Shown piece after piece: positions 1 to 64,000 of a DNA stretch of 64,000 bases. Source of the stretch: Lentisphaerae bacterium GWF2_38_69. Lineage in GTDB: Bacteria > Verrucomicrobiota > Lentisphaeria > Victivallales > GWF2-38-69. The notes below the pieces were generated by a model. It made no database searches, was not told the DNA's origin, and was given only the letters and a program-made list of their open reading frames with translations. Position 1 is the first letter of the stretch. Each line of letters begins with the position of its first letter. The DNA is taken from contig MHBE01000059.1 of assembly GCA_001803205.1 (NCBI GenBank), forward strand, positions 62,001 through 126,000, in the 5' to 3' direction. Made by a program: the position numbers and the translations under genes.

Positions 1-1128
1 AGTCACACCTTCTTTCACCTTCTGTATTCCTTCTACGATTATTTGTTCTCCTTGCTGTACGCCAGAAGTAACAATATAATATGTCTCGAATTCGTCTTTG
101 ACCTCAATGTGTCTTAGTTCTACTTTTTTATCCTTATTAACCACATATAAGAACTTCCCTGATTGATTCTCCTGAACAGCATCCTGTGGAACAAGAAGAG
201 AGTTTACCGGGTTTGCCTGAGACAACATGACTTTGACATAAGCACCAGGAAGAATCAGGTGATTCGGATTGGAGAAAAGAGCTCTTAAGTTAATTGTTCC
301 TGTCGTTTTGCTGATATTGTTATCTACAAAGTATATCCTGCCTTCAAGAGGATATTCTGTTCCATTTGAGAGAATAAGCTTAGGCACAACATTCTGACTT
401 TTTAACTCCTTATTTATATTTGTTATCTCGCCAGGATCTTTTTTATCTCTTTGAAGGGCGCTGACTAATAAATCTTCGCTGATTGAAAATTGAATTTCTA
501 TTGGATCTATCATGGCTAAAACGCCAAGGGGTTTGCTTGAAGAGCCTACAAGATTCCCCACATCATAATTTGAAGCGCCAAGTTTCCCGTCACACGGAGC
601 AATAACATCAGTATAGCTAAGATTTAAATTTGCTGTCGCAAGTTCTGCTTTGGCTTTCAATAAAGCCCCTTCCATAGAATATTTTGTTTGAGTTGCTCTA
701 TCCATGTCTTGTTGGCTTGTAGCATTTGATTTGATTAGTTTTTCCTGTCTTTCATATTCTATTTTTGCATCAGTGTAATTTGCTTCAGCTTGAAGGAGAT
801 CACCTTGCGCTGAATTACAATCGGCCTGGTATTGATCTTTCTCAATTACAAAAATAATATCGCCTTTTGAAACATAGGAACCATCCTCAAAATTTTTCTT
901 GACAAGAAAGCCCGTGACTCTTGCGCAGAGATCTACTGTCTCTCTTGCAATAGCTTCCCCTATAAAACTCTTAGCAGGAAATATGGGCTTTTCTATTACC
1001 TGAGTAACAATTACATTTTGAGGCGGACGAGAATGTTTTTCTTTAGTACATGCACAAAGAACTATTAAAGCCGTCATCAACATAATGCATGCTAAGTTTA
1101 ATTTAAAAAAGGATCCATGCCCAATCAT
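1..1128 (-). CDS. RND efflux periplasmic adaptor (membrane fusion protein), 3' end outside window
   Basis: Partial gene: 376 codons are open to the window edge, so the C-terminus is missing. The ATG at 1128 has a strong Shine-Dalgarno (AGGAG) in 1131-1138. The N-terminus is a hydrophobic leader ending in LCAC, a lipobox, so the protein is probably an inner-membrane-anchored lipoprotein facing the periplasm. Then come the barrel-sandwich first half (FEDGSYVSKGDIIFVIE), an alpha-hairpin rich in Ala/Gln/Glu, the second half of the lipoyl-like domain (APCDGKLG) and the beta-barrel (LILPGAYVKVML). This is the HlyD/AcrA-family order. An RND pump gene would be expected downstream, outside the window. 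Substrate unknown. Confidence 0.9.
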   Translation of the reverse strand, partial: MIGHGSFFKLNLACIMLMTALIVLCACTKEKHSRPPQNVIVTQVIEKPIFPAKSFIGEAIARETVDLCARVTGFLVKKNFEDGSYVSKGDIIFVIEKDQYQADCNSAQGDLLQAEANYTDAKIEYERQEKLIKSNATSQQDMDRATQTKYSMEGALLKAKAELATANLNLSYTDVIAPCDGKLGASNYDVGNLVGSSSKPLGVLAMIDPIEIQFSISEDLLVSALQRDKKDPGEITNINKELKSQNVVPKLILSNGTEYPLEGRIYFVDNNISKTTGTINLRALFSNPNHLILPGAYVKVMLSQANPVNSLLVPQDAVQENQSGKFLYVVNKDKKVELRHIEVKDEFETYYIVTSGVQQGEQIIVEGIQKVKEGVT

Positions 1129-1400
1129 ATATTCTCCTATATTATTTTTGATTTGTTAATCTCTTTATTAAGCGGATCATCATTTAGAGAGTGGAATTTA
1201 TTTTCATTGTCAAAATGATCAGTATGATAGTAAGTCTAATGAAAAACAGAAAATTTGCATCTTGTCTAAATACAGATTCTGGTAAATAATATACTTCCAC
1301 TTTCAACTGATTAATTTATCAGGAAACCAAAGAAATTGACATTCTAAATCAATTAAGTTATCCTTCTATTAGGTCAGAAAATTACAGGAAAGAAACTCTT

Positions 1401-1592
1401 ATGAATAATGTTTTATTAAAAGATGGCAACAAATACAGCGGCAACTATGTCGCTACAAAATCTTTCTCTGATAGAGCTGTTATCAATTATGGAAAAGACT
1501 TGAACAGTGTTTATAATGAAGCTGTTAAGCGTGGAATAGTTGACCCTGTTGTCTTTTATGTCCCTGAAAAGAATATGGTTCAAATCTACTAA
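1401..1592 (+). CDS. small DUF5678-like protein
   Basis: A 63-aa protein with a GGAAAG-type ribosome site just upstream of ATG 1401. The pattern YSGNYVATKSF, a central acidic helix (YNEAVKRG) and the end VVFYVPEKNMVQIY match my recollection of the DUF5678 family. That family is often encoded next to a retropepsin-like protein, as here. Its stop overlaps the next start (TAATG at 1590-1594), which implies translational coupling. No function is established for the family. The match is from memory and should be confirmed by profile search. Confidence 0.65.
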   Translation: MNNVLLKDGNKYSGNYVATKSFSDRAVINYGKDLNSVYNEAVKRGIVDPVVFYVPEKNMVQIY

Positions 1593-2047
1593 TGCCGCTC
1601 AAAGACTGCTCATTTATCAGAATCAACCCGGACGATATTCTTCGCCCAGCGCTTCCCATTAAAATTATAAATCCTCACACCGGCAAGAGTTTTATTTCCT
1701 ACGGCATCATAGACACGGGCGCTGATGAGTGTGCAATACCGGCAGATATTGCATTTATCCTTGGACATAAACTTGAGGAAGGCAACAAGAAAGAGATATC
1801 AACCGGCAATTGCATTACTGCAGCCTATTCGCACACGACAAAGTTTGAAGTATATCATCCAGATACTTTAAACTTAGCTCTTACAATAAATGACACACCG
1901 ATTGACTTCTAGCCTAACTTGAATGTCATTCTTATTGGAGTCAGAAACTTTCTTGGTAACTATATTTTAAATGTTGACTACACAAAAGAGAAGTTTTCTA
2001 TATTCACCCAACCAAACAAGCGTTATTTCCAAAAAATGGGGAGATAA
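1592..2047 (+). pseudogene. retropepsin-like aspartic protease, interrupted by in-frame TAG
   Basis: The first 106 codons carry the aspartic protease signature IDTGADECAIP near residue 42, with catalytic Asp in DTGA. A TAG at 1910-1912 stops the frame, but the same frame continues for 44 more codons to TAA at 2045-2047. That second part (VILIGVRNFLGNYILNVDY) is the expected C-terminal strand pair of a single-domain retropepsin fold. Full length would be about 150 residues, normal for such proteins. The downstream part has no start of its own, so this is most simply a recent nonsense mutation. Amber read-through or a sequencing error are alternatives. Confidence 0.7.
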
Positions 2048-2077
2048 CTATTTTGGGGCTAAAGAGCGTGTCTAAAT

Positions 2078-2154
2078 TGGTGGCGGCTCTCGGACTTGAA
2101 CCGAGGACCTGCGGATTATGATTCCGACGCTCTAACCAGCTGAGCTAAGCCGCC
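2078..2154 (-). tRNA. tRNA-Met (anticodon CAT)
   Basis: Minus-strand cloverleaf: acceptor GGCGGCT/AGCCGCC, D-stem GCTC/GAGC, anticodon loop ATCATAA with CAT, T-stem CTCGG/CCGAG, and an encoded CCA at 2078-2080. Elongator Met is most likely. The 1-72 pair is G-C, so it is not a typical bacterial initiator. An Ile2 (lysidine) identity cannot be excluded by eye. Confidence 0.9.
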
Positions 2155-2315
2155 ATTCTTTTTAGGAACTTAAATTTAGTAGATTTGCTTCCAATTGCAA
2201 ATTCACCTTTAAAAAGAGTCATAATTAAGATTTAAATCTTTTCATTTGGCTCATTCAAATTGATATTGAATAGAAATATCTTAAGATTTACCGTTGACAG
2301 TTCACAGTTGATTAA

Positions 2316-2378
2316 GGTAGGGACGGCTCTCCGTAGCAGTCCGCTGATTTCGGCGCTTTCGGAGAAAGGCGCCCTACC
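2316..2378 (+). repeat. intergenic palindromic repeat, copy 1
   Basis: A 63-bp GC-rich element in an AT-rich spacer. It starts GGTAGGGACGG, ends GGCGCCCTACC, and has core CCGCTGATTTCGGCG. The core and flanks recur in reverse orientation at 8244-8345. The ends are imperfect inverted repeats, so it can fold as a hairpin in either strand. It lies between tRNA-Met and folD, in the folD 5' region. Confidence 0.8.
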
Positions 2379-2431
2379 TGCTCTTAATTCAATGGCATTG
2401 GTATATAAGTATAATAAAGAGGAGGAAGTAT

Positions 2432-3325
2432 ATGGCTCAGATAATAGACGGAAAAGTTATTGCTCAAAAAATTCATGAAGAAACAGCCAAAGAAGCTGCA
2501 ATTCTAAAGGAAAAACACAATCTTCAGCCCGGCCTTGTAGTAGTACTAATTGGAGAAGATCCAGCCTCGCAGGTTTATGTTAATATGAAAGAAAAAAAAT
2601 CCAAAGAACTTGGATTTCATTCAGAAAAGATTGTTTTAGACAAAAATGCTACAATGGACGAGGTTCTGAAGCTTATAGATAAACTCAATAAAGACCCGAA
2701 AGTTCATGGAATACTTGTTCAGTCACCACCACCTCCACAGATTGACGAAGACAAAGTAATTGAGGCAATTGACCATAGAAAAGATGTGGACTGTTTCCAT
2801 GCTGTAAATGTAGGCAAAATGCTTATCGGCAAGACTGATGGTTTCTATCCCTGTACCCCTTATGGAATAATGAAACTGCTTGAATACAGCAATGTCAACC
2901 CATCAGGGAAACATGCAGTAATAATCGGAAGATCAAATATCGTAGGAAAACCCATGATGTCATTGCTCGTACAGAAAGCCAAAGGTGCCGATGCCACAGT
3001 GACTGTCTGCCATTCAAGAACTAAAAACATGAAAGAATATACATTGCAGGGGGATATTATTATTGCTGCTATAGGTAAACCTGAATTCCTGAAAGCTGAT
3101 ATGGTTAAGAAAGGAGCAGTAGTAATAGATGTGGGCATCAACAGAGTTGAAGACAAAAGTGCTAAAACAGGTTACAAGCTAGTCGGAGATGTGGCATTTG
3201 AAGAAGTCAGCGCAAAAGCTTCTCTTATTACGCCTGTCCCAGGCGGTGTAGGCCCTATGACTATCGCCATGCTCATGCAGAACACTGTCAAGGCATGTAA
3301 AATCCAAAATGGAATTAAATTCTAA
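2432..3325 (+). CDS. folD: bifunctional methylene-THF dehydrogenase / methenyl-THF cyclohydrolase
   Basis: FolD interconverts 5,10-methylene-, methenyl- and 10-formyl-tetrahydrofolate in the cytoplasm using NADP+. The 297-residue length is standard. Visible signatures are the catalytic region [14 protein letters not shown] (Tyr and Lys of the YxxxK motif), [10 protein letters not shown], the dinucleotide-binding turn [11 protein letters not shown] and the C-terminal [14 protein letters not shown]. An AGGAGG site at 2421-2427 fits ATG 2432. fhs at 16838, in the same window, supplies 10-formyl-THF, so the two genes cover the formate to methylene-THF route. It is 14 bp from nagB and probably cotranscribed. 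Confidence 0.97.
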
Positions 3326-3339
3326 TCATAATATGTTTT

Positions 3340-4074
3340 ATGAAAGTTTATAAATTCCCGACAAAACAGGGAACAGGCATTTCAGCGGCAGAGAAAGGAG
3401 CCAACTTTATCAAACAAGCTATTAATGAAAAAGGCTCTGTCAATGTGATACTTGCCACAGGCGCAAGCCAGTTTGAAATGCTTAATCATCTCACCTCAAT
3501 AAATGGAATTGAATGGAGAAAAGTAACTTGTTTCCATCTCGACGAATACATTGCTCTTCCGGAATCCCATGGAGCAAGTTTCAGAAAATATCTCAGTGAG
3601 AGGTTTCTTGAAAAAGTCGGCTCGGTAAAAGCTTTTAACTTTGTTAATGGTTCTGCAGCCAACACGGCAGAAGAGTGCAATAGACTCGAACAACTTATCA
3701 AAGCAAGCCCTATTGATGTGGCATTTGTCGGCATCGGAGAAAATGGACATCTTGCCTTCAACGATCCCCCGGCTGACTTTGAGACAGAAAAAGCCTATAT
3801 AATCGCCGCCCTTGATATGGATTGCAGAAAACAGCAGATGGGAGAAGGCTGGTTTAAAACAATTGAGGAGGTTCCAAAACAGGCAATTTCAATGAGCATA
3901 AGACAAATACTTAAAAGCAGACACATCATTGTCACTGTTCCTGACAAAAGAAAAGCAGAAGCAGTTAAAAACACAATCAAATGCGAGGTCAGCAACATGC
4001 ATCCGTCTTCAATCTTACAAACTCATCCATCGTGTTATATATATCTGGATAATGAATCAGGCTCTTTAATTTAA
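3340..4074 (+). CDS. nagB: glucosamine-6-phosphate deaminase
   Basis: Converts glucosamine-6-phosphate to fructose-6-phosphate and ammonia. The 244-residue protein has the NagB signatures CFHLDEYI (catalytic Asp) and GIGENGHLAFNDPPADF (catalytic His and phosphate contacts). The length matches the short NagB type that lacks the E. coli allosteric C-terminal extension. It sits directly before nagA and after folD, all on the plus strand with short gaps, indicating a unit for amino-sugar use. Confidence 0.95.
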   Translation: MKVYKFPTKQGTGISAAEKGANFIKQAINEKGSVNVILATGASQFEMLNHLTSINGIEWRKVTCFHLDEYIALPESHGASFRKYLSERFLEKVGSVKAFNFVNGSAANTAEECNRLEQLIKASPIDVAFVGIGENGHLAFNDPPADFETEKAYIIAALDMDCRKQQMGEGWFKTIEEVPKQAISMSIRQILKSRHIIVTVPDKRKAEAVKNTIKCEVSNMHPSSILQTHPSCYIYLDNESGSLI

Positions 4075-4096
4075 ATAATCTTTCTCTCCCTCTTTT

Positions 4097-5032
4097 ATGA
4101 TCAATAAATATATTGATTTACAGATAAATGGTTACAAAGGTGTGGACTTTTCGTCCGCTTCTCTCAGCCATGCAAGCTGTGCTCATGCGTTCAGAGAAAT
4201 TATAAAGAGCCAGACTGTTCTTTTTCTTCCGACAATAATAACAAATCCCATAGAATTGCTGGAAAGAAACCTGAACATTCTCAGCGATGTAGCATCTCTG
4301 CCTGAGTTTACGAATCATGTTCCGGGTATTCATCTCGAAGGCCCTTTCTTCTCTGACTCTGAAGCTATCGGAGCGCATAACCCTAAATATGTCCGGAAAG
4401 CTGATATAAATATTCTGAAAAGATTAATAAACGCATCTGAAAGAAAAATAAGACTCATCACAGTCGGGGCTGATGTACCGGAAATAGCAAAGCTTATCGA
4501 GTTTTCCTGTTCAGAAGGCATAAAAGTTTCTCTTGGCCATCACATGGCGAACTATGAACAAATAAAACTTGCCGCTCAGGCAGGAGCTTCAATCCTCACT
4601 CATCTCGGCAACGGCATACCTAACATGGTTCATAGGCACAACAATCCTATCTGGGGGGCTTTGGCAGTAGATGAACTTAAACTCATGATTGTGGCTGACG
4701 GGCACCATCTGCCACTTGAAGTTATTAAAGTATTTATCAAGATAAAAGGCATTAAAAATACTATGGTAGTCAGTGATGCTGCGCCTCTTGCAGGGCTGCC
4801 TCCTGGGAAATATAAAACGCTGGGAAATAATGTTATCCTGAGAGAGGACGGCAAACTTTTTAATCCGGAAAAAGAGTGCCTTGTAGGTTCTTCGGCCACA
4901 ATGGCGAACTGCATTGATTTTCTATCTCGAACCGGCAAGTTCACAGAAGATGAACTATACAAGCTGGGATATTCTAATCAGTTGGGAATTTTAAACCCAG
5001 AAATAGCAGTTGAGTCGCAACTACTTAGTTAA
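4097..5032 (+). CDS. nagA: N-acetylglucosamine-6-phosphate deacetylase, short form
   Basis: Deacetylates GlcNAc-6-phosphate to feed nagB. Metal and catalytic motifs of the NagA amidohydrolase family are kept: HLEGPFFS (metal Glu), SLGHHMA and THLGNGIPNM (metal His) and VVSDAAPLAGLPPG (catalytic Asp). At 311 residues it lacks the roughly 50-residue N-terminal beta-sandwich strands of typical 380-residue enzymes and starts almost directly at IDLQINGYKGVDFS. No longer in-frame start was found, because nagB ends 22 bp upstream. Activity is likely; the missing segment is the oddity. Confidence 0.88.
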   Translation: MINKYIDLQINGYKGVDFSSASLSHASCAHAFREIIKSQTVLFLPTIITNPIELLERNLNILSDVASLPEFTNHVPGIHLEGPFFSDSEAIGAHNPKYVRKADINILKRLINASERKIRLITVGADVPEIAKLIEFSCSEGIKVSLGHHMANYEQIKLAAQAGASILTHLGNGIPNMVHRHNNPIWGALAVDELKLMIVADGHHLPLEVIKVFIKIKGIKNTMVVSDAAPLAGLPPGKYKTLGNNVILREDGKLFNPEKECLVGSSATMANCIDFLSRTGKFTEDELYKLGYSNQLGILNPEIAVESQLLS

Positions 5033-5123
5033 CTTCGAATTGCAGTGGTCATCACAGCCGCATCTCTTTTCCTAGTACTTACAGCTTACTAGCCAACTGC
5101 AAAATCTGGGATCAACGGTCAAC

Positions 5124-5142
5124 CATACAATTTGATTGTATG
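5124..5142. promoter_or_regulatory. perfect palindrome upstream of uxaBA, candidate operator
   Basis: CATACAAT and ATTGTATG are perfect 8-bp inverted arms separated by TTG, about 130 bp before the uxaB start. The symmetry and size suit a dimeric GntR- or LacI-type repressor site. No regulator gene is adjacent, so the binding protein is unknown. The rest of the 5033-5274 spacer shows no other clear element. Confidence 0.4.
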
Positions 5143-5274
5143 TAATTTTTGAAATCAACCGGAGAATTTTCTATTTCCGATATTGAGTTGCCCTGATTTA
5201 AAAATCAGCTAAAATTTCTTAATATTGAAATTACTTTCTGAACAAAACCTGCCTCTTTAAAATAGGAGAGATGT

Positions 5275-6741
5275 ATGAGTTTGCCGATTCTCAATAATGC
5301 TGTTTATAAAAACCGACAGGATTATCCGATAAGAGTTCTTCAGTTTGGCGAAGGAAATTTTCTGAGATGCTTCGTCGACTGGATGATTAACAGAATGAAT
5401 AAAGAGTGCAGTTTCAATTCATCCGTAGCAGTTGTTCAGCCTCTGGACAGAGGAAATATCGACTCACTAAACAAACAGGATTGCTTATATACTGTTTACC
5501 TGAAAGGCCTTCAGGAAGGCCAGGCAATTGTTCAAAAAGAAGTTATAGATGTTATAAAAAATTGCATAAACCCATACTCTGATTATGAAGCTTATTTAAA
5601 GTTGGCGGAAATAGAAACACTTAGATTCGTTGTTTCCAATACTACAGAAGCAGGCATTGAATACAGCGAAAGAGATTCTTTTAATGACGATCCGCCCAAA
5701 ACATTCCCTGCAAAACTGACTGCGTTTCTGTACAGAAGGTTCATGAAATTCGAAGGAGATTCCCGGAAAGGGCTGATAATAATGCCGTGTGAGCTCATTG
5801 ACAATAATGGAACGCAGCTTAAAAAAATTGTTTTTAAGTATGCTCTATTGTGGAAATTGGGAACAGAATTTTCCAACTGGCTGGAAAGCGCTAATGTCTT
5901 CTCCAATACGCTTGTAGACAGGATTGTGCCGGGATTCCCGAAAGACACAGCTCAGGAGTGCTTCAATGAACTTGGCTATATTGACAATTGCATGGTACAT
6001 GGCGAAATCTTTCATTTGTGGGTAATAGAGGATAAAGATAGAGTTATTCGCAAGGAAATACCTTCAGAAAAAGCAAAACTCAATATACTCTTTGCCTCAG
6101 ACATCACTCCTTACAAAAAGAGAAAAGTCGCAATTCTCAATGGCGCGCACACAGCTATGACTCCGGTTGGCTTTCTTGCCGGCATTGATACTGTAAGAGA
6201 AACAGTCGAACATCCTGTGTTTGGTAAATTTGTAAAGGATGTTATTTACGATGAAATTATTCCGACAATCAATCTCAGCAAGGAAGAGCTGGAAGATTTT
6301 GCGCAAAGCACTTTGAATAGATTCAAAAACCCATACATAAAGCACCTCCTCTTTGATATATCATTGAATTCAACTACAAAATACAAAACAAGAAACCTTC
6401 CGGCCGTTCTGAAAGATATTAAAATAAACAAGGGGAAACTGCCCAAAAAACTTCTCTTCTCATTTGCCGCGTTAATTGCTTTCTATAGGGGTTTAAGGGA
6501 TGACGGCATAAAATACCAACCCAAAGAGAGCCCTGAATTCATTGAAATGTACGCTCAACTTTGGAGCTCCTATTCCGGAACTCAAAAAGACATAACAAGA
6601 ATCGTAAAAACAGTTCTTGGCATGAAAGAGCATTGGGAAGTAGACCTTAACTCTATACCCGGGTTTGAGGAACAAGTTTCCGGATATCTCTATAACATTG
6701 TTACTAAAGGTATAAACAAAGCCATTAAAGAAGTGATGTGA
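5275..6741 (+). CDS. uxaB: tagaturonate reductase (altronate oxidoreductase)
   Basis: NADH-dependent reduction of D-tagaturonate to D-altronate in galacturonate catabolism. The 488-residue protein has the mannitol-dehydrogenase-family N-terminus (RVLQFGEGNFLRCFVDWMI) and the later KKRKVAILNGAHTAM with the catalytic Lys/Asn/His pattern. These fit UxaB rather than UxuB because of the RCFVDW start. AGGAGAG precedes the ATG. Its stop is 1 bp from the uxaA start, so the two are coupled. A uronate isomerase (uxaC) and the KDG kinase/aldolase are not in the window. Confidence 0.93.
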   Translation: MSLPILNNAVYKNRQDYPIRVLQFGEGNFLRCFVDWMINRMNKECSFNSSVAVVQPLDRGNIDSLNKQDCLYTVYLKGLQEGQAIVQKEVIDVIKNCINPYSDYEAYLKLAEIETLRFVVSNTTEAGIEYSERDSFNDDPPKTFPAKLTAFLYRRFMKFEGDSRKGLIIMPCELIDNNGTQLKKIVFKYALLWKLGTEFSNWLESANVFSNTLVDRIVPGFPKDTAQECFNELGYIDNCMVHGEIFHLWVIEDKDRVIRKEIPSEKAKLNILFASDITPYKKRKVAILNGAHTAMTPVGFLAGIDTVRETVEHPVFGKFVKDVIYDEIIPTINLSKEELEDFAQSTLNRFKNPYIKHLLFDISLNSTTKYKTRNLPAVLKDIKINKGKLPKKLLFSFAALIAFYRGLRDDGIKYQPKESPEFIEMYAQLWSSYSGTQKDITRIVKTVLGMKEHWEVDLNSIPGFEEQVSGYLYNIVTKGINKAIKEVM

Positions 6742-6742
6742 A

Positions 6743-8230
6743 ATGAAATCAGCAATCAGAATAAACCCGAAAGACAATGTGGCAGTAGCATTGCAGGGAC
6801 TGGAATCAGGGCAGAGCGTTCAAATTGATGATACCTCAATAATCATAAAAAATAGCGTGAAGAGAGGACATAAATTTGCCGTTACGAAAATTTTAAAAGG
6901 AGAAAGCATAATTAAATATTCGATGCCCATCGGCTATGCCTTGCGGGACATCGAAGCTGGAGAACATGCGCATACGCACAATATTAAAACTAAATTGGAC
7001 GCTCTGGAAACATACAGTTACACTCCTGAATCCGTGAAAAATCTGACTGCGGCAAAAGAACGCACTATTAAAGTCTTCAAAAGAAACAATGCCGAAATAG
7101 GTATAAGAAACGAACTTTGGATAATTCCGACAGTAGGATGCACAAACGCAATCGGGGATCAGATTATTAATGAGTTCAAAAAACATGTCAGCCTTGAAGC
7201 CATCGACGGCGTTTACATCTTCAAACACCCTTATGGATGTTCTCAATTAGGAGAAGACCACGAGAATACAAAAGTTATCCTGCAGGACATGGTTAAACAT
7301 CCAAATGCAGGAGGAGTCCTGATACTTGGATTAGGCTGCGAAAATAACCAGGTTTCAGATTTTCTTGAAACTCTCGGCTCTTACGATAAATCCAGAGTAA
7401 AAGCCCTTGTAATCCAGGATGTAAAAGATGAAGTTGCCGAAGGAGTACTTCTGCTTAATGAATTATTTATCAATATGATGCTTGATAAAAGGGTAGAAGT
7501 TCCCATCTCCTCTCTGCGCGTCGGCCTCAAGTGCGGAGGTTCAGATGGTTTTTCAGGAATTACAGCCAATCCTCTTATCGGCAGATTTTCAGATTACCTC
7601 GTTGCTGCAGGCGGCACCAGCGTGCTTACGGAAGTGCCGGAGATGTTCGGCGCTGAAACAATTCTGATGAACAGAGCCAAAGACGAAGCAACCTTTAAAA
7701 AAATCGTAACTCTTATTAATGATTTTAAAAACTATTTCAAGAGACACGGCCAAACTATCTATGAAAACCCCTCTCCCGGCAACAAGGAAGGCGGTATATC
7801 TACTCTTGAAGATAAATCAATGGGATGCACCCAGAAAGCAGGCTCGTCAAAGGTCGTCGATGTCCTTAACTACGGCGAAAAGATAAAAAGACAGGGGTTA
7901 ACTCTGCTTTATGCTCCCGGTAACGACCTTGTAGCCTCTACGGCACTCGGAGCAGCCGGCTGCCATATGGTTCTTTTTTCAACAGGAAGAGGAACTCCTT
8001 ACGGCACATTTGTTCCAACTGTGAAAATTTCTACAAACACGGAACTATTTGAGCGCAAACCCAACTGGATAGACTTTGACTCCGGCTGCCTTCTCAATAA
8101 TAAAAACTTTGAAGAGCTTACTGAAGAATTTATTGATTACATAGTCGAAGCAGCTAGCGGGAAATATGTAAATAACGAAAAGAACAACTTCCGAGAAATA
8201 GCTATCTTTAAACAGGGCGTAACTCTTTGA
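6743..8230 (+). CDS. uxaA: altronate dehydratase
   Basis: Dehydrates D-altronate to 2-keto-3-deoxygluconate. The 495-residue protein has an N-terminal SAF domain (about residues 10-95, with GYALRDIEAGEHAHTHN) and the UxaA core with YGCSQLGEDHENT, GLKCGGSDGFSGITANP and SMGCTQKAGSS. The conserved cysteines and histidines bind the iron cofactor. It is translationally close to uxaB. Downstream is repeat copy 2, between this gene and convergent mnmA. Confidence 0.95.
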   Translation: MKSAIRINPKDNVAVALQGLESGQSVQIDDTSIIIKNSVKRGHKFAVTKILKGESIIKYSMPIGYALRDIEAGEHAHTHNIKTKLDALETYSYTPESVKNLTAAKERTIKVFKRNNAEIGIRNELWIIPTVGCTNAIGDQIINEFKKHVSLEAIDGVYIFKHPYGCSQLGEDHENTKVILQDMVKHPNAGGVLILGLGCENNQVSDFLETLGSYDKSRVKALVIQDVKDEVAEGVLLLNELFINMMLDKRVEVPISSLRVGLKCGGSDGFSGITANPLIGRFSDYLVAAGGTSVLTEVPEMFGAETILMNRAKDEATFKKIVTLINDFKNYFKRHGQTIYENPSPGNKEGGISTLEDKSMGCTQKAGSSKVVDVLNYGEKIKRQGLTLLYAPGNDLVASTALGAAGCHMVLFSTGRGTPYGTFVPTVKISTNTELFERKPNWIDFDSGCLLNNKNFEELTEEFIDYIVEAASGKYVNNEKNNFREIAIFKQGVTL

Positions 8231-8243
8231 TTTCAATGCTTAT

Positions 8244-8345
8244 GGGTAGGGACGATTGTCCCCACTTATCAACGGACGCCTCGGTAGGGCGACTTTCTCC
8301 GAAAGCGCCGAAATCAGCGGACGCCTCGGAGAGGCGTCCCTTCCC
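8244..8345 (-). repeat. intergenic palindromic repeat, copy 2 (extended)
   Basis: A 102-bp GC-rich element between convergent uxaA and mnmA. It has near-inverted ends (GGGTAGGGACGA on the left; GGGAAGGGACGC on the right, read on the minus strand) and an internal direct repeat CGGACGCCTCGG at 8273-8284 and 8318-8329. The part 8285-8342 read on the minus strand closely matches copy 1 at 2316-2378, including the core around CCGCTGATTTCGGCG. It could serve as a bidirectional terminator. Confidence 0.8.
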
Positions 8346-8428
8346 ACAAAAAACAATATAACGACAAGTCCAAATGAGTCCTTCATTCATTGGTTTAGTG
8401 TCATCCTTGTTTCCATCGGATCAAAATT

Positions 8429-9508
8429 TCAGAATTTATCTATCCAGCCGCCGGCAATGAGTTGTTCGCCTCTATAGACAGCCAAGGCCTGACCCGGAGT
8501 AACAGCTCTCAATGGTTCAGCCAGATCAACTTTAACTTTACTATTGTCAAGTTTGGCAACCAAAGCCTTCTGAGGAGTTTGCCTATAGCGTGTCTGAATT
8601 TCACATTCTAATGAATTTTCATCAAAATCGATATAGTTCATTTTGCTGGCAGTAAAAGAGCGCACAAGTAGAAGATTATGATCACAGCTTACTAAGACAT
8701 TTCCTGAAATCGGGTCAATCTTTGTTACAAAGGCAGGTTCTCCCAAGGCTACGCCCAGCCCTCTTCTCTGACCTATGGTGAAATTCTCAATACCATGGTG
8801 TCTGCCAAGAATCTTGCCGTGGACATCTACGATATTGCCTTCTTTTGAAGGATAACTGAATGATCTTGAAAGAGTCTGAGCAAAAGTTTCTCCCTTGTAC
8901 CCGAAGCAGGCATCCTGGCTTTCTTCTTTTTTGGCATTTGGAAGTGACAGCTCTGACGCAATCTTTCTTACTTGAGTTTTTGTTAATTCTCCCAGAGGCA
9001 TATATGAAAAATCGATTTGCTCCTGAGTCAGCCCACAAAGAAAATAGGTCTGATTTTTATTGTCATCAACTCCCTTGAATATTTTGGTTTTCTGATTTTC
9101 TTCTCTCCTTATTATCGCGTAATGGCCTGTAATTATGCCTTCTGCCCCAATGTCTTTTGCAAACTTCATAAGAGCTCCGAATTTAAGGTAATAATTACAT
9201 AGCACACACGGATTTGGAGTTCTGCCTGAAACATATTCGGTTAGAGCATGCCTAAGTACTTTTTCCCTGAACTCTTCTCTCGTATCTATAAAATAATGTT
9301 TAATACCAAGTTTATCGGCCGCCAATCTTGCCTGAAGGTTGTCGTCCAGCCCGCAGCAAGCCTTAGCCTTCTCTTTCGTATCGTCACAATTTTTCATTTT
9401 GAGAGTTGCAGCAATTACCTTGTGCCCGGCATTGACATAAATTGCAGCAGCCACTGAAGAATCGACTCCACCGCTCATTGCGGCAACAAATATTTTCTGT
9501 GTAGTCAT
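8429..9508 (-). CDS. mnmA: tRNA-specific 2-thiouridylase
   Basis: Adds sulfur to the wobble uridine (s2U34) of tRNA-Lys/Glu/Gln. The 359-residue protein has the PP-loop SGGVDSS (residues 12-18), catalytic cysteines at C101 (in NPCVLCN) and C201 (in SQDACFG), and the central FTIGQRRGLG. It is the last gene of the minus-strand sulfur operon, directly after a cysteine desulfurase. That enzyme is its likely sulfur donor, a pairing also known from gene neighbourhoods in Gram-positives. Confidence 0.97.
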   Translation of the reverse strand: MTTQKIFVAAMSGGVDSSVAAAIYVNAGHKVIAATLKMKNCDDTKEKAKACCGLDDNLQARLAADKLGIKHYFIDTREEFREKVLRHALTEYVSGRTPNPCVLCNYYLKFGALMKFAKDIGAEGIITGHYAIIRREENQKTKIFKGVDDNKNQTYFLCGLTQEQIDFSYMPLGELTKTQVRKIASELSLPNAKKEESQDACFGYKGETFAQTLSRSFSYPSKEGNIVDVHGKILGRHHGIENFTIGQRRGLGVALGEPAFVTKIDPISGNVLVSCDHNLLLVRSFTASKMNYIDFDENSLECEIQTRYRQTPQKALVAKLDNSKVKVDLAEPLRAVTPGQALAVYRGEQLIAGGWIDKF

Positions 9509-9548
9509 GTTATATAATTCTAAAGCTTTTCTTTTAAAGAATAATTTA

Positions 9549-10688
9549 TTACGATACGATTTTTCTTAGAACTTCAATCGTAAAATCTATCTCTTCAATA
9601 GTAGTTTGCAAACCGAATGAAAAGCGTATGGTTCCAAGCTGTTCAGAGTCTGTCAGTGCCATTGCTTTAAGAGTCCTTGATGTTTCCAGGCTGGCAGAAC
9701 CGCAGGCAGAACCGGAAGAAACACATATTCCATTGAGATCAAGCTTTACTAAAAGTGATTGGCTGTCTGAACCAATAAAACTGATATTGGATGTATTCGG
9801 CACTCGTGGAACTCCAGAGCCATTTATTTTTACCGGCAAATTCAGATTTAAGATTTTTTGTTCAAACAAATCCCTGATTTTAAGCAGTTTAATCGAGTTT
9901 TCTGAAAGATTGTTTTTTGCAAGTTCTGCGGCTTTGCCAAAACCTACTATAGCAGGAACATTTTCTGTACCTGAACGAAGTTTTTTCTCCTGCCCTCCTC
10001 CATGAATCAGAGGCGAAAGAGAAAGTCCCCGTTTTATAAATAGCGCGCCAATTCCTTTGGGAGCGTAAATTTTATGACCTGAGATAGACAATAAATCAAT
10101 TCCTAAATCATTTACCTCCAAAGGGATTTTACCGGCAGCTTGAACCGCATCTGAGTGCAGGAGAATTCCTTTATTCTTTGCTATAGAGGAAAGTTCTCTG
10201 ACATTTTGTATTACACCGGTTTCATTGTTTGCCAGAATAATTGAAATAAGAATAGTTTTGTCAGTGATGGCCTTTTCCAGGCTTTCTTTGCTAACAATCC
10301 CGTTCGAATCTACGCTCAGGTATGTAATATCAAACGAGCGTGATTCGAGGAATCGGCATGTATTATAGACAGAACTGTGTTCCGTAGAAGTTGTTATAAT
10401 GTGATTGCCCTTTGATTTAATTTTGTCGGCAATTCCAATTATGGCTGTGTTATTTGATTCGGTACCGCTTCCTGTGAAAATAATTTCATCAGCTTTTGCG
10501 CCGATTAAGGAAGCAAGCTGCATCCGCGCTTTATCAATAGCTATTTGGGCTTGCTGTCCAAAAGAATGAGAGCTTGACGGATTACCAAAATGCCCGGCGA
10601 AATATGGAAGCATCGCTTCCATAACTTCATCTTGAACTGGAGTGGTGGAATTGTAATCCAGAAAAACTGATTTTGCTTCTGTGTTCAT
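9549..10688 (-). CDS. cysteine desulfurase (NifS/IscS family)
   Basis: PLP enzyme releasing sulfur from L-cysteine. The 379-residue protein has PLP lysine K206 in SISGHK, His in STEHSS, the HSDAVQAAGK strand and catalytic C329 in SSGSACGSAS. The loop around this Cys is short, as in class I desulfurases. Placement immediately before mnmA suggests dedication to tRNA thiolation. General Fe-S supply is also possible, since no other desulfurase is visible in the window. Confidence 0.93.
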   Translation of the reverse strand: MNTEAKSVFLDYNSTTPVQDEVMEAMLPYFAGHFGNPSSSHSFGQQAQIAIDKARMQLASLIGAKADEIIFTGSGTESNNTAIIGIADKIKSKGNHIITTSTEHSSVYNTCRFLESRSFDITYLSVDSNGIVSKESLEKAITDKTILISIILANNETGVIQNVRELSSIAKNKGILLHSDAVQAAGKIPLEVNDLGIDLLSISGHKIYAPKGIGALFIKRGLSLSPLIHGGGQEKKLRSGTENVPAIVGFGKAAELAKNNLSENSIKLLKIRDLFEQKILNLNLPVKINGSGVPRVPNTSNISFIGSDSQSLLVKLDLNGICVSSGSACGSASLETSRTLKAMALTDSEQLGTIRFSFGLQTTIEEIDFTIEVLRKIVS

Positions 10689-10720
10689 TTGTAGGGAACA
10701 TTGTTCATGCGATTATAACC

Positions 10721-12013
10721 TTACTGACTTAATTGCAGAGCCTGGTCTATGTCCGAAATTATATCTTCTATATCTTCTATTCCTACAGAAATTCTTATCA
10801 GACCAGGCGTTACTCCTGCTACTAATTTGGCTTCCTCAGAGAGCTGCTGATGCGTCGTAGAATCAGGATGTATCACAAGAGTCCTGGCATCTCCTACATT
10901 AGCCAGATGTTTTGCCAGTTTGACATTATCAATAAACTTTCTGCCAGCAGCGCTCCCCCCTTTTATTTCAAAGGTCATAACCGATCCAAATCCTCCTTCA
11001 AGATATTTTGAAGCTATATCGTGATAAGGATGATCAGAAGAACCAGTATAATTTACTGCTGTAATCAGCGGATGTTTTTTAAGGAACTGAGCAAGTTTAA
11101 CTGCATTATCACAATGTCTGTATATCCTTAGAGCAAGTGTTTCCAGCCCTTGAATTGTATTAAAAGAGTTTGTCGGGCTCGGGCACATTCCTATATTCCT
11201 CATTCCCTGGACTCTGGCTTTAACAATATATGCTATATTCCCAGCTCCCGGAACATTTTTAAGAGCGTCCCAATAGACTATTCCATGATAACTCTTATCA
11301 GGCTGGATAAATTCAGGAAATCTCTCCTGAGACCAGTCGAATTTTCCGCTGTCAACAATTACGCCGCCTATCGAATTGCCATGCCCTCCAATCCATTTGG
11401 TTGTCGAATGAACTACTATGTCAACTCCATATTTTATAGGTTTGCACAATATTGGAGCAAAGGTATTGTCAATTATAACAGGCAAACCATGCTCATGCGC
11501 TTTATCAGTAATACTTTTGAAATCAGGGACATCCCCTTTGGGATTGCCGATTGTTTCAGCATAAACAAGTTTGGTATTGGGTTTAACTGCCTGATGAATT
11601 TTTTCAGAGGTGAATTCATCTAAAAATGTCACTTCTATTCCGAATCCGGGAAGAGTATATCTGAAAAGCGTTTCTGTTCCTCCATAGAGAGAACCTGACG
11701 AAATTATATGATCTCCGGCTTTCGCGATATTTGTAATAGCCAGAAATATCGCAGCCATTCCGCTTGAAGCAGCCAGAGCACCTGTTCCGCCTTCCAAAGC
11801 TGCTATTCTTTTTTCAAGGACATCAGTAGTAGGATTCATCAGCCTTGTATAAATATTGCCAAACTCTTTAAGCGCAAAGAGGTTTGCCGCATGCTCAGAC
11901 GATTTAAAAACATAACTGGATGTCTGGTAAACAGGAACAGCGCATGCTCCGGTCGCCGGGTCATATGCAAAGCCTTCGTGAAGAGCAATTGTAGAATTTC
12001 CGTATTTTGACAT
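10721..12013 (-). CDS. metY: O-acetylhomoserine sulfhydrylase family enzyme
   Basis: PLP-dependent Cys/Met metabolism enzyme that makes homocysteine (or methionine) from O-acetylhomoserine and sulfide or methanethiol. The 430-residue size and motifs fit MetY: an N-terminal HEGFAYDPATGACAVPVYQT, SSGMAAI, YAETIGNPKGDVPD, PLP lysine K206 in HSTTKWIGGHGNSIGG, and C-terminal LVIHPDSTTHQQL. It lies 17 bp after cysK, consistent with one sulfide-assimilation operon. Confidence 0.93.
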   Translation of the reverse strand: MSKYGNSTIALHEGFAYDPATGACAVPVYQTSSYVFKSSEHAANLFALKEFGNIYTRLMNPTTDVLEKRIAALEGGTGALAASSGMAAIFLAITNIAKAGDHIISSGSLYGGTETLFRYTLPGFGIEVTFLDEFTSEKIHQAVKPNTKLVYAETIGNPKGDVPDFKSITDKAHEHGLPVIIDNTFAPILCKPIKYGVDIVVHSTTKWIGGHGNSIGGVIVDSGKFDWSQERFPEFIQPDKSYHGIVYWDALKNVPGAGNIAYIVKARVQGMRNIGMCPSPTNSFNTIQGLETLALRIYRHCDNAVKLAQFLKKHPLITAVNYTGSSDHPYHDIASKYLEGGFGSVMTFEIKGGSAAGRKFIDNVKLAKHLANVGDARTLVIHPDSTTHQQLSEEAKLVAGVTPGLIRISVGIEDIEDIISDIDQALQLSQ

Positions 12014-12030
12014 AATAAGTTTCCTGTAAT

Positions 12031-12951
12031 TTAATTCTTGAATAAATCAGTCGAGATATATCTTTCTCCGGTGTCGCAAGTAATTACGACTATATTCTTC
12101 TCTTTATCATGTTCTCTCTGGGCAATCTTCATGGCTACATACATAGAAGCGCCTGAACTTATTCCTGCAAGTATCCCTTCTTTTTGAGCCATGAGCTTTG
12201 CTGTTTCAATCGCATCAGCATCAGTTACAGCAACAATTTCATCAATAAGTTTCCTGTTAAGTACACCAGGAATAAAGCCAGCTCCTATCCCCTGTATGCC
12301 ATGCTTTCCTGGTTGGCCTCCTGAAAGAACAGCAGATGTTGACGGTTCGACTGCAATTAATCTTATGTGAGGATTCTTTTCTTTAAGATACTTACCAGCT
12401 CCTGTTATTGTCCCTCCTGTGCCTACACCTGCGATAAAATAATCTACTTTGCCATCCATATCTGACCAGATTTCAGGGCCGGTAGTTTCATAATGGATCT
12501 TAGGATTTGAAGTATTATTAAATTGCTGCGGCATAAAAGCCCCCGGTATGTCCGCGCAGAGTTTTTCAGCCATTTCTACAGCTCCTTTCATACCTTTAGC
12601 TCCATCTGTAAGAGCAAGCTCAGCGCCAAAGTGTTTCATAAGTTTCTGCCTTTCGACAGACATAGTTTCAGGCATAGTTATTATAAGTCTGTAGCCTCGT
12701 GCGGCAGCTACCATAGCAAGACCAAGCCCTGTATTTCCGCTTGTAGGTTCAACTATCACAGCTCCAGGTTTTAGCAGGCCTTTTTTTTCAGCGTCATTAA
12801 TCATGCTTACGGCTATTCTGTCTTTTACGCTTGAAGTGGGATTATAAAATTCAAGCTTTGCAAAAATTGAGCTTGAACTTGTCACAAGACGATTAATTTT
12901 TAGAAGCGGTGTATTGCCCGTTATCTGGCTTATGTCGTTAAAAATTTTCAT
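12031..12951 (-). CDS. cysK: cysteine synthase A (O-acetylserine sulfhydrylase)
   Basis: Makes L-cysteine from O-acetylserine and sulfide. The 306-residue protein has PLP lysine K43 in SVKDRIA, the substrate loop TSGNTG at residues 70-75, GVGTGGTITGAGKYL and the C-terminal GISSGA. The gene start overlaps the end of the Rrf2 regulator by 4 bp, so they are coupled. No serine acetyltransferase is seen nearby. Confidence 0.96.
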   Translation of the reverse strand: MKIFNDISQITGNTPLLKINRLVTSSSSIFAKLEFYNPTSSVKDRIAVSMINDAEKKGLLKPGAVIVEPTSGNTGLGLAMVAAARGYRLIITMPETMSVERQKLMKHFGAELALTDGAKGMKGAVEMAEKLCADIPGAFMPQQFNNTSNPKIHYETTGPEIWSDMDGKVDYFIAGVGTGGTITGAGKYLKEKNPHIRLIAVEPSTSAVLSGGQPGKHGIQGIGAGFIPGVLNRKLIDEIVAVTDADAIETAKLMAQKEGILAGISSGASMYVAMKIAQREHDKEKNIVVITCDTGERYISTDLFKN

Positions 12952-13385
12952 ATTATGTATTCTCCTTCTTTGCTATTATTAAGAAATTTTTCCATTATCA
13001 GTTCCATATTTATCTCTGAAGCTAGTTTTTGTATCGACTTTTCAAAAAGTTTCCAGACTTTTAGTCCTTTACAAGGTTCCATGGAATAATTTTTTCTGCC
13101 TGTTTCGTCAGACTTTGTAAAATCGATTTTACCTTCATATGCTTCAATAATGTCCAAAAGGAAAATTTCTTTTGATTCCCTGTTTAAAATATAACCTCCC
13201 TTTGAACCTCTTAGAGTTCTTATTATTCCGGAAGCTGTGAGAGGAATCATGATTTGTTCTACATAAGATTCTGAAATATTCTGAAGTTGGGCTATAGCTT
13301 TACCTGTAACAGGAGTTTGGGAATCATCTGAACATAACTGGATAAGAACACTAAGTCCATATTTTGTCTTGACTGTAAGCTTCAT
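12948..13385 (-). CDS. Rrf2-family transcriptional regulator (CymR-like)
   Basis: A 145-residue winged-helix repressor: MKLTVKTKYGLSVLIQL start, HTH around residues 26-65, and the family motif LRGSKGGYIL. Only two cysteines exist (C18, C105), not the clustered trio that binds an Fe-S cluster in IscR. It therefore resembles the cysteine-responsive CymR, which works with CysK. Overlap with cysK, and leadership of a cys-met-thiolation operon, support control of sulfur metabolism. The palindrome at 13413-13435 is its probable autoregulatory site. Confidence 0.9.
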   Translation of the reverse strand: MKLTVKTKYGLSVLIQLCSDDSQTPVTGKAIAQLQNISESYVEQIMIPLTASGIIRTLRGSKGGYILNRESKEIFLLDIIEAYEGKIDFTKSDETGRKNYSMEPCKGLKVWKLFEKSIQKLASEINMELIMEKFLNNSKEGEYII

Positions 13386-13412
13386 TAAAAACCTGAAATT
13401 TATATTATATAT

Positions 13413-13435
13413 ATACTATATTAATTATATAGTAT
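13413..13435. promoter_or_regulatory. palindromic operator upstream of rrf2-cysK operon
   Basis: Perfect 9-bp arms ATACTATAT and ATATAGTAT around a 5-bp centre, 28-50 bp before the regulator start. The AT-rich form resembles Rrf2/CymR-type sites and overlaps the likely promoter. Assignment to the adjacent Rrf2 protein is inferred from position. Confidence 0.6.
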
Positions 13436-13470
13436 TAAATCTTAAAGACAAGAATATGAAATGATTTTCT

Positions 13471-13503
13471 AAAAAAGAAAAAGCGCAGTGAGTAACTGCG
13501 CCT
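13471..13503 (-). terminator. Rho-independent terminator of the LA_2272-like gene
   Basis: Stem GCGCAGT/ACTGCGC (13483-13489 with 13495-13501), 5-nt loop. On the minus strand it is followed by TTTTTCTTTTTT. It lies 24 bp after the stop of the 13527-14186 gene. Confidence 0.85.
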
Positions 13504-13526
13504 TAAAAATCTAATGTAATCTCAGA

Positions 13527-14186
13527 TTATAATGAGAAATTAAATAGAATCATAAATGGGATAAATCCATCAGACATATAGTTAATGAGCCCTATTTGAA
13601 GCGCCTTTGAAGCAGCTCTTCCAGGAACATTTAAGTCATCATCAATATTGAGTACTCCGAGCTGGAAACCATCAAAGTTTGAACTTGAATTAATAGCGCC
13701 GAATTGCGCGCCCTTACCATTAATAGTATTGACATTGACCGCAGCAAACTGATATGCGTTGCAGTTAGCATCAGCTGCGTTCAAAACACCAATCTGTACT
13801 CCGGCTGATTTTGAAAACCAGTTTGCGGCTCCAATCTGCACTCCCCCGTAATTATCTCCCCAATTCAGGTAAGCAAGCTGAACTCCGCTTCCGCGATAGT
13901 TATTATAAATAAGTATTGCTATCTGCAAACCATTGACATTTCTTGATTGTGAGGCTAAAGCCAATTCAAATCCATTTACAACCTGATTCGTACCACTGTC
14001 ATTCCAACTGAAAGGAACACCAAATTTAACACCATCTACATTGTAGCTGTCCGGCCAGTTAGTCACTCCGGGCCATACAGAAAACTGAATAGGAGTCCAT
14101 CCTGCCCCTTCATTAGCCGCATTAGAAGTTGTAATAAAAGTTGTTAGCCCCAGCGCAACTATTGCGCCAAGCAATAATTTCTTCAT
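13527..14186 (-). CDS. exported surface protein with GxQ(I/L/F)G repeats (LA_2272-like)
   Basis: A 219-residue protein. Residues 1-23 form a clear signal peptide (GAIVALGLTTFITTSNA). From about residue 68 there are roughly eight copies of a short unit with Gly, Gln, hydrophobic, Gly/Ala and Asn, such as GVQIGAANW, GVQIGVLN, GAQFGAIN, GFQLGVLN and ALQIGLIN, spaced 16-25 residues apart. This resembles the Leptospira LA_2272/LA_2273 surface-protein repeat and ends in FMILFNFSL, which could be a terminal beta-strand. It is likely periplasmic or outer-membrane associated. Role unknown. It is monocistronic with its own terminator and an AGGAG site. Confidence 0.7.
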   Translation of the reverse strand: MKKLLLGAIVALGLTTFITTSNAANEGAGWTPIQFSVWPGVTNWPDSYNVDGVKFGVPFSWNDSGTNQVVNGFELALASQSRNVNGLQIAILIYNNYRGSGVQLAYLNWGDNYGGVQIGAANWFSKSAGVQIGVLNAADANCNAYQFAAVNVNTINGKGAQFGAINSSSNFDGFQLGVLNIDDDLNVPGRAASKALQIGLINYMSDGFIPFMILFNFSL

Positions 14187-14323
14187 ATCCTCTCCTTATT
14201 TTTTTATAATTTGTGAATTTTTAGATATTAATGAAGCTAGATTCGATTCTAAAGTATACTTATTTTTTTGCAACAGGTAAAATTATAAATTAATAAAACA
14301 AAATTGGATTTCAGATTATAAAA

Positions 14324-15481
14324 TCACCTTTTAAGTACTTTGGGAATTTTGATATAAAATGTGGTTCCGCCGGATTCATCTGATTCAAAATAAACAGAGC
14401 CTTTCAGAAAGTTTTCTCCTATCAGTTTCATGCTGTATGTGCCGATGCCCCTATCGCTTCCTTTAGTGGAGAAAAACCGTTTAAAAATCTGCAGTTTAAC
14501 TTTTTCAGGCATAGCACTTTCATTTTTTACAGAGAACTTAACATTCTCGCCTTCTTCAATGCAATTTAATTCTACCTTTTGACCTTTTTTACTAGCCTCC
14601 AATGCATTCTTTGTCATGTTCCCAATTACTCTCATCAAAAGAGCTTCATCAGTAACGATAAGCAAATCTTTCGCATTCAGAGATATTTTGATAGTTTTCC
14701 CATGGGAAACTTCATGGGCCAGATAAAGCGCATACACGGATTTAAGAATTTTTAAAGTTGAAGCATGACAGGGAGATACGCTTACATCACCCTTTACTAT
14801 CATATTTAATTCGCGCTGCCGTTCAATATCTGCTACAAGCCTTCCGGACGCATCTTTCAACAATTTAGCATAATCTGTGCAGGCCTCCGAGTTATGGCGT
14901 GTAAAAATAATTTCGCTTAATCCTGAAATGCCGCCTGCGATATTGGCAATATCATGAAAAAATATTTTCTGCAAACTTGAGTAAAGCTTTTCCATGCTGA
15001 TATCTACAAGCCAATATCCTACAAATACTTGTCCTGAAATCTCAATTTTTTCAGCCGTAACCCTAAAATTCAAAGCAGTATTATCTTTTCTGATAATTGA
15101 ACATTCACCTTCATTCGCAAACGAGCTATTGATGGCGCGCAAGATAGTTTGCGTACCCCCGCAGTATCTACAATATTCTGAAGTCCCACATCCTCCCTCT
15201 TTATTGACATCTGAATATATGCAGCGCAACGATTCTCCTACCCTTAGGCCAATAATGGAGGTGAAATCAGGAATTCCTGTCAAAATACTAAAACTCTTAT
15301 TAGCAAATAAAATCTGTCTATAACGGTTAAGAATAAGCAAATGTATAGGCGATTTGTCAACTATTTTCTCAAAGCCTCTGCCCTCACTGAATAAAACAGC
15401 CTGTTTTTTCACTTCTTCCAGAGGCAGCCTTTCAGCATCTGCAAAAAAAGTTTTAATATTTCCTTTATTAGGAATTTTCAT
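14324..15481 (-). CDS. sensor histidine kinase with Cys-rich PAS domain (paralog 1)
   Basis: A soluble protein of about 385 residues with no membrane segment. A PAS domain (about residues 45-165) contains four ordered cysteines: C in LRCIYSD, then GCGTSEYC and CGG. A helix pair follows with FFHDIANI; His plus Asp-x-x-Asn fits the HisKA phosphoacceptor/phosphatase pattern. The C-terminal HATPase has NMTKNALEAS (N-box), RFFSTKG and DRGIGTYSM. ATG 15481 is chosen over the TTG at 15484. The neighbouring gene upstream is a paralog sharing every motif, with a 4-bp gap. No response regulator is adjacent. Confidence 0.85.
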   Translation of the reverse strand: MKIPNKGNIKTFFADAERLPLEEVKKQAVLFSEGRGFEKIVDKSPIHLLILNRYRQILFANKSFSILTGIPDFTSIIGLRVGESLRCIYSDVNKEGGCGTSEYCRYCGGTQTILRAINSSFANEGECSIIRKDNTALNFRVTAEKIEISGQVFVGYWLVDISMEKLYSSLQKIFFHDIANIAGGISGLSEIIFTRHNSEACTDYAKLLKDASGRLVADIERQRELNMIVKGDVSVSPCHASTLKILKSVYALYLAHEVSHGKTIKISLNAKDLLIVTDEALLMRVIGNMTKNALEASKKGQKVELNCIEEGENVKFSVKNESAMPEKVKLQIFKRFFSTKGSDRGIGTYSMKLIGENFLKGSVYFESDESGGTTFYIKIPKVLKR

Positions 15482-15485
15482 CAAA

Positions 15486-16640
15486 TTAGTTGTTCTCTGC
15501 GGGATTTATTACTTTAGGGATTTTTATATAAAATGTGGTTCCATTGGTTCCGTCAGATTCAAAATATACAGAACCTTTCAGAAAATTTTCCCCTATTGCC
15601 TTCATTATATAAGAACCGAAACCTCTATCAGCATTCTTAGTAGAAAAAGAGCGTTTAAATATCTGCAGCTGGACTTCTTTAGGCATGTGCTTTTTATTTG
15701 ATACAGAAAATATCACACTGTCAAGATATTCGATACAATTGAGCTTAACTTCTTCTCCGGCATTACTTGCTTCCAATGCGTTCTTAGTCATATTTCCTAT
15801 TACTCGAAGCAGAAGATTCTGATCTGTAGTCATATTTATGTTTGCGGCGCTGGAGGCTATTACAATTGGCTTGTCTCTGGCGATTTCAAGAATTTTATGG
15901 GTTGCTATTATATTCTTAAGCAGGATAACACTTGAAAATTCACTTACAGATAAGTTAAATACGCCATGAAGAATTTTATTAAGCTCACTTTGAGCCTGGA
16001 TTTCCACAATCAGCTTTTTTGTAGCTTCCTGAAGGGTCTTTGTATATTCGAACCTTAAGTGAGTATTACCTAACCTAAGAAGCAATTCTGTAAGGCTCGA
16101 GATTCCTGCTGTAATATTGGCTATGTCGTGAAGAAAAGTACGCTGAAGAGTTCTCTCCATTTTTTCGCTGCCAATTTCAAGCGCTGAAAACGCCACAAAC
16201 TTTTTATCTTCGATATTAAAAGAAGTAGTCCATACGCGGAGATTGATTACAACATTATTCTTGGTTAGGATCGAACATTCCCCGACATTAGACACCACAT
16301 TCATAGCTGCCATGATGGTTTTGAGGGCGCCGCACTTTGAGCAGAACTCTGAGGTGCCGCATCCAGCTTCATTTGCATCAGAATAGGCGCAGTTTAAAGC
16401 CTCCCCAAACATTTTCCCTATCAAACATTCTTTGTTTTTTACTCCCAGTAGTTCTACCATGCGATTATTTGTAAAAACTATTTGCCTGTTCTCATTTAAT
16501 ATTATAAAGACACAAGGAGTTGAGTCTGAAAAACTCTCAAATAGGCTATTATCTGAAAATAATTTTGATTCCTCCTGAATTTCTTTCATTTCCGAACTCT
16601 CAGGCGAAGCAAACGAAGTTTTTGGTTTGACTTCTTCCAT
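15486..16640 (-). CDS. sensor histidine kinase with Cys-rich PAS domain (paralog 2)
   Basis: About 384 residues, same layout as its downstream neighbour: PAS with C in LNCAYSD, then GCGTSEFC and CGA; FLHDIANI phosphoacceptor; NMTKNALEAS and DRGFGSYIM in the ATPase domain. The start at 16640 (MEEVKPKT) has GAGG 12 bp upstream. An extension to a TTG at 16706 exists but lacks a ribosome site. It is probably a tandem duplication, cotranscribed with paralog 1. The G2 box reads RGFG rather than GLG, in both copies slightly off consensus. It is divergent from fhs. Confidence 0.85.
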   Translation of the reverse strand: MEEVKPKTSFASPESSEMKEIQEESKLFSDNSLFESFSDSTPCVFIILNENRQIVFTNNRMVELLGVKNKECLIGKMFGEALNCAYSDANEAGCGTSEFCSKCGALKTIMAAMNVVSNVGECSILTKNNVVINLRVWTTSFNIEDKKFVAFSALEIGSEKMERTLQRTFLHDIANITAGISSLTELLLRLGNTHLRFEYTKTLQEATKKLIVEIQAQSELNKILHGVFNLSVSEFSSVILLKNIIATHKILEIARDKPIVIASSAANINMTTDQNLLLRVIGNMTKNALEASNAGEEVKLNCIEYLDSVIFSVSNKKHMPKEVQLQIFKRSFSTKNADRGFGSYIMKAIGENFLKGSVYFESDGTNGTTFYIKIPKVINPAENN

Positions 16641-16837
16641 ATTTATCCGTAACCTCAAGCTAAAGTAATGTAACTTTCTTGACGCAATTATAACTTGAAT
16701 AGACAATGCATTCTATTAGTAAATAAAGAGTTTTCTTACTTTTATAGCTGAAATATTTTCATAAATACTGATAATGTTAAGATTCAAGACATGCTTTAAT
16801 TATCAAAATAATACAACCAATAAAGTGGAGGAATATT

Positions 16838-18586
16838 ATGAAGTCTGATATCGAAATAGCTCAGGCAACAAAACTAAAACCAATAGGAGAAATTGCAAAA
16901 AGTGCCGGAATTCTAGATAAGGAACTTGAACCCTATGGTCATACTAAAGGCAAAGTTACCCTGGATATACTTGATAGGCTGAAAGGAAAACCTAATGGCA
17001 AACTCGTCGTAGTCACAGCAATTAATCCTACTCCATTGGGAGAAGGAAAGACTGTCACAACTATCGGAGCCTCCCTCGGTTTGGCCAAAATAGACAAAAA
17101 GGTCTTTACATGCATTAGACAGCCTAGCATGGGCCCTGTTTTTGGAATCAAAGGCGGAGCTGCAGGAGGAGGTTATTCTCAGGTAATTCCAATGGAAGAT
17201 TTCAATATTAACCTTACCGGAGATATACATGCGATTACTGCTGCCCACAATCTGGGGGCTGCGGCTCTTGATACAAGACTTTATCATGAAGAAAGAAAAG
17301 GTTATGAAGATTTTGCCCGCCGTTCAGGACTGAAAGCATTGAAAATTGATAAAGACAGAATTTTCTGGAAACGCGTTGTAGATATAAATGACAGAGCACT
17401 AAGAAGTATTGAAATAGGATTGCATGCTCCAGGATCAAATGATAACGATAACGGCATACCAAGACATACTAATTTTGATATTTCAGTAGCATCTGAGCTG
17501 ATGGCCATACTTGCGCTAGCTGAAAATCTTCAGGATATGCGTAAAAGATTCGGCAAATGCGTAATGGCTCTCAATATCAACGGCGATCCTATTACAGCTG
17601 AAGATCTTGGGATTGCAGGTTCCATGACAGTCATCATGAAAGATGCTATAAAACCCACATTAATGCAGACGACAGAACACACTCCATGCTTCGTTCATGC
17701 CGGACCTTTTGCTAATATTGCTCACGGCAATTCATCAATAATAGCTGACAGAATCGCGCTTAAACTGGCAGATTATGTCATAACTGAAGCAGGATTCGGT
17801 TCAGATATGGGATTTGAAAAATTCTGCGACATTAAAACGAGATATTCAGGGATTAACCCGAATGCTGCTGTAGTTGTTTGCACAGTCCGCGCTCTCAAGA
17901 GCCATTCTGGCAGATTCAAAATTGTACCTGGAAAACCTCTTGACCCGAAACTTGTTTCAGAAGACCTTGAATCACTTGAGCTCGGACTTGAAAACCTCAA
18001 AGCTCATATCGTCAATATTAACAGGTTTGGCATACCTGCGGTTGTAGCAATAAACAAATTTGCTACTGATTCCGATAAAGAAATAGCTTTCCTCAAAGAA
18101 AAAGCTCTTGAGTTCGGAGCATATAGAGTAGCTGTAAGCCAGGTTCACGGACTAGGCGGTGAAGGAGGAAAAGATATAGCTCAAGCAATAGTTGAAGCCT
18201 GTGACGCACCTTCAAAATTTAAAATGCTTTATGAGGATAAACTCTCATTAATTGATAAAATAAACATAATATCTAAAGAAGTTTACAGTGCCGGAGGGGT
18301 AGAATTTTCCGAACTGGCATTAAAACAACTTGAATTCTTCCAGAAAAGCTATGGTCATCTTCCTATTTGCATGGCCAAAACGCAATATTCTCTTTCGCAT
18401 GACCCAAATATGAAAGGTTGGCCTAAGAATTACTCGATTCCAGTCAGAGAAGTTTTTCTATCTGCGGGAGCCGGTTTTATTTATGTACTGACCGGATTAA
18501 TTTCAACTATGCCGGGATTAGGGACAAATCCAAGTTACACTAAAGTCGATATTGATGAAAAAGGCAATATAATAGGCTTGTTCTAA
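16838..18586 (+). CDS. fhs: formate--tetrahydrofolate ligase
   Basis: ATP-dependent formation of 10-formyl-THF from formate. The 582-residue protein carries the P-loop-like TPLGEGKTVTTIG, RQPSMGPVFGIKGGAAGGGY, NFDISVASELMA, EAGFGSDMGFEKF and the C-terminal TMPGLGTNPSY. GTGGAGG precedes the ATG. It is a single-gene unit flanked by a strong terminator. With folD it provides one-carbon units; this can serve purine synthesis as well as acetogenic or glycine-based metabolism, and the sequence alone does not decide which. Confidence 0.97.
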   Translation: MKSDIEIAQATKLKPIGEIAKSAGILDKELEPYGHTKGKVTLDILDRLKGKPNGKLVVVTAINPTPLGEGKTVTTIGASLGLAKIDKKVFTCIRQPSMGPVFGIKGGAAGGGYSQVIPMEDFNINLTGDIHAITAAHNLGAAALDTRLYHEERKGYEDFARRSGLKALKIDKDRIFWKRVVDINDRALRSIEIGLHAPGSNDNDNGIPRHTNFDISVASELMAILALAENLQDMRKRFGKCVMALNINGDPITAEDLGIAGSMTVIMKDAIKPTLMQTTEHTPCFVHAGPFANIAHGNSSIIADRIALKLADYVITEAGFGSDMGFEKFCDIKTRYSGINPNAAVVVCTVRALKSHSGRFKIVPGKPLDPKLVSEDLESLELGLENLKAHIVNINRFGIPAVVAINKFATDSDKEIAFLKEKALEFGAYRVAVSQVHGLGGEGGKDIAQAIVEACDAPSKFKMLYEDKLSLIDKINIISKEVYSAGGVEFSELALKQLEFFQKSYGHLPICMAKTQYSLSHDPNMKGWPKNYSIPVREVFLSAGAGFIYVLTGLISTMPGLGTNPSYTKVDIDEKGNIIGLF

Positions 18587-18622
18587 AGCACTCGGGGATT
18601 CATTCTCCTATCTTTGAAAAGC

Positions 18623-18650
18623 AAAAGCCCGAAAATTATTTCGGGCTTTT
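18623..18650. terminator. bidirectional Rho-independent terminator
   Basis: AAAAGCCCGAAA pairs with TTTCGGGCTTTT around a 4-nt loop, with U-tracts on both strands. It lies between convergent fhs and the 69-aa gene at 18675-18884 and serves both. Confidence 0.9.
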
Positions 18651-18674
18651 TATTCTAGTTAAACAGTTATTAAC

Positions 18675-18884
18675 TTACTTTGCTACCGGGCACTTGAGAG
18701 TGTCAAAAGTCTTCTTATTGATGAACTTTGTGAGGTTTGTTCCATCATTGTCTTTAGCTCTGATAGCATAGCGTTCTTGAACTCCGCCAGCAGTTTTTCT
18801 CTTGTAGATAACCTTTGCGCATTTATCTTCTGCAACTGTTACTGATTCGCGTTTCTTTACATTGTAGAATTTCTGTCCTGCCAT
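18675..18884 (-). CDS. small basic protein of unknown function
   Basis: A 69-residue, Lys/Arg-rich protein starting MAGQKFYNVKKRESVTV and containing KVIYKRKTAGGVQERYAIRAK. It has two cysteines, one near residue 22 and one four residues from the end. AAGGAG lies upstream of the ATG and a good terminator downstream, so it is very likely a real, well-expressed monocistronic gene. The charge and beta-like alternation would suit nucleic-acid binding, but I do not recognise the family. Confidence 0.7.
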   Translation of the reverse strand: MAGQKFYNVKKRESVTVAEDKCAKVIYKRKTAGGVQERYAIRAKDNDGTNLTKFINKKTFDTLKCPVAK

Positions 18885-19099
18885 GTTAATCTCCTTTTTT
18901 AATTATTTAGGCGGGTTTAAATGAACTCAAATTGTATGTCCTTGAGTAATCTTAATTCTAGGCAAATGTTAATTCAACAACCATTTAATAACTTTTTATT
19001 AAAAATTTAACTTTTTAGTATTTCTCATAACTCTTGGGAAAACAAACTTCTTACCTGTTGCAAGAATTGTCAGGAGGTTTACTTCATTTCTGATCTTCA

Positions 19100-20350
19100 T
19101 CACATCATTGAAACTACAGCTTCAGCAAAGTCAGAGCAGGAAAGTTCAGTCGAATCGCGCATAAGTCTGGCAAAATCACAAGTCACATTTTTTGAAGAAA
19201 TACATTTTTCTATGGCGTTAAGAAGAATATCAGCAGCTTCATTCCAACCGATATATCTTAACAGCATCTCTCCTGACAAAGCCAGGGAACAAGGATTAGC
19301 CATGTCAAGCCCGGCAAGCTTAGGAGCAGTCCCATGCGTAGCTTCAAAAACAGCGAAACCTGTCTTGTAGTTGATATTACCTCCCGGGGAAATCCCTATT
19401 CCCCCAACGCACGCGGCAAGGGCATCGGAAATGTAATCTCCGTTAAGATTCAGCGTAGCAATCACATCATATTCATCAGGACAAATCAATATATCCTGAA
19501 GAAAAGCATCACAAATACAATCTTTGACAAGTATTTTCCCCTCAGAAGCTTTTCCATTGCAATCAGGAGAGCAAACTGCGTATTCTGAAAATTCCTTTCT
19601 GACTAGTTCATACCCCCAATCCCTGAAAGCTCCTTCAGTAAACTTCATTATATTGCCTTTATGAACAAGCGTGACATTTCTGCGTCTGTGTTCAATAGCA
19701 TATTTAACTGCGGCTCTTACTAGTCGCTCTGTTCCTTCTCTAGAAACAGTCTTGATTCCAATCCCGGCAGTTTCCGGAAAACGAATTTTCTTAACTCCCA
19801 TTTCTTTTTGAAGGAAATCAATTACTTTCTTAGCTTCAGGAGAAGAAGCCTGCCATTCTATTCCGGCATAGATATCTTCTGAATTTTCTCTAAAAATGAC
19901 CATATCAGTAAGATCAGGTCTGAGCACAGGAGAAGGCACGCCTTTGAAATACCTTACAGGCCTAAGACAGACATATAAATCTAACATTTGCCTCAATGCT
20001 ACATTTAAAGAACGAATACCTCCTCCCACTGGAGTTGTTAGAGGTCCCTTTATAGCTACAATATACTCTTTCAGGGCATCTAAAGTTTCCTGAGGAAGCC
20101 ATGTATCTACTCCATAAATGTCGTTGGATTTTTCTCCCGCGTATACTTCCATCCAGGAAATTTTTCTACTTCCATCATAAGCTTTTTCTATTGCAGAGTT
20201 CCACATAAGCATACTGGCTTTTGTAATTTCAGCTCCAATCCCGTCTCCTTCAATATAAGCAATGACAGGATTGCTGCTTACATTTAACGAACCGTCTTCA
20301 TTAACTGATATCTTGTCTCCTGATGGAACTTTAATGTATTTGTAGAACAT
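19100..20350 (-). CDS. icd: isocitrate dehydrogenase (NADP+)
   Basis: Oxidative decarboxylation of isocitrate to 2-oxoglutarate. The 416-residue protein is of the E. coli type: [14 protein letters not shown] (with the regulatory Ser), [26 protein letters not shown] and [13 protein letters not shown], with the HGTAPK loop contacting the cofactor. AAGGA precedes ATG 20350. Citrate synthase lies elsewhere in the window (52023-53327); aconitase is absent here. Together they indicate at least the oxidative arm to glutamate. Confidence 0.96.
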
Positions 20351-20378
20351 ACAAAATCCTTATTTAGAAGTTATTGAC

Positions 20379-21119
20379 TTAAAGCACATATTTCCCAAAA
20401 ATGAAAAGAATCATTACTATACTATTATGAAAACAGTGCAGCAAGATTGACGGATAAAGGGAATTGTTTTTAATAAATAAATACTGCAACACCAAACCAA
20501 GCATGAATAAAGGTATTATCTGAACAGCCCCTCCATGCATACAAGCAAAGATGAAAGATGTCATAATTATGGATACATTTGAACCGAATATTCTTGCCAT
20601 AAAGGTAAAAACAACTCTTCGAAAAGCAATCTCTTCTACAACAGGAGCTATAAAAACAGAGAAAATAAATATAACAATTATTCCTTTGTAATCAGAATTT
20701 TTAAGAAGTTCAAGGATAGGCGAAGAGCTAAAGTCATAGCCAAAAGCTTTGAATATGAAATAACTCAGAGCTGCAGTAATAATTAGCGGAACAATAATTT
20801 TAAGTTCGAGCCTGAAAGTTTCTAGGATATAGGCTTTTCTCCAGTTAATTAACATAAGTTTTTCTTTAATAGCAATTTGCTTATAGGCAAGCATCGGAGT
20901 CAAAAGCGATCCTATAATCAAAAGAAACTGGAATGGCAATATACTAGAAATAATTTTTATTGTGCTATGAGATTCAAGGTAAGATTTAACAGCTCCTGTT
21001 ATATTGAATAAAGGAATAAAATAAATTGCAGTAAACATGCAGATTACCAAAATTGGACAGGATATTTCCACCCATCTGTCTTTATCATCATCTGTAATGT
21101 AATTAGGATAAAAGCGCAC
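20379..21119 (-). CDS. CPBP-family intramembrane glutamic protease
   Basis: A 246-residue membrane protein with about six hydrophobic segments. The CAAX-protease/bacteriocin-processing signature is complete: EExxxR at E162-E163-R167, the FxxxH motif with H195, and HxxxN at H228-N232. Substrate unknown. It is 2 bp from rsmG upstream and precedes icd, so it probably belongs to a minus-strand transcript starting at the 22318 gene. Confidence 0.85.
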   Translation of the reverse strand: MRFYPNYITDDDKDRWVEISCPILVICMFTAIYFIPLFNITGAVKSYLESHSTIKIISSILPFQFLLIIGSLLTPMLAYKQIAIKEKLMLINWRKAYILETFRLELKIIVPLIITAALSYFIFKAFGYDFSSSPILELLKNSDYKGIIVIFIFSVFIAPVVEEIAFRRVVFTFMARIFGSNVSIIMTSFIFACMHGGAVQIIPLFMLGLVLQYLFIKNNSLYPSILLHCFHNSIVMILFIFGKYVL

Positions 21120-21121
21120 AA

Positions 21122-21769
21122 TTATTTTCTTGAGCTGTAAAGAAAAATGCGAGTCTCTCCGCCTGGCAGATGAAATACTTCAGATAAGAACCAGGCAAAA
21201 CCATATTTAGAAGAGATTGTTTCAACTTCAGATTTAAGCGTTTCAATCCTGGCAGGCGTTTGATAGAGAATATAATTGCCGGATTGAGTTAAAAGATGTT
21301 TTGTTCCTCTGAATATTTTTACTGGCTCGGAGACGGCTCTGGCAGTTATAAAATCAAACTTTTTAGATAATTTTATTTCGTTTGATCTTCCCGTAATTAC
21401 TTCAAGATTTTTGAGCTGAAGTTTTTCAGAAGCCATTTTGACAAAGGTGGTCTTTTTCCCAATAGAATCTATAGCTGTAAAAATCTGGTTGGGATACATA
21501 ATCGAAAGAACAATAGACGGAAATCCTGCTCCGCATCCGATATCAGCAATCGTTTTCGAAGACTCAATAACTTGTGAGAAATACAGCCCTATGCTTGCAG
21601 AATCAGCTACATGCTTGTTCCAATATTCAAATTCATCTTTGATTCGAGTAAGATTATATTTCAAATTTTCCTGATACAGTAATTCTTTAAGGTCTGTAAG
21701 TTTCTGAATAATGGTCTCACTGACAGAAACTTTGCATAAATTCAAAAATATTGCTATTCTATCATCCAT
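21122..21769 (-). CDS. rsmG: 16S rRNA (guanine527-N7)-methyltransferase
   Basis: SAM-dependent m7G527 methylation of 16S rRNA. The 215-residue protein has an N-terminal NLTRI region, motif I DIGCGAGFPSIVLSI from residue 76, and FITARAVSEPVKI, diagnostic of RsmG/GidB. The gene is 3 bp after the membrane protein upstream. Confidence 0.95.
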   Translation of the reverse strand: MDDRIAIFLNLCKVSVSETIIQKLTDLKELLYQENLKYNLTRIKDEFEYWNKHVADSASIGLYFSQVIESSKTIADIGCGAGFPSIVLSIMYPNQIFTAIDSIGKKTTFVKMASEKLQLKNLEVITGRSNEIKLSKKFDFITARAVSEPVKIFRGTKHLLTQSGNYILYQTPARIETLKSEVETISSKYGFAWFLSEVFHLPGGETRIFLYSSRK

Positions 21770-21772
21770 ATT

Positions 21773-22318
21773 TTAGAGAAACTGTATCAGCGCGGCATAT
21801 AAACTGATAAGCAAATATAGGCCAAAAACTGCCATAATCGATAATTTGAAAGACTTGCTTACACATATCTTCCTTATGAAATCCCTCATATAATGAGGTA
21901 TTCCTCCAATTACTATAGCAGATGTTCCCATCACAAGAACAAAAACCGAAAACAGCCAAAGCATAGGTATATCTACCGCAAATGACTGTGCCATAAAATA
22001 GTGCGAAAGAAGTATGATAAATCCAGCCAACGCTCTGGCAAATAGATAATCCAGAAAAAAACAGCCGATAAGATAAGCAACAATTGCTATAATTGAAAAA
22101 AGCATTACTGAATTCGAAGAAAAAACAGCTAAAGATTGCGGAACGCACCATGCAATGGCTGCCGCGCCAAAGATAGCTCCAAGAGGTACATTCCTTGGAA
22201 TTTTTTCGGCATTCTTAAGTCTTTCTGGAGTAAAGTACTTTTTGATATAAAAAATGGAAAAAAGACAAAACATGCTGAAAAGCAGCAACGAAACAATAAA
22301 CATATAATCTTTCTGCAT
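21773..22318 (-). CDS. hypothetical multi-pass membrane protein
   Basis: A 181-residue protein with about five hydrophobic segments (near residues 6-25, 45-66, 72-95, 98-125 and 128-150, plus a C-terminal one). Between the first two lies a basic loop, FTPERLKNAEKIPRN. I do not recognise a family. It is first of a tight run with rsmG (3-bp gap) and the CPBP protease, suggesting cotranscription. Confidence 0.6.
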   Translation of the reverse strand: MQKDYMFIVSLLLFSMFCLFSIFYIKKYFTPERLKNAEKIPRNVPLGAIFGAAAIAWCVPQSLAVFSSNSVMLFSIIAIVAYLIGCFFLDYLFARALAGFIILLSHYFMAQSFAVDIPMLWLFSVFVLVMGTSAIVIGGIPHYMRDFIRKICVSKSFKLSIMAVFGLYLLISLYAALIQFL

Positions 22319-22493
22319 AAGCCTAATAGAAATTTAAGGTTGAAAAGCCTAAACATAATCTGTTTCCCAAACTTTTCTAACTAGGGTTTATTTTTCCATC
22401 GTCTATTTCCTAACGATTCAAGAAAACCCTTTGCGGTATTTGTATTTTAAGTTGCTCTATTAATCTCCTTACGGTATTAAAAATTTTCAATTC

Positions 22494-23780
22494 TTATCCT
22501 TTTTTCCTGTATTTTCTGATAACATGAAGTTTAATTACTTGCATCTTAGTTGTGTATATTATTGCTGACATGATACATACGATACCACATATAGCTAGAG
22601 TGTACTTAACTCCAATCAGATCGCCTATATAACCTGTTATAATTGCTCCTATAGGAGACATACCTTTGTTGCACATTGCATAGAAGCTCATTACTCTTCC
22701 GCGTATTTCATTTTCTGAAACAGTTTGCAAAAGAGTATTTGTCGAAGCGTTATTAAGAAGAAGTCCTATCCCGGAGGTTGCCATGAAAATCATTGCTATA
22801 ATAATTTTAGATGATAAGGAGAAGGCGACAACGCTCACTCCAAATGCCACAAGAGCGACAGCAATCAGTCTTTCCATGCCTAATACGCTTCTTCTATTGA
22901 GCAAATAAACTGCGCTGAAAAGAGCTCCTATCCCCCATGCACCAATCAGAAAACCATAAGTCTCAGCATTTCCATTCAAACAGATTTCAGCAAATGCGGG
23001 AGCAAGCGTAGGCAGAGCAGTGCTTGCAAGCCCCATAACAATCATCATAAACAGCAAATATTTGACTGGGATAGAAGTAAACGAGTATTTAGCGCCTTCC
23101 ATAAATTCATGCACTACTCTTCGTTTCTTCTTTTGTTTTGGTACATAGGTTATTTTCATCTTCAGCAGCGAAATAACTACTGCCACGAAACTCAGGCTGT
23201 TCAGGAGAAAACACCAACCTTCTCCTGCAGTTGCAATAAGAATTCCTGCTATACTGGGTCCAACTAGACGCGCTGTATTTACCATTGTAGAGTTCATTGC
23301 TATGGCATTTGAAAGGTCTTCTTTGTCATTGTCTACCATTTCATGAACAAAGGATTGCCTTACAGGCATATCAATAGCGCTTATCACTCCAAGGATAAAA
23401 TTCAGAATAAGTATTTCCCAGATTCTTGTAATATCCGCAAAATATATACCCGCAAAAACAAGTGCCTGGACTAATGCAAGGGATTGAGTTATAAGCAAAA
23501 TTTTGTGCTTGCTCCATCTGTCGGCCATAATTCCGCCAAGAGGGGCAATAAAGAAGAAAGGGATTGAGCCTGCAAAATTCACAGCTCCAAGCCAGAACAT
23601 TGAACCGGTCAATTCATATGTAAGCCAGTTGACTGCAATCCTTTGAATCCATGTCCCTATTAGTGATAAGCTTTGCCCTTCTACAAAGAGTTTAAAGTTA
23701 TGATGTCTTAGAGCTCTAAACATCGTATTCATGCGATCTTTACTAAATAATAAATTAATGATTGGCGCGAAATATTTCAT
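22494..23780 (-). CDS. MFS transporter (MFS_3 / enterobactin-exporter-like)
   Basis: A 428-residue, 12-segment transporter. The segment FRALRHHNFKLFVEGQSLSL near the N-terminus and GTWIQRIAVNWLTYELTGS are typical of the MFS_3 family of putative effluxers. LGGIMADRWSKHKIL is the loop 2-3 motif. The start is uncertain: ATG 23780 lacks a clear ribosome site, and MNTMFRAL 48 bp further in is an alternative. Substrate unknown. Confidence 0.82.
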   Translation of the reverse strand: MKYFAPIINLLFSKDRMNTMFRALRHHNFKLFVEGQSLSLIGTWIQRIAVNWLTYELTGSMFWLGAVNFAGSIPFFFIAPLGGIMADRWSKHKILLITQSLALVQALVFAGIYFADITRIWEILILNFILGVISAIDMPVRQSFVHEMVDNDKEDLSNAIAMNSTMVNTARLVGPSIAGILIATAGEGWCFLLNSLSFVAVVISLLKMKITYVPKQKKKRRVVHEFMEGAKYSFTSIPVKYLLFMMIVMGLASTALPTLAPAFAEICLNGNAETYGFLIGAWGIGALFSAVYLLNRRSVLGMERLIAVALVAFGVSVVAFSLSSKIIIAMIFMATSGIGLLLNNASTNTLLQTVSENEIRGRVMSFYAMCNKGMSPIGAIITGYIGDLIGVKYTLAICGIVCIMSAIIYTTKMQVIKLHVIRKYRKKG

Positions 23781-23932
23781 ATTTCAAAATATTGCCTGTT
23801 AAATAACAAAACAAATTAAAAGTGGGAGATGCTGTACCATAACCAATGATGTATTTCATAATTGGCAAACTCCAATAGTAAAGAAGACTGCAGGGATTTA
23901 AGTTATTATAAAACAGACTTCTAACCCGGTAA

Positions 23933-25039
<1,107 letters not shown>

Positions 25040-25050
25040 TTTTTAAGCAC

Positions 25051-26355
25051 ATGAAAACTTTAACTCGGCAAGAAAAGAAAAGCGGACAGAAAAATTATCT
25101 GGCCTTTTGTACTATGAATGGCCTATCCATGGCTTTTCTCGCAGAAACCACCCTAATACTTTACGCGTTGAAGATAGGCGTGCCTGATTATATCGTAGCT
25201 GTAATGGCTTCATTTGCTTTCTTGGGAACATTTTTTGTAATCGCCGGAAGAGTATTTGTAAAAACTTTGGGAACTACCAGGACTGCTTCTATTAGCTGGT
25301 ACATGAGAAATACTTTTGGGGTATTTACTGCGCTTGCTCCGATAATAATGGTTTACTATTCGCCTTTTCTGGGTGCAGTTGTTATTCTTATCGGTTCATT
25401 TGGGTTCTATTCATCCCGTGGAATAGGACTTGCCGCGCTGCTTCCTATCATTGGAGAAATCACAGATGAAGAAGAAAAAGGAAAGTTTAACTCTAAAACT
25501 GCTTTTAGTTACAATATTGGTTATTTTATAGCAATGACACTTCTAGTTTTTCTCTTCGGGATTTCAGATGAAATATCTACATTCCAGTTAATTATAGTTG
25601 GAGGTTTTCTAATAGGCTGTTACTCAGGCTACAGGGTTTCCAAAATCCCTGAAAGCGGTATAGCTAAAGAATCTGCGGCATATGCCTTTAGAGATTCCTT
25701 AAAGTTTTGTTTTTCTACAGACAACATAAGAACTCTCATGATTGTCCAGGCCATCTGTTACTGTAGCATAGCACTGGTTGTTCCTTACTCAGTCTTAGCT
25801 CTTAAAGAAATTTACGAAGTAAGAGATTATAGCGCTCTACTTTTCATAATAGTTCAAGGCGGCGGAGCAATTGTCATGTCTGTTTTTATTTCAAAATTTT
25901 CTAAAAGAGATAGCTTCAAAAAACTGCTTTTTTTTTCCTATGGTCTGCTTACTCTTGTAACTTTGATATGGACCGCAATGCCTTTTGATTTTAAGTGGTA
26001 TTATGTGTTTATAATCTTCCTGCTTGCAGGTGTTGGGCAGGCCGGAATTTTCATATCGCTTTCTCATTATTTCCTGAATGTAACACCTCAGGAAAGACTT
26101 GTGGGCTCAAACATGGCAATATCTGTCTTTTCTTCTGTTACTGCAGGAATTGTAGGAGCTCTGGCCGGAGCAGTAGTTCTCAAATCCCTTGAATTTTTAC
26201 AACTATCAGAGATATCATTATATAAGCTCTTTTTTATAATTATCTTTATTTTCTTACTATCAGGAGTCTTTCTCATTATGAGATTTGAAAAACTTACCGT
26301 CTTGAATCTCATCAAATTGTATAAAAATAACTTACCCGCACATTTAAAAGAATGA
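25051..26355 (+). CDS. MFS transporter in queuosine-gene cluster
   Basis: A 434-residue protein with 12 predicted segments. It starts GQKNYLAFCTMNGLSMAFLA and has an acidic cytoplasmic loop, GEITDEEEKGKFNSKTAF. Substrate is not evident from motifs. It is tightly packed: 11 bp after tgt and a 4-bp ATGA overlap with the radical SAM gene. That raises the possibility that it moves a queuosine precursor or product, but this is context only. Confidence 0.8.
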   Translation: MKTLTRQEKKSGQKNYLAFCTMNGLSMAFLAETTLILYALKIGVPDYIVAVMASFAFLGTFFVIAGRVFVKTLGTTRTASISWYMRNTFGVFTALAPIIMVYYSPFLGAVVILIGSFGFYSSRGIGLAALLPIIGEITDEEEKGKFNSKTAFSYNIGYFIAMTLLVFLFGISDEISTFQLIIVGGFLIGCYSGYRVSKIPESGIAKESAAYAFRDSLKFCFSTDNIRTLMIVQAICYCSIALVVPYSVLALKEIYEVRDYSALLFIIVQGGGAIVMSVFISKFSKRDSFKKLLFFSYGLLTLVTLIWTAMPFDFKWYYVFIIFLLAGVGQAGIFISLSHYFLNVTPQERLVGSNMAISVFSSVTAGIVGALAGAVVLKSLEFLQLSEISLYKLFFIIIFIFLLSGVFLIMRFEKLTVLNLIKLYKNNLPAHLKE

Positions 26356-27179
26356 ATCAAAATCTCCATTATGAAATACACGAATTCAAGTTCGGCAAAC
26401 TCAAATATATCTATCCTGTAATTTCCAGAAGGCTTGGAGGTTTGTCCGTGGGGATAAACTTAGTTAATTACTGCAATTGGGATTGCGTATACTGTGACGC
26501 GCCTAAAACTGTAAATAATGAATCACCCCCTCAGAAAATTGATTTAGAGTTATTAGAGAAAGAGCTGAATGAAGTTCTAACACTAATAATAACCCATAAA
26601 TTTAAAATAAAATCAAAGCTTAAAAGCATTACAGTTGCAGGAAACGGGGAACCAACTCTTTGCAATGAAATTGGAGAAGTTTTTAAGATAATAGCCAATG
26701 CAAGGAAAAAATATTCGCTTAGTTCTGATGTGAAGACACTCCTTATTACAAACGGAAGCCGTCTTGAAGAGGAAATAATTCAAAATGCTATAAGAATTCT
26801 TGCAACAATAAATGGAGAAGTATGGTTTAAAATCGATTCAATAATCGAGAGCAGCATCAAAAGAATAAACCGCACCAGAGTGAATGCTGCCAATATATTA
26901 AACTCGATTGAAGTTATTTCCAGAATATGCAATCTCTATATTCAGACATGCTTTTTTAAATTCAATAATACTCTTCCTTCAGAAGCTGAGACATGCGAAT
27001 ACTTAATTTTTCTTTCCTCTATTAAAAATTTCATAAAAGGCGTCTATTTGTACACATCAAGCAGAAAACCTTTTGCGTCTGAAGAAGATGTTAGAATAGA
27101 GCCTGCAAGTCTGGAATATCTGCAGGAATTAAATTCAAAAATACTCCAGCTTGGGATAAAATCCAAATTTTTCAAATGA
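26352..27179 (+). CDS. radical SAM protein (COG0731-like)
   Basis: A 275-residue protein with the [4Fe-4S] motif CNWDCVYC (CX3CX2C) near residue 40. It is preceded by YPVISRRLGGLSVGINL, which is typical of the COG0731 Fe-S oxidoreductase group related to wyosine-type enzymes. TVAGNGEPTLC is the SAM-binding GGE-like segment. The reaction is unknown. It overlaps the MFS gene start-to-stop and ends 67 bp from convergent queC. QueE has a different surrounding motif and is usually shorter, so I do not call it queE. Confidence 0.85.
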   Translation: MNQNLHYEIHEFKFGKLKYIYPVISRRLGGLSVGINLVNYCNWDCVYCDAPKTVNNESPPQKIDLELLEKELNEVLTLIITHKFKIKSKLKSITVAGNGEPTLCNEIGEVFKIIANARKKYSLSSDVKTLLITNGSRLEEEIIQNAIRILATINGEVWFKIDSIIESSIKRINRTRVNAANILNSIEVISRICNLYIQTCFFKFNNTLPSEAETCEYLIFLSSIKNFIKGVYLYTSSRKPFASEEDVRIEPASLEYLQELNSKILQLGIKSKFFK

Positions 27180-27246
27180 AACAGGAATTTTTTCAGGCTC
27201 CAATTTTTCTTATTATTTGAGACTGAATCTTATTAAGAGTTCTATT

Positions 27247-27909
27247 TTATTCCGCGTATACTGTAGGATCATTTACACCAGCTGAAATGAAAGCTTCTTT
27301 TCTAGCAATACAAGTTCCGCATTTTCCGCAATGAACCTCTCTTCCTTTATAACACGACCATGTTCTGGAAAAATCTACTCCTAATGAATTCCCAAGGGAA
27401 ACTATTTCACTTTTCTTCATTTTCTGGAAAGGCGAGAGAATTTCCGTATTATTAAAGGTACCAAGAGAGACCGCATTTGACATAGTTTTTATAAAAGCTT
27501 CTCGACAGTCAGGATATATTCCATGATCATCAAAATGAGCGCCAATAATTATTTTACTTATTTCCAAACTTTCTGCCATTCCTGCTGCGATTGACAACAT
27601 TATTCCGTTCCTGAAAGGCACTACTGTCTGTTTCATTATAGCGTCCGCATAGTGTCCGTCAGGGATCATTCCGCCGCTTCTTAAAAGGGTTGAATTGAAA
27701 TATTCATTCATGAAATCAAGATTGACGACTATATGCCTGACTCCCATTCTTATGCAATGGTATTTGGCAAAAGGGATTTCCTTGTGATTGTGTTTTGAAC
27801 TGTAATTGAAGCTTACGCCAAGCTCAACATCGTAATTTGCTGTAGCCTGATAAAGTGCGGTTACTGAATCAAGCCCTCCGCTTATAATTATTAGTGCTTT
27901 CTGTTTCAT
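27247..27909 (-). CDS. queC: 7-cyano-7-deazaguanine synthase
   Basis: ATP-dependent conversion of 7-carboxy-7-deazaguanine to preQ0. The 220-residue protein has the PP-loop SGGLDSVTAL at the N-terminus, VPFRNGIMLSIA, GAHFDDHGIYPDCR and the C-terminal zinc site CYKGREVHCGKCGTC with four cysteines. It is convergent with the tgt-MFS-radical SAM operon. queD, queE and queF are not seen in the window. Confidence 0.96.
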   Translation of the reverse strand: MKQKALIIISGGLDSVTALYQATANYDVELGVSFNYSSKHNHKEIPFAKYHCIRMGVRHIVVNLDFMNEYFNSTLLRSGGMIPDGHYADAIMKQTVVPFRNGIMLSIAAGMAESLEISKIIIGAHFDDHGIYPDCREAFIKTMSNAVSLGTFNNTEILSPFQKMKKSEIVSLGNSLGVDFSRTWSCYKGREVHCGKCGTCIARKEAFISAGVNDPTVYAE

Positions 27910-28033
27910 AGATTAATTCCTTTTTACAGATAAAAATATTTCGAGGAATAACAATACGATATATAACTTTTCCGGCAAATATAAAGCACCGATATAAAAA
28001 AGATTATCAGCTTAATGCAGATAAATAAGAAAA

Positions 28034-28109
28034 TGGTATTCCCAAGGGGATTCGAACCCCTGTTACCAGGATGAAAACCTGGTGTCCTAGGCCTCTAGAC
28101 GATGGGAAC
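28034..28109 (-). tRNA. tRNA-Glu (anticodon TTC)
   Basis: Minus-strand cloverleaf with acceptor GTTCCCA/TGGGAAT, anticodon stem CCAGG/CCTGG, loop TTTTCAT giving TTC, T-arm AGGGG/CCCCT and an encoded CCA at 28034-28036. The terminal 1-72 pair is G-U. It is a substrate of MnmA, encoded in the same window. Confidence 0.93.
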
Positions 28110-28171
28110 GCAAAAGGGTTAATAAAATACTATATTGATTTCACGAGTCAAACTCAAATTAAGAAAAGATT

Positions 28172-29158
28172 TTATTTTTTTTGTTTTTTCCCGTAAATAA
28201 TTTCGCTGATTCTGATTTTTGGTTCAGGAAGCATTCTATTTGAGATGAAAAGTTTAATCAATTCAGAGGCTTCCTGAAAATTTCCTTGTTGTATCCAATA
28301 AATTTCATGTCCTTCTCTTTCCATTTTCCTAAACCAGATATCCTGGCCTCTTGCGAATTGCCTTATCTTTGCAAGAAGCGTATTTCTCATTTCCTGACAG
28401 CTAAGTTCATTTTTTAAGTATCTGCTGATATACCTATATTCCAGCCCAAATGAATCTAGTCTTTCCCAGGAAACACCATTTGAGTGTAATCTACAAACTT
28501 CTTCTATCAATCCACTTTTTAATCTTTCATCCAGTCTCTTTTCAATCCTGTAATGAACTTCTTTTCTATCGTAATATGGAGCGATTATTAAGTATTCATA
28601 GTTAGAGTTTAATGATTCAGAATCGTTATTCCCATTCTTTTCCTGTTCAAGGTCTTCAAGCACTCTTATGAGCCTCGGACGGCTCAATTTGTTCTCAATC
28701 TGATTATATTGTTCAGGATGATTAGTTTTCAAATAATTACCAATTTCTTCAGCTGTTTTATCTTTCAGGAAATCTCTTATTGAAGTATCTGGTGGAGATA
28801 ACGGGAATTCATATTTTGATATCAATGAATCGATGTAAAGAGGACTGCCGCCAACAACTACAGGAAGTTTTTTTACATCGGATAATTCTTTGATTATTTT
28901 TAACGCATCGCAATTAAATTGTTTGAGATTATATACTTCATTAGGTTCAACAATATCAATCAAATGATATTTAACTTTTTGAGGGTCTTTCAAATATTCA
29001 GATAAATCTTTGCCTGTCCCGATATCAAGCCCTCTATATACCTGCCTTGAATCTGCGCTTACTATTTCTCCATTAGACCTTAAAGCAATATTTACTCCAA
29101 GAGCAGTTTTGCCTGTAGCTGTAGGCCCTGTAATGACTATAACCTTAACTTTATCCAT
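28172..29158 (-). CDS. miaA: tRNA dimethylallyltransferase
   Basis: Transfers dimethylallyl to A37 of tRNAs reading UNN codons. The 328-residue protein has P-loop GPTATGKT at residues 10-17, SADSRQVYRGLDIGTGK, VVGGSPLYIDSLI and the late RQFARGQDIWFRK motif. It is third after tgt and queC among tRNA-modification genes in this part of the window. ATG 29158 is preceded by a spacer of only 16 bp from the K+ channel gene, so they may be cotranscribed. Confidence 0.96.
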   Translation of the reverse strand: MDKVKVIVITGPTATGKTALGVNIALRSNGEIVSADSRQVYRGLDIGTGKDLSEYLKDPQKVKYHLIDIVEPNEVYNLKQFNCDALKIIKELSDVKKLPVVVGGSPLYIDSLISKYEFPLSPPDTSIRDFLKDKTAEEIGNYLKTNHPEQYNQIENKLSRPRLIRVLEDLEQEKNGNNDSESLNSNYEYLIIAPYYDRKEVHYRIEKRLDERLKSGLIEEVCRLHSNGVSWERLDSFGLEYRYISRYLKNELSCQEMRNTLLAKIRQFARGQDIWFRKMEREGHEIYWIQQGNFQEASELIKLFISNRMLPEPKIRISEIIYGKKQKK

Positions 29159-29174
29159 TTCAGATTGTTAAATT

Positions 29175-30332
29175 TTATAAGCTGTCTAAGATAGATTTTG
29201 CGGCCAGAGTTGAGGGAGAAATTATATCATGCACGCCAATTTTACGAGCTTTTTCAAGGTTGTGTTCATTTTCTATTCTTGTGATAACTTTAATTTTATC
29301 AGCATTTTTTAGATTTTCTAAAGCTTCTTTTACAGTAAGGGTAGCAAGAACATTTTCAGGATCTCTTTCGAATGCTATAATAACAGCTTTAGCTTTCTTA
29401 ATGTTCACATCTTGAAAGGTTTTAATTGATGAGATCATTCCCCTGTAAATAATGTATTCTTCGTCCTGCTGCGCATTTATTAATTCTGAAGTGTTATCAA
29501 TAATAACATAAGGAATTTGATGCATCTTGAGTTGTTTTACTACAGCTTTTGACAGTTCAGAAAAACCACAGAGAATAACATGATCTTTCATATTGTTCAT
29601 ATTTCCCATAATTTTAAAAATTCCTTTTACTTTACTTTCTATTTTAGGTCCAATTATAAATGAAACGGCTGTGGCGCCTGCCCCAAGTCCCATGAGAACC
29701 ATTGTGATTGTAAAAAGTTTTGCTTCGGCATTTTTTGGAAAAATATCTCCATACCCTACTGTACTGTAAGTTATTACGGTATAGTAAACAGCATCTAGAA
29801 TTGAATCTATTCCCACATAATGTTTTTTCAGCATGTAACTGCCTGCAACTCCATAGATGAGAGCCAGGACTACAGCAATGCACGCGACAAATTCCTGATA
29901 ATTTTTCATCTTCTCTGAATTGTCTTTTTCAAAGGAATTCCAGGCAATAACAAGAAATACGAAAAAGAAGACATTGAGAAATACTACTTGAGGAAAAGAA
30001 TTAAATACCAGATACTTAATACTTGAAAGAAATAAAAGCAGAATAGTTGAATAAACAGCTTTTTTTTTCCTTCTGTATATTCCTACTCCATTAAAAAACT
30101 GCCATATTGCGAGAATAAATCCTATAATTACGCCTGACAAGCGTACAGATGTTTTCCAAAATGGTATGTTACCATCAAGAATGCTTAAAAATTGTGTTTC
30201 AAGCCCGAATGCTAATAAAATTGATACTGAAAGATGAAGAAATCCGTTACTGAATAGCAACATCCCCAATACATGCGGAAGAAATTCTTTTAATTGAATT
30301 TTTTTGCTCTGAACGACCATAGGATATTGCAA
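29175..30332 (-). CDS. potassium channel with RCK (TrkA-N) domain
   Basis: A 385-residue protein. The N-terminal half has about four hydrophobic helices, then a pore region with the selectivity filter TYSTVGYGD and a following helix. The C-terminal half is a Rossmann-type RCK domain (DHVILCGFSELSKAVVKQL) that gates the channel in response to ligands. It is a Kch-like single-chain channel with extra N-terminal helices, located in the inner membrane. Upstream is the divergent T2SS operon (157-bp spacer). Confidence 0.9.
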   Translation of the reverse strand: MQYPMVVQSKKIQLKEFLPHVLGMLLFSNGFLHLSVSILLAFGLETQFLSILDGNIPFWKTSVRLSGVIIGFILAIWQFFNGVGIYRRKKKAVYSTILLLFLSSIKYLVFNSFPQVVFLNVFFFVFLVIAWNSFEKDNSEKMKNYQEFVACIAVVLALIYGVAGSYMLKKHYVGIDSILDAVYYTVITYSTVGYGDIFPKNAEAKLFTITMVLMGLGAGATAVSFIIGPKIESKVKGIFKIMGNMNNMKDHVILCGFSELSKAVVKQLKMHQIPYVIIDNTSELINAQQDEEYIIYRGMISSIKTFQDVNIKKAKAVIIAFERDPENVLATLTVKEALENLKNADKIKVITRIENEHNLEKARKIGVHDIISPSTLAAKSILDSL

Positions 30333-30489
30333 TGTAATTTTAGATTTAATTCTATCAGTGAGATATAAACTATTTCAGCTAAATATCCAAAATAATCCAA
30401 AAAATTCTTAATTAGAGTATAGCTACAAAATATTAATCAGATAGAATTTTAGAAAAGTATTATTATATAGGTTAAATAGAATCCTTGTC

Positions 30490-31758
30490 ATGCTCAAAGT
30501 AAAAACTTGTTTATCAATAGTATGGGATAAAGATTATCTTGTTTACGGTGCTCTTCTATCCAAAAGAGGTAAAAAATTTACCTTATTGAATTTTTCTTCC
30601 TGTATTGATAAGAACCGAACCTTTGCACAGAGATTGTCTGAAGTATACAAGAAACTTGGCGGGGACAACAGCGAGAGAGTAGTACTCGGCGGTTTTGTCC
30701 CTAATGCTTTAATTTTCTCTTTAGATATACCAAATCTCAAACCTACAGAAATCAAGAAATTCCTTGACTTTGAAATCAGCCGATACATTCCGGAAAATCC
30801 AGAAGACTACGCCTGGACATTCAGGCCGATTCTTTATCCTGGAGCTGATAAAAATAAAATAGAAAAAATAAAAATTATTGCTCTCTACAAGTCAGTAGCA
30901 GATGAAATCGCAAAATCATTGATTGAATCAGGAATGAAATTTGATGCTATTCTTCATCCTTTTTTTGTTATAGACCCGCTTTATACTGCTTTTGATTTAT
31001 ATCTGGAAACTATTGATGATAAATTCTATTCAAGAGCTTCTATTGAACAAGAAGGCTGGTTCATGTCTGAATTACCAAAAGACGAGACTCAGAAACAATT
31101 ACTAGCCGAAGAAACGAATTTTGCGTTTCATCGCTTCGAGTCAATGCTTAAAGAGAGTCTCAAATATTTTATTCCAAGTATAATCCTTGCCGAATACTCT
31201 CTTTCCAGGACATTTGATATTGAGAGAAAGAATTTTTTTCCAGTCCCTCCCTCCTGTAAGCCAAAGCGGTTTAAGCTTTTAAAGCTCGGAGCTGTTGCGG
31301 CCTTTGCGGTTTTTCTGTTTCTTGCTGGATTTTATATTTGCAGGGAATCGATTGATAATTACAGATTACTGGATAGCTTGAAAAATCAATTGGCCTCATT
31401 AAAAACTGAACTTAATGACATTAAAAGAAAAGCTTCAAAAGAGAAAACTACTAATGACTACATTCAGCTAACGCTTACTTCCGAACCTGATGATATTGAC
31501 GCATTAAATTTTCTTGATTATTTAAGCAAAATTACTCCCAAAGATGTCTGGGCCAACTATCTGAATACTTACGGCAATAGTGCAAATCTTACAATGCAGA
31601 CGACTGGCAATTCTGATGCTCTTATCTCTGAGCTTTACAGATCTCCCGAATATACACTTCAAAACAGCAGAAAAAATAAATCTTCAGATGGATCTGAGTA
31701 CATTTATATAAGTTTGGTTAAAAAGTCAAAAGACAACTCTGATTATCTACCGCAATGA
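30490..31758 (+). CDS. gspL: type II secretion inner-membrane platform protein GspL (PilM-PilN-like)
   Basis: First gene of the secretion operon, 422 residues. The N-terminal 245 or so residues look like the actin-like cytoplasmic domain (LDIPNLKPTEIKKFLDFEIS and YIPENPEDYAW are PilM/GspL-like). A basic stretch follows, then a membrane segment around residues 262-280 (AVAAFAVFLFLAGFYI), a coiled coil and a small periplasmic PilN-like domain. It links the ATPase GspE to the pseudopilus base. No obvious ribosome site precedes ATG 30490. The stop overlaps gspM (ATGA). Confidence 0.8.
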   Translation: MLKVKTCLSIVWDKDYLVYGALLSKRGKKFTLLNFSSCIDKNRTFAQRLSEVYKKLGGDNSERVVLGGFVPNALIFSLDIPNLKPTEIKKFLDFEISRYIPENPEDYAWTFRPILYPGADKNKIEKIKIIALYKSVADEIAKSLIESGMKFDAILHPFFVIDPLYTAFDLYLETIDDKFYSRASIEQEGWFMSELPKDETQKQLLAEETNFAFHRFESMLKESLKYFIPSIILAEYSLSRTFDIERKNFFPVPPSCKPKRFKLLKLGAVAAFAVFLFLAGFYICRESIDNYRLLDSLKNQLASLKTELNDIKRKASKEKTTNDYIQLTLTSEPDDIDALNFLDYLSKITPKDVWANYLNTYGNSANLTMQTTGNSDALISELYRSPEYTLQNSRKNKSSDGSEYIYISLVKKSKDNSDYLPQ

Positions 31759-32405
31759 AGAAAATATCATTTAAAATTTTACTGCCTAAAGCAATAAGAG
31801 AAAATAAACTCATAAAAGGGAAAAAGAATTTACTTATTCCTGTTGGCATTATCATAGGCGTAATTATCATACTTTCGATCCTTGAAAGTTCTTTTGGCCT
31901 ATTAAGCACAACTTTTATGGGACAGGAAACAATAAAAGAATATACTAAAGAAATACTTGGAATTCAAAAGCAGATCCAGATAGAACAGGGAGCGTATAGG
32001 GATATACTTGACAGAGAGGCGCAATTTATTTCTCAAAAAAATGAATATTGGATTACACAGAGAGACGGTGATATGAATCAGAGTTTTCAGCAGAAAATCT
32101 CATCTGCCGCATCAAAAGCCAGTGTGGATTTAAGTACTGCCGGTTCCGTGCAGGTTTCAAAAATCAGCGATGATCTCAGCATCGGTGAAGTCGAGATATC
32201 CTGTTCAGGGAGCATGGAGGAAATAACAAAATTTATTTATGCTTTGACTTATTCTACTCCAAAAATGTACTGGGAAAGGTTTTCACTTAGACCTGATAAC
32301 TACAACAGCAAAGGTACCATATATATGACTTGCGATGCCAAGTTTCTAATAATAAGTAATAAGGACATTATTACCCTTTTTGGTATCGGAGAAAAAAATG
32401 ATTAA
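31755..32405 (+). CDS. gspM: type II secretion protein GspM-like (PilO-like)
   Basis: A 216-residue bitopic protein: short basic cytoplasmic tail, membrane helix about residues 27-45 (LIPVGIIIGVIIILSIL), a coiled-coil stretch, then a ferredoxin-like periplasmic domain rich in alternating strands (GSVQVSKISDDLSIGEVEIS). Identified by position between gspL and gspC and by the PilO/GspM architecture; primary sequence similarity is weak, as usual for this family. It overlaps both neighbours. Confidence 0.7.
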   Translation: MKKISFKILLPKAIRENKLIKGKKNLLIPVGIIIGVIIILSILESSFGLLSTTFMGQETIKEYTKEILGIQKQIQIEQGAYRDILDREAQFISQKNEYWITQRDGDMNQSFQQKISSAASKASVDLSTAGSVQVSKISDDLSIGEVEISCSGSMEEITKFIYALTYSTPKMYWERFSLRPDNYNSKGTIYMTCDAKFLIISNKDIITLFGIGEKND

Positions 32406-33102
32406 AATCCTCTACATGGCATCAATTCCTTTATTTACTCTGCTTATACTGATTTTCCTTGCTCTTAATTTGACATATAAATCGCCAATCATAAATCAGG
32501 AAATGCTAAAAACAAGCGAAATGCTTATAAAGAATAGCCCTACTCAGAATTCATCAGAAATAGAGGTAAATCACTCAACACCTCCAATAATTTCAGAAAT
32601 TTGGGAAAATAATATTTTCAATCCATCAAGAGCTTCATCAGCTGATAGTTCTGGAGGAAAATTATCTCTAAAAGATGTCACGCTTATAGGAGTATTCGGC
32701 AATGGCCCTATCTTAGGTGGAGTATTTCAGATTAACAGTCCTCAAAATCCTCAAGGAGGAGATTATTCCTATGGAACACCTAACCAGCAGAGTAAAGAAG
32801 CTCCTCCAAAACCTAAAATGGTATTTCTCATAGGAGAGAAATTGCCAAATGGGTATGTTCTCAAATCAGTCGATAAAGATTCTGTAATTCTTCAGGGAGG
32901 AGACAGCTCCGTACCGCTTCAAATTCAATTTGCTGATGAAGACAGCACAAAAAGATTAGCTGAAGGACAAAGGAATATTGTCCAACAACAAGCAAGAATA
33001 ATTGAAAGCGGAAATCAAGCTTCTTCAGGAGAGAATGTTTCAAGCTCAAATTCATCAAGTATAGTTATTAGGAATAATCCGGATCAAAAACAGAATAATT
33101 AA
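32398..33102 (+). CDS. gspC: type II secretion protein GspC-like
   Basis: About 234 residues from ATG 32398, chosen over a TTG at 32380 because GGAG precedes it and it overlaps the gspM stop. An N-terminal membrane helix (ASIPLFTLLILIFLAL) is followed by a linker and a homology-region-like segment LSLKDVTLIGVFGNGP that in GspC contacts the secretin N0 domain. A second strand pair KLPNGYVLKSVDKDSVILQ resembles the PilP/GspC fold. The C-terminus is a Gln/Ser/Asn-rich tail without a PDZ domain. Confidence 0.72.
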   Translation: MIKILYMASIPLFTLLILIFLALNLTYKSPIINQEMLKTSEMLIKNSPTQNSSEIEVNHSTPPIISEIWENNIFNPSRASSADSSGGKLSLKDVTLIGVFGNGPILGGVFQINSPQNPQGGDYSYGTPNQQSKEAPPKPKMVFLIGEKLPNGYVLKSVDKDSVILQGGDSSVPLQIQFADEDSTKRLAEGQRNIVQQQARIIESGNQASSGENVSSSNSSSIVIRNNPDQKQNN

Positions 33103-33121
33103 AGTTTAAAATATATCAAAG

Positions 33122-33640
33122 GTGAAAAATATGTTAAATGAAGATAAAATCAAAGGTATGGATACAAAAGTTTTTCTGAAAAAAATAATGAATAGTTCGA
33201 CATATGTATTTTTAGCAATTATTGTTATTTTGATTCTGGTACTTCACTTCCAAAATATGTCAATCCTTGAAAATTTGGCTCAATCTGCCAATAGGACTGA
33301 AGCAGAACTCAAATCAACAAAGCTATTTGTTGGCAAACAAATTAATGAGTTCTCCGATGAAATAAAAAACCTTTCCCAAGAAATTGATAAAATATATTCA
33401 GTTGAACAAGAACAGAACAAAACTATTTCGATAATTCCGACAGACAATGCTTTTTTTAAACAATGGCTAAAATCTAACCATGAAGAAACTCTGAAAACCA
33501 TTGGTGAAATAAGAAGTCGTCTTGATGATGTGAAAAGCAGTATAAACAATATCAAAGCCGATATTAGCAATATTGGGACAGTGACTGTCAAAACAAATTC
33601 AGCCCCGGAGAAAGAAAGAGTTGAGTCTATATCAATTTAA
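33122..33640 (+). CDS. membrane-anchored coiled-coil protein of the T2SS operon, unassigned
   Basis: A 172-residue protein lying between gspC and gspD. One membrane helix (about residues 27-45, STYVFLAIIVILILVLHF) is followed by long heptad-like coiled coil (residues 50-160; many Glu, Lys, Leu and Ile at spaced positions) and a short polar tail. No known Gsp subunit has this form. GGTGAAAA precedes the ATG. The strict operon setting suggests a structural or pilotin-like helper of the secretin, but no homology supports this. Confidence 0.7.
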   Translation: MKNMLNEDKIKGMDTKVFLKKIMNSSTYVFLAIIVILILVLHFQNMSILENLAQSANRTEAELKSTKLFVGKQINEFSDEIKNLSQEIDKIYSVEQEQNKTISIIPTDNAFFKQWLKSNHEETLKTIGEIRSRLDDVKSSINNIKADISNIGTVTVKTNSAPEKERVESISI

Positions 33641-33678
33641 TTTCATATCTTTAATTATTTAGGAGATGCTCTGCAGTT

Positions 33679-36129
33679 ATGACAAATAGATTTTTTACTA
33701 GGTTAAGAACAGCCTGGAAAAAAGGAATATGCTTATTTCTTTATGTGGTATCTTTTAGTCTTATCTTTTCTTGCAGCAATGTTGATGATTCTTTACCGGG
33801 AGATAAAAAAGAAAACCCGAATAATTATACAAAAGACCCAATAATGCCTGTAGAATCAAAGCCTAACACTACTTCGCCTAGCGATGAAAAAATTAAACCT
33901 GTCGCAATGATGGGGCACAGCGTAGCTGAATCAGAAATAGATTCTCTTGATGAACAAAAAATAAAGGACTTTTCCCAAAATACAGAACCTCCATTTTATT
34001 CTTATTTTGCCGAACAACAAAAAGATTTTAATGATGAAAACAGAGTAACTATTTCATTTAATGCAGCTCCAATTGAAGAAGTAGTTCCTGCCTTTGCCAA
34101 AATTTTGGATTTTAATTTCTATCTTGATCCAGCTATTAAGGGTACAGTTACGATGTCTGTGGATGGAGATCTTGCAAAAAGCGATGGTTGGCAGATATTT
34201 GAACAAATATTAATCTTTAACGGCGCCTACTGTTCTGTAGAAAGCGGCATAGTTCATATTCTTCCTCTGAGCGACTTAGCTCAAGAGAGTTTGCATCCTG
34301 GAGTTGGCAGATATCAATCTAATGTGAGCGTTACTCTTTTCAGATTAAAAAATATAAAATCATCAAATCTTGCCCAGCAGATAAAACCATTTATGAGCAA
34401 TGGGGGAGTTATTATTGATATTGCTGACCAAAATTCACTTCTTATTGTGGAGATCCCGATGAATATGCCCAAAATAAGAGCTGTGATAAATATGCTGGAT
34501 GTGAACAGTAAGCATTCCTGGCCTAGGGCTGTTATAAAATGTTCTAATATCACTCCTAGTTCGATAGCTGCTGAGCTGACTAGAGTTCTTCCTGTTTTAG
34601 GATTTCCCGTAGATTATAATCCTCCTGATAACAATTCTCAAGGATATGGATCATCTGGTGGTTCATCGGGCTCGAGTTCTTCAAATCAAACAATGCTTAA
34701 TTCTAATACCAGTGAAATAGGCGCTATTAATCTTCAAGTAGTCGATAGGCTTCAGCTGCTGGTAGTATCAGCCGCGAATGATGAAGTTCTTGGCGAGGTA
34801 AAAAAATGGGCTGATGTATTAGATAGAAGCGATGTAGGAGACCAAGATCAGATATTCATATACAATATCCACAATGCCAATGCAGATGATCTCATTCAGA
34901 CCTTATCGATACTCTTTAATGTGCAAGGAGCAACCCTTACTCCTTCTAAAACCTCTTCAAGCGCCACAGGCGGATCCTCATCTGGAGGGCTTAGCGGTGG
35001 CTCGGGTGGTCTCAGTGGCGGCAGCTCGGGTGGCCTCAGTGGTGGCGGATCTTCCATGAGAGCTACAGCATACGATGTTACTCAGGTTACATCTCAAAAT
35101 ACACAACAGGGAGGAAGTCAGGCAGGCAGCGGGCAAACCGGTGTGGGGCAAAATACTATCAGTATTTATGATTATCCTATGAGAGTCATGGCTGATGCAA
35201 AAAACCAAAGGCTTATCGTACGATGCATACCAAGAGCTTATGCTATTGTGAAAGCACTCCTTGACAGGATTGATACAATGCCTCCTCAGGCTCTTCTTAC
35301 TGTCACGGTAGCAGATATAAGCCTCGAGAACGACCTTGATGTTGGAGTACAAGCTCAGTTTAAAACAATTGCCGGTGATTTTGGAACTGATTATGGTCTA
35401 GGAGATGAATTCCCTGCCGGAGGCGCCGGAAAAACTGATGGATTCTCATGGGTATATAATTCTGGACTAGCAGACGCAACTTTTCATACGATACAGACTG
35501 AACATAAAACAACGATGCTGGCAAATCCTGAAATTCTTGTACAAAGCCACTCTCCTGCTACAATTTCTATCGGTCAGTCAGTCCCTATAAATACCGGTTC
35601 GACAAATAGTGGACAGGGCGGAACTACAACTTCTTACGATTATAAGGATGTTGGAATAATTGTTCAAATGACTCCGCATATAACAAAAGGCGGCCTGATC
35701 AACCTGGAATTCAGTCAGACAAATTCTAAAATTGATAATGATATATCAAGTGACAGTGCAGGCGGCAATCCCACATTTACCCAGGAAGTCCTGACTACCG
35801 TAATGAATGTTCCTGACGGAGGAACAATTATAATAGGCGGGCTTATTATGAATAATGTTTCTGATGTGGTAGAAACCATTCCTTTTATTGGGAATCTTCC
35901 TTTTTTAAGTAGAATGGTTGGCAGTTCCTCTTTAGTAAAAACAAGGTCAGAATTATTAGTTCTGATTACTGCCAAAATAATAACTAAAACAAATGAACTT
36001 GAACAGATGAATCAACGGTACCTAAACAGTGTTAAGCTTATAAAAGAGAGTTTCACTAAAGATGAAAAAGACAATTCTCATGTATTTCAGGCAGAAGACA
36101 TAAATAAGCTTTACATCAAGGGCGACTAA
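33679..36129 (+). CDS. gspD: type II secretion secretin GspD
   Basis: The outer-membrane channel, 816 residues. The signal sequence ends near SLIFSCS, a near-lipobox, so it may be a self-lipidated secretin. N-domains include TISFNAAPIEEVVPAFAKIL (N0), SVTLFRLKNIKSSNLAQQI (N1), RAVIKCSNITPSSIAAELT and IFIYNIHNANADDLIQTLS. The secretin core has VQSHSPATISIGQSVPI, DVGIIVQMTPHIT, MNVPDGGTIIIGGL and VETIPFIGNLPFLSRM. A Gly/Ser-rich segment (residues 431-459) interrupts the last N-domain region. It is followed by gspE. Confidence 0.95.
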   Translation: MTNRFFTRLRTAWKKGICLFLYVVSFSLIFSCSNVDDSLPGDKKENPNNYTKDPIMPVESKPNTTSPSDEKIKPVAMMGHSVAESEIDSLDEQKIKDFSQNTEPPFYSYFAEQQKDFNDENRVTISFNAAPIEEVVPAFAKILDFNFYLDPAIKGTVTMSVDGDLAKSDGWQIFEQILIFNGAYCSVESGIVHILPLSDLAQESLHPGVGRYQSNVSVTLFRLKNIKSSNLAQQIKPFMSNGGVIIDIADQNSLLIVEIPMNMPKIRAVINMLDVNSKHSWPRAVIKCSNITPSSIAAELTRVLPVLGFPVDYNPPDNNSQGYGSSGGSSGSSSSNQTMLNSNTSEIGAINLQVVDRLQLLVVSAANDEVLGEVKKWADVLDRSDVGDQDQIFIYNIHNANADDLIQTLSILFNVQGATLTPSKTSSSATGGSSSGGLSGGSGGLSGGSSGGLSGGGSSMRATAYDVTQVTSQNTQQGGSQAGSGQTGVGQNTISIYDYPMRVMADAKNQRLIVRCIPRAYAIVKALLDRIDTMPPQALLTVTVADISLENDLDVGVQAQFKTIAGDFGTDYGLGDEFPAGGAGKTDGFSWVYNSGLADATFHTIQTEHKTTMLANPEILVQSHSPATISIGQSVPINTGSTNSGQGGTTTSYDYKDVGIIVQMTPHITKGGLINLEFSQTNSKIDNDISSDSAGGNPTFTQEVLTTVMNVPDGGTIIIGGLIMNNVSDVVETIPFIGNLPFLSRMVGSSSLVKTRSELLVLITAKIITKTNELEQMNQRYLNSVKLIKESFTKDEKDNSHVFQAEDINKLYIKGD
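34969..35055 (+). repeat. Gly/Ser low-complexity tract inside gspD
   Basis: Twenty-nine codons almost entirely Gly, Ser and Leu, built from the unit GGLSGGS repeated about three times. The DNA shows matching short tandem repeats (GGTGGC/CTCAGT blocks) and is much more GC-rich than its surroundings. A shorter Gly/Ser stretch lies near 34650-34690. Slippage is the likely source. Confidence 0.8.
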
Positions 36130-36151
36130 GAGGCTATAAGCGCGATATGAT

Positions 36152-37744
36152 ATGAATTTTCTCAACTCTTTAAACGAATTTTCAAAAGATTTTACGAGGA
36201 TATACGAAGCATATCCATTTGATCTTTCTTCCAAGGAAAGAGAGAAACTCGACTGGGAACTTTGCAGCAGAGGAACTATTCCTGAAGCTGAGCTGATAAG
36301 GACTTACTCTAGAATAACCGAAATAAAAATCAGAGAAGAAGATGAACTTACAAATGTTGAAAAGTTTCCTAAAATATCGTTGGAGTATTTGGAAAATTTT
36401 TGTTTTATCCCTTTCAAATGGGATGAAAAATCAGTTGAGCTTGTAGTAAGTTCTCCTTACAGGATCGACTCCATCGCATATATTTTTAAACAACTTTACG
36501 ACATGGATTCAACTTTTTCCTACGCAAGACGCAGTGTTTTGGAAAGGCTTATTCAGGAAACTTACAATAAGGAATCTCAAGAGGAAGAACAGGGGTTCGG
36601 CCCTGCAGACAGCCAGGAAGCATTGATGAACATGGCTACTGAAGCCAAAATAGTCCGTTTGGTAAATGAAGTTTTTTCAAGAGCAGTAGAAATGAATGCC
36701 AGTGATATCCATGTAGAACCTGAAGAAAATAAATATGCAATTCGTTTCAGAATAGACGGCAATCTGCAGGAATTTATGACAGGATCAATCAATCAGTACC
36801 CGGCGGTGGCCTCAAGAATTAAACTTGTCGGGGGGTTAAACATCGCCGAAAGCAGACTTCCGCAGGACGGCAGAACAAATATTCATCTTGGCAAAAGCGA
36901 AATTGATATGCGTATTAATACAATCCCAACACTAAGCGGAGAAAGCATTGTCCTTCGTCTTTTACGAAAAGATGCAATGGTATTTAATTTGAAAAACACC
37001 GGAATGATCGATGGAATGCGGAAAAGATTTGAGGGAATAATTACTCTGCCTCACGGTATTATACTTGTTGTGGGTCCGACAGGGAGTGGTAAATCCACTA
37101 CCTTGTACAGTATTATGTCACAGCTTAATACCCCGGAAGTTAAAATTATCACTATTGAAGATCCTGTGGAATACAGGATTCCAGGTCTCTCACAGATGCA
37201 GGTCAATCCAAAAATTGGCTTAAATTTTTCAAACGCACTGAGAAACATTGTTCGCCAGGATCCGGATATAATACTAGTTGGAGAAATAAGAGATAAGGAA
37301 ACTGCCGATATAGCAATTAACGCTGCTCTTACTGGGCATCTGGTATTAAGCACATTGCATACTAATGACGCAGTAGGCGCAATAAGCCGACTTCTTGATA
37401 TGGGAGCTGAAGGGTTTCTAATAGCCTCTTCATTAGTTGCTGTCCTTTCGCAGCGTTTGGTAAGAAGGATATGCAAGGATTGCAATGGGAAGAGCGCTAC
37501 CGACCATACGATTAAATGTAAAACTTGCAGTTCTTCAGGATTCAAGGGACGCCTCGCAATCATGGAACTTCTTGTAATTGATGATGAAGTAAGGCAGGCA
37601 ATTATCAAAAATACAGACAGCTCTACACTTAATAAAATAGCTATCAAGAATGGAATGATTCCAATCCAGGATGACGGCATTGAAAAAGTAAAAGCTGGTC
37701 TGACAACGGAACCTGAAGTTTATGTAGCTGCAAAGAAAGATTAA
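36152..37744 (+). CDS. gspE: type II secretion ATPase GspE
   Basis: Cytoplasmic hexameric ATPase driving pseudopilus assembly, 530 residues. N1E-like domain about 1-140; then SDIHVEPEENKYAIRFRIDG, Walker A GPTGSGKST at 308-316, Asp box TIEDPVEY, Walker B ILVGEIRDKETA and His box LSTLHTNDA. A zinc-ribbon CKDC...CKTC lies near the C-terminus, as in GspE and PilB. It is followed after 79 bp by gspF. Confidence 0.97.
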   Translation: MNFLNSLNEFSKDFTRIYEAYPFDLSSKEREKLDWELCSRGTIPEAELIRTYSRITEIKIREEDELTNVEKFPKISLEYLENFCFIPFKWDEKSVELVVSSPYRIDSIAYIFKQLYDMDSTFSYARRSVLERLIQETYNKESQEEEQGFGPADSQEALMNMATEAKIVRLVNEVFSRAVEMNASDIHVEPEENKYAIRFRIDGNLQEFMTGSINQYPAVASRIKLVGGLNIAESRLPQDGRTNIHLGKSEIDMRINTIPTLSGESIVLRLLRKDAMVFNLKNTGMIDGMRKRFEGIITLPHGIILVVGPTGSGKSTTLYSIMSQLNTPEVKIITIEDPVEYRIPGLSQMQVNPKIGLNFSNALRNIVRQDPDIILVGEIRDKETADIAINAALTGHLVLSTLHTNDAVGAISRLLDMGAEGFLIASSLVAVLSQRLVRRICKDCNGKSATDHTIKCKTCSSSGFKGRLAIMELLVIDDEVRQAIIKNTDSSTLNKIAIKNGMIPIQDDGIEKVKAGLTTEPEVYVAAKKD

Positions 37745-37823
37745 TATTTACTCAAAAGTAATATTAAGTTTGGCAAATAGCCTTCAGGATTTAATAATTA
37801 ATATTTAGGATTTATAAAGTTTT

Positions 37824-39020
37824 ATGACAATGTTCAGATACAGAGTTGCTGATAAGAACGGAAAAACTGTTGAAGTTTCTATCGATGCTGAAAATGCTGC
37901 TGAATCCTTGAAACGACTGAGAGCAAGAGGATTAAATCCATTGGAAAACCTTGGAGAAGGAGCATCTGGTGAAAGAACAGGACTTTTTAGGAAAAAAACC
38001 TCTTTTAATATTTATCAGTTTATTGACAGGCTAGTACCTCTTCTAAAAGCTCATATTCAACTTGAAAGAGCTTTTGGGATAATGGCAGACGGGACAGAAG
38101 ATAAAGGACAGAAGGAAATTATTCAAAACCTGCGGCGTGGACTCCATGAAGGTAAAAAGCTTTCAGAACTTGTTAGAGCAAAACCAGAATATTTTCCTTC
38201 CATATGCGCTAACCTGATCGAAGCTGGAGAAGAATCCGGAGCCTTGATAGAAGTCATGATAGAGCTTAAACACTTTCTGGATTATAAAAAAGAAACCTCT
38301 GAATTCATGGTTACAAGCTCAATTTATCCGGCAATAATTATCTTTGTAACTGTTGTAGTGATTATTCTGCTTTTTACGGTCTTTGTTCCAAGGTTTACAA
38401 AGATATTCTTCGATATGGGTAAAGCCTTACCTCTTCCCACGCAAATAATGGTATGGATAAGTAATATTATGACAGGTTTCTGGTGGTTATGGCTCTCTTT
38501 AATTGCCGCAATCTCATTTTCAATTATAAAAGTTCGCAGAAATGAGAAGGGAAGAGTCTGGTGGGATAAAAAAATGCTTACCCTTCCTCTCATAGGCGGA
38601 ATTATTACTGTTATGGAAATAGGAAGATTTATTAAAACTCTTGCAGTCCTTATCAAGAATAATGTTCATCTGATAAGCACAGTTAATATTGCTTCAAAAA
38701 TTTTAGAAAATAAGGAATTAAAAATCTCCCTCTCAGCTGTTAATGCGGATCTCAAAGGGGGGAAAAAACTTTCAAAAGCGCTATCTAAATCAGCATATGT
38801 TCCAAAAATCGTTCTTCAAATGCTTGAGGTAGGCGAGGAATCAGGTAATATGGGAGGAATGTTGGCCGATGTGGCTGAACAACTGGAAAAAGACATGAAA
38901 CTTAAAATTAAGAGGCTTCTTGCTCTATTTGAGCCGGCTTGTATTCTTTTCCTGGCTGTAGTTGTTCTAGCTGTGGTTATTTCTATATTTTTAGCTATTA
39001 TGGAAATGAACAATGTTTAA
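37824..39020 (+). CDS. gspF: type II secretion inner-membrane protein GspF
   Basis: The polytopic platform protein, 398 residues. Two repeats of the T2SSF domain are seen: residues about 60-185, with LIEAGEESGALIEVM, and about 260-390, with MLEVGEESGNMGGML. Each is followed by hydrophobic helices (SIYPAIIIFVTVVVIILLF and ACILFLAVVVLAVVISIF). The N-terminal FRYRVADKNGKTVE is typical. GGATTTATAAAG precedes the ATG. Confidence 0.95.
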   Translation: MTMFRYRVADKNGKTVEVSIDAENAAESLKRLRARGLNPLENLGEGASGERTGLFRKKTSFNIYQFIDRLVPLLKAHIQLERAFGIMADGTEDKGQKEIIQNLRRGLHEGKKLSELVRAKPEYFPSICANLIEAGEESGALIEVMIELKHFLDYKKETSEFMVTSSIYPAIIIFVTVVVIILLFTVFVPRFTKIFFDMGKALPLPTQIMVWISNIMTGFWWLWLSLIAAISFSIIKVRRNEKGRVWWDKKMLTLPLIGGIITVMEIGRFIKTLAVLIKNNVHLISTVNIASKILENKELKISLSAVNADLKGGKKLSKALSKSAYVPKIVLQMLEVGEESGNMGGMLADVAEQLEKDMKLKIKRLLALFEPACILFLAVVVLAVVISIFLAIMEMNNV

Positions 39021-39047
39021 TCAATACAAAAAGGAGGAGTATAAACA

Positions 39048-39464
39048 ATGTTAAAAAGAAAAAAAACCAGATTTTTCACATTGATGGAAATGGTAGTTGT
39101 AATAGCTATTATAGCATTACTTGCGGCTATCGTCACACCGATGTACTTTAAACATGTAAAGACAGCCAGAATTCAGTCTGCCAAAACACAGATTTCACTT
39201 CTTGGTGAGGCTATAGACGATTACAGGCTTGACACAGGTAAACTTCCAAGAAATCTAAATGATTTGCTGACAAATGGTTCAGGAATGAAAAAGTGGAATG
39301 GCCCATATCTGCAGGCAAATAAACTTCCTCCTGATCCATGGGGTGATGATTATCAATATGTAGTTCCTGGTAAATACGGAGATTATGATCTTTACAGTTA
39401 TGGAGAAGCAGGTCCTGGTGGAGGCTCAACAGGTGATAGTGTTATCGGAAACTGGACTAATTAA
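39048..39464 (+). CDS. gspG: type II secretion major pseudopilin GspG
   Basis: A 138-residue pseudopilin. Basic leader, then FTLMEMVVVIAIIALLAAI with Glu at +5. The residue at -1 of the processing site is Phe9 instead of Gly. The C-terminal domain has LDTGKLPRNLNDLL, WNGPYLQANKLPPDPWGDDY and a final GEAGPGGG, all GspG hallmarks including the calcium-site loop. A strong AAGGAGG lies ahead of the ATG, fitting high expression of the major subunit. Confidence 0.95.
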   Translation: MLKRKKTRFFTLMEMVVVIAIIALLAAIVTPMYFKHVKTARIQSAKTQISLLGEAIDDYRLDTGKLPRNLNDLLTNGSGMKKWNGPYLQANKLPPDPWGDDYQYVVPGKYGDYDLYSYGEAGPGGGSTGDSVIGNWTN

Positions 39465-39909
39465 GATTAAACTTAAGGCTTTCACGCTTCTTGAACTTAT
39501 TTGCGTGATGGCAATTTCAGCTCTTTTAATAGGTTTGGTAATAGGCAGGGTAGGTAAAGTCCCTGCCTATCTTACTTTCAAGAATAATCTGTATCAAGTT
39601 TCCGACTTGATGGACGAAGCTTCTAACTGGGCTGAATTGAATGGGAAAAAAATAGTAATTATCTATAACGACGGGCAATTTTATCCTCAAGATGAAAGGA
39701 TAAGGAGAAGAGGCTCCAATCTAGATTTTGAATTACCCTCTTTTATAGATGTATCTTTTAATGACACGAGTCCTGCACTGAAGCAATTTGTTTTTTTTCC
39801 TGACGGATCTTCAAGCGGACCTGATATGGCTTTTTCTTACAAAGGACATTCTGCCACATTTAAACTCTCAAAACTTACTGGTATGCCTATCCTCAAGATA
39901 GATGAATAG
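39433..39909 (+). CDS. gspH: type II secretion minor pseudopilin GspH
   Basis: About 158 residues. I place the start at GTG 39433, with GGTGGAGG 9 bp upstream, so it overlaps the end of gspG by 32 bp. In-frame starts further upstream would lie deep inside gspG. Leader ends in Ala, then FTLLELICVMAISALLIGLVI with Glu at +5. The C-terminal part has the GspH-type sequence FFPDGSSSGPDMAFSYKG. It ends overlapping the gspI start. Confidence 0.85.
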   Translation: MIVLSETGLIKIKLKAFTLLELICVMAISALLIGLVIGRVGKVPAYLTFKNNLYQVSDLMDEASNWAELNGKKIVIIYNDGQFYPQDERIRRRGSNLDFELPSFIDVSFNDTSPALKQFVFFPDGSSSGPDMAFSYKGHSATFKLSKLTGMPILKIDE

Positions 39910-40297
39910 AAAACAAAAAATAAAGCATTTTACTCTTATAGAAGTTGTTGTTGCATTGGCAATCCTGACTGGAGGAATTATGGGTTCAATGGCAATTGTT
40001 TCCATGTCTAAAAACAGGATGGACAAGGCATACGATAGTTTTTTTGCGCAGCACATGCTTTCTCAGGCTGCAGAATATTATCTGCTTTGCGGCAATAAAC
40101 CAATAACTCCTGACTTTTTCTCTTACTCAGGTTATTCTGCGTATTGTATTATAAATGACTGTCGTGATAACAATATTCCAATGAACACAGGAAGCAATTG
40201 GAAATTAGTTACATATGATATATCTATACGCGGTCCTAATGGCCGGAACATAAGCTCAGTTAAAATAGATAAATTAATAAAAAATGAAATCTTCTAG
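39902..40297 (+). CDS. gspI: type II secretion minor pseudopilin GspI
   Basis: A 131-residue protein: short basic leader ending in His9, then FTLIEVVVALAILTGGIMGSM with Glu at +5. The following region (HMLSQAAEYYLLCG) resembles GspI, whose tip helps nucleate the pseudopilus. It overlaps gspH by 8 bp and gspJ by 14 bp. Confidence 0.85.
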   Translation: MNRKQKIKHFTLIEVVVALAILTGGIMGSMAIVSMSKNRMDKAYDSFFAQHMLSQAAEYYLLCGNKPITPDFFSYSGYSAYCIINDCRDNNIPMNTGSNWKLVTYDISIRGPNGRNISSVKIDKLIKNEIF

Positions 40298-40946
40298 CAG
40301 AGTTAAAAGCTATTTAAAAAATTTCACCCTTTTGGAGATGATTCTGTCAATGTTCATCTTCTCCATCATCATGATCATTTTAGGCACAGCCATGGCAACT
40401 GCCCAGCAGAGCCTTAGAAAAGTTAGCGCTAAAAATGTTTCACTGATGTCTCTTCAGGGACTAGAAAGAGTTTTCACTTTTTCAATAAGAAATGCAGTTC
40501 CTTTTCAATGGCCTGACCAATCTAAAACAAATAGGTCTATCTTCATTGGAGAACCTAATAAAACAAGCTTTGCCTATCTCCATCGGGTAGTAGACGCTAA
40601 CGATGGAGGTATCAGATTTATTCAATTCTATCTTCAACAGGACAATCTTATTGCTGCTTATAGGGAAATTCCAATTCTCCCATGGGATAACGGAACTTTG
40701 AATGCTGCTGAAACAGAAATTTTAGCTACCAAGGTCAGATCTCTGAATATCTTATATGCAGACAGAGTTAATAATCAGATTGTCTGGTCTAATAGATGGA
40801 ATACTAATAACAATATGAACATTCCTCTGGCTATACAAATCAAAGTCGAATGGCAAGATGGCTCTTCAGAGCAATGGCTCAGGCGAACAGCAGGTTCTGG
40901 CCAATATGAATCACTGGGAATGAGAATGGGAGTGTCCAATGACTAA
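40284..40946 (+). CDS. gspJ: type II secretion minor pseudopilin GspJ
   Basis: A 220-residue protein. Leader ends in Asn13, then FTLLEMILSMFIFSIIMIIL. The later WNTNNNMNIPLAIQIKVEW is the GspJ C-terminal strand pair. It forms the I-J-K tip complex with its neighbours. It overlaps gspK by 8 bp. Confidence 0.88.
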   Translation: MKSSSRVKSYLKNFTLLEMILSMFIFSIIMIILGTAMATAQQSLRKVSAKNVSLMSLQGLERVFTFSIRNAVPFQWPDQSKTNRSIFIGEPNKTSFAYLHRVVDANDGGIRFIQFYLQQDNLIAAYREIPILPWDNGTLNAAETEILATKVRSLNILYADRVNNQIVWSNRWNTNNNMNIPLAIQIKVEWQDGSSEQWLRRTAGSGQYESLGMRMGVSND

Positions 40947-41976
40947 ATCTGAAATACAAAGTCCGAAAATGGAACTTCAAACTTTCAAACTGCAAAGAGG
41001 GGCTGCCTTGATTGTAGTTCTCTCCTTTTTAGTTCTTCTTTCACTTATAGTTTCTACAATAGTGGTTCTATCTAAATCCGCTTCAACGAAAATAATAATT
41101 GAAGGCGACAGAATAACTTCAGGATATCTGGCTGAAGGCGCTGCAGCCAGGCTTCAATGGCTCCTCATGGACGATATAAAGGCTCATCCAAATTCAAATG
41201 CTTTAAAAAGATTTGATAGCATTATGAACGATAATAATACTTCCGGCTCAAGAAAATATATGGCAAATGGCGCTCCGGTAAGTATTCCTTATTACGATGC
41301 AAGTATTACTGTAAGAATTTACGATATGTGCTCAGGTCTTAATATAGGAGGAGGACAGGGAGTTAATTCCCTTAAGCAGCTCCAGCAAGTCTATGTTAAT
41401 ACCCCTGACCTGTATTATGAATTTAAAGTATTTATAAACCGATTTACAGATTATATAGGAACAGGTTTTGGACAAACTGTAAATGGGTTGGGCAAAGCCG
41501 GTTATAACAATCTTGGATTAGCTCCTCTTCCTAGAAACGGACAGATACAGTATCGGGATGAAATTCTATGGATCCCTGGCTCTCAGTTGTTTTTCTATCC
41601 TGATGATAATGGAAGATTGTCTATCTTTGATGTAATTGCCAACGACTTTTACGCAAATCAGGTTAATTTCTTTTCCGCAAGTAAACTTATCATAATGGCG
41701 TTATGTAATTATTCAGATCAAGATGCTCAATATATTATTGAAGGCAGAGATAGATGGTTTGGTAACTCTAATTTATCACTCTACGACTTCATTGATCAGA
41801 AATATATGTCAGTGCTTAGACAGAAATTCTCTTTTCAGGACTCTGGAAACTATACTTTTGTTATTAATGCTGCGGCTAGCGATGGTTCATACGAAAGAGA
41901 ACTGATAATTTCCCTCAAAGTAGCTACTTCAATGCAGGGTGAATACAATCAGTACTATGAATATATTCTCTATTGA
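40939..41976 (+). CDS. gspK: type II secretion minor pseudopilin GspK
   Basis: A 345-residue protein, last of the operon. LQRGAALIVVLSFLVLLSLIV has Gly at -1 and lacks the +5 Glu, as is normal for GspK. The long insert domain with a YDMCSGLNIGGG-type region and YRDEILWIPG fits the GspK family, whose large domain caps the tip. It is followed by tRNA-Ser 45 bp after its stop. Confidence 0.88.
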   Translation: MTKSEIQSPKMELQTFKLQRGAALIVVLSFLVLLSLIVSTIVVLSKSASTKIIIEGDRITSGYLAEGAAARLQWLLMDDIKAHPNSNALKRFDSIMNDNNTSGSRKYMANGAPVSIPYYDASITVRIYDMCSGLNIGGGQGVNSLKQLQQVYVNTPDLYYEFKVFINRFTDYIGTGFGQTVNGLGKAGYNNLGLAPLPRNGQIQYRDEILWIPGSQLFFYPDDNGRLSIFDVIANDFYANQVNFFSASKLIIMALCNYSDQDAQYIIEGRDRWFGNSNLSLYDFIDQKYMSVLRQKFSFQDSGNYTFVINAAASDGSYERELIISLKVATSMQGEYNQYYEYILY

Positions 41977-42020
41977 AATAAACTTTTTAACGGTATAACT
42001 TTTCAATCTGACCTTTTTAT

Positions 42021-42112
42021 GGAGAGATGCCGGAGCGGTCGAACGGGGTGGTCTCGAAAACCATTGATGATTTTTTAATCATCCCAGGGTTCGAATCCCT
42101 GTCTCTCCGCCA
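42021..42112 (+). tRNA. tRNA-Ser (anticodon CGA)
   Basis: Class II tRNA with a long variable arm (TGATGATTTTTTAATCATC region). Acceptor GGAGAGA/TCTCTCC, anticodon loop CTCGAAA with CGA, T-arm CAGGG/CCCTG, discriminator G, CCA encoded at 42110-42112. Confidence 0.95.
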
Positions 42113-42119
42113 TATATCT

Positions 42120-42218
42120 ATGAAATACTATGTTTATATTTTATACTCAAAAACTCAGAACAAATATATATTGGAATATCTGGTGGTCTTTTCTGTAATT
42201 GTTATCGGTCGGCCTTAA
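42120..42218 (+). pseudogene. GIY-YIG nuclease remnant
   Basis: An open stretch of 32 codons starting MKYYVYILYSKTQNKY, the usual N-terminus of small GIY-YIG family proteins. After KY the frame diverges. Shifting by one base restores YIGISGG, the second half of the GIY-YIG signature, before homology ends within about 10 codons. So it is both frameshifted and truncated. It begins 8 bp after the tRNA-Ser 3' end. Confidence 0.65.
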
Positions 42219-42277
42219 TCCCAAAATTTGGGTTAATATGTTAAGAGCAATTCTTTTGATCAAAATGAAGAAGAGCC

Positions 42278-42320
42278 AAAAAAGCGCTCTGAAAGCCTGC
42301 ATGTCAGACTTTCAGGGCGC
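42278..42320 (-). terminator. strong hairpin, probable former terminator of the fprA-TIGR02757 operon
   Basis: A 12-bp stem (GCGCTCTGAAAG with CTTTCAGGGCGC) and 13-nt loop, followed on the minus strand by six T. No minus-strand gene other than the IS transposase lies immediately before it. Removing the IS would place it about 65 bp after the TIGR02757 stop, a natural terminator position. Confidence 0.75.
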
Positions 42321-42384
42321 TTATAAATTGCCACTAGAATCGGAATAATATTTTAGATTTTGATAAAAGCATTATGGTTCTTTC

Positions 42385-43898
42385 TTAACCTGAATTCCAG
42401 AAATGTTGTAACTATGCCAGCAAAGTGACACCAAAAGCCTCCATGATTTTCCTTTGAATAGGGTTGGTTTCGGTAAGCAGTTGACCATAGCGATGTGAAT
42501 ACTTGATCTGCACCAGCGTCTCCATGTCCTCCATGACTTCGCGAACAGTTAGGTTACGCAGGACTTCATCCTCTTGAATGATGTTACGAATACGACAGAT
42601 GTAGATCAACGCAAGAAACTGCAGGAAAAGTCTTGCATCCATTGCGGCAGAGGAATGAATGCGCAATCGCTTCATGTCCAAGGTATTTTTGAGATCGTCA
42701 AAACTGTTTTCAACAACATCTTTGGCGCGATATACCCTTAATGCTGTTATCGGGTCTTTGATAGCATTGGACAATATGCAGAAAAATCCGGCATAGCGTT
42801 TTCTGTTTTTACGAATTTCTTCATCATTAAATGAAACTTTCAGTCCCCTCTTCGGAGTTTCCTTTATAGTAAGATATCGCTGATAATATTCCTCGTGTTC
42901 TTTGAGCCGCTTCCCGGAGTCTACTTCCTCTTTGTATTGGAGCATTTCGTTGGTAAAACGGTCGAACTCTGTAGCGGCTTGCCGATCATTGAAATAGATA
43001 TGCATATATGAGCGTTTGCTGCTCTTTCCCCATTTGTGGAGCACGGTTTTTATGAACAGCGATTCAACATCATCAATTTTTCTGTAATTGACAGGAGACT
43101 GGATCGTGTCGGCATACTTGTCGATGATGTTCTCCACCCATTTGCGTCCGGAAGGCAGAGCAATGGTAAACTTGTGGTGGCGCTCAAATAGATCATCGAT
43201 ATTCTGTTCGCTGTAAAAGCCCCGATCCAGAACAAAATTCATGCCAGAAGTACCAAGGAGATCCAGAGACCTCAATGTGGTTTTTAATGTAGCAACATCA
43301 GTAATGTTGCCCTGTATGCGCGGCGATAATAAGCCGGAATGTGGCTGTTCTGGCCGAACAGCATCGCCAGATTGATCTGAGGCAAGGTCTCATGGTCGCG
43401 ATTGTAACCGTATTTGAGGTATTCATTACTTTGAGCATACGATGAAACAGATGTAATGTCATAACACAGATAATCGTGTTCCGTCATCTTTGATAACCAC
43501 AGGGAGAGAAAGTGCTGACGATCGTTTTCCGTAATCCGGCGCAGCAGATCGCTGATGCGTTGACTTCTTAGGAGGTCTCCGAACGGATGCAGATGCCCGA
43601 TGCTCCACGGTTCACAATGAGCCAGAGGTAATCCTTTCTGAACAATGAAGTAAACGATGCTCATAATCTCGGCATATATCTCCGGAAAACACTTCTTGAG
43701 CATTATATCAAGACCGATTTCAGAAGTAATTTTTTCCAGCAACAGATATGATCCGGCTACCAGTGCTTTCGCGGTTACCTCCGGCGCTGAAGATGCTCGT
43801 TTAGCAAGACTTCTGTTTCGTTTCGACGGAATTAGCGCTCCAGTTTCCTTATCCATCTTTCCCAAACAGACTTGCTTGTTAGCGGGAATTGAGGTTAA
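42385..43898 (-). mobile_element. IS4/IS1634-type insertion sequence, about 1.51 kb
   Basis: Bounded by inverted repeats: TTAACCTGAATTCC at 42385-42398 and, read on the minus strand, TTAACCTCAATTCC at 43885-43898 (13 of 14 match). It contains one transposase gene that is broken by a frameshift. No clear target duplication was found next to these ends, so the true tips may extend a few bases outward or the flanks have decayed. Assignment to the IS1634 group is from transposase motifs. Base composition is more GC-rich than neighbours, suggesting recent arrival. Confidence 0.8.
42412..43856 (-). pseudogene. DDE transposase of the IS, frameshifted
   Basis: The N-terminal part (43856-43284) has the first catalytic Asp in DYLCYDITSVSSYAQ. 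The C-terminal part (about 43310-42412) has FVLDRGFYS (second Asp) and DVVENSFDDLKNTLDMKR with the catalytic Glu (Y-R-x-K-x3-E). Near 43307-43314 the expected GNITDVATLKT continues in the -1 frame, so one G appears lost from a GGG run. A programmed -1 shift is less likely because no canonical slippery heptamer is seen. Intact length would be about 480 residues. I chose ATG 43856 over TTG 43865. Confidence 0.85.
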
Positions 43899-43901
43899 TT
43901 A

Positions 43902-44684
43902 CTAATAGGATAGAAGATTGAAAAGAGAGTTATATTCCATATCACTTCTGATACCGAATCTGGTTAGAGTAAAATCGTATTTTGTTGGATCATCAGGATT
44001 AATTTCTTTAAAACATCTGCTTATTTCGATGGCAGTTTTCAGATCAGCGCTTTTTCTTTTAGTAAATCCTAGTTCTCTGGAAATGTAATACATGTGAGTA
44101 TCAAGGGGTATTATAAGCTCTGAAGCAGGAACAGCCAAATTCCAAGTGCCGGGATCAACTTCATCTTTTCTTATCATCCATTTAAAGAAGAGCATTAACC
44201 TTTTGCATGCGCTTCCGTCCTTGGGTGAAGGAAGAAGATAAGATTTTTTATCATCGAAATATATATTCAGTTCTGAAACGAAATTTGAGACTCTTTCAAG
44301 AAACTGCTTTTCCCCTTCGCAGAAACAATTTCTTAGAGAACCATGCTTTATAAGAATACTTCTTATTCCTTTTAAGAGGAGAAATATTTCTTTTCCTGTA
44401 GTAAAACGATGCTTAAATAAATTAATATCAGGATGAATGTCTTCAAAATTAGCTTTCAGAAGAGTTTTGCTTGGATAATCGCCCAAAAAAGAAAGAATTT
44501 TTTTAACGCTGATAAGGATTTGAGAGACTCTTCCATATGCAAGAGATGACGCTATTATTGCCGCTATTTCACGGTCTTCAGGAAGATTATAGTTATAGAC
44601 GAATTCGAGCGGATCTGGATGAATCAGCTCGAATTTGTTATATTTTAAATAAAGAGAATCTAATTTCTCTCTAAGGAGAATCAT
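43902..44684 (-). CDS. TIGR02757 (DUF2400) family protein
   Basis: A 260-residue protein with the family pattern DPLEFVYNYNLPEDREIAAIIASSLAYGRV near the N-terminus, FKWMIRKDEVDPGTW, LIIPLDTHMYYISRELG and the C-terminal YDFTLTRFGIR. The order resembles a HhH-type DNA-glycosylase-like fold, but no activity is established. The start overlaps the flavodiiron gene stop by 4 bp, so they are cotranscribed. The stop codon is immediately followed by the IS end. Confidence 0.9.
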   Translation of the reverse strand: MILLREKLDSLYLKYNKFELIHPDPLEFVYNYNLPEDREIAAIIASSLAYGRVSQILISVKKILSFLGDYPSKTLLKANFEDIHPDINLFKHRFTTGKEIFLLLKGIRSILIKHGSLRNCFCEGEKQFLERVSNFVSELNIYFDDKKSYLLPSPKDGSACKRLMLFFKWMIRKDEVDPGTWNLAVPASELIIPLDTHMYYISRELGFTKRKSADLKTAIEISRCFKEINPDDPTKYDFTLTRFGIRSDMEYNSLFNLLSY

Positions 44685-45874
44685 TTATATTTAAGAGCCG
44701 TTTGAGCCAAAAGTTTTCCTGCCTCTCTACATTTTTCCAAAACTTCCGGAGTAGGGACATATTGAGACTGGATAGGTTCCTCAAGAAGCAGATTGCAATT
44801 CATCTGTTTAAGTATCTCCAACACATCGTGCTGACCTGATTTCTTTGCCCATCCATATGAACCAAAAGCTATGGCAGATTTGCCCTGAGGGGCAAGACCT
44901 TTAAGATAGGTAAGAACCTCTCCCACTTTCGGCATGAACGATTTGTTTAGAGTGGGGGTTCCTACAGCTATTGCCGCCGATTCGAGAGTTTCTATAGCTA
45001 TATTTGTAATATCTGTATTTTTAAGGTCAAATTTTTTAACCATGACTCCATCAAGAAGCGCTCCTTCGTATATAGCATCTGCCATCAGGGATGTACTCTT
45101 CCACATAGTATCAAAGAATATAAGTACCTTCGCAACAGGTTTGTGCTCTGTCCATCTGCGATATCTTTCGATAATTTCAGTTATATACTTGCTCCACATA
45201 ACTCCATGACTGGGAGCTATAATATCTATTTCAATATTTGAAGTCTTATCAAGCACAGATTTAATTTGTTTCCCATAAAGCATAACTATATTGGCATAAT
45301 ATTTTTTTGCTTCATGAAGCACTGTTATGATATTTTCTTCAAAATCAAATCTTCCGGAACTTGCAAAATGCTGTCCAAAACCGTCCATGGAAAACAAAAT
45401 CTTCTTTTCGGGAAGATATGTAGCCATTGATTCCGGCCAGTGAGCCATAGGAGTATTAATAAATTTCAAGGTACAGGTTCCGAGAGAGAGAGTTGAAGAC
45501 TCGTCAACTACCATAAATTTCCAGCTTTTTGTATCATAATGCATAGAAAGGGCGCTCTTGCATTTGTCATTACATACAATAACGGCATTTTTGCACTCCT
45601 GCATCAGAATAGGTATTGATCCGGAATGATCAGGTTCTGCGTGGTTACAAACAACATATTTTACTTCGTCAAAGCTCACCAGACTCCTGATATTATCGAG
45701 AAGATATTTATAATAAGGAGCCTTTACCGAATCAATTATGGCAACATCCTTGTCTTTTATAAGATAAGAATTGTATGTGCTGCCTCTTGTTGTCGAATAA
45801 CCATGAAAATCCCTTACATCCCAATCCACATAACCCACCCAGTAAACATTGTCTCTGACTACTGAAGTATTCAT
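44681..45874 (-). CDS. flavodiiron protein (FprA/ROO type)
   Basis: Reduces O2 to water or NO to N2O in anaerobes. The 397-residue protein has an N-terminal metallo-beta-lactamase diiron domain (NHAEPDHSGSIP, APSHGVMW) and a C-terminal flavodoxin domain from about residue 250 (VLIFFDTMWKST, FGSYGWAKKSGQHD). It lacks a fused rubredoxin, but a free rubredoxin gene lies just upstream (46002-46160), which would donate electrons. AGGAGGAAA precedes the ATG. Confidence 0.95.
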   Translation of the reverse strand: MNTSVVRDNVYWVGYVDWDVRDFHGYSTTRGSTYNSYLIKDKDVAIIDSVKAPYYKYLLDNIRSLVSFDEVKYVVCNHAEPDHSGSIPILMQECKNAVIVCNDKCKSALSMHYDTKSWKFMVVDESSTLSLGTCTLKFINTPMAHWPESMATYLPEKKILFSMDGFGQHFASSGRFDFEENIITVLHEAKKYYANIVMLYGKQIKSVLDKTSNIEIDIIAPSHGVMWSKYITEIIERYRRWTEHKPVAKVLIFFDTMWKSTSLMADAIYEGALLDGVMVKKFDLKNTDITNIAIETLESAAIAVGTPTLNKSFMPKVGEVLTYLKGLAPQGKSAIAFGSYGWAKKSGQHDVLEILKQMNCNLLLEEPIQSQYVPTPEVLEKCREAGKLLAQTALKYK

Positions 45875-45936
45875 GTATTTCCTCCTGATAAAATTAAATA
45901 TCAGTAATCATATCACAGAGACCTGATTTTGCCAAA

Positions 45937-45972
45937 AAAAAAGTGATTTACGAACAGGTAAATCACTTTTTA
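45937..45972. terminator. Rho-independent terminator after rubredoxin
   Basis: AAAAAGTGATTTA pairs with TAAATCACTTTTT around an 8-nt loop; on the minus strand the stem is followed by a run of T. It separates rubredoxin from fprA, allowing separate control or partial read-through. Confidence 0.85.
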
Positions 45973-46001
45973 ACAAAGTATATAGTTAACAATCTATGAA
46001 A

Positions 46002-46160
46002 TCAAGCGGGAGAAAAACTGTCTTTTCCTACTCCACACTCTGGGCAAACCCATCCTTCGGGCACTTTTTCCCAAGGAGTTCCGGCTGGTACGCCATTGTC
46101 AGGATCACCTTTTGAAGGATCATAGATGTAGCCACAAACATCACATACATAATTTTTCAT
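46002..46160 (-). CDS. rubredoxin
   Basis: A 52-residue one-iron electron carrier: starts [20 protein letters not shown], with [19 protein letters not shown] and a second pair CPECG. The two CxxCG knuckles are complete. AGGAG sits upstream of ATG 46160. It lies 20 bp after the reverse rubrerythrin gene and probably serves both it and the flavodiiron protein. Confidence 0.97.
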
Positions 46161-46180
46161 GAACTTTTTCTCCTATATTT

Positions 46181-46738
46181 TTAAAGAGTTTCGTTAAAAT
46201 AGCGTTTAAGAAGACCTGCGAACTGCTGGCCATGGCGCGCTTCATCTTTGCACATTTCATGCACTGTATCATGAATGGCATCCAGATTAAGCTGTTTTGC
46301 TCTTGTAGCAATATCTTTCTTGCCTTTATTCGCTCCAGCTTCAGCTATGGCTCTTACCTTGAGATTAGTTTTTGTGTCAGGTTCAAGCACCTCTCCAAGA
46401 AGTTCTGCAAATTTTGACGCGTGTTCTGCTTCTTCCCATGCGATTCTCTGATAGGCTTCAGCAATTTCAGGATAACCTTCTCTTGCTGCCTGTCTTCCCA
46501 TTGCCAGGTACATTCCCACTTCTGTACACTCGCCTTGAAAATTAGCACGAAGTCCAGCTAAAATATCAGGATCAGATCCTTTGGCAACACCCACTTTGTG
46601 TTCATCTACCCATTGAATAGCGCCTGAAGTAAGCTGTTCGTTGAATTTCTCTTTTGGAGCTCCGCATTGCGGGCATTTGGCCGGAGCTTCAGTCCCCTCA
46701 TGTACATATCCGCAAACACTGCATACAAATTTTTTCAC
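46181..46738 (-). CDS. reverse rubrerythrin (NADH peroxidase type)
   Basis: A 185-residue protein with an N-terminal rubredoxin-like domain ([24 protein letters not shown]) and a C-terminal ferritin-like diiron domain with [29 protein letters not shown] and [12 protein letters not shown]. The order (rubredoxin first) is that of reverse rubrerythrins, which reduce H2O2 and O2 in clostridia. GGAGATAAA lies before ATG 46738. It sits between ferritin and rubredoxin. Confidence 0.95.
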
Positions 46739-46761
46739 TATTTATCTCCTTTTAATTAAAT

Positions 46762-47295
46762 TTAGTTAATTTTATTCTGCCCTGCAGCGGTAGCTGCATT
46801 AGGATCGACAAACACCCTCTGGGCAAGTTCCCTATCAAACATTAATAAAGCCTGAGGTGAATTATCTGCAAATTTCAGCTGCTGATAAATACCTAGCACA
46901 TTTGATTCTTCTTCTACCTGTTCATTGAGATACCACTGCATGTGGGCATTCGTTGTATGGTCTTTTTCTTTGAGAGCCAAATCAACAATCTCATGAATCT
47001 TTGAAGTTACTATTTGCTCATGCTCAAGAGCATCTTTAAAAACTTCTGTAGGTGATTCCCATTTATTCCTTGGCTTTTTCAATGTTTCAAATACAACTGA
47101 ACCGCCTCTTTCAGTCACATAATTAAAGAGTTTTAAAGCATGAGCTAATTCTTCTTTCGTCTGAATTTCCATCCAATGAGCAAATCCATTCAGATTAATT
47201 GACTTTAGATATGAAGTCATGGCCATATACAGATAAGCAGAATACAATTCAAAACCTATTTGAGCGTTTAACGCTTTTTCTATATTCTGATTCAT
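46762..47295 (-). CDS. ferritin
   Basis: Iron storage, about 177 residues. The start at ATG 47295 (MNQNIEKALNAQIG) is set by a perfect AGGAGG at 47301-47306, five bases away; a longer frame to 47328 has no ribosome site. Ferroxidase residues are seen in ELYSAYLYMAM, TKEELAHALKLFNY and EQVEEESNVLGI. This is the FtnA type without haem. It leads the oxidative-stress run with rubrerythrin 23 bp on. Confidence 0.95.
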   Translation of the reverse strand: MNQNIEKALNAQIGFELYSAYLYMAMTSYLKSINLNGFAHWMEIQTKEELAHALKLFNYVTERGGSVVFETLKKPRNKWESPTEVFKDALEHEQIVTSKIHEIVDLALKEKDHTTNAHMQWYLNEQVEEESNVLGIYQQLKFADNSPQALLMFDRELAQRVFVDPNAATAAGQNKIN

Positions 47296-47388
47296 AAGAA
47301 CCTCCTGATTAAACATATCAGTAAACATTTTATAATAACATCAATAAAGTAGCATATTGCTGTCATATTTCAAACATCAAGATAATAA

Positions 47389-48231
47389 TTAGTTGAATGT
47401 CAGTTCTGAAAAAGCCTTAACTATTTCAGGGATCAATCTATGTATGTTAGGCATTGTAGCATCAAGAGTTTCAACTACTTCCTTATGGGACAGAGGAACA
47501 GGACTGATTCCAGCAGCAAAGTTTGTAATACATGACATAGCCCCTACTCTTAGCCCCATTGAATTTGCTACGATTGCTTCTGGAACCGTGGACATTCCTA
47601 CTGCATCAGCTCCAATAGCTTTATAAAATTTAATTTCAGGAGGAGTTTCGTAACTTGGGCCTGAAGCAGCTACATATACACCTTTTTTCAGTTTTACTTT
47701 TGCTTTAGCAGCACATTTTTCCATGACTTTTATAAGTTCGGGGCAATAAGTATTGCTCTGGTCGGGAAATCTAGGTCCCAATTCAGAGTGATGAGGCCCG
47801 ATAAGAGGATTGGCTCCCATTGCATTTATATGTCCGGTAATAACCATAAGATCACCAGGTGCATATTTTATTCCTCCTGCAGCATTGCTAAGAAAGAATA
47901 TTTTAGCCCCGCTCTTCATGGTTATATAAGCAGGAATTAGAACAGGAGTCCATCCTTCACCTTCGTAATAGTGCCTTCTTCCCTGAAAAACAAAGAACTC
48001 TTTTCCCTTTATTTCAACAAGAGATAACTTCCCAGCATGTCCGACAACTCCTGTTTTCCCGAAACCACTAATTTCGCTATAAGCCAATTCCGCTTTTATA
48101 TTGAATATGTTTATAGCATCTCCCCAACCTGAACCTAGCACAAAGCTTCCGAAGGGTTTGGCTTTCGGCCATTTTTTATTGACATCTGCCCAAGCATTTT
48201 CAAGAATATTAATATTTATGGGGTCTGACAT
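47389..48231 (-). CDS. purine-nucleoside phosphorylase
   Basis: Phosphorolysis of purine nucleosides for salvage. The 280-residue trimeric type: GSGWGDAINIF, HAGKLSLVEIKGKEFFVFQGRRHYYEG, FLSNAAGGIKYAPGDL, GPSYETPPEI and DAVGMSTVPEAIVA (guanosine/inosine-specific class). It is 93 bp upstream of ferritin. Whether it is PunA/DeoD or XapA in specificity cannot be told. Confidence 0.94.
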   Translation of the reverse strand: MSDPININILENAWADVNKKWPKAKPFGSFVLGSGWGDAINIFNIKAELAYSEISGFGKTGVVGHAGKLSLVEIKGKEFFVFQGRRHYYEGEGWTPVLIPAYITMKSGAKIFFLSNAAGGIKYAPGDLMVITGHINAMGANPLIGPHHSELGPRFPDQSNTYCPELIKVMEKCAAKAKVKLKKGVYVAASGPSYETPPEIKFYKAIGADAVGMSTVPEAIVANSMGLRVGAMSCITNFAAGISPVPLSHKEVVETLDATMPNIHRLIPEIVKAFSELTFN

Positions 48232-48334
48232 ATTCTGTTCCCTTATGTTAGTTGTTTATATAGTTGACTATAAGTATAAATTATAAACAGCAACATTATT
48301 ATTACCATGCTTATTTATTTTTTTTTGAAAATCA

Positions 48335-50191
48335 TTAATCATGAGAAGTGGAAAAAGTTTTAATGCTAGAATACGGGATACGCAAGGTTCGGATGTTACC
48401 GCTATCAACTACCACATCAAGGACTAATATATCCTTTTTTACATCAGATATTTTTTTAACATTAAGCATCGAATTATCAGTAAGTTCAAAAACAAAAGGT
48501 CCATTAAAAGAACCATCATCATTTTTCGCAATATTTTTAAATAATTTGTACAGATAAGAAGTTTTTTCCTGGTTTGCAAGAAAATTTGAAGTCTTTGAAT
48601 TTTCTCTTCGTTCTTTTGAAAAGGAAGTAATAATCTTGTTTCTAATTAATATCGGAAACACCCATGGTAAAAATAACCCAAAAATGAAATATGGAAATCT
48701 TAATTTTTTTATATACTTTTCAGCAAGAGATGCAGAATAAAAAGCACTTGCTAACAATGCAGATAATGAGACAAAAGAATATAAAACCCAAGATATTTTT
48801 ATAGGATATGAGTTATTAAAAATTAATTCTTTACCTGTTAATGCTTTAACCGCAAAAATAATTAGCAAATTTAAAACCAGTTGGCATTTTTCATATATTT
48901 CATAAACTAATAAAAATGAAGGATAGAGTCTTAATTGCTTTTCATATAGACCCCCAAGGATAAAACATAAAAAAATCAATGCTGCGCAAAGTGATACTAT
49001 TATAATTTTGAGTAGTATTTTCTCTTTTTTTTGAAACGGGCTGGCTTTCTCTAACTGTTGCTCGGTTTTTTGAATATATTCACTTGAAAATTTTTCTGGA
49101 ATAGGAGCAATTTTTTGAGCTGACGGCTGATTAAAATTATTTTCCACGCTAATTATTCTTGTAAGGCTCTCTTTGGGAATGGAGGAAATATTTTCAGATA
49201 AAGATATGTTTTTACCGGCTGATTGATTTTTCTTGACTGTGATTTGTTCTGTTACAAATCTTCCATCAAGGATTCCTTCTATGTTAAAAATTACGGCATC
49301 CCAAGATTGATGGCGATTCTCCTTTTTTTTGTCCATCATCTTTACTATCATATTATTAATAGCATTAGATATTCTGGGATTCTTCTCAATAGGAGGGATG
49401 GCTTCGTCGGTAATGTGTTTAGCAATTACGCTCATTGCATTTTGCCCTTCAAAAGGCAGACATCCGGTAACGACATGATAAAGGGTAGCTCCCAACGAAT
49501 AAATGTCAGACCTGAAATCTATATTTTCTGATTTAGCCTGTTCCGGACTTATATAATGAGGAGTGCCAACAACATCACCGTCTATAGTTATGGACTTATC
49601 TTCAGTAACATTTTTAGCTACCCCCATATCAAGCAGTTTAGGAATACCTGATAGATCAATAATAATATTGCCAGGTTTAATATCTCTGTGCAAGATATTG
49701 AACTCATTCCATGCATAATTAAGAGCTTTGGCGACACCAAGAGCAATATTCAAGGCTTCTTTCTCTGGCAATACTTTTTCTTCAGTCAAGCGTTGTTGAA
49801 GCTGTTTTCCTTTTATATACGCAGAAGCCAGATAGTAAATTCCCTCATACATACCAGCATCAAAGGCCGTAACGATATTCGGATGATCGAGCTTGGCAGA
49901 GTGCTTAATCTCATTAAGAAATCTATTGGTAAAATTCGGATTTTTGCTAAAATCAGGATAAAGGATTTTTAAGGCTACAAGTCTGTCCATTGCTGTTTGC
50001 TCGGCAAGCCATACCTCTCCCATGCCTCCGAAGCCTATTCTGTTTATAAGCTTGAATCCGGCAATAACTGCGCCTCTTGAGAAACTAGAAGAAGGGATTG
50101 AACTTAAACTGGTTCCTCCGCAAGCTTTGCATTGCTGAGGTGGATTTATTGCTTCAACTTCCTTCCCGCAGGATGTGCATTTATATAACAT
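48335..50191 (-). CDS. serine/threonine protein kinase with zinc-ribbon and membrane segments
   Basis: A 618-residue protein. N-terminal zinc ribbon with C5, C8, C21 and C24; kinase domain about residues 46-315 with G-loop GFGGMGEVW, K75 in VALK, HRDIKPGN at 168-175, and D188-M-G instead of DFG (DMG is common in bacterial Hanks kinases). A low-complexity linker follows, then hydrophobic segments near 400-420, 430-450, 465-485 and 500-515. The ribbon-plus-kinase layout is frequent in PVC bacteria. Targets unknown. It is divergent from yjbQ. Confidence 0.92.
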   Translation of the reverse strand: MLYKCTSCGKEVEAINPPQQCKACGGTSLSSIPSSSFSRGAVIAGFKLINRIGFGGMGEVWLAEQTAMDRLVALKILYPDFSKNPNFTNRFLNEIKHSAKLDHPNIVTAFDAGMYEGIYYLASAYIKGKQLQQRLTEEKVLPEKEALNIALGVAKALNYAWNEFNILHRDIKPGNIIIDLSGIPKLLDMGVAKNVTEDKSITIDGDVVGTPHYISPEQAKSENIDFRSDIYSLGATLYHVVTGCLPFEGQNAMSVIAKHITDEAIPPIEKNPRISNAINNMIVKMMDKKKENRHQSWDAVIFNIEGILDGRFVTEQITVKKNQSAGKNISLSENISSIPKESLTRIISVENNFNQPSAQKIAPIPEKFSSEYIQKTEQQLEKASPFQKKEKILLKIIIVSLCAALIFLCFILGGLYEKQLRLYPSFLLVYEIYEKCQLVLNLLIIFAVKALTGKELIFNNSYPIKISWVLYSFVSLSALLASAFYSASLAEKYIKKLRFPYFIFGLFLPWVFPILIRNKIITSFSKERRENSKTSNFLANQEKTSYLYKLFKNIAKNDDGSFNGPFVFELTDNSMLNVKKISDVKKDILVLDVVVDSGNIRTLRIPYSSIKTFSTSHD

Positions 50192-50335
50192 GCTACTTTA
50201 TAATCCAAGAAAGTTCTTATGTTAATATTAAAATATCCCAAATGATATTTGTTGAAAATTGCATACTAATGCTAATTTTACTATCTTTGAGAAAAATTGG
50301 AATGCTTTTATTTGACAATAATAAAGGAGCAATAA

Positions 50336-50755
50336 ATGAAAAGTTACAGAAAAGAATTATGGTTTCACATTAATGCCAGGAGAGGATTTGTAAACATCAC
50401 TCATGATGTTGAGAAGTGTCTTCATGAGTCAGGCATAAAAGAAGGCATTGTATTGTGCAACGCTATGCATATAACAGCTTCAGTTTTTATAAATGACAAT
50501 GAGAACGGGCTTCACAATGATTTTGAAAAATGGCTTGAAAAGCTAGCTCCTCATGAACCTGTAAGCAATTACAGGCATAATTTGACTGGAGAAGACAATG
50601 CTGATGCTCATCTTAAAAGACAGGTAATGGGAAGAGAGGTAGTCGTAGCAGTGACTAATGGAAATTTGGATTTTGGCCCATGGGAACAAATCTTCTATGG
50701 AGAATTTGACGGAAACAGGAACAAAAGGGTTCTTGTAAAAATTATTGGTGAATAG
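50336..50755 (+). CDS. YjbQ / UPF0047 family protein
   Basis: A 139-residue protein with the family pattern [58 protein letters not shown] and [13 protein letters not shown]. Conserved Cys and His suggest a metal-bound enzyme; weak thiamine-phosphate-synthase activity has been reported for the family, and physiological role is unsettled. GGAGCAA precedes the ATG. The stop overlaps the alternative GTG of the next gene. Confidence 0.93.
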
Positions 50756-50763
50756 TGTATTTT

Positions 50764-52035
50764 ATGCCTAAAACCGGGATTTTATTTCTTCTTCTCACTA
50801 TTTTCCTGATATATGGTAGTTCATCTTTTGCTTATAATGCAGATCAGGAACGCATTAAGAAATTAAAGGCTTCGGCGATTAACGGCAATTCTGAATCATG
50901 CCTTGCGCTAGGTAATGCTTATTATTATGGCAGCGGAATACCAAAAGATTACTACTCTGCTTTCCGTTGGTATTTTGAATCTGCTGATAAAGGCAACCCT
51001 ACTGCGCAATTCAATCTTGCCCTATGCTATGATCAGGGAATTGGAGTAGAGCAAAATAAAATTGAAGCATTGCGATGGTACAATAAAGCTGCGGAGAATG
51101 GAGTTATACAGGCAAAATATAATCTTGCTATTTATTATAAAGAAGGACACAATTTCGTTTCTAATGCCGGTACAGTGATATTGAATTCAGATATGCCAAA
51201 AGCAATTAAACTGCTTCAGGAATGCAGCACTGTTTCTTTCGCACCAGCCAATAGAGAATTAGCAAAAATATATCTTAATGAAAAAAAATCTCTTAAGGAT
51301 CAGGAGCTTGGCATGAAATATCTTATCCTTGCCTCCCAGGGAAATGACCCGGAAGCGCTTTATATGATTGCTAAAATAAAAATGGAAAACGGAACTCCCG
51401 TTAAGGAGGTTTTTTCTTATATTAAAGTTGCAGCAGACAATAATGTAGTTGATTCTTTTGAATATGTAGGGGTTTGCTATGAGACAGGATTAGGTGAGAT
51501 AAAACAAGATAAGGAGTTAGCCATCAAATACTATACCAAAGCTGCATATAACAATGTAATATCTGCCCAGGTTAGACTCGGGGAATACTATCTAAATGGA
51601 ACTATTGTTCAAATGAATATATGGGAATCAATTTACTGGTTTCAAAAAGCAGCAGACCAGAATGATCCTTATGCTCTTTTTATGCTGGGCTCTTTTGCAG
51701 AACAGGGGCTAGGAGAAAAAGCAGACAAGAAAAAAGCCCTCAAGTATTATATGAAATCAGCAAAATTGGGCTTTCCAAAAGCTCAATTCAACCTGGCTAT
51801 GTACTACGCTGGAAACAATGATAGCAACGATAATGATTCCAGCATGGCTTATTTGTGGTTGAGAAAAGCTGCCTTACAGGATGACACCAAAGCTCAGAAG
51901 GAACTCGGGTTCTACTGTATCATGGGAGAAGGAACCAAACAAAATTACGGTAACGGGCTAAATTGGCTCTCCTTGTCCAGAGATAAAGGAGACTCCGAAG
52001 CAGCTGAATTTTTGGATAATATTCAAATAAAATGA
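50764..52035 (+). CDS. exported Sel1-repeat protein
   Basis: About 423 residues from ATG 50764 (a GTG at 50755 is also possible). A signal peptide (ILFLLLTIFLIYGSSSFA) is followed by around ten tetratricopeptide-like Sel1 repeats, recognisable by units such as GNSESCLALGNAYYYGSGI, ANPTAQFNLALCYDQG-like blocks, and AQFNLAMYYAG. Such proteins scaffold protein interactions in the periplasm or outside. It overlaps the convergent citrate synthase gene by 13 bp at its 3' end. Confidence 0.9.
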   Translation: MPKTGILFLLLTIFLIYGSSSFAYNADQERIKKLKASAINGNSESCLALGNAYYYGSGIPKDYYSAFRWYFESADKGNPTAQFNLALCYDQGIGVEQNKIEALRWYNKAAENGVIQAKYNLAIYYKEGHNFVSNAGTVILNSDMPKAIKLLQECSTVSFAPANRELAKIYLNEKKSLKDQELGMKYLILASQGNDPEALYMIAKIKMENGTPVKEVFSYIKVAADNNVVDSFEYVGVCYETGLGEIKQDKELAIKYYTKAAYNNVISAQVRLGEYYLNGTIVQMNIWESIYWFQKAADQNDPYALFMLGSFAEQGLGEKADKKKALKYYMKSAKLGFPKAQFNLAMYYAGNNDSNDNDSSMAYLWLRKAALQDDTKAQKELGFYCIMGEGTKQNYGNGLNWLSLSRDKGDSEAAEFLDNIQIK

Positions 52036-53327
52036 GATATTTGTTTATCGACATGCCTTAACGGATGCCCTACATAAATTTGTCTTGGCCTTGCTATCTT
52101 TTTGTCTGCACTGTTTATCATTTCTCTCCATTGCGCAATCCATCCCGGAAGCCTTGCAATAGCAAACATGACAGTAAACATATTTGTCGGAATGCCTATA
52201 GCTTTATAAATAATTCCGCTGTAAAAGTCCACATTGGGATATAGATTTCTAGAGATGAAATATTCATCATTCAGGGCTATTTCTTCAAGTTTCATTGCTA
52301 TATCAAGAAGCGGATCGTCTATTTTTAATTTATTCAGAAGATTATGGCATTCATTCTTCATTATAACTGCGCGGGGATCAAATGTTTTGTAAACCCGGTG
52401 TCCAAACCCCATAAGTTTATAATTGTTAGATTTGTTCTTAGCCATGTCCACATATTTTTTATAGTCACCCTCATCTTTATTGATAGTTTCAAGCATTTCG
52501 ATAACAGCCTGGTTAGCTCCCCCATGAAGAGGGCCTGAAAGAGCATTTATCCCTGCTGAGATTGTGGCATAAAGATTAACCTGAGCGCTTCCAATTACCC
52601 TGACTGCAGTCGTTGAACAGTTTTGCTCATGATCTGCATGAATGATAAGAAGTTTATTAAGCGCAGAAACAACATCTTCGTCGATGTTATAAGGTTTAAC
52701 AGGAGAATCAAACATCATATTCAGAAAATTCGCGCAGAAAGGTAAATCGTACCGAGGATAAACCATTGGTTCTCCAATTGAGTTTTTATACGAAAAGGCA
52801 GCAATTGTCCTGAATACCGAAATTAGAAATGCAGACGATTTAAAAATGTCATGTTCGACTGACTCTGAATCAACATGAGGGTAAAAAGTCGATAAAGCAT
52901 TTATCATAGTAGAAAGTATGTGCATCGGGTGGGAATGCAGCGGAAACTGATCAAAAAAATGGTGCATGCTTTCATGAAGAAGAGAGCTTTCATTTAAAAT
53001 TGAAGAGAAGCGTTTATATTCATCTCTGTTTGGAATTTTATCATGAAGAAGCAGATAAGCTGTTTCAACAAAGCTGCAGCTTTCCACTAGCTCTTCAATA
53101 GGTATGCCTCTATATCTGAGAATACCTTTTTCTCCGTCTATGTAAGTAATAGTGCTTTGGCATGCGCCTGTATTCATAAAGCTCGGATCAAGAGTAATAT
53201 ATCCTGTTTTGTTTCTGAGCCCTGAAATATTTATTGCTTTCTCATTTTCCGTCCCTATTACGATAGGAAATTTATAACTGATGCCGTCGATGATTAATTC
53301 AGCATATGTAGTATTGGGCGTATCCAT
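52023..53327 (-). CDS. gltA: citrate synthase
   Basis: Condenses acetyl-CoA and oxaloacetate. The 434-residue size and N-terminal beta-domain are of the large Gram-negative type. Catalytic residues lie in HADHEQNCSTTAVRVIGSA, LSGPLHGGANQAVIEML and MGFGHRVYKTFDPRA. With icd in the window it gives an oxidative route to 2-oxoglutarate. 101 bp separate it from the shikimate-kinase-like gene upstream. Confidence 0.96.
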   Translation of the reverse strand: MDTPNTTYAELIIDGISYKFPIVIGTENEKAINISGLRNKTGYITLDPSFMNTGACQSTITYIDGEKGILRYRGIPIEELVESCSFVETAYLLLHDKIPNRDEYKRFSSILNESSLLHESMHHFFDQFPLHSHPMHILSTMINALSTFYPHVDSESVEHDIFKSSAFLISVFRTIAAFSYKNSIGEPMVYPRYDLPFCANFLNMMFDSPVKPYNIDEDVVSALNKLLIIHADHEQNCSTTAVRVIGSAQVNLYATISAGINALSGPLHGGANQAVIEMLETINKDEGDYKKYVDMAKNKSNNYKLMGFGHRVYKTFDPRAVIMKNECHNLLNKLKIDDPLLDIAMKLEEIALNDEYFISRNLYPNVDFYSGIIYKAIGIPTNMFTVMFAIARLPGWIAQWREMINSADKKIARPRQIYVGHPLRHVDKQISHFI

Positions 53328-53427
53328 TATTTAATCCTTTTCATATCGATAATAATTTAGTATATAAGAGTTAAGATATTTCTTAAATTCTTTGCAGCTC
53401 GAGGAACCAAGGCTCTAAAAATTAAGT

Positions 53428-54078
53428 TTATAATTTCAAGGCTAATTTTAAAATATTCAAATCAGGCTCTTTATTAATTTCAGAGCCTTGTGATATTGTT
53501 TGGCAGTCTTCAAGAAACTTTAATTTATGCGCAATTGATTTTCTTAATGAGGTTATTAATGACAGAAGTTCTTGGACAATGCCATTAATTGTTTCTTCAT
53601 ATGACAAATCAGATGAATCTACTAAAATATCTGCGAACGGCTTTACTGTCTCTGTAACAAGGCAAGCTCGTGCCGCATACATATCTAAAGCTGCTTTATT
53701 GTTAAGATAGCCAGGTATCTCTTTTGCAGAAAGTCTCTTAAAGAGAATTTCCAAAGAAACTGTAATTAATATCAGGAAAGAATTTTCTCTTAGAATCATT
53801 CTTGAATCTTTATTGAGCATAGTTGAACCACCTGTTGAAATAATACAGTTGTTTAACTTGCCAATATTAGCAATAACCTCTTTTTCCAGAGTCCTGAAAA
53901 AGTCCTCTCCGTACTGAGAACAAATCGCCCGGCATGAGAGAGAGGAACCGTATTTAGCAATATAAAGATCCTCAATCATGAGATCGGTTTCATGAAACGG
54001 AATAGAAAAAAGATCGGCAAGGCCTTTGCCTAGTATTGATTTACCTGAGCATTTTGGACCAGTAATAACTAGTTTCAT
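53428..54078 (-). CDS. shikimate-kinase-like P-loop kinase
   Basis: A 216-residue protein with Walker A GPKCSGKS at residues 7-14, an HETDLMIED strand (substrate Asp), GEDFFRTLEKEV (substrate Arg) and STGGSTML (Gly triplet region). These match AroK landmarks. The C-terminal 40 or so residues extend beyond a normal shikimate kinase, and the lid Arg region is weakly conserved. Shikimate kinase is most likely; another small-molecule kinase is possible. No aro genes are adjacent. Confidence 0.65.
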   Translation of the reverse strand: MKLVITGPKCSGKSILGKGLADLFSIPFHETDLMIEDLYIAKYGSSLSCRAICSQYGEDFFRTLEKEVIANIGKLNNCIISTGGSTMLNKDSRMILRENSFLILITVSLEILFKRLSAKEIPGYLNNKAALDMYAARACLVTETVKPFADILVDSSDLSYEETINGIVQELLSLITSLRKSIAHKLKFLEDCQTISQGSEINKEPDLNILKLALKL

Positions 54079-54200
54079 AATTATTCTTCCGGATATTAAA
54101 GTCTAAAAATGAGAAACCCCACAGCATTAACATAATTAAAAATTGTCAATGTTAGTGAGGTAACTTTACTTTGCAGGCATTAAAATACGCAACCTAAGAA

Positions 54201-54287
54201 TTACTTCTTATGTCTCTGAGCCTTAAGCTGCTTTTTTCTCTTGTGTTTAGAGATTTTTTTGCGGCGCTTTTTTCTTAAATTACCCAT
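54201..54287 (-). CDS. AURKAIP1/COX24-like 28-aa basic protein
   Basis: A 28-residue protein, MGNLRKKRRKKISKHKRKK then QLKAQRHKK: over half Lys or Arg. This is the form of the short AURKAIP1/COX24-domain proteins found in several bacterial groups, related to mitochondrial ribosomal protein mS38 and probably ribosome-bound. GAGGAAAG lies just before ATG 54287, strong support for translation. It falls in the 309-bp spacer between rpe and the kinase gene; nothing else was seen there. Confidence 0.8.
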   Translation of the reverse strand: MGNLRKKRRKKISKHKRKKQLKAQRHKK

Positions 54288-54388
54288 TCTTTCCTCATTA
54301 GGTTATAAAAATCTTTTTTTAAAAAGAAGAATACAGATATTTTTAAAAGTGGAAAAATTCAAACGCTTATCATTTAATAATCAGAATT

Positions 54389-55099
54389 TTATTGAATCCC
54401 ATCTTCTTTTGCTTCTTCAAGCAAAGATATTATAGATGCCTGAATTTTATTTTTATTTTTAAATACTGAAGTTCCTGCCACAAAAATATTAGCGCCTGCT
54501 TTGGAGGCCATCCCTATTGTATTTAAGTCTATGCCGCCATCTACCTCTATATGGAAATTTTTGTTTTTCATTTCCCTGGCTTTTGTTTTGAAAAATTCAA
54601 CTTTCTGCATCATATCAGGCATAAAGGATTGCCCGCCGAAGCCTGGCTCTACTGACATTATCAGAACCATATCAATCATATCCAGATAAGGGAGAATCTC
54701 TTCAGGTTTTGTTCCTGGTTTAAGCGTCATTCCTACAGTTTTATTTAATTTGCGAATTTCAGCGATAACTTCCAAGGGATTATCTTCCGTTTCAATGTGA
54801 AAAGTTATATTGTCAGCACCTGCTTTCACGAAAGGCGCAATATATTTGAGAGGATGGCTGATCATGAGATGCACATCGAAAAGCTGATCTGAAACTTTCC
54901 TGATAGAAGATACTATTGGAATTCCTATTGATATATTTGGAACAAAATGTCCGTCCATTACATCAATATGAAGGATTTTTACTCCTGCTCTTTTTGTTTC
55001 AAGTATATCTGATTCAAGGCAGGCAAAGTCTGCTGCAAGCAAGGATGGAGCAATAAGCTTTTCATTACAGTTAATTGTCGAGAAAGTGAAATTTGCCAT
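54389..55099 (-). CDS. rpe: ribulose-phosphate 3-epimerase
   Basis: Interconverts ribulose-5-P and xylulose-5-P. The 236-residue TIM barrel has IAPSLLAADFACLESDI, LHIDVMDGHFVPNISIG, VHLMISHP, IMSVEPGFGGQSFMPDM and HIEVDGGID with the catalytic Asp pair and metal His residues. About 12 extra N-terminal residues precede the usual start. It works with transaldolase (60416-61375) in the pentose phosphate pathway. It is 21 bp after the AsmA-like gene. Confidence 0.96.
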   Translation of the reverse strand: MANFTFSTINCNEKLIAPSLLAADFACLESDILETKRAGVKILHIDVMDGHFVPNISIGIPIVSSIRKVSDQLFDVHLMISHPLKYIAPFVKAGADNITFHIETEDNPLEVIAEIRKLNKTVGMTLKPGTKPEEILPYLDMIDMVLIMSVEPGFGGQSFMPDMMQKVEFFKTKAREMKNKNFHIEVDGGIDLNTIGMASKAGANIFVAGTSVFKNKNKIQASIISLLEEAKEDGIQ

Positions 55100-55120
55100 A
55101 ATAGACCTCTATTATTAAAA

Positions 55121-58100
55121 TTAGCGATTGTCCAGGATATTGAAGATATTTTTTGCTCCTTCCGTTAAAGAATCTGTAACATTTTGCGCTGGATAATTAA
55201 GAATTCTGTCTCCGCCCGCATTGCTTAGGAATGTTTCAGCATTTTTAGTTATAAAAAGTGCTGCCAGCAGAGAATAATTAGGCTGAGGGTTGTCAATTGT
55301 CCCATCTATGGAAAGAGGGATATCAACACCGCTTAAATTAGTATTCGTTTTTACCATAAGAGAGCTGTCAAAACCTATTCTGCCAACGGCTGTAATGTAT
55401 CTGATTAAATCTCCTTCTCCTCCTCTGAAATCGAAATTCTTTACATAAACAATTCCTTTTGAAGCATCAAGCTTGACTTCACCTTTCTTAAAATCAAGAT
55501 TTTTTTTCTGAGCCATAATACGGTTAGTAATATTAGAAGCTTGAGTAAGAAAATCTGGCATTTGTGTGTTTGGAAAGTACTGCATGGCATTAGAAATCAG
55601 CCTTATAGGAAGAACTAAAAGAGCTAATATTCTATTTTGAGTAATGTCATAAGGCAGAGAAATATTATTGCAGTCCAAATTCATATTGCCTTTAAAATAT
55701 TTTGTTAAATTTGCATCCGTGAATCCCTTTCCTTCAAGAGCTGTCTCAAAGAGCATGATATTACCTTTTGTATCACTGTAATTGCCTTCTATAAAAGTTT
55801 TTAAAAACGGGTTGATATCAAGATCTTTCAAGGTTTCTTTAAATTCATATGTATATCCATCTGAATAAGAAGGGTTCATAGTGAAGAAAATATTTGCCTG
55901 AGAATTGTTTATGAAAATTGTCGCAGGAGAGAGAGTAATCTTGTTATCTTTTATAGTTAAAACAGCATCTGCTTTGGCATTGATAAGAGGACCATATTCG
56001 ATATCATTGAATTTGATTTTGCTTATAAGGTTTATTCCTTTCAGATCAAGAGGTTGTGGCTCCTTACCATTTTCTGAGTTTATTTTTGAAATTTTCTTTT
56101 TACCGGATTGATTCGAAGTACCGGCAAAGACTGAAGAATAAATTTCGTTTAGCTTTTTCAAATCTAGCTTACTGGAATCTACATCTAGTGAAGATCGGGT
56201 ATTGCTATTAAATATGATGTTTCCTGAAGAACTGATATTCACAAAGGGAATGTTCTTATCAGCAAGGCTTATATTTGCAGTTTTTAAAGATATTTGCTTT
56301 TCGTCCTTGGACATTGAAAAGTCAATTTTCCCGTTTACTTCTTTAGAGAGAGTCGGATTTTGAGTGTTATAAACAACTAACTGAGGGAGGTTTAAATTAG
56401 CATCTATAATAATATTTTTGTGAGTGGAGTTAAAGTTCAATCTTCCGTCTAGTTCAAACTCGCCAACTTTTTGATATTCTGAACCTGTAAGGTGGAGCGC
56501 CTGAAGAAGAGTCTCATTTGTAAACAAACTTGCATTCATGGAGGAATCTTTTGAGCCTGTAAGAGAAAGAGTATATTCCCCTTTAAGCTTTAATGCGTTT
56601 TGTCGCGAATAAAAAACGCTGCAATCAATTTTACTAATTGATAAACTTGTTGAATTTAACTCAATGGAGGAACCAAAAGAAGCATCGATATCGCTATAAG
56701 TCTGATTATTGGCATATAAGTCTAATCCTTCGATGTTTGCCTGAATTTTAGAATGGATTTGGAAATCAGCGTTTGCGATCGACAAATTCCCATCCAGAGA
56801 CAGCTGTCCTTTATTTATCTTAGTATCTGAGAGAGACGGAAGGAAAAGGTTAAGTCTTGAGAGATCAAAATTTTTTATAGAAGAATTTATCCCGATATCA
56901 GAATTAAGAGGTTTCCCTTTCCCGTTCATATTAATTTTAAGAGGGGAGTTAAGAGCTAAGGAAAGTGATCCAGAATTATTGGTTTCCAAATGAACTGATA
57001 ATGATTTAATATCCAGATTGTCATCTTTTGTCAAGACAAAAGAGGTTTCCGAATCTGCAGCTATTCCAAGCGAAGAAATTATGTCTTTGATCATTGGCGC
57101 ATCGCTGGAATTTATGAAGTTTGGAGAGAGTAAAACCATTATATTTTTATTAATTTCAGAAATATTCAGAGCAAGATGTCCATTGCGCTCATTCAAGTTG
57201 TAATTTCCATTCAGAGACAATGTAGCTATCTTTGAGCTATTCTGGGAAAGTGACAATGTCAGATTACTAATATCAATCTGGCTGAGATTTTTCAGTGTTG
57301 CGTCTATCTTCTGGTTAATATCAATATTTTCAAATTTAATCTGATCTTTTTTATAAGTAAGGTTATCGATTGCAACTTTCCCTTCAGTAGCAAAGTTTCC
57401 ATTTGCAATATCGACCTGAGTTCTAATATCTGTTGTCAGCTTTCCTTTCAGTGTTACCTTTTTGTCAAAAAATGGTTTTAGGAGCGCAAGATCAAGTTTA
57501 TCTGTGCTTAAGAATATTTCAGGCATATCGCCTCTTGTCTTTATCTGATCCCCACTCCAATCAAAGGAAAGAGGCTTTTTAACAAATACTTTGGCAAAGT
57601 CATTACCGTTGATGGATGTCATTAATTTAAATGATTTTACAAATGCCCTTTTTTTGTTAAAATTTGTAGTAAAATCGAATAATAGCTGTTCTGAAACCAA
57701 ACATTTATCCTGGGATGAATCGTTTGGTATTTCAATTTCTGCATCAGAAAAATAAAGTTCACCTTGCGTTGCCAGGACATTTTCTGAATAGCTCAGGTGT
57801 CCATTTAGAACGAGTGAAACCTTCGACCCGAAATCCATTCCGTATAATATATTAGTAACCAGATTTATTGTATCGCAGCCTATTGGATCAAGTTTTGCAT
57901 TTAAATTTACTTTTAAGGGATCAAGAACAGCATCTCCACTTATCATGATATTAGTAGTAGTTTTGTTTCCTGTAATTGATTGCAGGCTTATTGACGAGAT
58001 GTTTATATCGTCGCTGGCGTGATTGATAGATGCGCTTAATTTCAGATTTTTGTCTGAAAGATCATTTCCCTTGATATTGCCGTTAAGATTTGTAACTAAT

Positions 58101-58777
58101 AGAGCGAGATCTAAAAATTGAGGAATGAAATCTTTATTGAGGTTTACCTTAATATCAGAAGATATATCAGCAGAATCTATATCGACATTCTTGCCGGATA
58201 TCAACAAGAGTTTTCCATTAAACTTCAAACTGGAATCATTTTCATTTTTAAGCAAAGGGGAAGAAAGATTAAAATTTGAAACTGATAGAACAAGCCCGTT
58301 ACTGTCTTTATAATTGAAGTTAATATTCTCAAAAGCAGCATCAGATATATCCAGTTGGATCAAAGGAGAAGAAGATTCCGACTCTGGTTCTGTCGGATAA
58401 TTCATAAATGAGGCATTCCATTTGCCATCCTTATTTTCCTCCATTGTTATTGAAGTGTTTTTGATAAGAATGCTGTTAATCTTTACAGTATTATGGAATA
58501 GAAGATCCGATAAACCAAGAGAACAAGCAAGTTTTTCACACTTGACAAAAGGTTTATTTTTATCTCCTATTATTAAGTCGTTTATTTCTATATAGGGATG
58601 CAATAAATGTAGTTTTGCGCTAGAAGCTTCTATTGGCATGCCCAAGGCAGTTCCTGTGATTGGCAGTACTATTTTGGTCAGTCCGTAATTGTTTGTGATG
58701 AGAAAAAACAGAGCAATTAATAAAATAATTACAGCTATAGGAATATATATAAATGTATACTTAAGAATTTTTTTCAT
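55121..58777 (-). CDS. AsmA/TamB-like envelope protein
   Basis: A 1218-residue protein. One N-terminal membrane helix (IPIAVIILLIALFFLI) is followed by the AsmA-type start: ALGMPIEASSAKLHLLHPYIEINDLIIGD. A very long stretch of repeating beta-strands with Asn/Ser/Lys-rich turns comes next. The C-terminus has a DUF748/AsmA_2-like segment with GNMNLDCNNISLPYDI and FDFRGGEGDLIRYITAVGRIG. Such proteins form periplasmic bridges thought to carry phospholipid to the outer membrane. The start follows a weak ribosome site. Confidence 0.82.
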   Translation of the reverse strand: MKKILKYTFIYIPIAVIILLIALFFLITNNYGLTKIVLPITGTALGMPIEASSAKLHLLHPYIEINDLIIGDKNKPFVKCEKLACSLGLSDLLFHNTVKINSILIKNTSITMEENKDGKWNASFMNYPTEPESESSSPLIQLDISDAAFENINFNYKDSNGLVLSVSNFNLSSPLLKNENDSSLKFNGKLLLISGKNVDIDSADISSDIKVNLNKDFIPQFLDLALLVTNLNGNIKGNDLSDKNLKLSASINHASDDINISSISLQSITGNKTTTNIMISGDAVLDPLKVNLNAKLDPIGCDTINLVTNILYGMDFGSKVSLVLNGHLSYSENVLATQGELYFSDAEIEIPNDSSQDKCLVSEQLLFDFTTNFNKKRAFVKSFKLMTSINGNDFAKVFVKKPLSFDWSGDQIKTRGDMPEIFLSTDKLDLALLKPFFDKKVTLKGKLTTDIRTQVDIANGNFATEGKVAIDNLTYKKDQIKFENIDINQKIDATLKNLSQIDISNLTLSLSQNSSKIATLSLNGNYNLNERNGHLALNISEINKNIMVLLSPNFINSSDAPMIKDIISSLGIAADSETSFVLTKDDNLDIKSLSVHLETNNSGSLSLALNSPLKINMNGKGKPLNSDIGINSSIKNFDLSRLNLFLPSLSDTKINKGQLSLDGNLSIANADFQIHSKIQANIEGLDLYANNQTYSDIDASFGSSIELNSTSLSISKIDCSVFYSRQNALKLKGEYTLSLTGSKDSSMNASLFTNETLLQALHLTGSEYQKVGEFELDGRLNFNSTHKNIIIDANLNLPQLVVYNTQNPTLSKEVNGKIDFSMSKDEKQISLKTANISLADKNIPFVNISSSGNIIFNSNTRSSLDVDSSKLDLKKLNEIYSSVFAGTSNQSGKKKISKINSENGKEPQPLDLKGINLISKIKFNDIEYGPLINAKADAVLTIKDNKITLSPATIFINNSQANIFFTMNPSYSDGYTYEFKETLKDLDINPFLKTFIEGNYSDTKGNIMLFETALEGKGFTDANLTKYFKGNMNLDCNNISLPYDITQNRILALLVLPIRLISNAMQYFPNTQMPDFLTQASNITNRIMAQKKNLDFKKGEVKLDASKGIVYVKNFDFRGGEGDLIRYITAVGRIGFDSSLMVKTNTNLSGVDIPLSIDGTIDNPQPNYSLLAALFITKNAETFLSNAGGDRILNYPAQNVTDSLTEGAKNIFNILDNR

Positions 58778-58994
58778 GCTTTCTGATATGTTTCCTTAAT
58801 TTTATAAAATAAGAAGAATTATAAATCTAAACTAAAATAAGTGAAACGAAATAGACTAAAATATAAATGATATTTTCAACTCAGAATAGTTTAAGAAACA
58901 GCCACAGTTACTTGAACTGTCTAGCAACATAAAAGATATTGCTTTTAAAAGATTGTTAAGAATCTCAACAAATTGAAGTGATTGATTAAAACAT

Positions 58995-59861
58995 ATGATT
59001 GATTTACACATACATAGCACAGCTTCAGATGGAACTTTTTCTCCCGCAGAAATAGTCTATAAGGCTAAAAAGATCGAATTGACAGCCATATCGATTACAG
59101 ATCATGATACTACTGATGGAATTGAAGATTTTTTAAAGGCGTCTGAAGAAAAAACCATCTCTATAATACCCGGAGTCGAAATGGCTGGACTTTGGAATAT
59201 GCGGGAACTTCATATTCTCGGATTCTGGATTGACTGGAAAGAGCAGAAATTACAATCTGTACTGGAATACTCCAGAATAAATAGAGACATAAGAAATTCA
59301 AATATCATTAATAAACTTAACAACAGAGGTTATCTTATAACTTACGATGAACTTTTAGATGAGTCACGGGGAGAAGTTATCGGAAGACCTCATATTGCCT
59401 CATTGCTTGTAAGAAAAAAATATTTTAAATGCGCTCAAGATGTTTTTTCCGCCTGTCTGGCAAGAGGCTCTGAATGTTATGTTCAGAGAGTTATCCCTGA
59501 AATGAAGGAAGTAATATCAGCAATCCATTCAGCTGGAGGTTTGGCAGTTTGGGCACACCCCCTTCACCGGAACAAACATGATATAAGAAATACTAAAAGT
59601 GACATTATATCTCTTATGGAATTAGGTCTTGACGGGATAGAAGCTTACTATTCTGAATATTCTATTAAACAGCACAATTATCTTTTGAAATGCGCAGAAG
59701 AATTGAACCTGGCTGTATCAGGAGGAACTGATTATCACGGATCAAACCAGCCTGGGATAGAGCTAGGCACAGGCCATGGAAATTTGAAAATCCCAGATTC
59801 CGTTTATACAAATCTTTACAATTATTACAAGAAAAAGCACAATCCTGATTCTATTGATTGA
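58995..59861 (+). CDS. PHP-domain phosphoesterase (RNase AM / YciV-like)
   Basis: A 288-residue protein. MIDLHIHSTASDGTFSP, SITDHDTTDG, IPGVEMAG, GRPHIASLLV, WAHPLHR and SGGTDYHGSNQPGIELG supply the metal ligands of the PHP fold. The size fits the YciV/TrpH group, which hydrolyses 3',5'-nucleoside bisphosphates and trims 5' ends of short RNA. A 217-bp divergent spacer precedes it. It overlaps the convergent 59851-60321 gene by 11 bp. Confidence 0.92.
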   Translation: MIDLHIHSTASDGTFSPAEIVYKAKKIELTAISITDHDTTDGIEDFLKASEEKTISIIPGVEMAGLWNMRELHILGFWIDWKEQKLQSVLEYSRINRDIRNSNIINKLNNRGYLITYDELLDESRGEVIGRPHIASLLVRKKYFKCAQDVFSACLARGSECYVQRVIPEMKEVISAIHSAGGLAVWAHPLHRNKHDIRNTKSDIISLMELGLDGIEAYYSEYSIKQHNYLLKCAEELNLAVSGGTDYHGSNQPGIELGTGHGNLKIPDSVYTNLYNYYKKKHNPDSID

Positions 59862-60321
59862 ACTTGCCTAAATACTTGATTATTGGTGGCTGAGATTTGC
59901 CATCAATTACAGAGATTATCTTAACCCATGCATAAGGCCTGTCAGAAGAAATATCAGATTTTTTTATAGTGCAGCTGATAGAACCAGTATTTGAATCTGT
60001 TTCTGTAATTCCTTTCATAAAAGCTGAAACAATTAGGTTTTTTCCTTTTGCAGACTTTGTTTGAGTGCAAATTATTTCCATTTTTACAGACGAAGTTTTA
60101 GGATTGGTCTTTAATTCAGAAATCCATTTTGCCGTGATAATTAGGTTATTTCCTTGTGAATCGGCTGATGTATTGACTGAAAGATCTTTTAGAGCTTTGT
60201 CTCTGATTTCAGATTTAGCAGTATAATCTTTAAATATTTTTATTTTAACGAAATTTGTATATCCATAGTAAACTCCGAAAGATAAAGCAATCAAAAATAA
60301 TAGGATTAGAATTTTTTTCAC
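59851..60321 (-). CDS. hypothetical membrane-anchored protein
   Basis: A 156-residue protein with an N-terminal hydrophobic stretch (ILILLFLIALSFGVYYGY), likely a signal anchor, then a Ser/Thr/Lys-rich beta-type domain with two cysteines (EIICTQ and SISCTI) that could form a disulfide outside the cytoplasm. I do not recognise a family. It is a single gene between convergent PHP and divergent transaldolase. Confidence 0.55.
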   Translation of the reverse strand: MKKILILLFLIALSFGVYYGYTNFVKIKIFKDYTAKSEIRDKALKDLSVNTSADSQGNNLIITAKWISELKTNPKTSSVKMEIICTQTKSAKGKNLIVSAFMKGITETDSNTGSISCTIKKSDISSDRPYAWVKIISVIDGKSQPPIIKYLGKFNQ

Positions 60322-60415
60322 GGCTATCTAGTGTAATAATTAGTTTCTGTATTACTATGCCTGTTAATTTAATCACATTTAACCAACCATACAACACAAA
60401 CTGGAGGGAAGAAAT

Positions 60416-61375
60416 ATGAATAAACTAGAAGCACTCAAGAAAATGACTGTAGTAGTTGCCGATACAGGCGACATTAATTCAATAGCAAAATTTACACCCA
60501 CTGATGCTACAACAAACCCTTCCCTGATTCTTAAATCTGCAGTAAATGAAACTTATAAACCATTAATCGAAGAAGCAATTTTATACGCAAAGTCAAAAGC
60601 TGCAGGAAGAAATAATATTCTAGATAAAGCAATAACAAAAGTGGCAATTAATTTCGGAAAAGAAATCCTCAAAATTGTCCCTGGAAGAGTTTCCACTGAA
60701 GTTGACGCAAGGCTCTCATTCGATACGAATGCAACTATCGCAAAAGCTCATGAAATAATTCAGATGTATAAAGAACTTGGAATTTCTTCTGAAAGAATTC
60801 TTATTAAAATTGCTTCTACATGGGAAGGGATTGTGGCCGCAAGAGAGCTTGAAAAAAACAATATCCATTGCAATTTGACTCTTCTTTTCAGTTTTGCACA
60901 GGCTATTCAATGCGCTGATGCAGGTGTAACTCTCATTTCCCCGTTCGTAGGTAGAATCTTAGACTGGCATAAGAAAAATACTGCAATGCTTGAATATGCT
61001 CCGTCGCAAGATCCAGGTGTAGTTTCAGTAACAAGAATTTACAATTATTATAAGAACTACGGCTACAAAACTATTGTTATGGGCGCAAGCTTCAGGAATG
61101 TTGATGAAATTACAGAACTTGCAGGTTGCGATTATCTTACCATTTCTCCCGATCTTCTTGATAAACTTGAAAATTCTCAGGGGGATCAGCTTGAAAGAAA
61201 ACTCTCTCCTGAAAAGGCGCAGGCAGAAAAAGAAGACAAAATAGTTCTGGATGAAAAAGCTTTTCGCTGGATACACAATGAAGATGCTATGGGTACAGAT
61301 AAACTTGCTGAAGGCATCAGGAACTTTGCAATTGATACTGTAAAACTTGAAAAACTGATCGCTTCTCTCATTTGA
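60416..61375 (+). CDS. tal: transaldolase (TalB type)
   Basis: Pentose phosphate pathway enzyme. The 319-residue protein has [36 protein letters not shown] and the Schiff-base lysine in [12 protein letters not shown], with [13 protein letters not shown] and GRILDWHKK later. The length fits classical class TalA/TalB rather than the 220-residue short form. GGAGGGAAG before the ATG is a strong ribosome site. Works with rpe in the same window. Confidence 0.97.
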
Positions 61376-61393
61376 TCGGATAACTTTAGTTTT

Positions 61394-61423
61394 CTCCCCC
61401 AATATACCCAATATTGAGGGGAG
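61394..61423. terminator. hairpin between convergent tal and oadB
   Basis: CTCCCC and GGGGAG bracket CAATAT/ATATTG with one bulged base and a 5-nt loop. It lies between two convergent stop codons. No good U-tract follows on either strand, so termination is plausible but weak. Confidence 0.4.
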
Positions 61424-61431
61424 GAGATAAC

Positions 61432-63024
61432 CTACGATAGAAAACTAAGCATTACTCCCGCGGCAACGGCTGAGCCTATAACACCTGAAACATTAGGTCC
61501 CATCGCATGCATCAGCAAAAAGTTATGGGGATCAGCCTCTAATCCAAGCTTGTTTACCACTCTCGCCGACATTGGCACAGCCGATACTCCGGCCGCTCCG
61601 ATAAGAGGATTGATTTTCCCTTTTGAAAATATTTTCATAAGTTGCCCAAAGAGTACCCCAGCGGCAGTTCCCACACAAAAGGATATCATTCCAAGCACAA
61701 GGATCCCAAGAGTTTGCAAATTAAGAAAGTTTTCAGCTGAAAGTTTGGATCCCACCGCCAGACCGAGAAATATAGTAACAATGTTTATCAGCGCGTTCTG
61801 AGCTGTAGAGCTGAGTCTGTCGACAACTCCGCATTCTCTCATAAGGTTCCCCAGCATAAGCATGCTTATAAGAGGCGCCGCGGATGGAAGCAGAAAAGCG
61901 CACAAGAGAGTTATAGCCAGCGGAAAACAAATCTTTTCAATTTTCGAGACATGTCTGAGCTGTTTCATTTTTATCTTTCTGTCTGACTTGGATGTCAATA
62001 GTTTCATTATGGGTGGCTGGATGATTGGAACCAGAGCCATATATGAATATGCGGCGACAGCAATTGCGCCAAGAAGTTTAGGCGATAGCTTGCTCGTCAG
62101 GAAAATAGCTGTCGGGCCGTCAGCTCCGCCAATGATTCCTATAGAAGCAGCATCGCAAAGGTCAAAGTTTATTCCTACATGGGTGAGCAATAAAGAACCC
62201 AGAAGAGAAAAGAATATTCCAAATTGAGCCGCCGCTCCCAGAAGTGCCGTAATAGGATTTGCAATGAGAGGACCAAAATCTGTCATTGCGCCCACCCCAA
62301 GAAATATTAAGAGCGGAAAGACTCCTGTTTGAATTCCTACTGTATAAACCATTCCGAGGATTCCTTCAGGGCCTGCTATTCCGGCAAGAGGAATATTAGA
62401 CATAATCGCCCCGAAACCTATCGGAAGGAGCAAAAGAGGTTCAAATTCTTTGAAAATTGCAAGATATAGCAAAACTAAGCCGATTATGATCATCAGAAGC
62501 CTGCCAACTCCCAGATTCCATGTCTGAGAGAAATTCTCGGAAGACTGCCTGTACAAATCGTATATACCGGTAGTTTTCCAGAACTGTTTAAGCATATTAC
62601 CCCATGGAGGGAGCTTAACTGAGTTATCAATTGTGCTCTCAATAAGCGATTCGTGATATATATCTATCTTCTTGCCTTTCAAAATCAATTGTCCTTTTTC
62701 GATTGTTTCAGCTGGCACAAGAGGAGCTCCTCTAAGAAGTCCAGTACCAATAACCTCAATAGTACTGCCTGTCTTAATTTCAGCTTTGCTTCTCCCTTCT
62801 ATAGCCAGAGTAATGAAGTTCATACCAGGAGTAAGTTTTTCGCCTTCTATGAAATTCATCGAATAAATCACAGCAGGTTTAGAATAGTTGTAAATGAGTT
62901 CTTTCGTTCCGTCAGAGCTATCTTTCCAGTAAAAGAGCTCTTCATTATTGTTTATCTCTCCAGCCGAAATATTCTGACAAAAAGAGCCTAAAAAAAATAA
63001 AAATAAATATCCTAGTCTTAGCAT
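61432..63024 (-). CDS. oadB: Na+-translocating decarboxylase beta subunit with exported N-terminal domain
   Basis: Carboxyltransferase/decarboxylase membrane subunit that couples decarboxylation to Na+ export. Residues from about 170 match Oad[74 protein letters not shown] and [20 protein letters not shown]. Unusually, residues 1-165 are a signal-like segment ([12 protein letters not shown]) plus a beta-rich soluble domain, making 530 residues against about 375-435 normally. It is 1 bp after oadA. No OadG gene is seen in the window. Confidence 0.93.
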
Positions 63025-63025
63025 T

Positions 63026-64000
63026 CTAAACTCCTTGTTCGATAATTAGTAACAAATCTTCTACAGCTACCGTATATCCCTGTTTTGCGATAATTTGAAT
63101 GACTTTGCCTGAAACAGGAGTTTTGATAGGAGTTTCCATTTTCATAGCTTCCAATATCAGTAAAGTATCTCCCTGATTGACGCTGTACCCTTTTTTGACG
63201 AGCAACTTGCTGATTGTCCCGGGCATTGGAGCTCTTATTTCAAAATTGTTTTGAGAACTTTTCATTGCTGAATTTTCTTCAGTCTGTAAACTTTGAGCAC
63301 TTGTTACTGTAGTAATGCCGGCTTTTACATGAACTATATAAGTCTTATCATCAACTGTTACAGTATAATCCTCTTCATCAGAAACAGCCTGAACAGCTTT
63401 GGCTGACGAAGTTCTTTGAATTTCTTTTTGTGGTTCTTTTTTGTAATGAATTCCGAGAGGTTTATTCCCTTTAAGGAATTCAAGTCCTTTATCACCGCAG
63501 GTGGCTACTATGAAGATATTTTCTTCAGTTACAGGAAGATTGTCTTTTAGAAGTTTGGCTTTTTGAGTATCAAGAGCAAGTTCTTTGTTTCTGTCATTTA
63601 TATCATGAACATCTTCTGTAGTAGGGGCTAAACCAGTTTGTTCTGATGCCGCTTTAATTACATTTTCATCAGGTTTTGCCGGAGTCTTTCCGAAGTATCC
63701 CAGAACCATTTTCCCGTAGCTGTCCGTGATCTTTTTCCATTTCCCCTGAGTTACATTTGAGAAGGCTTGCTGGAAATAAAATTGGGAAACAGGTGTAACG
63801 GATGTTCCGAATCCGCCGAGAGCAACAACATCCTTCATTTCCTTTATTACTTCTCTGAAAAGATGCAGACACTTGTTGTCCCTCATCATTTGCGTGTTCG
63901 TAGTTAAAGCGCCGCCAGGCATAGGAGAAAAAGTGATAATTGGCATGACTTCTCGGGATTCCGGAGGCAGAAAATATTTTTCCATCTGATTTGCGAATAT
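63026..64000 (-). CDS. oadA: oxaloacetate decarboxylase alpha / pyruvate carboxylase subunit B-like, 5' end outside window
   Basis: Partial: the frame is open through 64000, so the N-terminal carboxyltransferase barrel is missing. Visible are [15 protein letters not shown] and [19 protein letters not shown] (the PYC_OADA domain), [18 protein letters not shown], a linker, and a C-terminal biotinyl domain with APMPGTI and biotin lysine in EAMKME. The linker lacks the long Pro/Ala stretch of some alphas. It pairs with oadB downstream; the substrate could be oxaloacetate or methylmalonyl-CoA (then a separate alpha subunit would be expected), and oxaloacetate is favoured. Confidence 0.9.

Follow-up and report, generated by a model that had tools for sequence, protein, structure and literature searches.

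The type II secretion system (T2SS) operon at this locus raises the question of how pseudopilins are processed when the residue before the cleavage site is not glycine. According to the literature, the bacterial prepilin leader ends invariably in Gly, a residue described as absolutely critical (PMC4471445), or in Gly or Ala (PMC10191384), and the authors of PilFind likewise state that PilD cleaves at glycine or alanine (PMC3244431). More generally, these reviews describe prepilin processing as little understood (PMC10191384, PMC4471445). The window, i.e., the whole analysed stretch of 64,000 nucleotides from Lentisphaerae bacterium GWF2_38_69, carries genes for GspG to GspK on its forward strand. 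GspG, the major pseudopilin (39048..39464), scores 116.9 bits against TIGR01710 (cut-off 88.85) and has the leader MLKRKKTRF before FTLMEM, with Phe at −1. The GspH-position pseudopilin (39433..39909; PF07963, 22.4 bits, above cut-off) has MIVLSETGLIKIKLKA before FTLLEL, with Ala at −1; its probable start is a GTG at 39433, eight bases past a GGAGG at 39420, with no ATG nearby. The GspI-position protein (39902..40297; TIGR01707, 22.6 bits, best match but below cut-off) has MNRKQKIKH before FTLIEV, and the GspJ-position protein (40284..40946; PF11612, 21.1 bits, below the cut-off of 28) has MKSSSRVKSYLKN before FTLLEM, giving His and Asn at −1, respectively. As for the GspK-position protein (40939..41976; NF037980, 25.1 bits, below cut-off), it reads KLQRG before AALIVV, with Gly at −1 and without Glu+5. 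Among the five, only GspG passes an NCBIfam family cut-off; H, I, J, and K are named from weak matches and gene order, and GspH from operon order, its TIGR01708 match being below cut-off.

Translation of 39048–41976 thus agrees with the sequence-only reading of this DNA, which had reported Phe, Ala, His, and Asn at −1 of GspG, H, I, and J with the right coordinates, and had held that the genes are not decayed. In line with this, the genes have open frames and an undamaged mature motif. GspG, H, I, and J of the window show the other traits of class III leaders, namely a basic leader followed by a hydrophobic helix with Phe+1 and Glu+5. Its count of four deviations in four genes, however, comes down to three, since Ala at −1 is accepted elsewhere; Gly or Ala is absent in G, I, and J, while the Ala of GspH lies within the accepted range. 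Similarly, GspK is the only gene that keeps Gly within the window operon, but this is no rule for the class. Among the class GspK-like starts, Gly stands at −1 in 6 of 13 read (L019 is unreadable, and the residue in L026 depends on the placing of the helix start), plus the window's own, and the others have Asn, Arg, or His. The idea that GspK keeps Gly due to its missing Glu+5 was rejected on the same Asn, Arg, and His loci.

The remaining genes of the operon, also on the forward strand, identify the system. GspD secretin (33679..36129; TIGR02517, 294.6 bits), GspE ATPase (36152..37744; TIGR02533, 526.9 bits), and GspF platform protein (37824..39020; TIGR02120, 316.7 bits) are each the best match, and the core genes D, E, F, and G lie in one operon, with G above its cut-off and D, E, and F as best NCBIfam matches below their equivalog cut-offs. 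The best named relatives of the window GspE are Lentisphaeria T2SS loci. Upstream, a GspM-like protein (31755..32405) matches PF10741 T2SSM_b with 22.5 bits, above cut-off, and a possible GspL/PilM-like protein (30490..31758) and a possible GspC-like protein (32380..33102) are named by operon position, both having no Pfam match. Directly 3' of gspK lies a tRNA-Ser (cga) at 42021–42112. Just past the operon, two neighbouring open frames occupy 42412–43865 on the minus strand. The first matches a transposase DDE domain (PF01609) and the second has no Pfam match, suggesting that it may be the other half of the transposase and that this is a broken insertion sequence.

The other FTLxE leaders of the genome, where the sequence-only reading had allowed that Gly might predominate and so contradict it, do not bring Gly back. 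Of the 17 matches that a TIGR02532 search found in the genome, one is RmuC and no pilin. At the genome's loci, 17 FTLxE or FSLxE leaders were read, one of them outside the TIGR02532 match list, and their −1 residues are K, S, A, H, F, N, K, R, N, L, Y, L, T, F, I, S, and Y, with Gly in 0 of 17. The genome encodes one A24 prepilin peptidase (contig G000:C53), and no second A24 enzyme was found in it. According to its domain matches, this peptidase is complete: PF01478 scores 54.8 bits, with catalytic D132 and D204, the second within GxGD, and the N-terminal methylase domain PF06750 scores 120.6 bits, with CxxC occurring twice (four Cys).

Leaders read from the DNA of related loci support the same picture. 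Of the 44 G–J leaders in 11 named Lentisphaeria T2SS operons, 42 have neither Gly nor Ala at −1, while the equivalent leaders of non-Lentisphaeria T2SS loci have Gly in 94% and Ala in 4% (n=123), and chance is thus no explanation of the window leaders. Over 213 class leaders, Gly makes up 1.9% at −1 versus 1.6% at −2 to −7, i.e., background. The −1 residue is the most variable of the leader positions and includes Lys, Arg, Phe, and Pro, with an entropy of 3.68 bits (outgroup: 0.38); compared with other leader positions, it shows a mild enrichment of Ala, Pro, Ser, His, and Tyr. Phe+1, which was free to vary in the reading script, is found in 96–100% of class leaders versus 89% in the outgroup, a small rise left uninterpreted because the two sets differ in paralogue make-up. 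Glu+5 is fixed too, but it is set by the search pattern, so its 100% is no evidence of conservation.

The sequence-only reading had also suspected a lineage-wide shift, and both the leaders read and the pattern counts bear this out for the whole class. FTLxE codon patterns were counted genome by genome and split by whether a Gly codon stands at −1. Within the order to which the window belongs, Gly precedes 377 of 5909 leaders (6.4%, 75 genomes); for the remaining orders of the class the figure is 39 of 1622 (2.4%, 24 genomes), versus 1053 of 1446 (73%) in other classes of the phylum, the latter summed over 85 genomes out of 190 listed. Among 150 listed −1 codons from these other classes, 113 are Gly, 32 Ala, and 5 other, the few T-initial codons lying outside the sample. 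Given that Gly is lost in the window's order and in other orders of the class and not in other classes, the change seems to be a derived one that arose at or close to the root of Lentisphaeria. Within the window's order, G031 contains GspE DNA that is 100% identical to that of an uncultured Victivallaceae MAG, which identifies the order as the one to which Victivallaceae belong. Some class genomes, e.g., G019, G023, and G024, have more than 200 FTLxE leaders each according to the pattern, mostly of FTLIELLVVIAII proteins.

One genome, G294, stands at 33% Gly and was considered as a counter-example, which was rejected, as its Gly copies stem from one repeated leader family. It has about 60 FTLIELL leaders with a Gly codon (e.g., L246, L248, L257, L259, L260, and L274). 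Those read are identical over about 100 bases through VDEAEPISRNSLMLRG, inclusive, after which the proteins diverge, and many lie at contig ends; the repeat is a promoter-and-leader cassette before different pilin-like genes.

Such counts could in principle reflect chance, gene decay, or base composition, with degenerate genes or false FTLxE matches among them. Some pattern matches are indeed due to chance, as control counts indicate, and one family match of the genome is RmuC. Controls, however, give 0–3 per strand in nearly all genomes, versus tens to hundreds of FTLxE matches per genome, the frames are open with the mature motif intact, and class loci with Gly loss span 44 to 62% GC. The Tad/Flp pilins serve as an internal control in five class genomes having short Tad-type peptidases and readable Flp pilins. 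In 4 of these 5, all 7 Flp-like leaders end in Gly or Ala. Since Gly or Ala persists in most Flp pilins of the same genomes, the loss concerns FTLxE substrates specifically and is no compositional effect. At class scale, this alternative is refuted and retains next to no probability. The restriction to FTLxE substrates holds mostly, not strictly: in the fifth genome, G005 (L125), the −1 residues of two Flp (Tad) pilins are Arg and His.

The best explanation is a tolerant peptidase, because the single A24 enzyme of the genome keeps its active-site Asp residues; the earlier proposal that the host enzyme accepts other −1 residues is supported to this extent. Judged from these sequences, the GspO/PilD-type peptidase of Lentisphaeria probably cuts before Phe+1 without needing Gly or Ala at −1 (P1). 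In mechanistic terms, it would have lost its requirement for a small residue at P1, the cut would still fall just before Phe+1, and Phe+1 would probably still be methylated. The position of the cut would probably be set by the mature side (Phe+1, Thr+2, Leu+3, and the hydrophobic helix) together with the basic stretch at the membrane surface, and with P1 freed, the −1 residue of FTLxE leaders could have drifted to any residue. A stronger form, which we favour with less assurance, is that these peptidases have no P1 requirement whatever and would accept almost any residue before the cut, Lys, Arg, Phe, and Pro among them, locating the bond by means of the mature-side motif and the membrane register. 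The loss of Gly, its spread over the class, the intact peptidase with both Asp and the four Cys, and the fixed +1 and +5 are observed; continued cleavage at this bond, the siting of the change in the peptidase, and the features that place the cut are inferred. Counting against the tolerant peptidase are the lack of a substitution that cleanly separates the aligned peptidase groups, the differing paralogue make-up of the sampled groups, and the loss of Gly from Flp pilins of G005, which means that the change does not stay within GspO substrates in every genome.

The main rival is that FTLxE leaders are not cut at all: the proteins would be anchored by their N-terminal helix, the −1 residue would drift, and the peptidase would serve a few remaining substrates. 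Non-cleavage would account for an unconstrained −1, including Pro in 14 of 213 class leaders; moreover, many class leaders are short (4–6 residues), and many of the genes encode multi-copy FTLIELLVVIAII proteins, of which filaments are not required. On the other hand, Phe+1 is kept at a level above what a membrane anchor alone needs, the cysteines of the methylase domain are kept, and complete T2SS operons have no Gly at G–J, several class loci having lost the GspK Gly as well. Published mutagenesis also indicates that efficient processing depends on the leader (reviewed in PMC4471445). Furthermore, the peptidase persists with GxGD and zinc cysteines in genomes in which the pattern found no Gly leader, e.g., G001, G072, G106, G141, and G172, although the pattern sees FTLxE forms only and would therefore miss the Gly at −1 of GspK in L199 (G072) and L200 (G141). 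Overall, non-cleavage appears unlikely. Even less likely, and quite improbable in our judgement, is a cut at another bond or by another protease, e.g., after a basic residue with subsequent trimming. Lys and Arg do dominate −1 to −4 of the class leaders; however, leaders everywhere are usually made up of basic residues, none of which is fixed at any leader position, the conserved boundary remains at Phe+1, and the genome has no second A24 peptidase.

Returning to the tolerant peptidase, the alignment compares 23 Lentisphaeria GspO-type enzymes to 28 Gly/Ala-type peptidases, including E. coli GspO and PppA. Both catalytic Asp are kept throughout the alignment, and the four Cys are kept in the listed Lentisphaeria enzymes. 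In the vicinity of the active site, M200 is found in 3/23 Lentisphaeria versus 23/28 Gly/Ala-type peptidases, Ala or Gly at 199 in 10/23 versus 28/28, L207 in 8/23 versus 24/28, and Lys or Arg at 136 in 14/23 versus 1/28, where the counts and their Fisher values ignore relatedness; position 36 (Y36W) also differs by count. No substitution in this alignment cleanly separates the groups, and a single substitution (M200, Y36, A199, or L207) was rejected as the cause. Both M200L and Y36W occur in E. coli PppA (W36, L200), so these residues alone are insufficient for relaxation, and position 200 is L or F also in L144 and L153, whose genomes use Gly/Ala leaders. The comparison with Gly-specific peptidases proposed by the sequence-only reading thus confirmed an intact catalytic Asp pair but did not isolate the responsible residue. 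A sequence search found no solved bacterial relative of the peptidase.

A long insert between the Asp-bearing halves was observed in the A24 peptidases of L116, L117, L119, L120, L121, L122, L127, and L128. The insert-bearing enzymes, from other orders of the class, have open frames of about 390–490 residues, and L150 (G090) has the insert as well. As a cause of the relaxation it was rejected, being present in G090 (45% Gly by pattern) and absent in the window's genome.

The leader-cutting enzyme of Lentisphaeria has thus probably lost a requirement thought essential in bacteria. Pilin finders built on the Gly/Ala rule would miss most pilins of this class, and thousands of rule-breaking substrates within one class make its peptidases a natural set for finding the determinants of P1 specificity. 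A literature search, with most subscription journals beyond its reach, found no paper on Gly-less leaders in Lentisphaeria.

In comparison with known systems, the enzyme resembles PilD/GspO (A24 plus the A24_N methylase domain) in domain order, catalytic Asp pair, GxGD, the CxxC...CxxC arrangement, and FTLxE substrates, and differs in that its substrates have no Gly or Ala at −1 across the class. The E. coli K-12 gsp operon with GspO and PppA shares the gene order D–K and homologous peptidases; all five of its leaders, however, end in Gly. TadV/CpaA-type peptidases, present in some class genomes, are likewise A24 enzymes acting on class III leaders but, unlike Lentisphaeria GspO, have no methylase domain, and in 4 of 5 class genomes Gly or Ala persists in their Flp pilins. 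The closest functional parallel is archaeal PibD of Sulfolobus, a broad-specificity class III peptidase reported to tolerate more variation near the cleavage site than FlaK, whose substrates must have Gly at −1 (PMC4187195). The likeness is one of function: PibD is part of an archaeal machinery and acts on a different substrate set (PMC4187195), whereas the relaxation proposed for Lentisphaeria is read from thousands of bacterial leaders.
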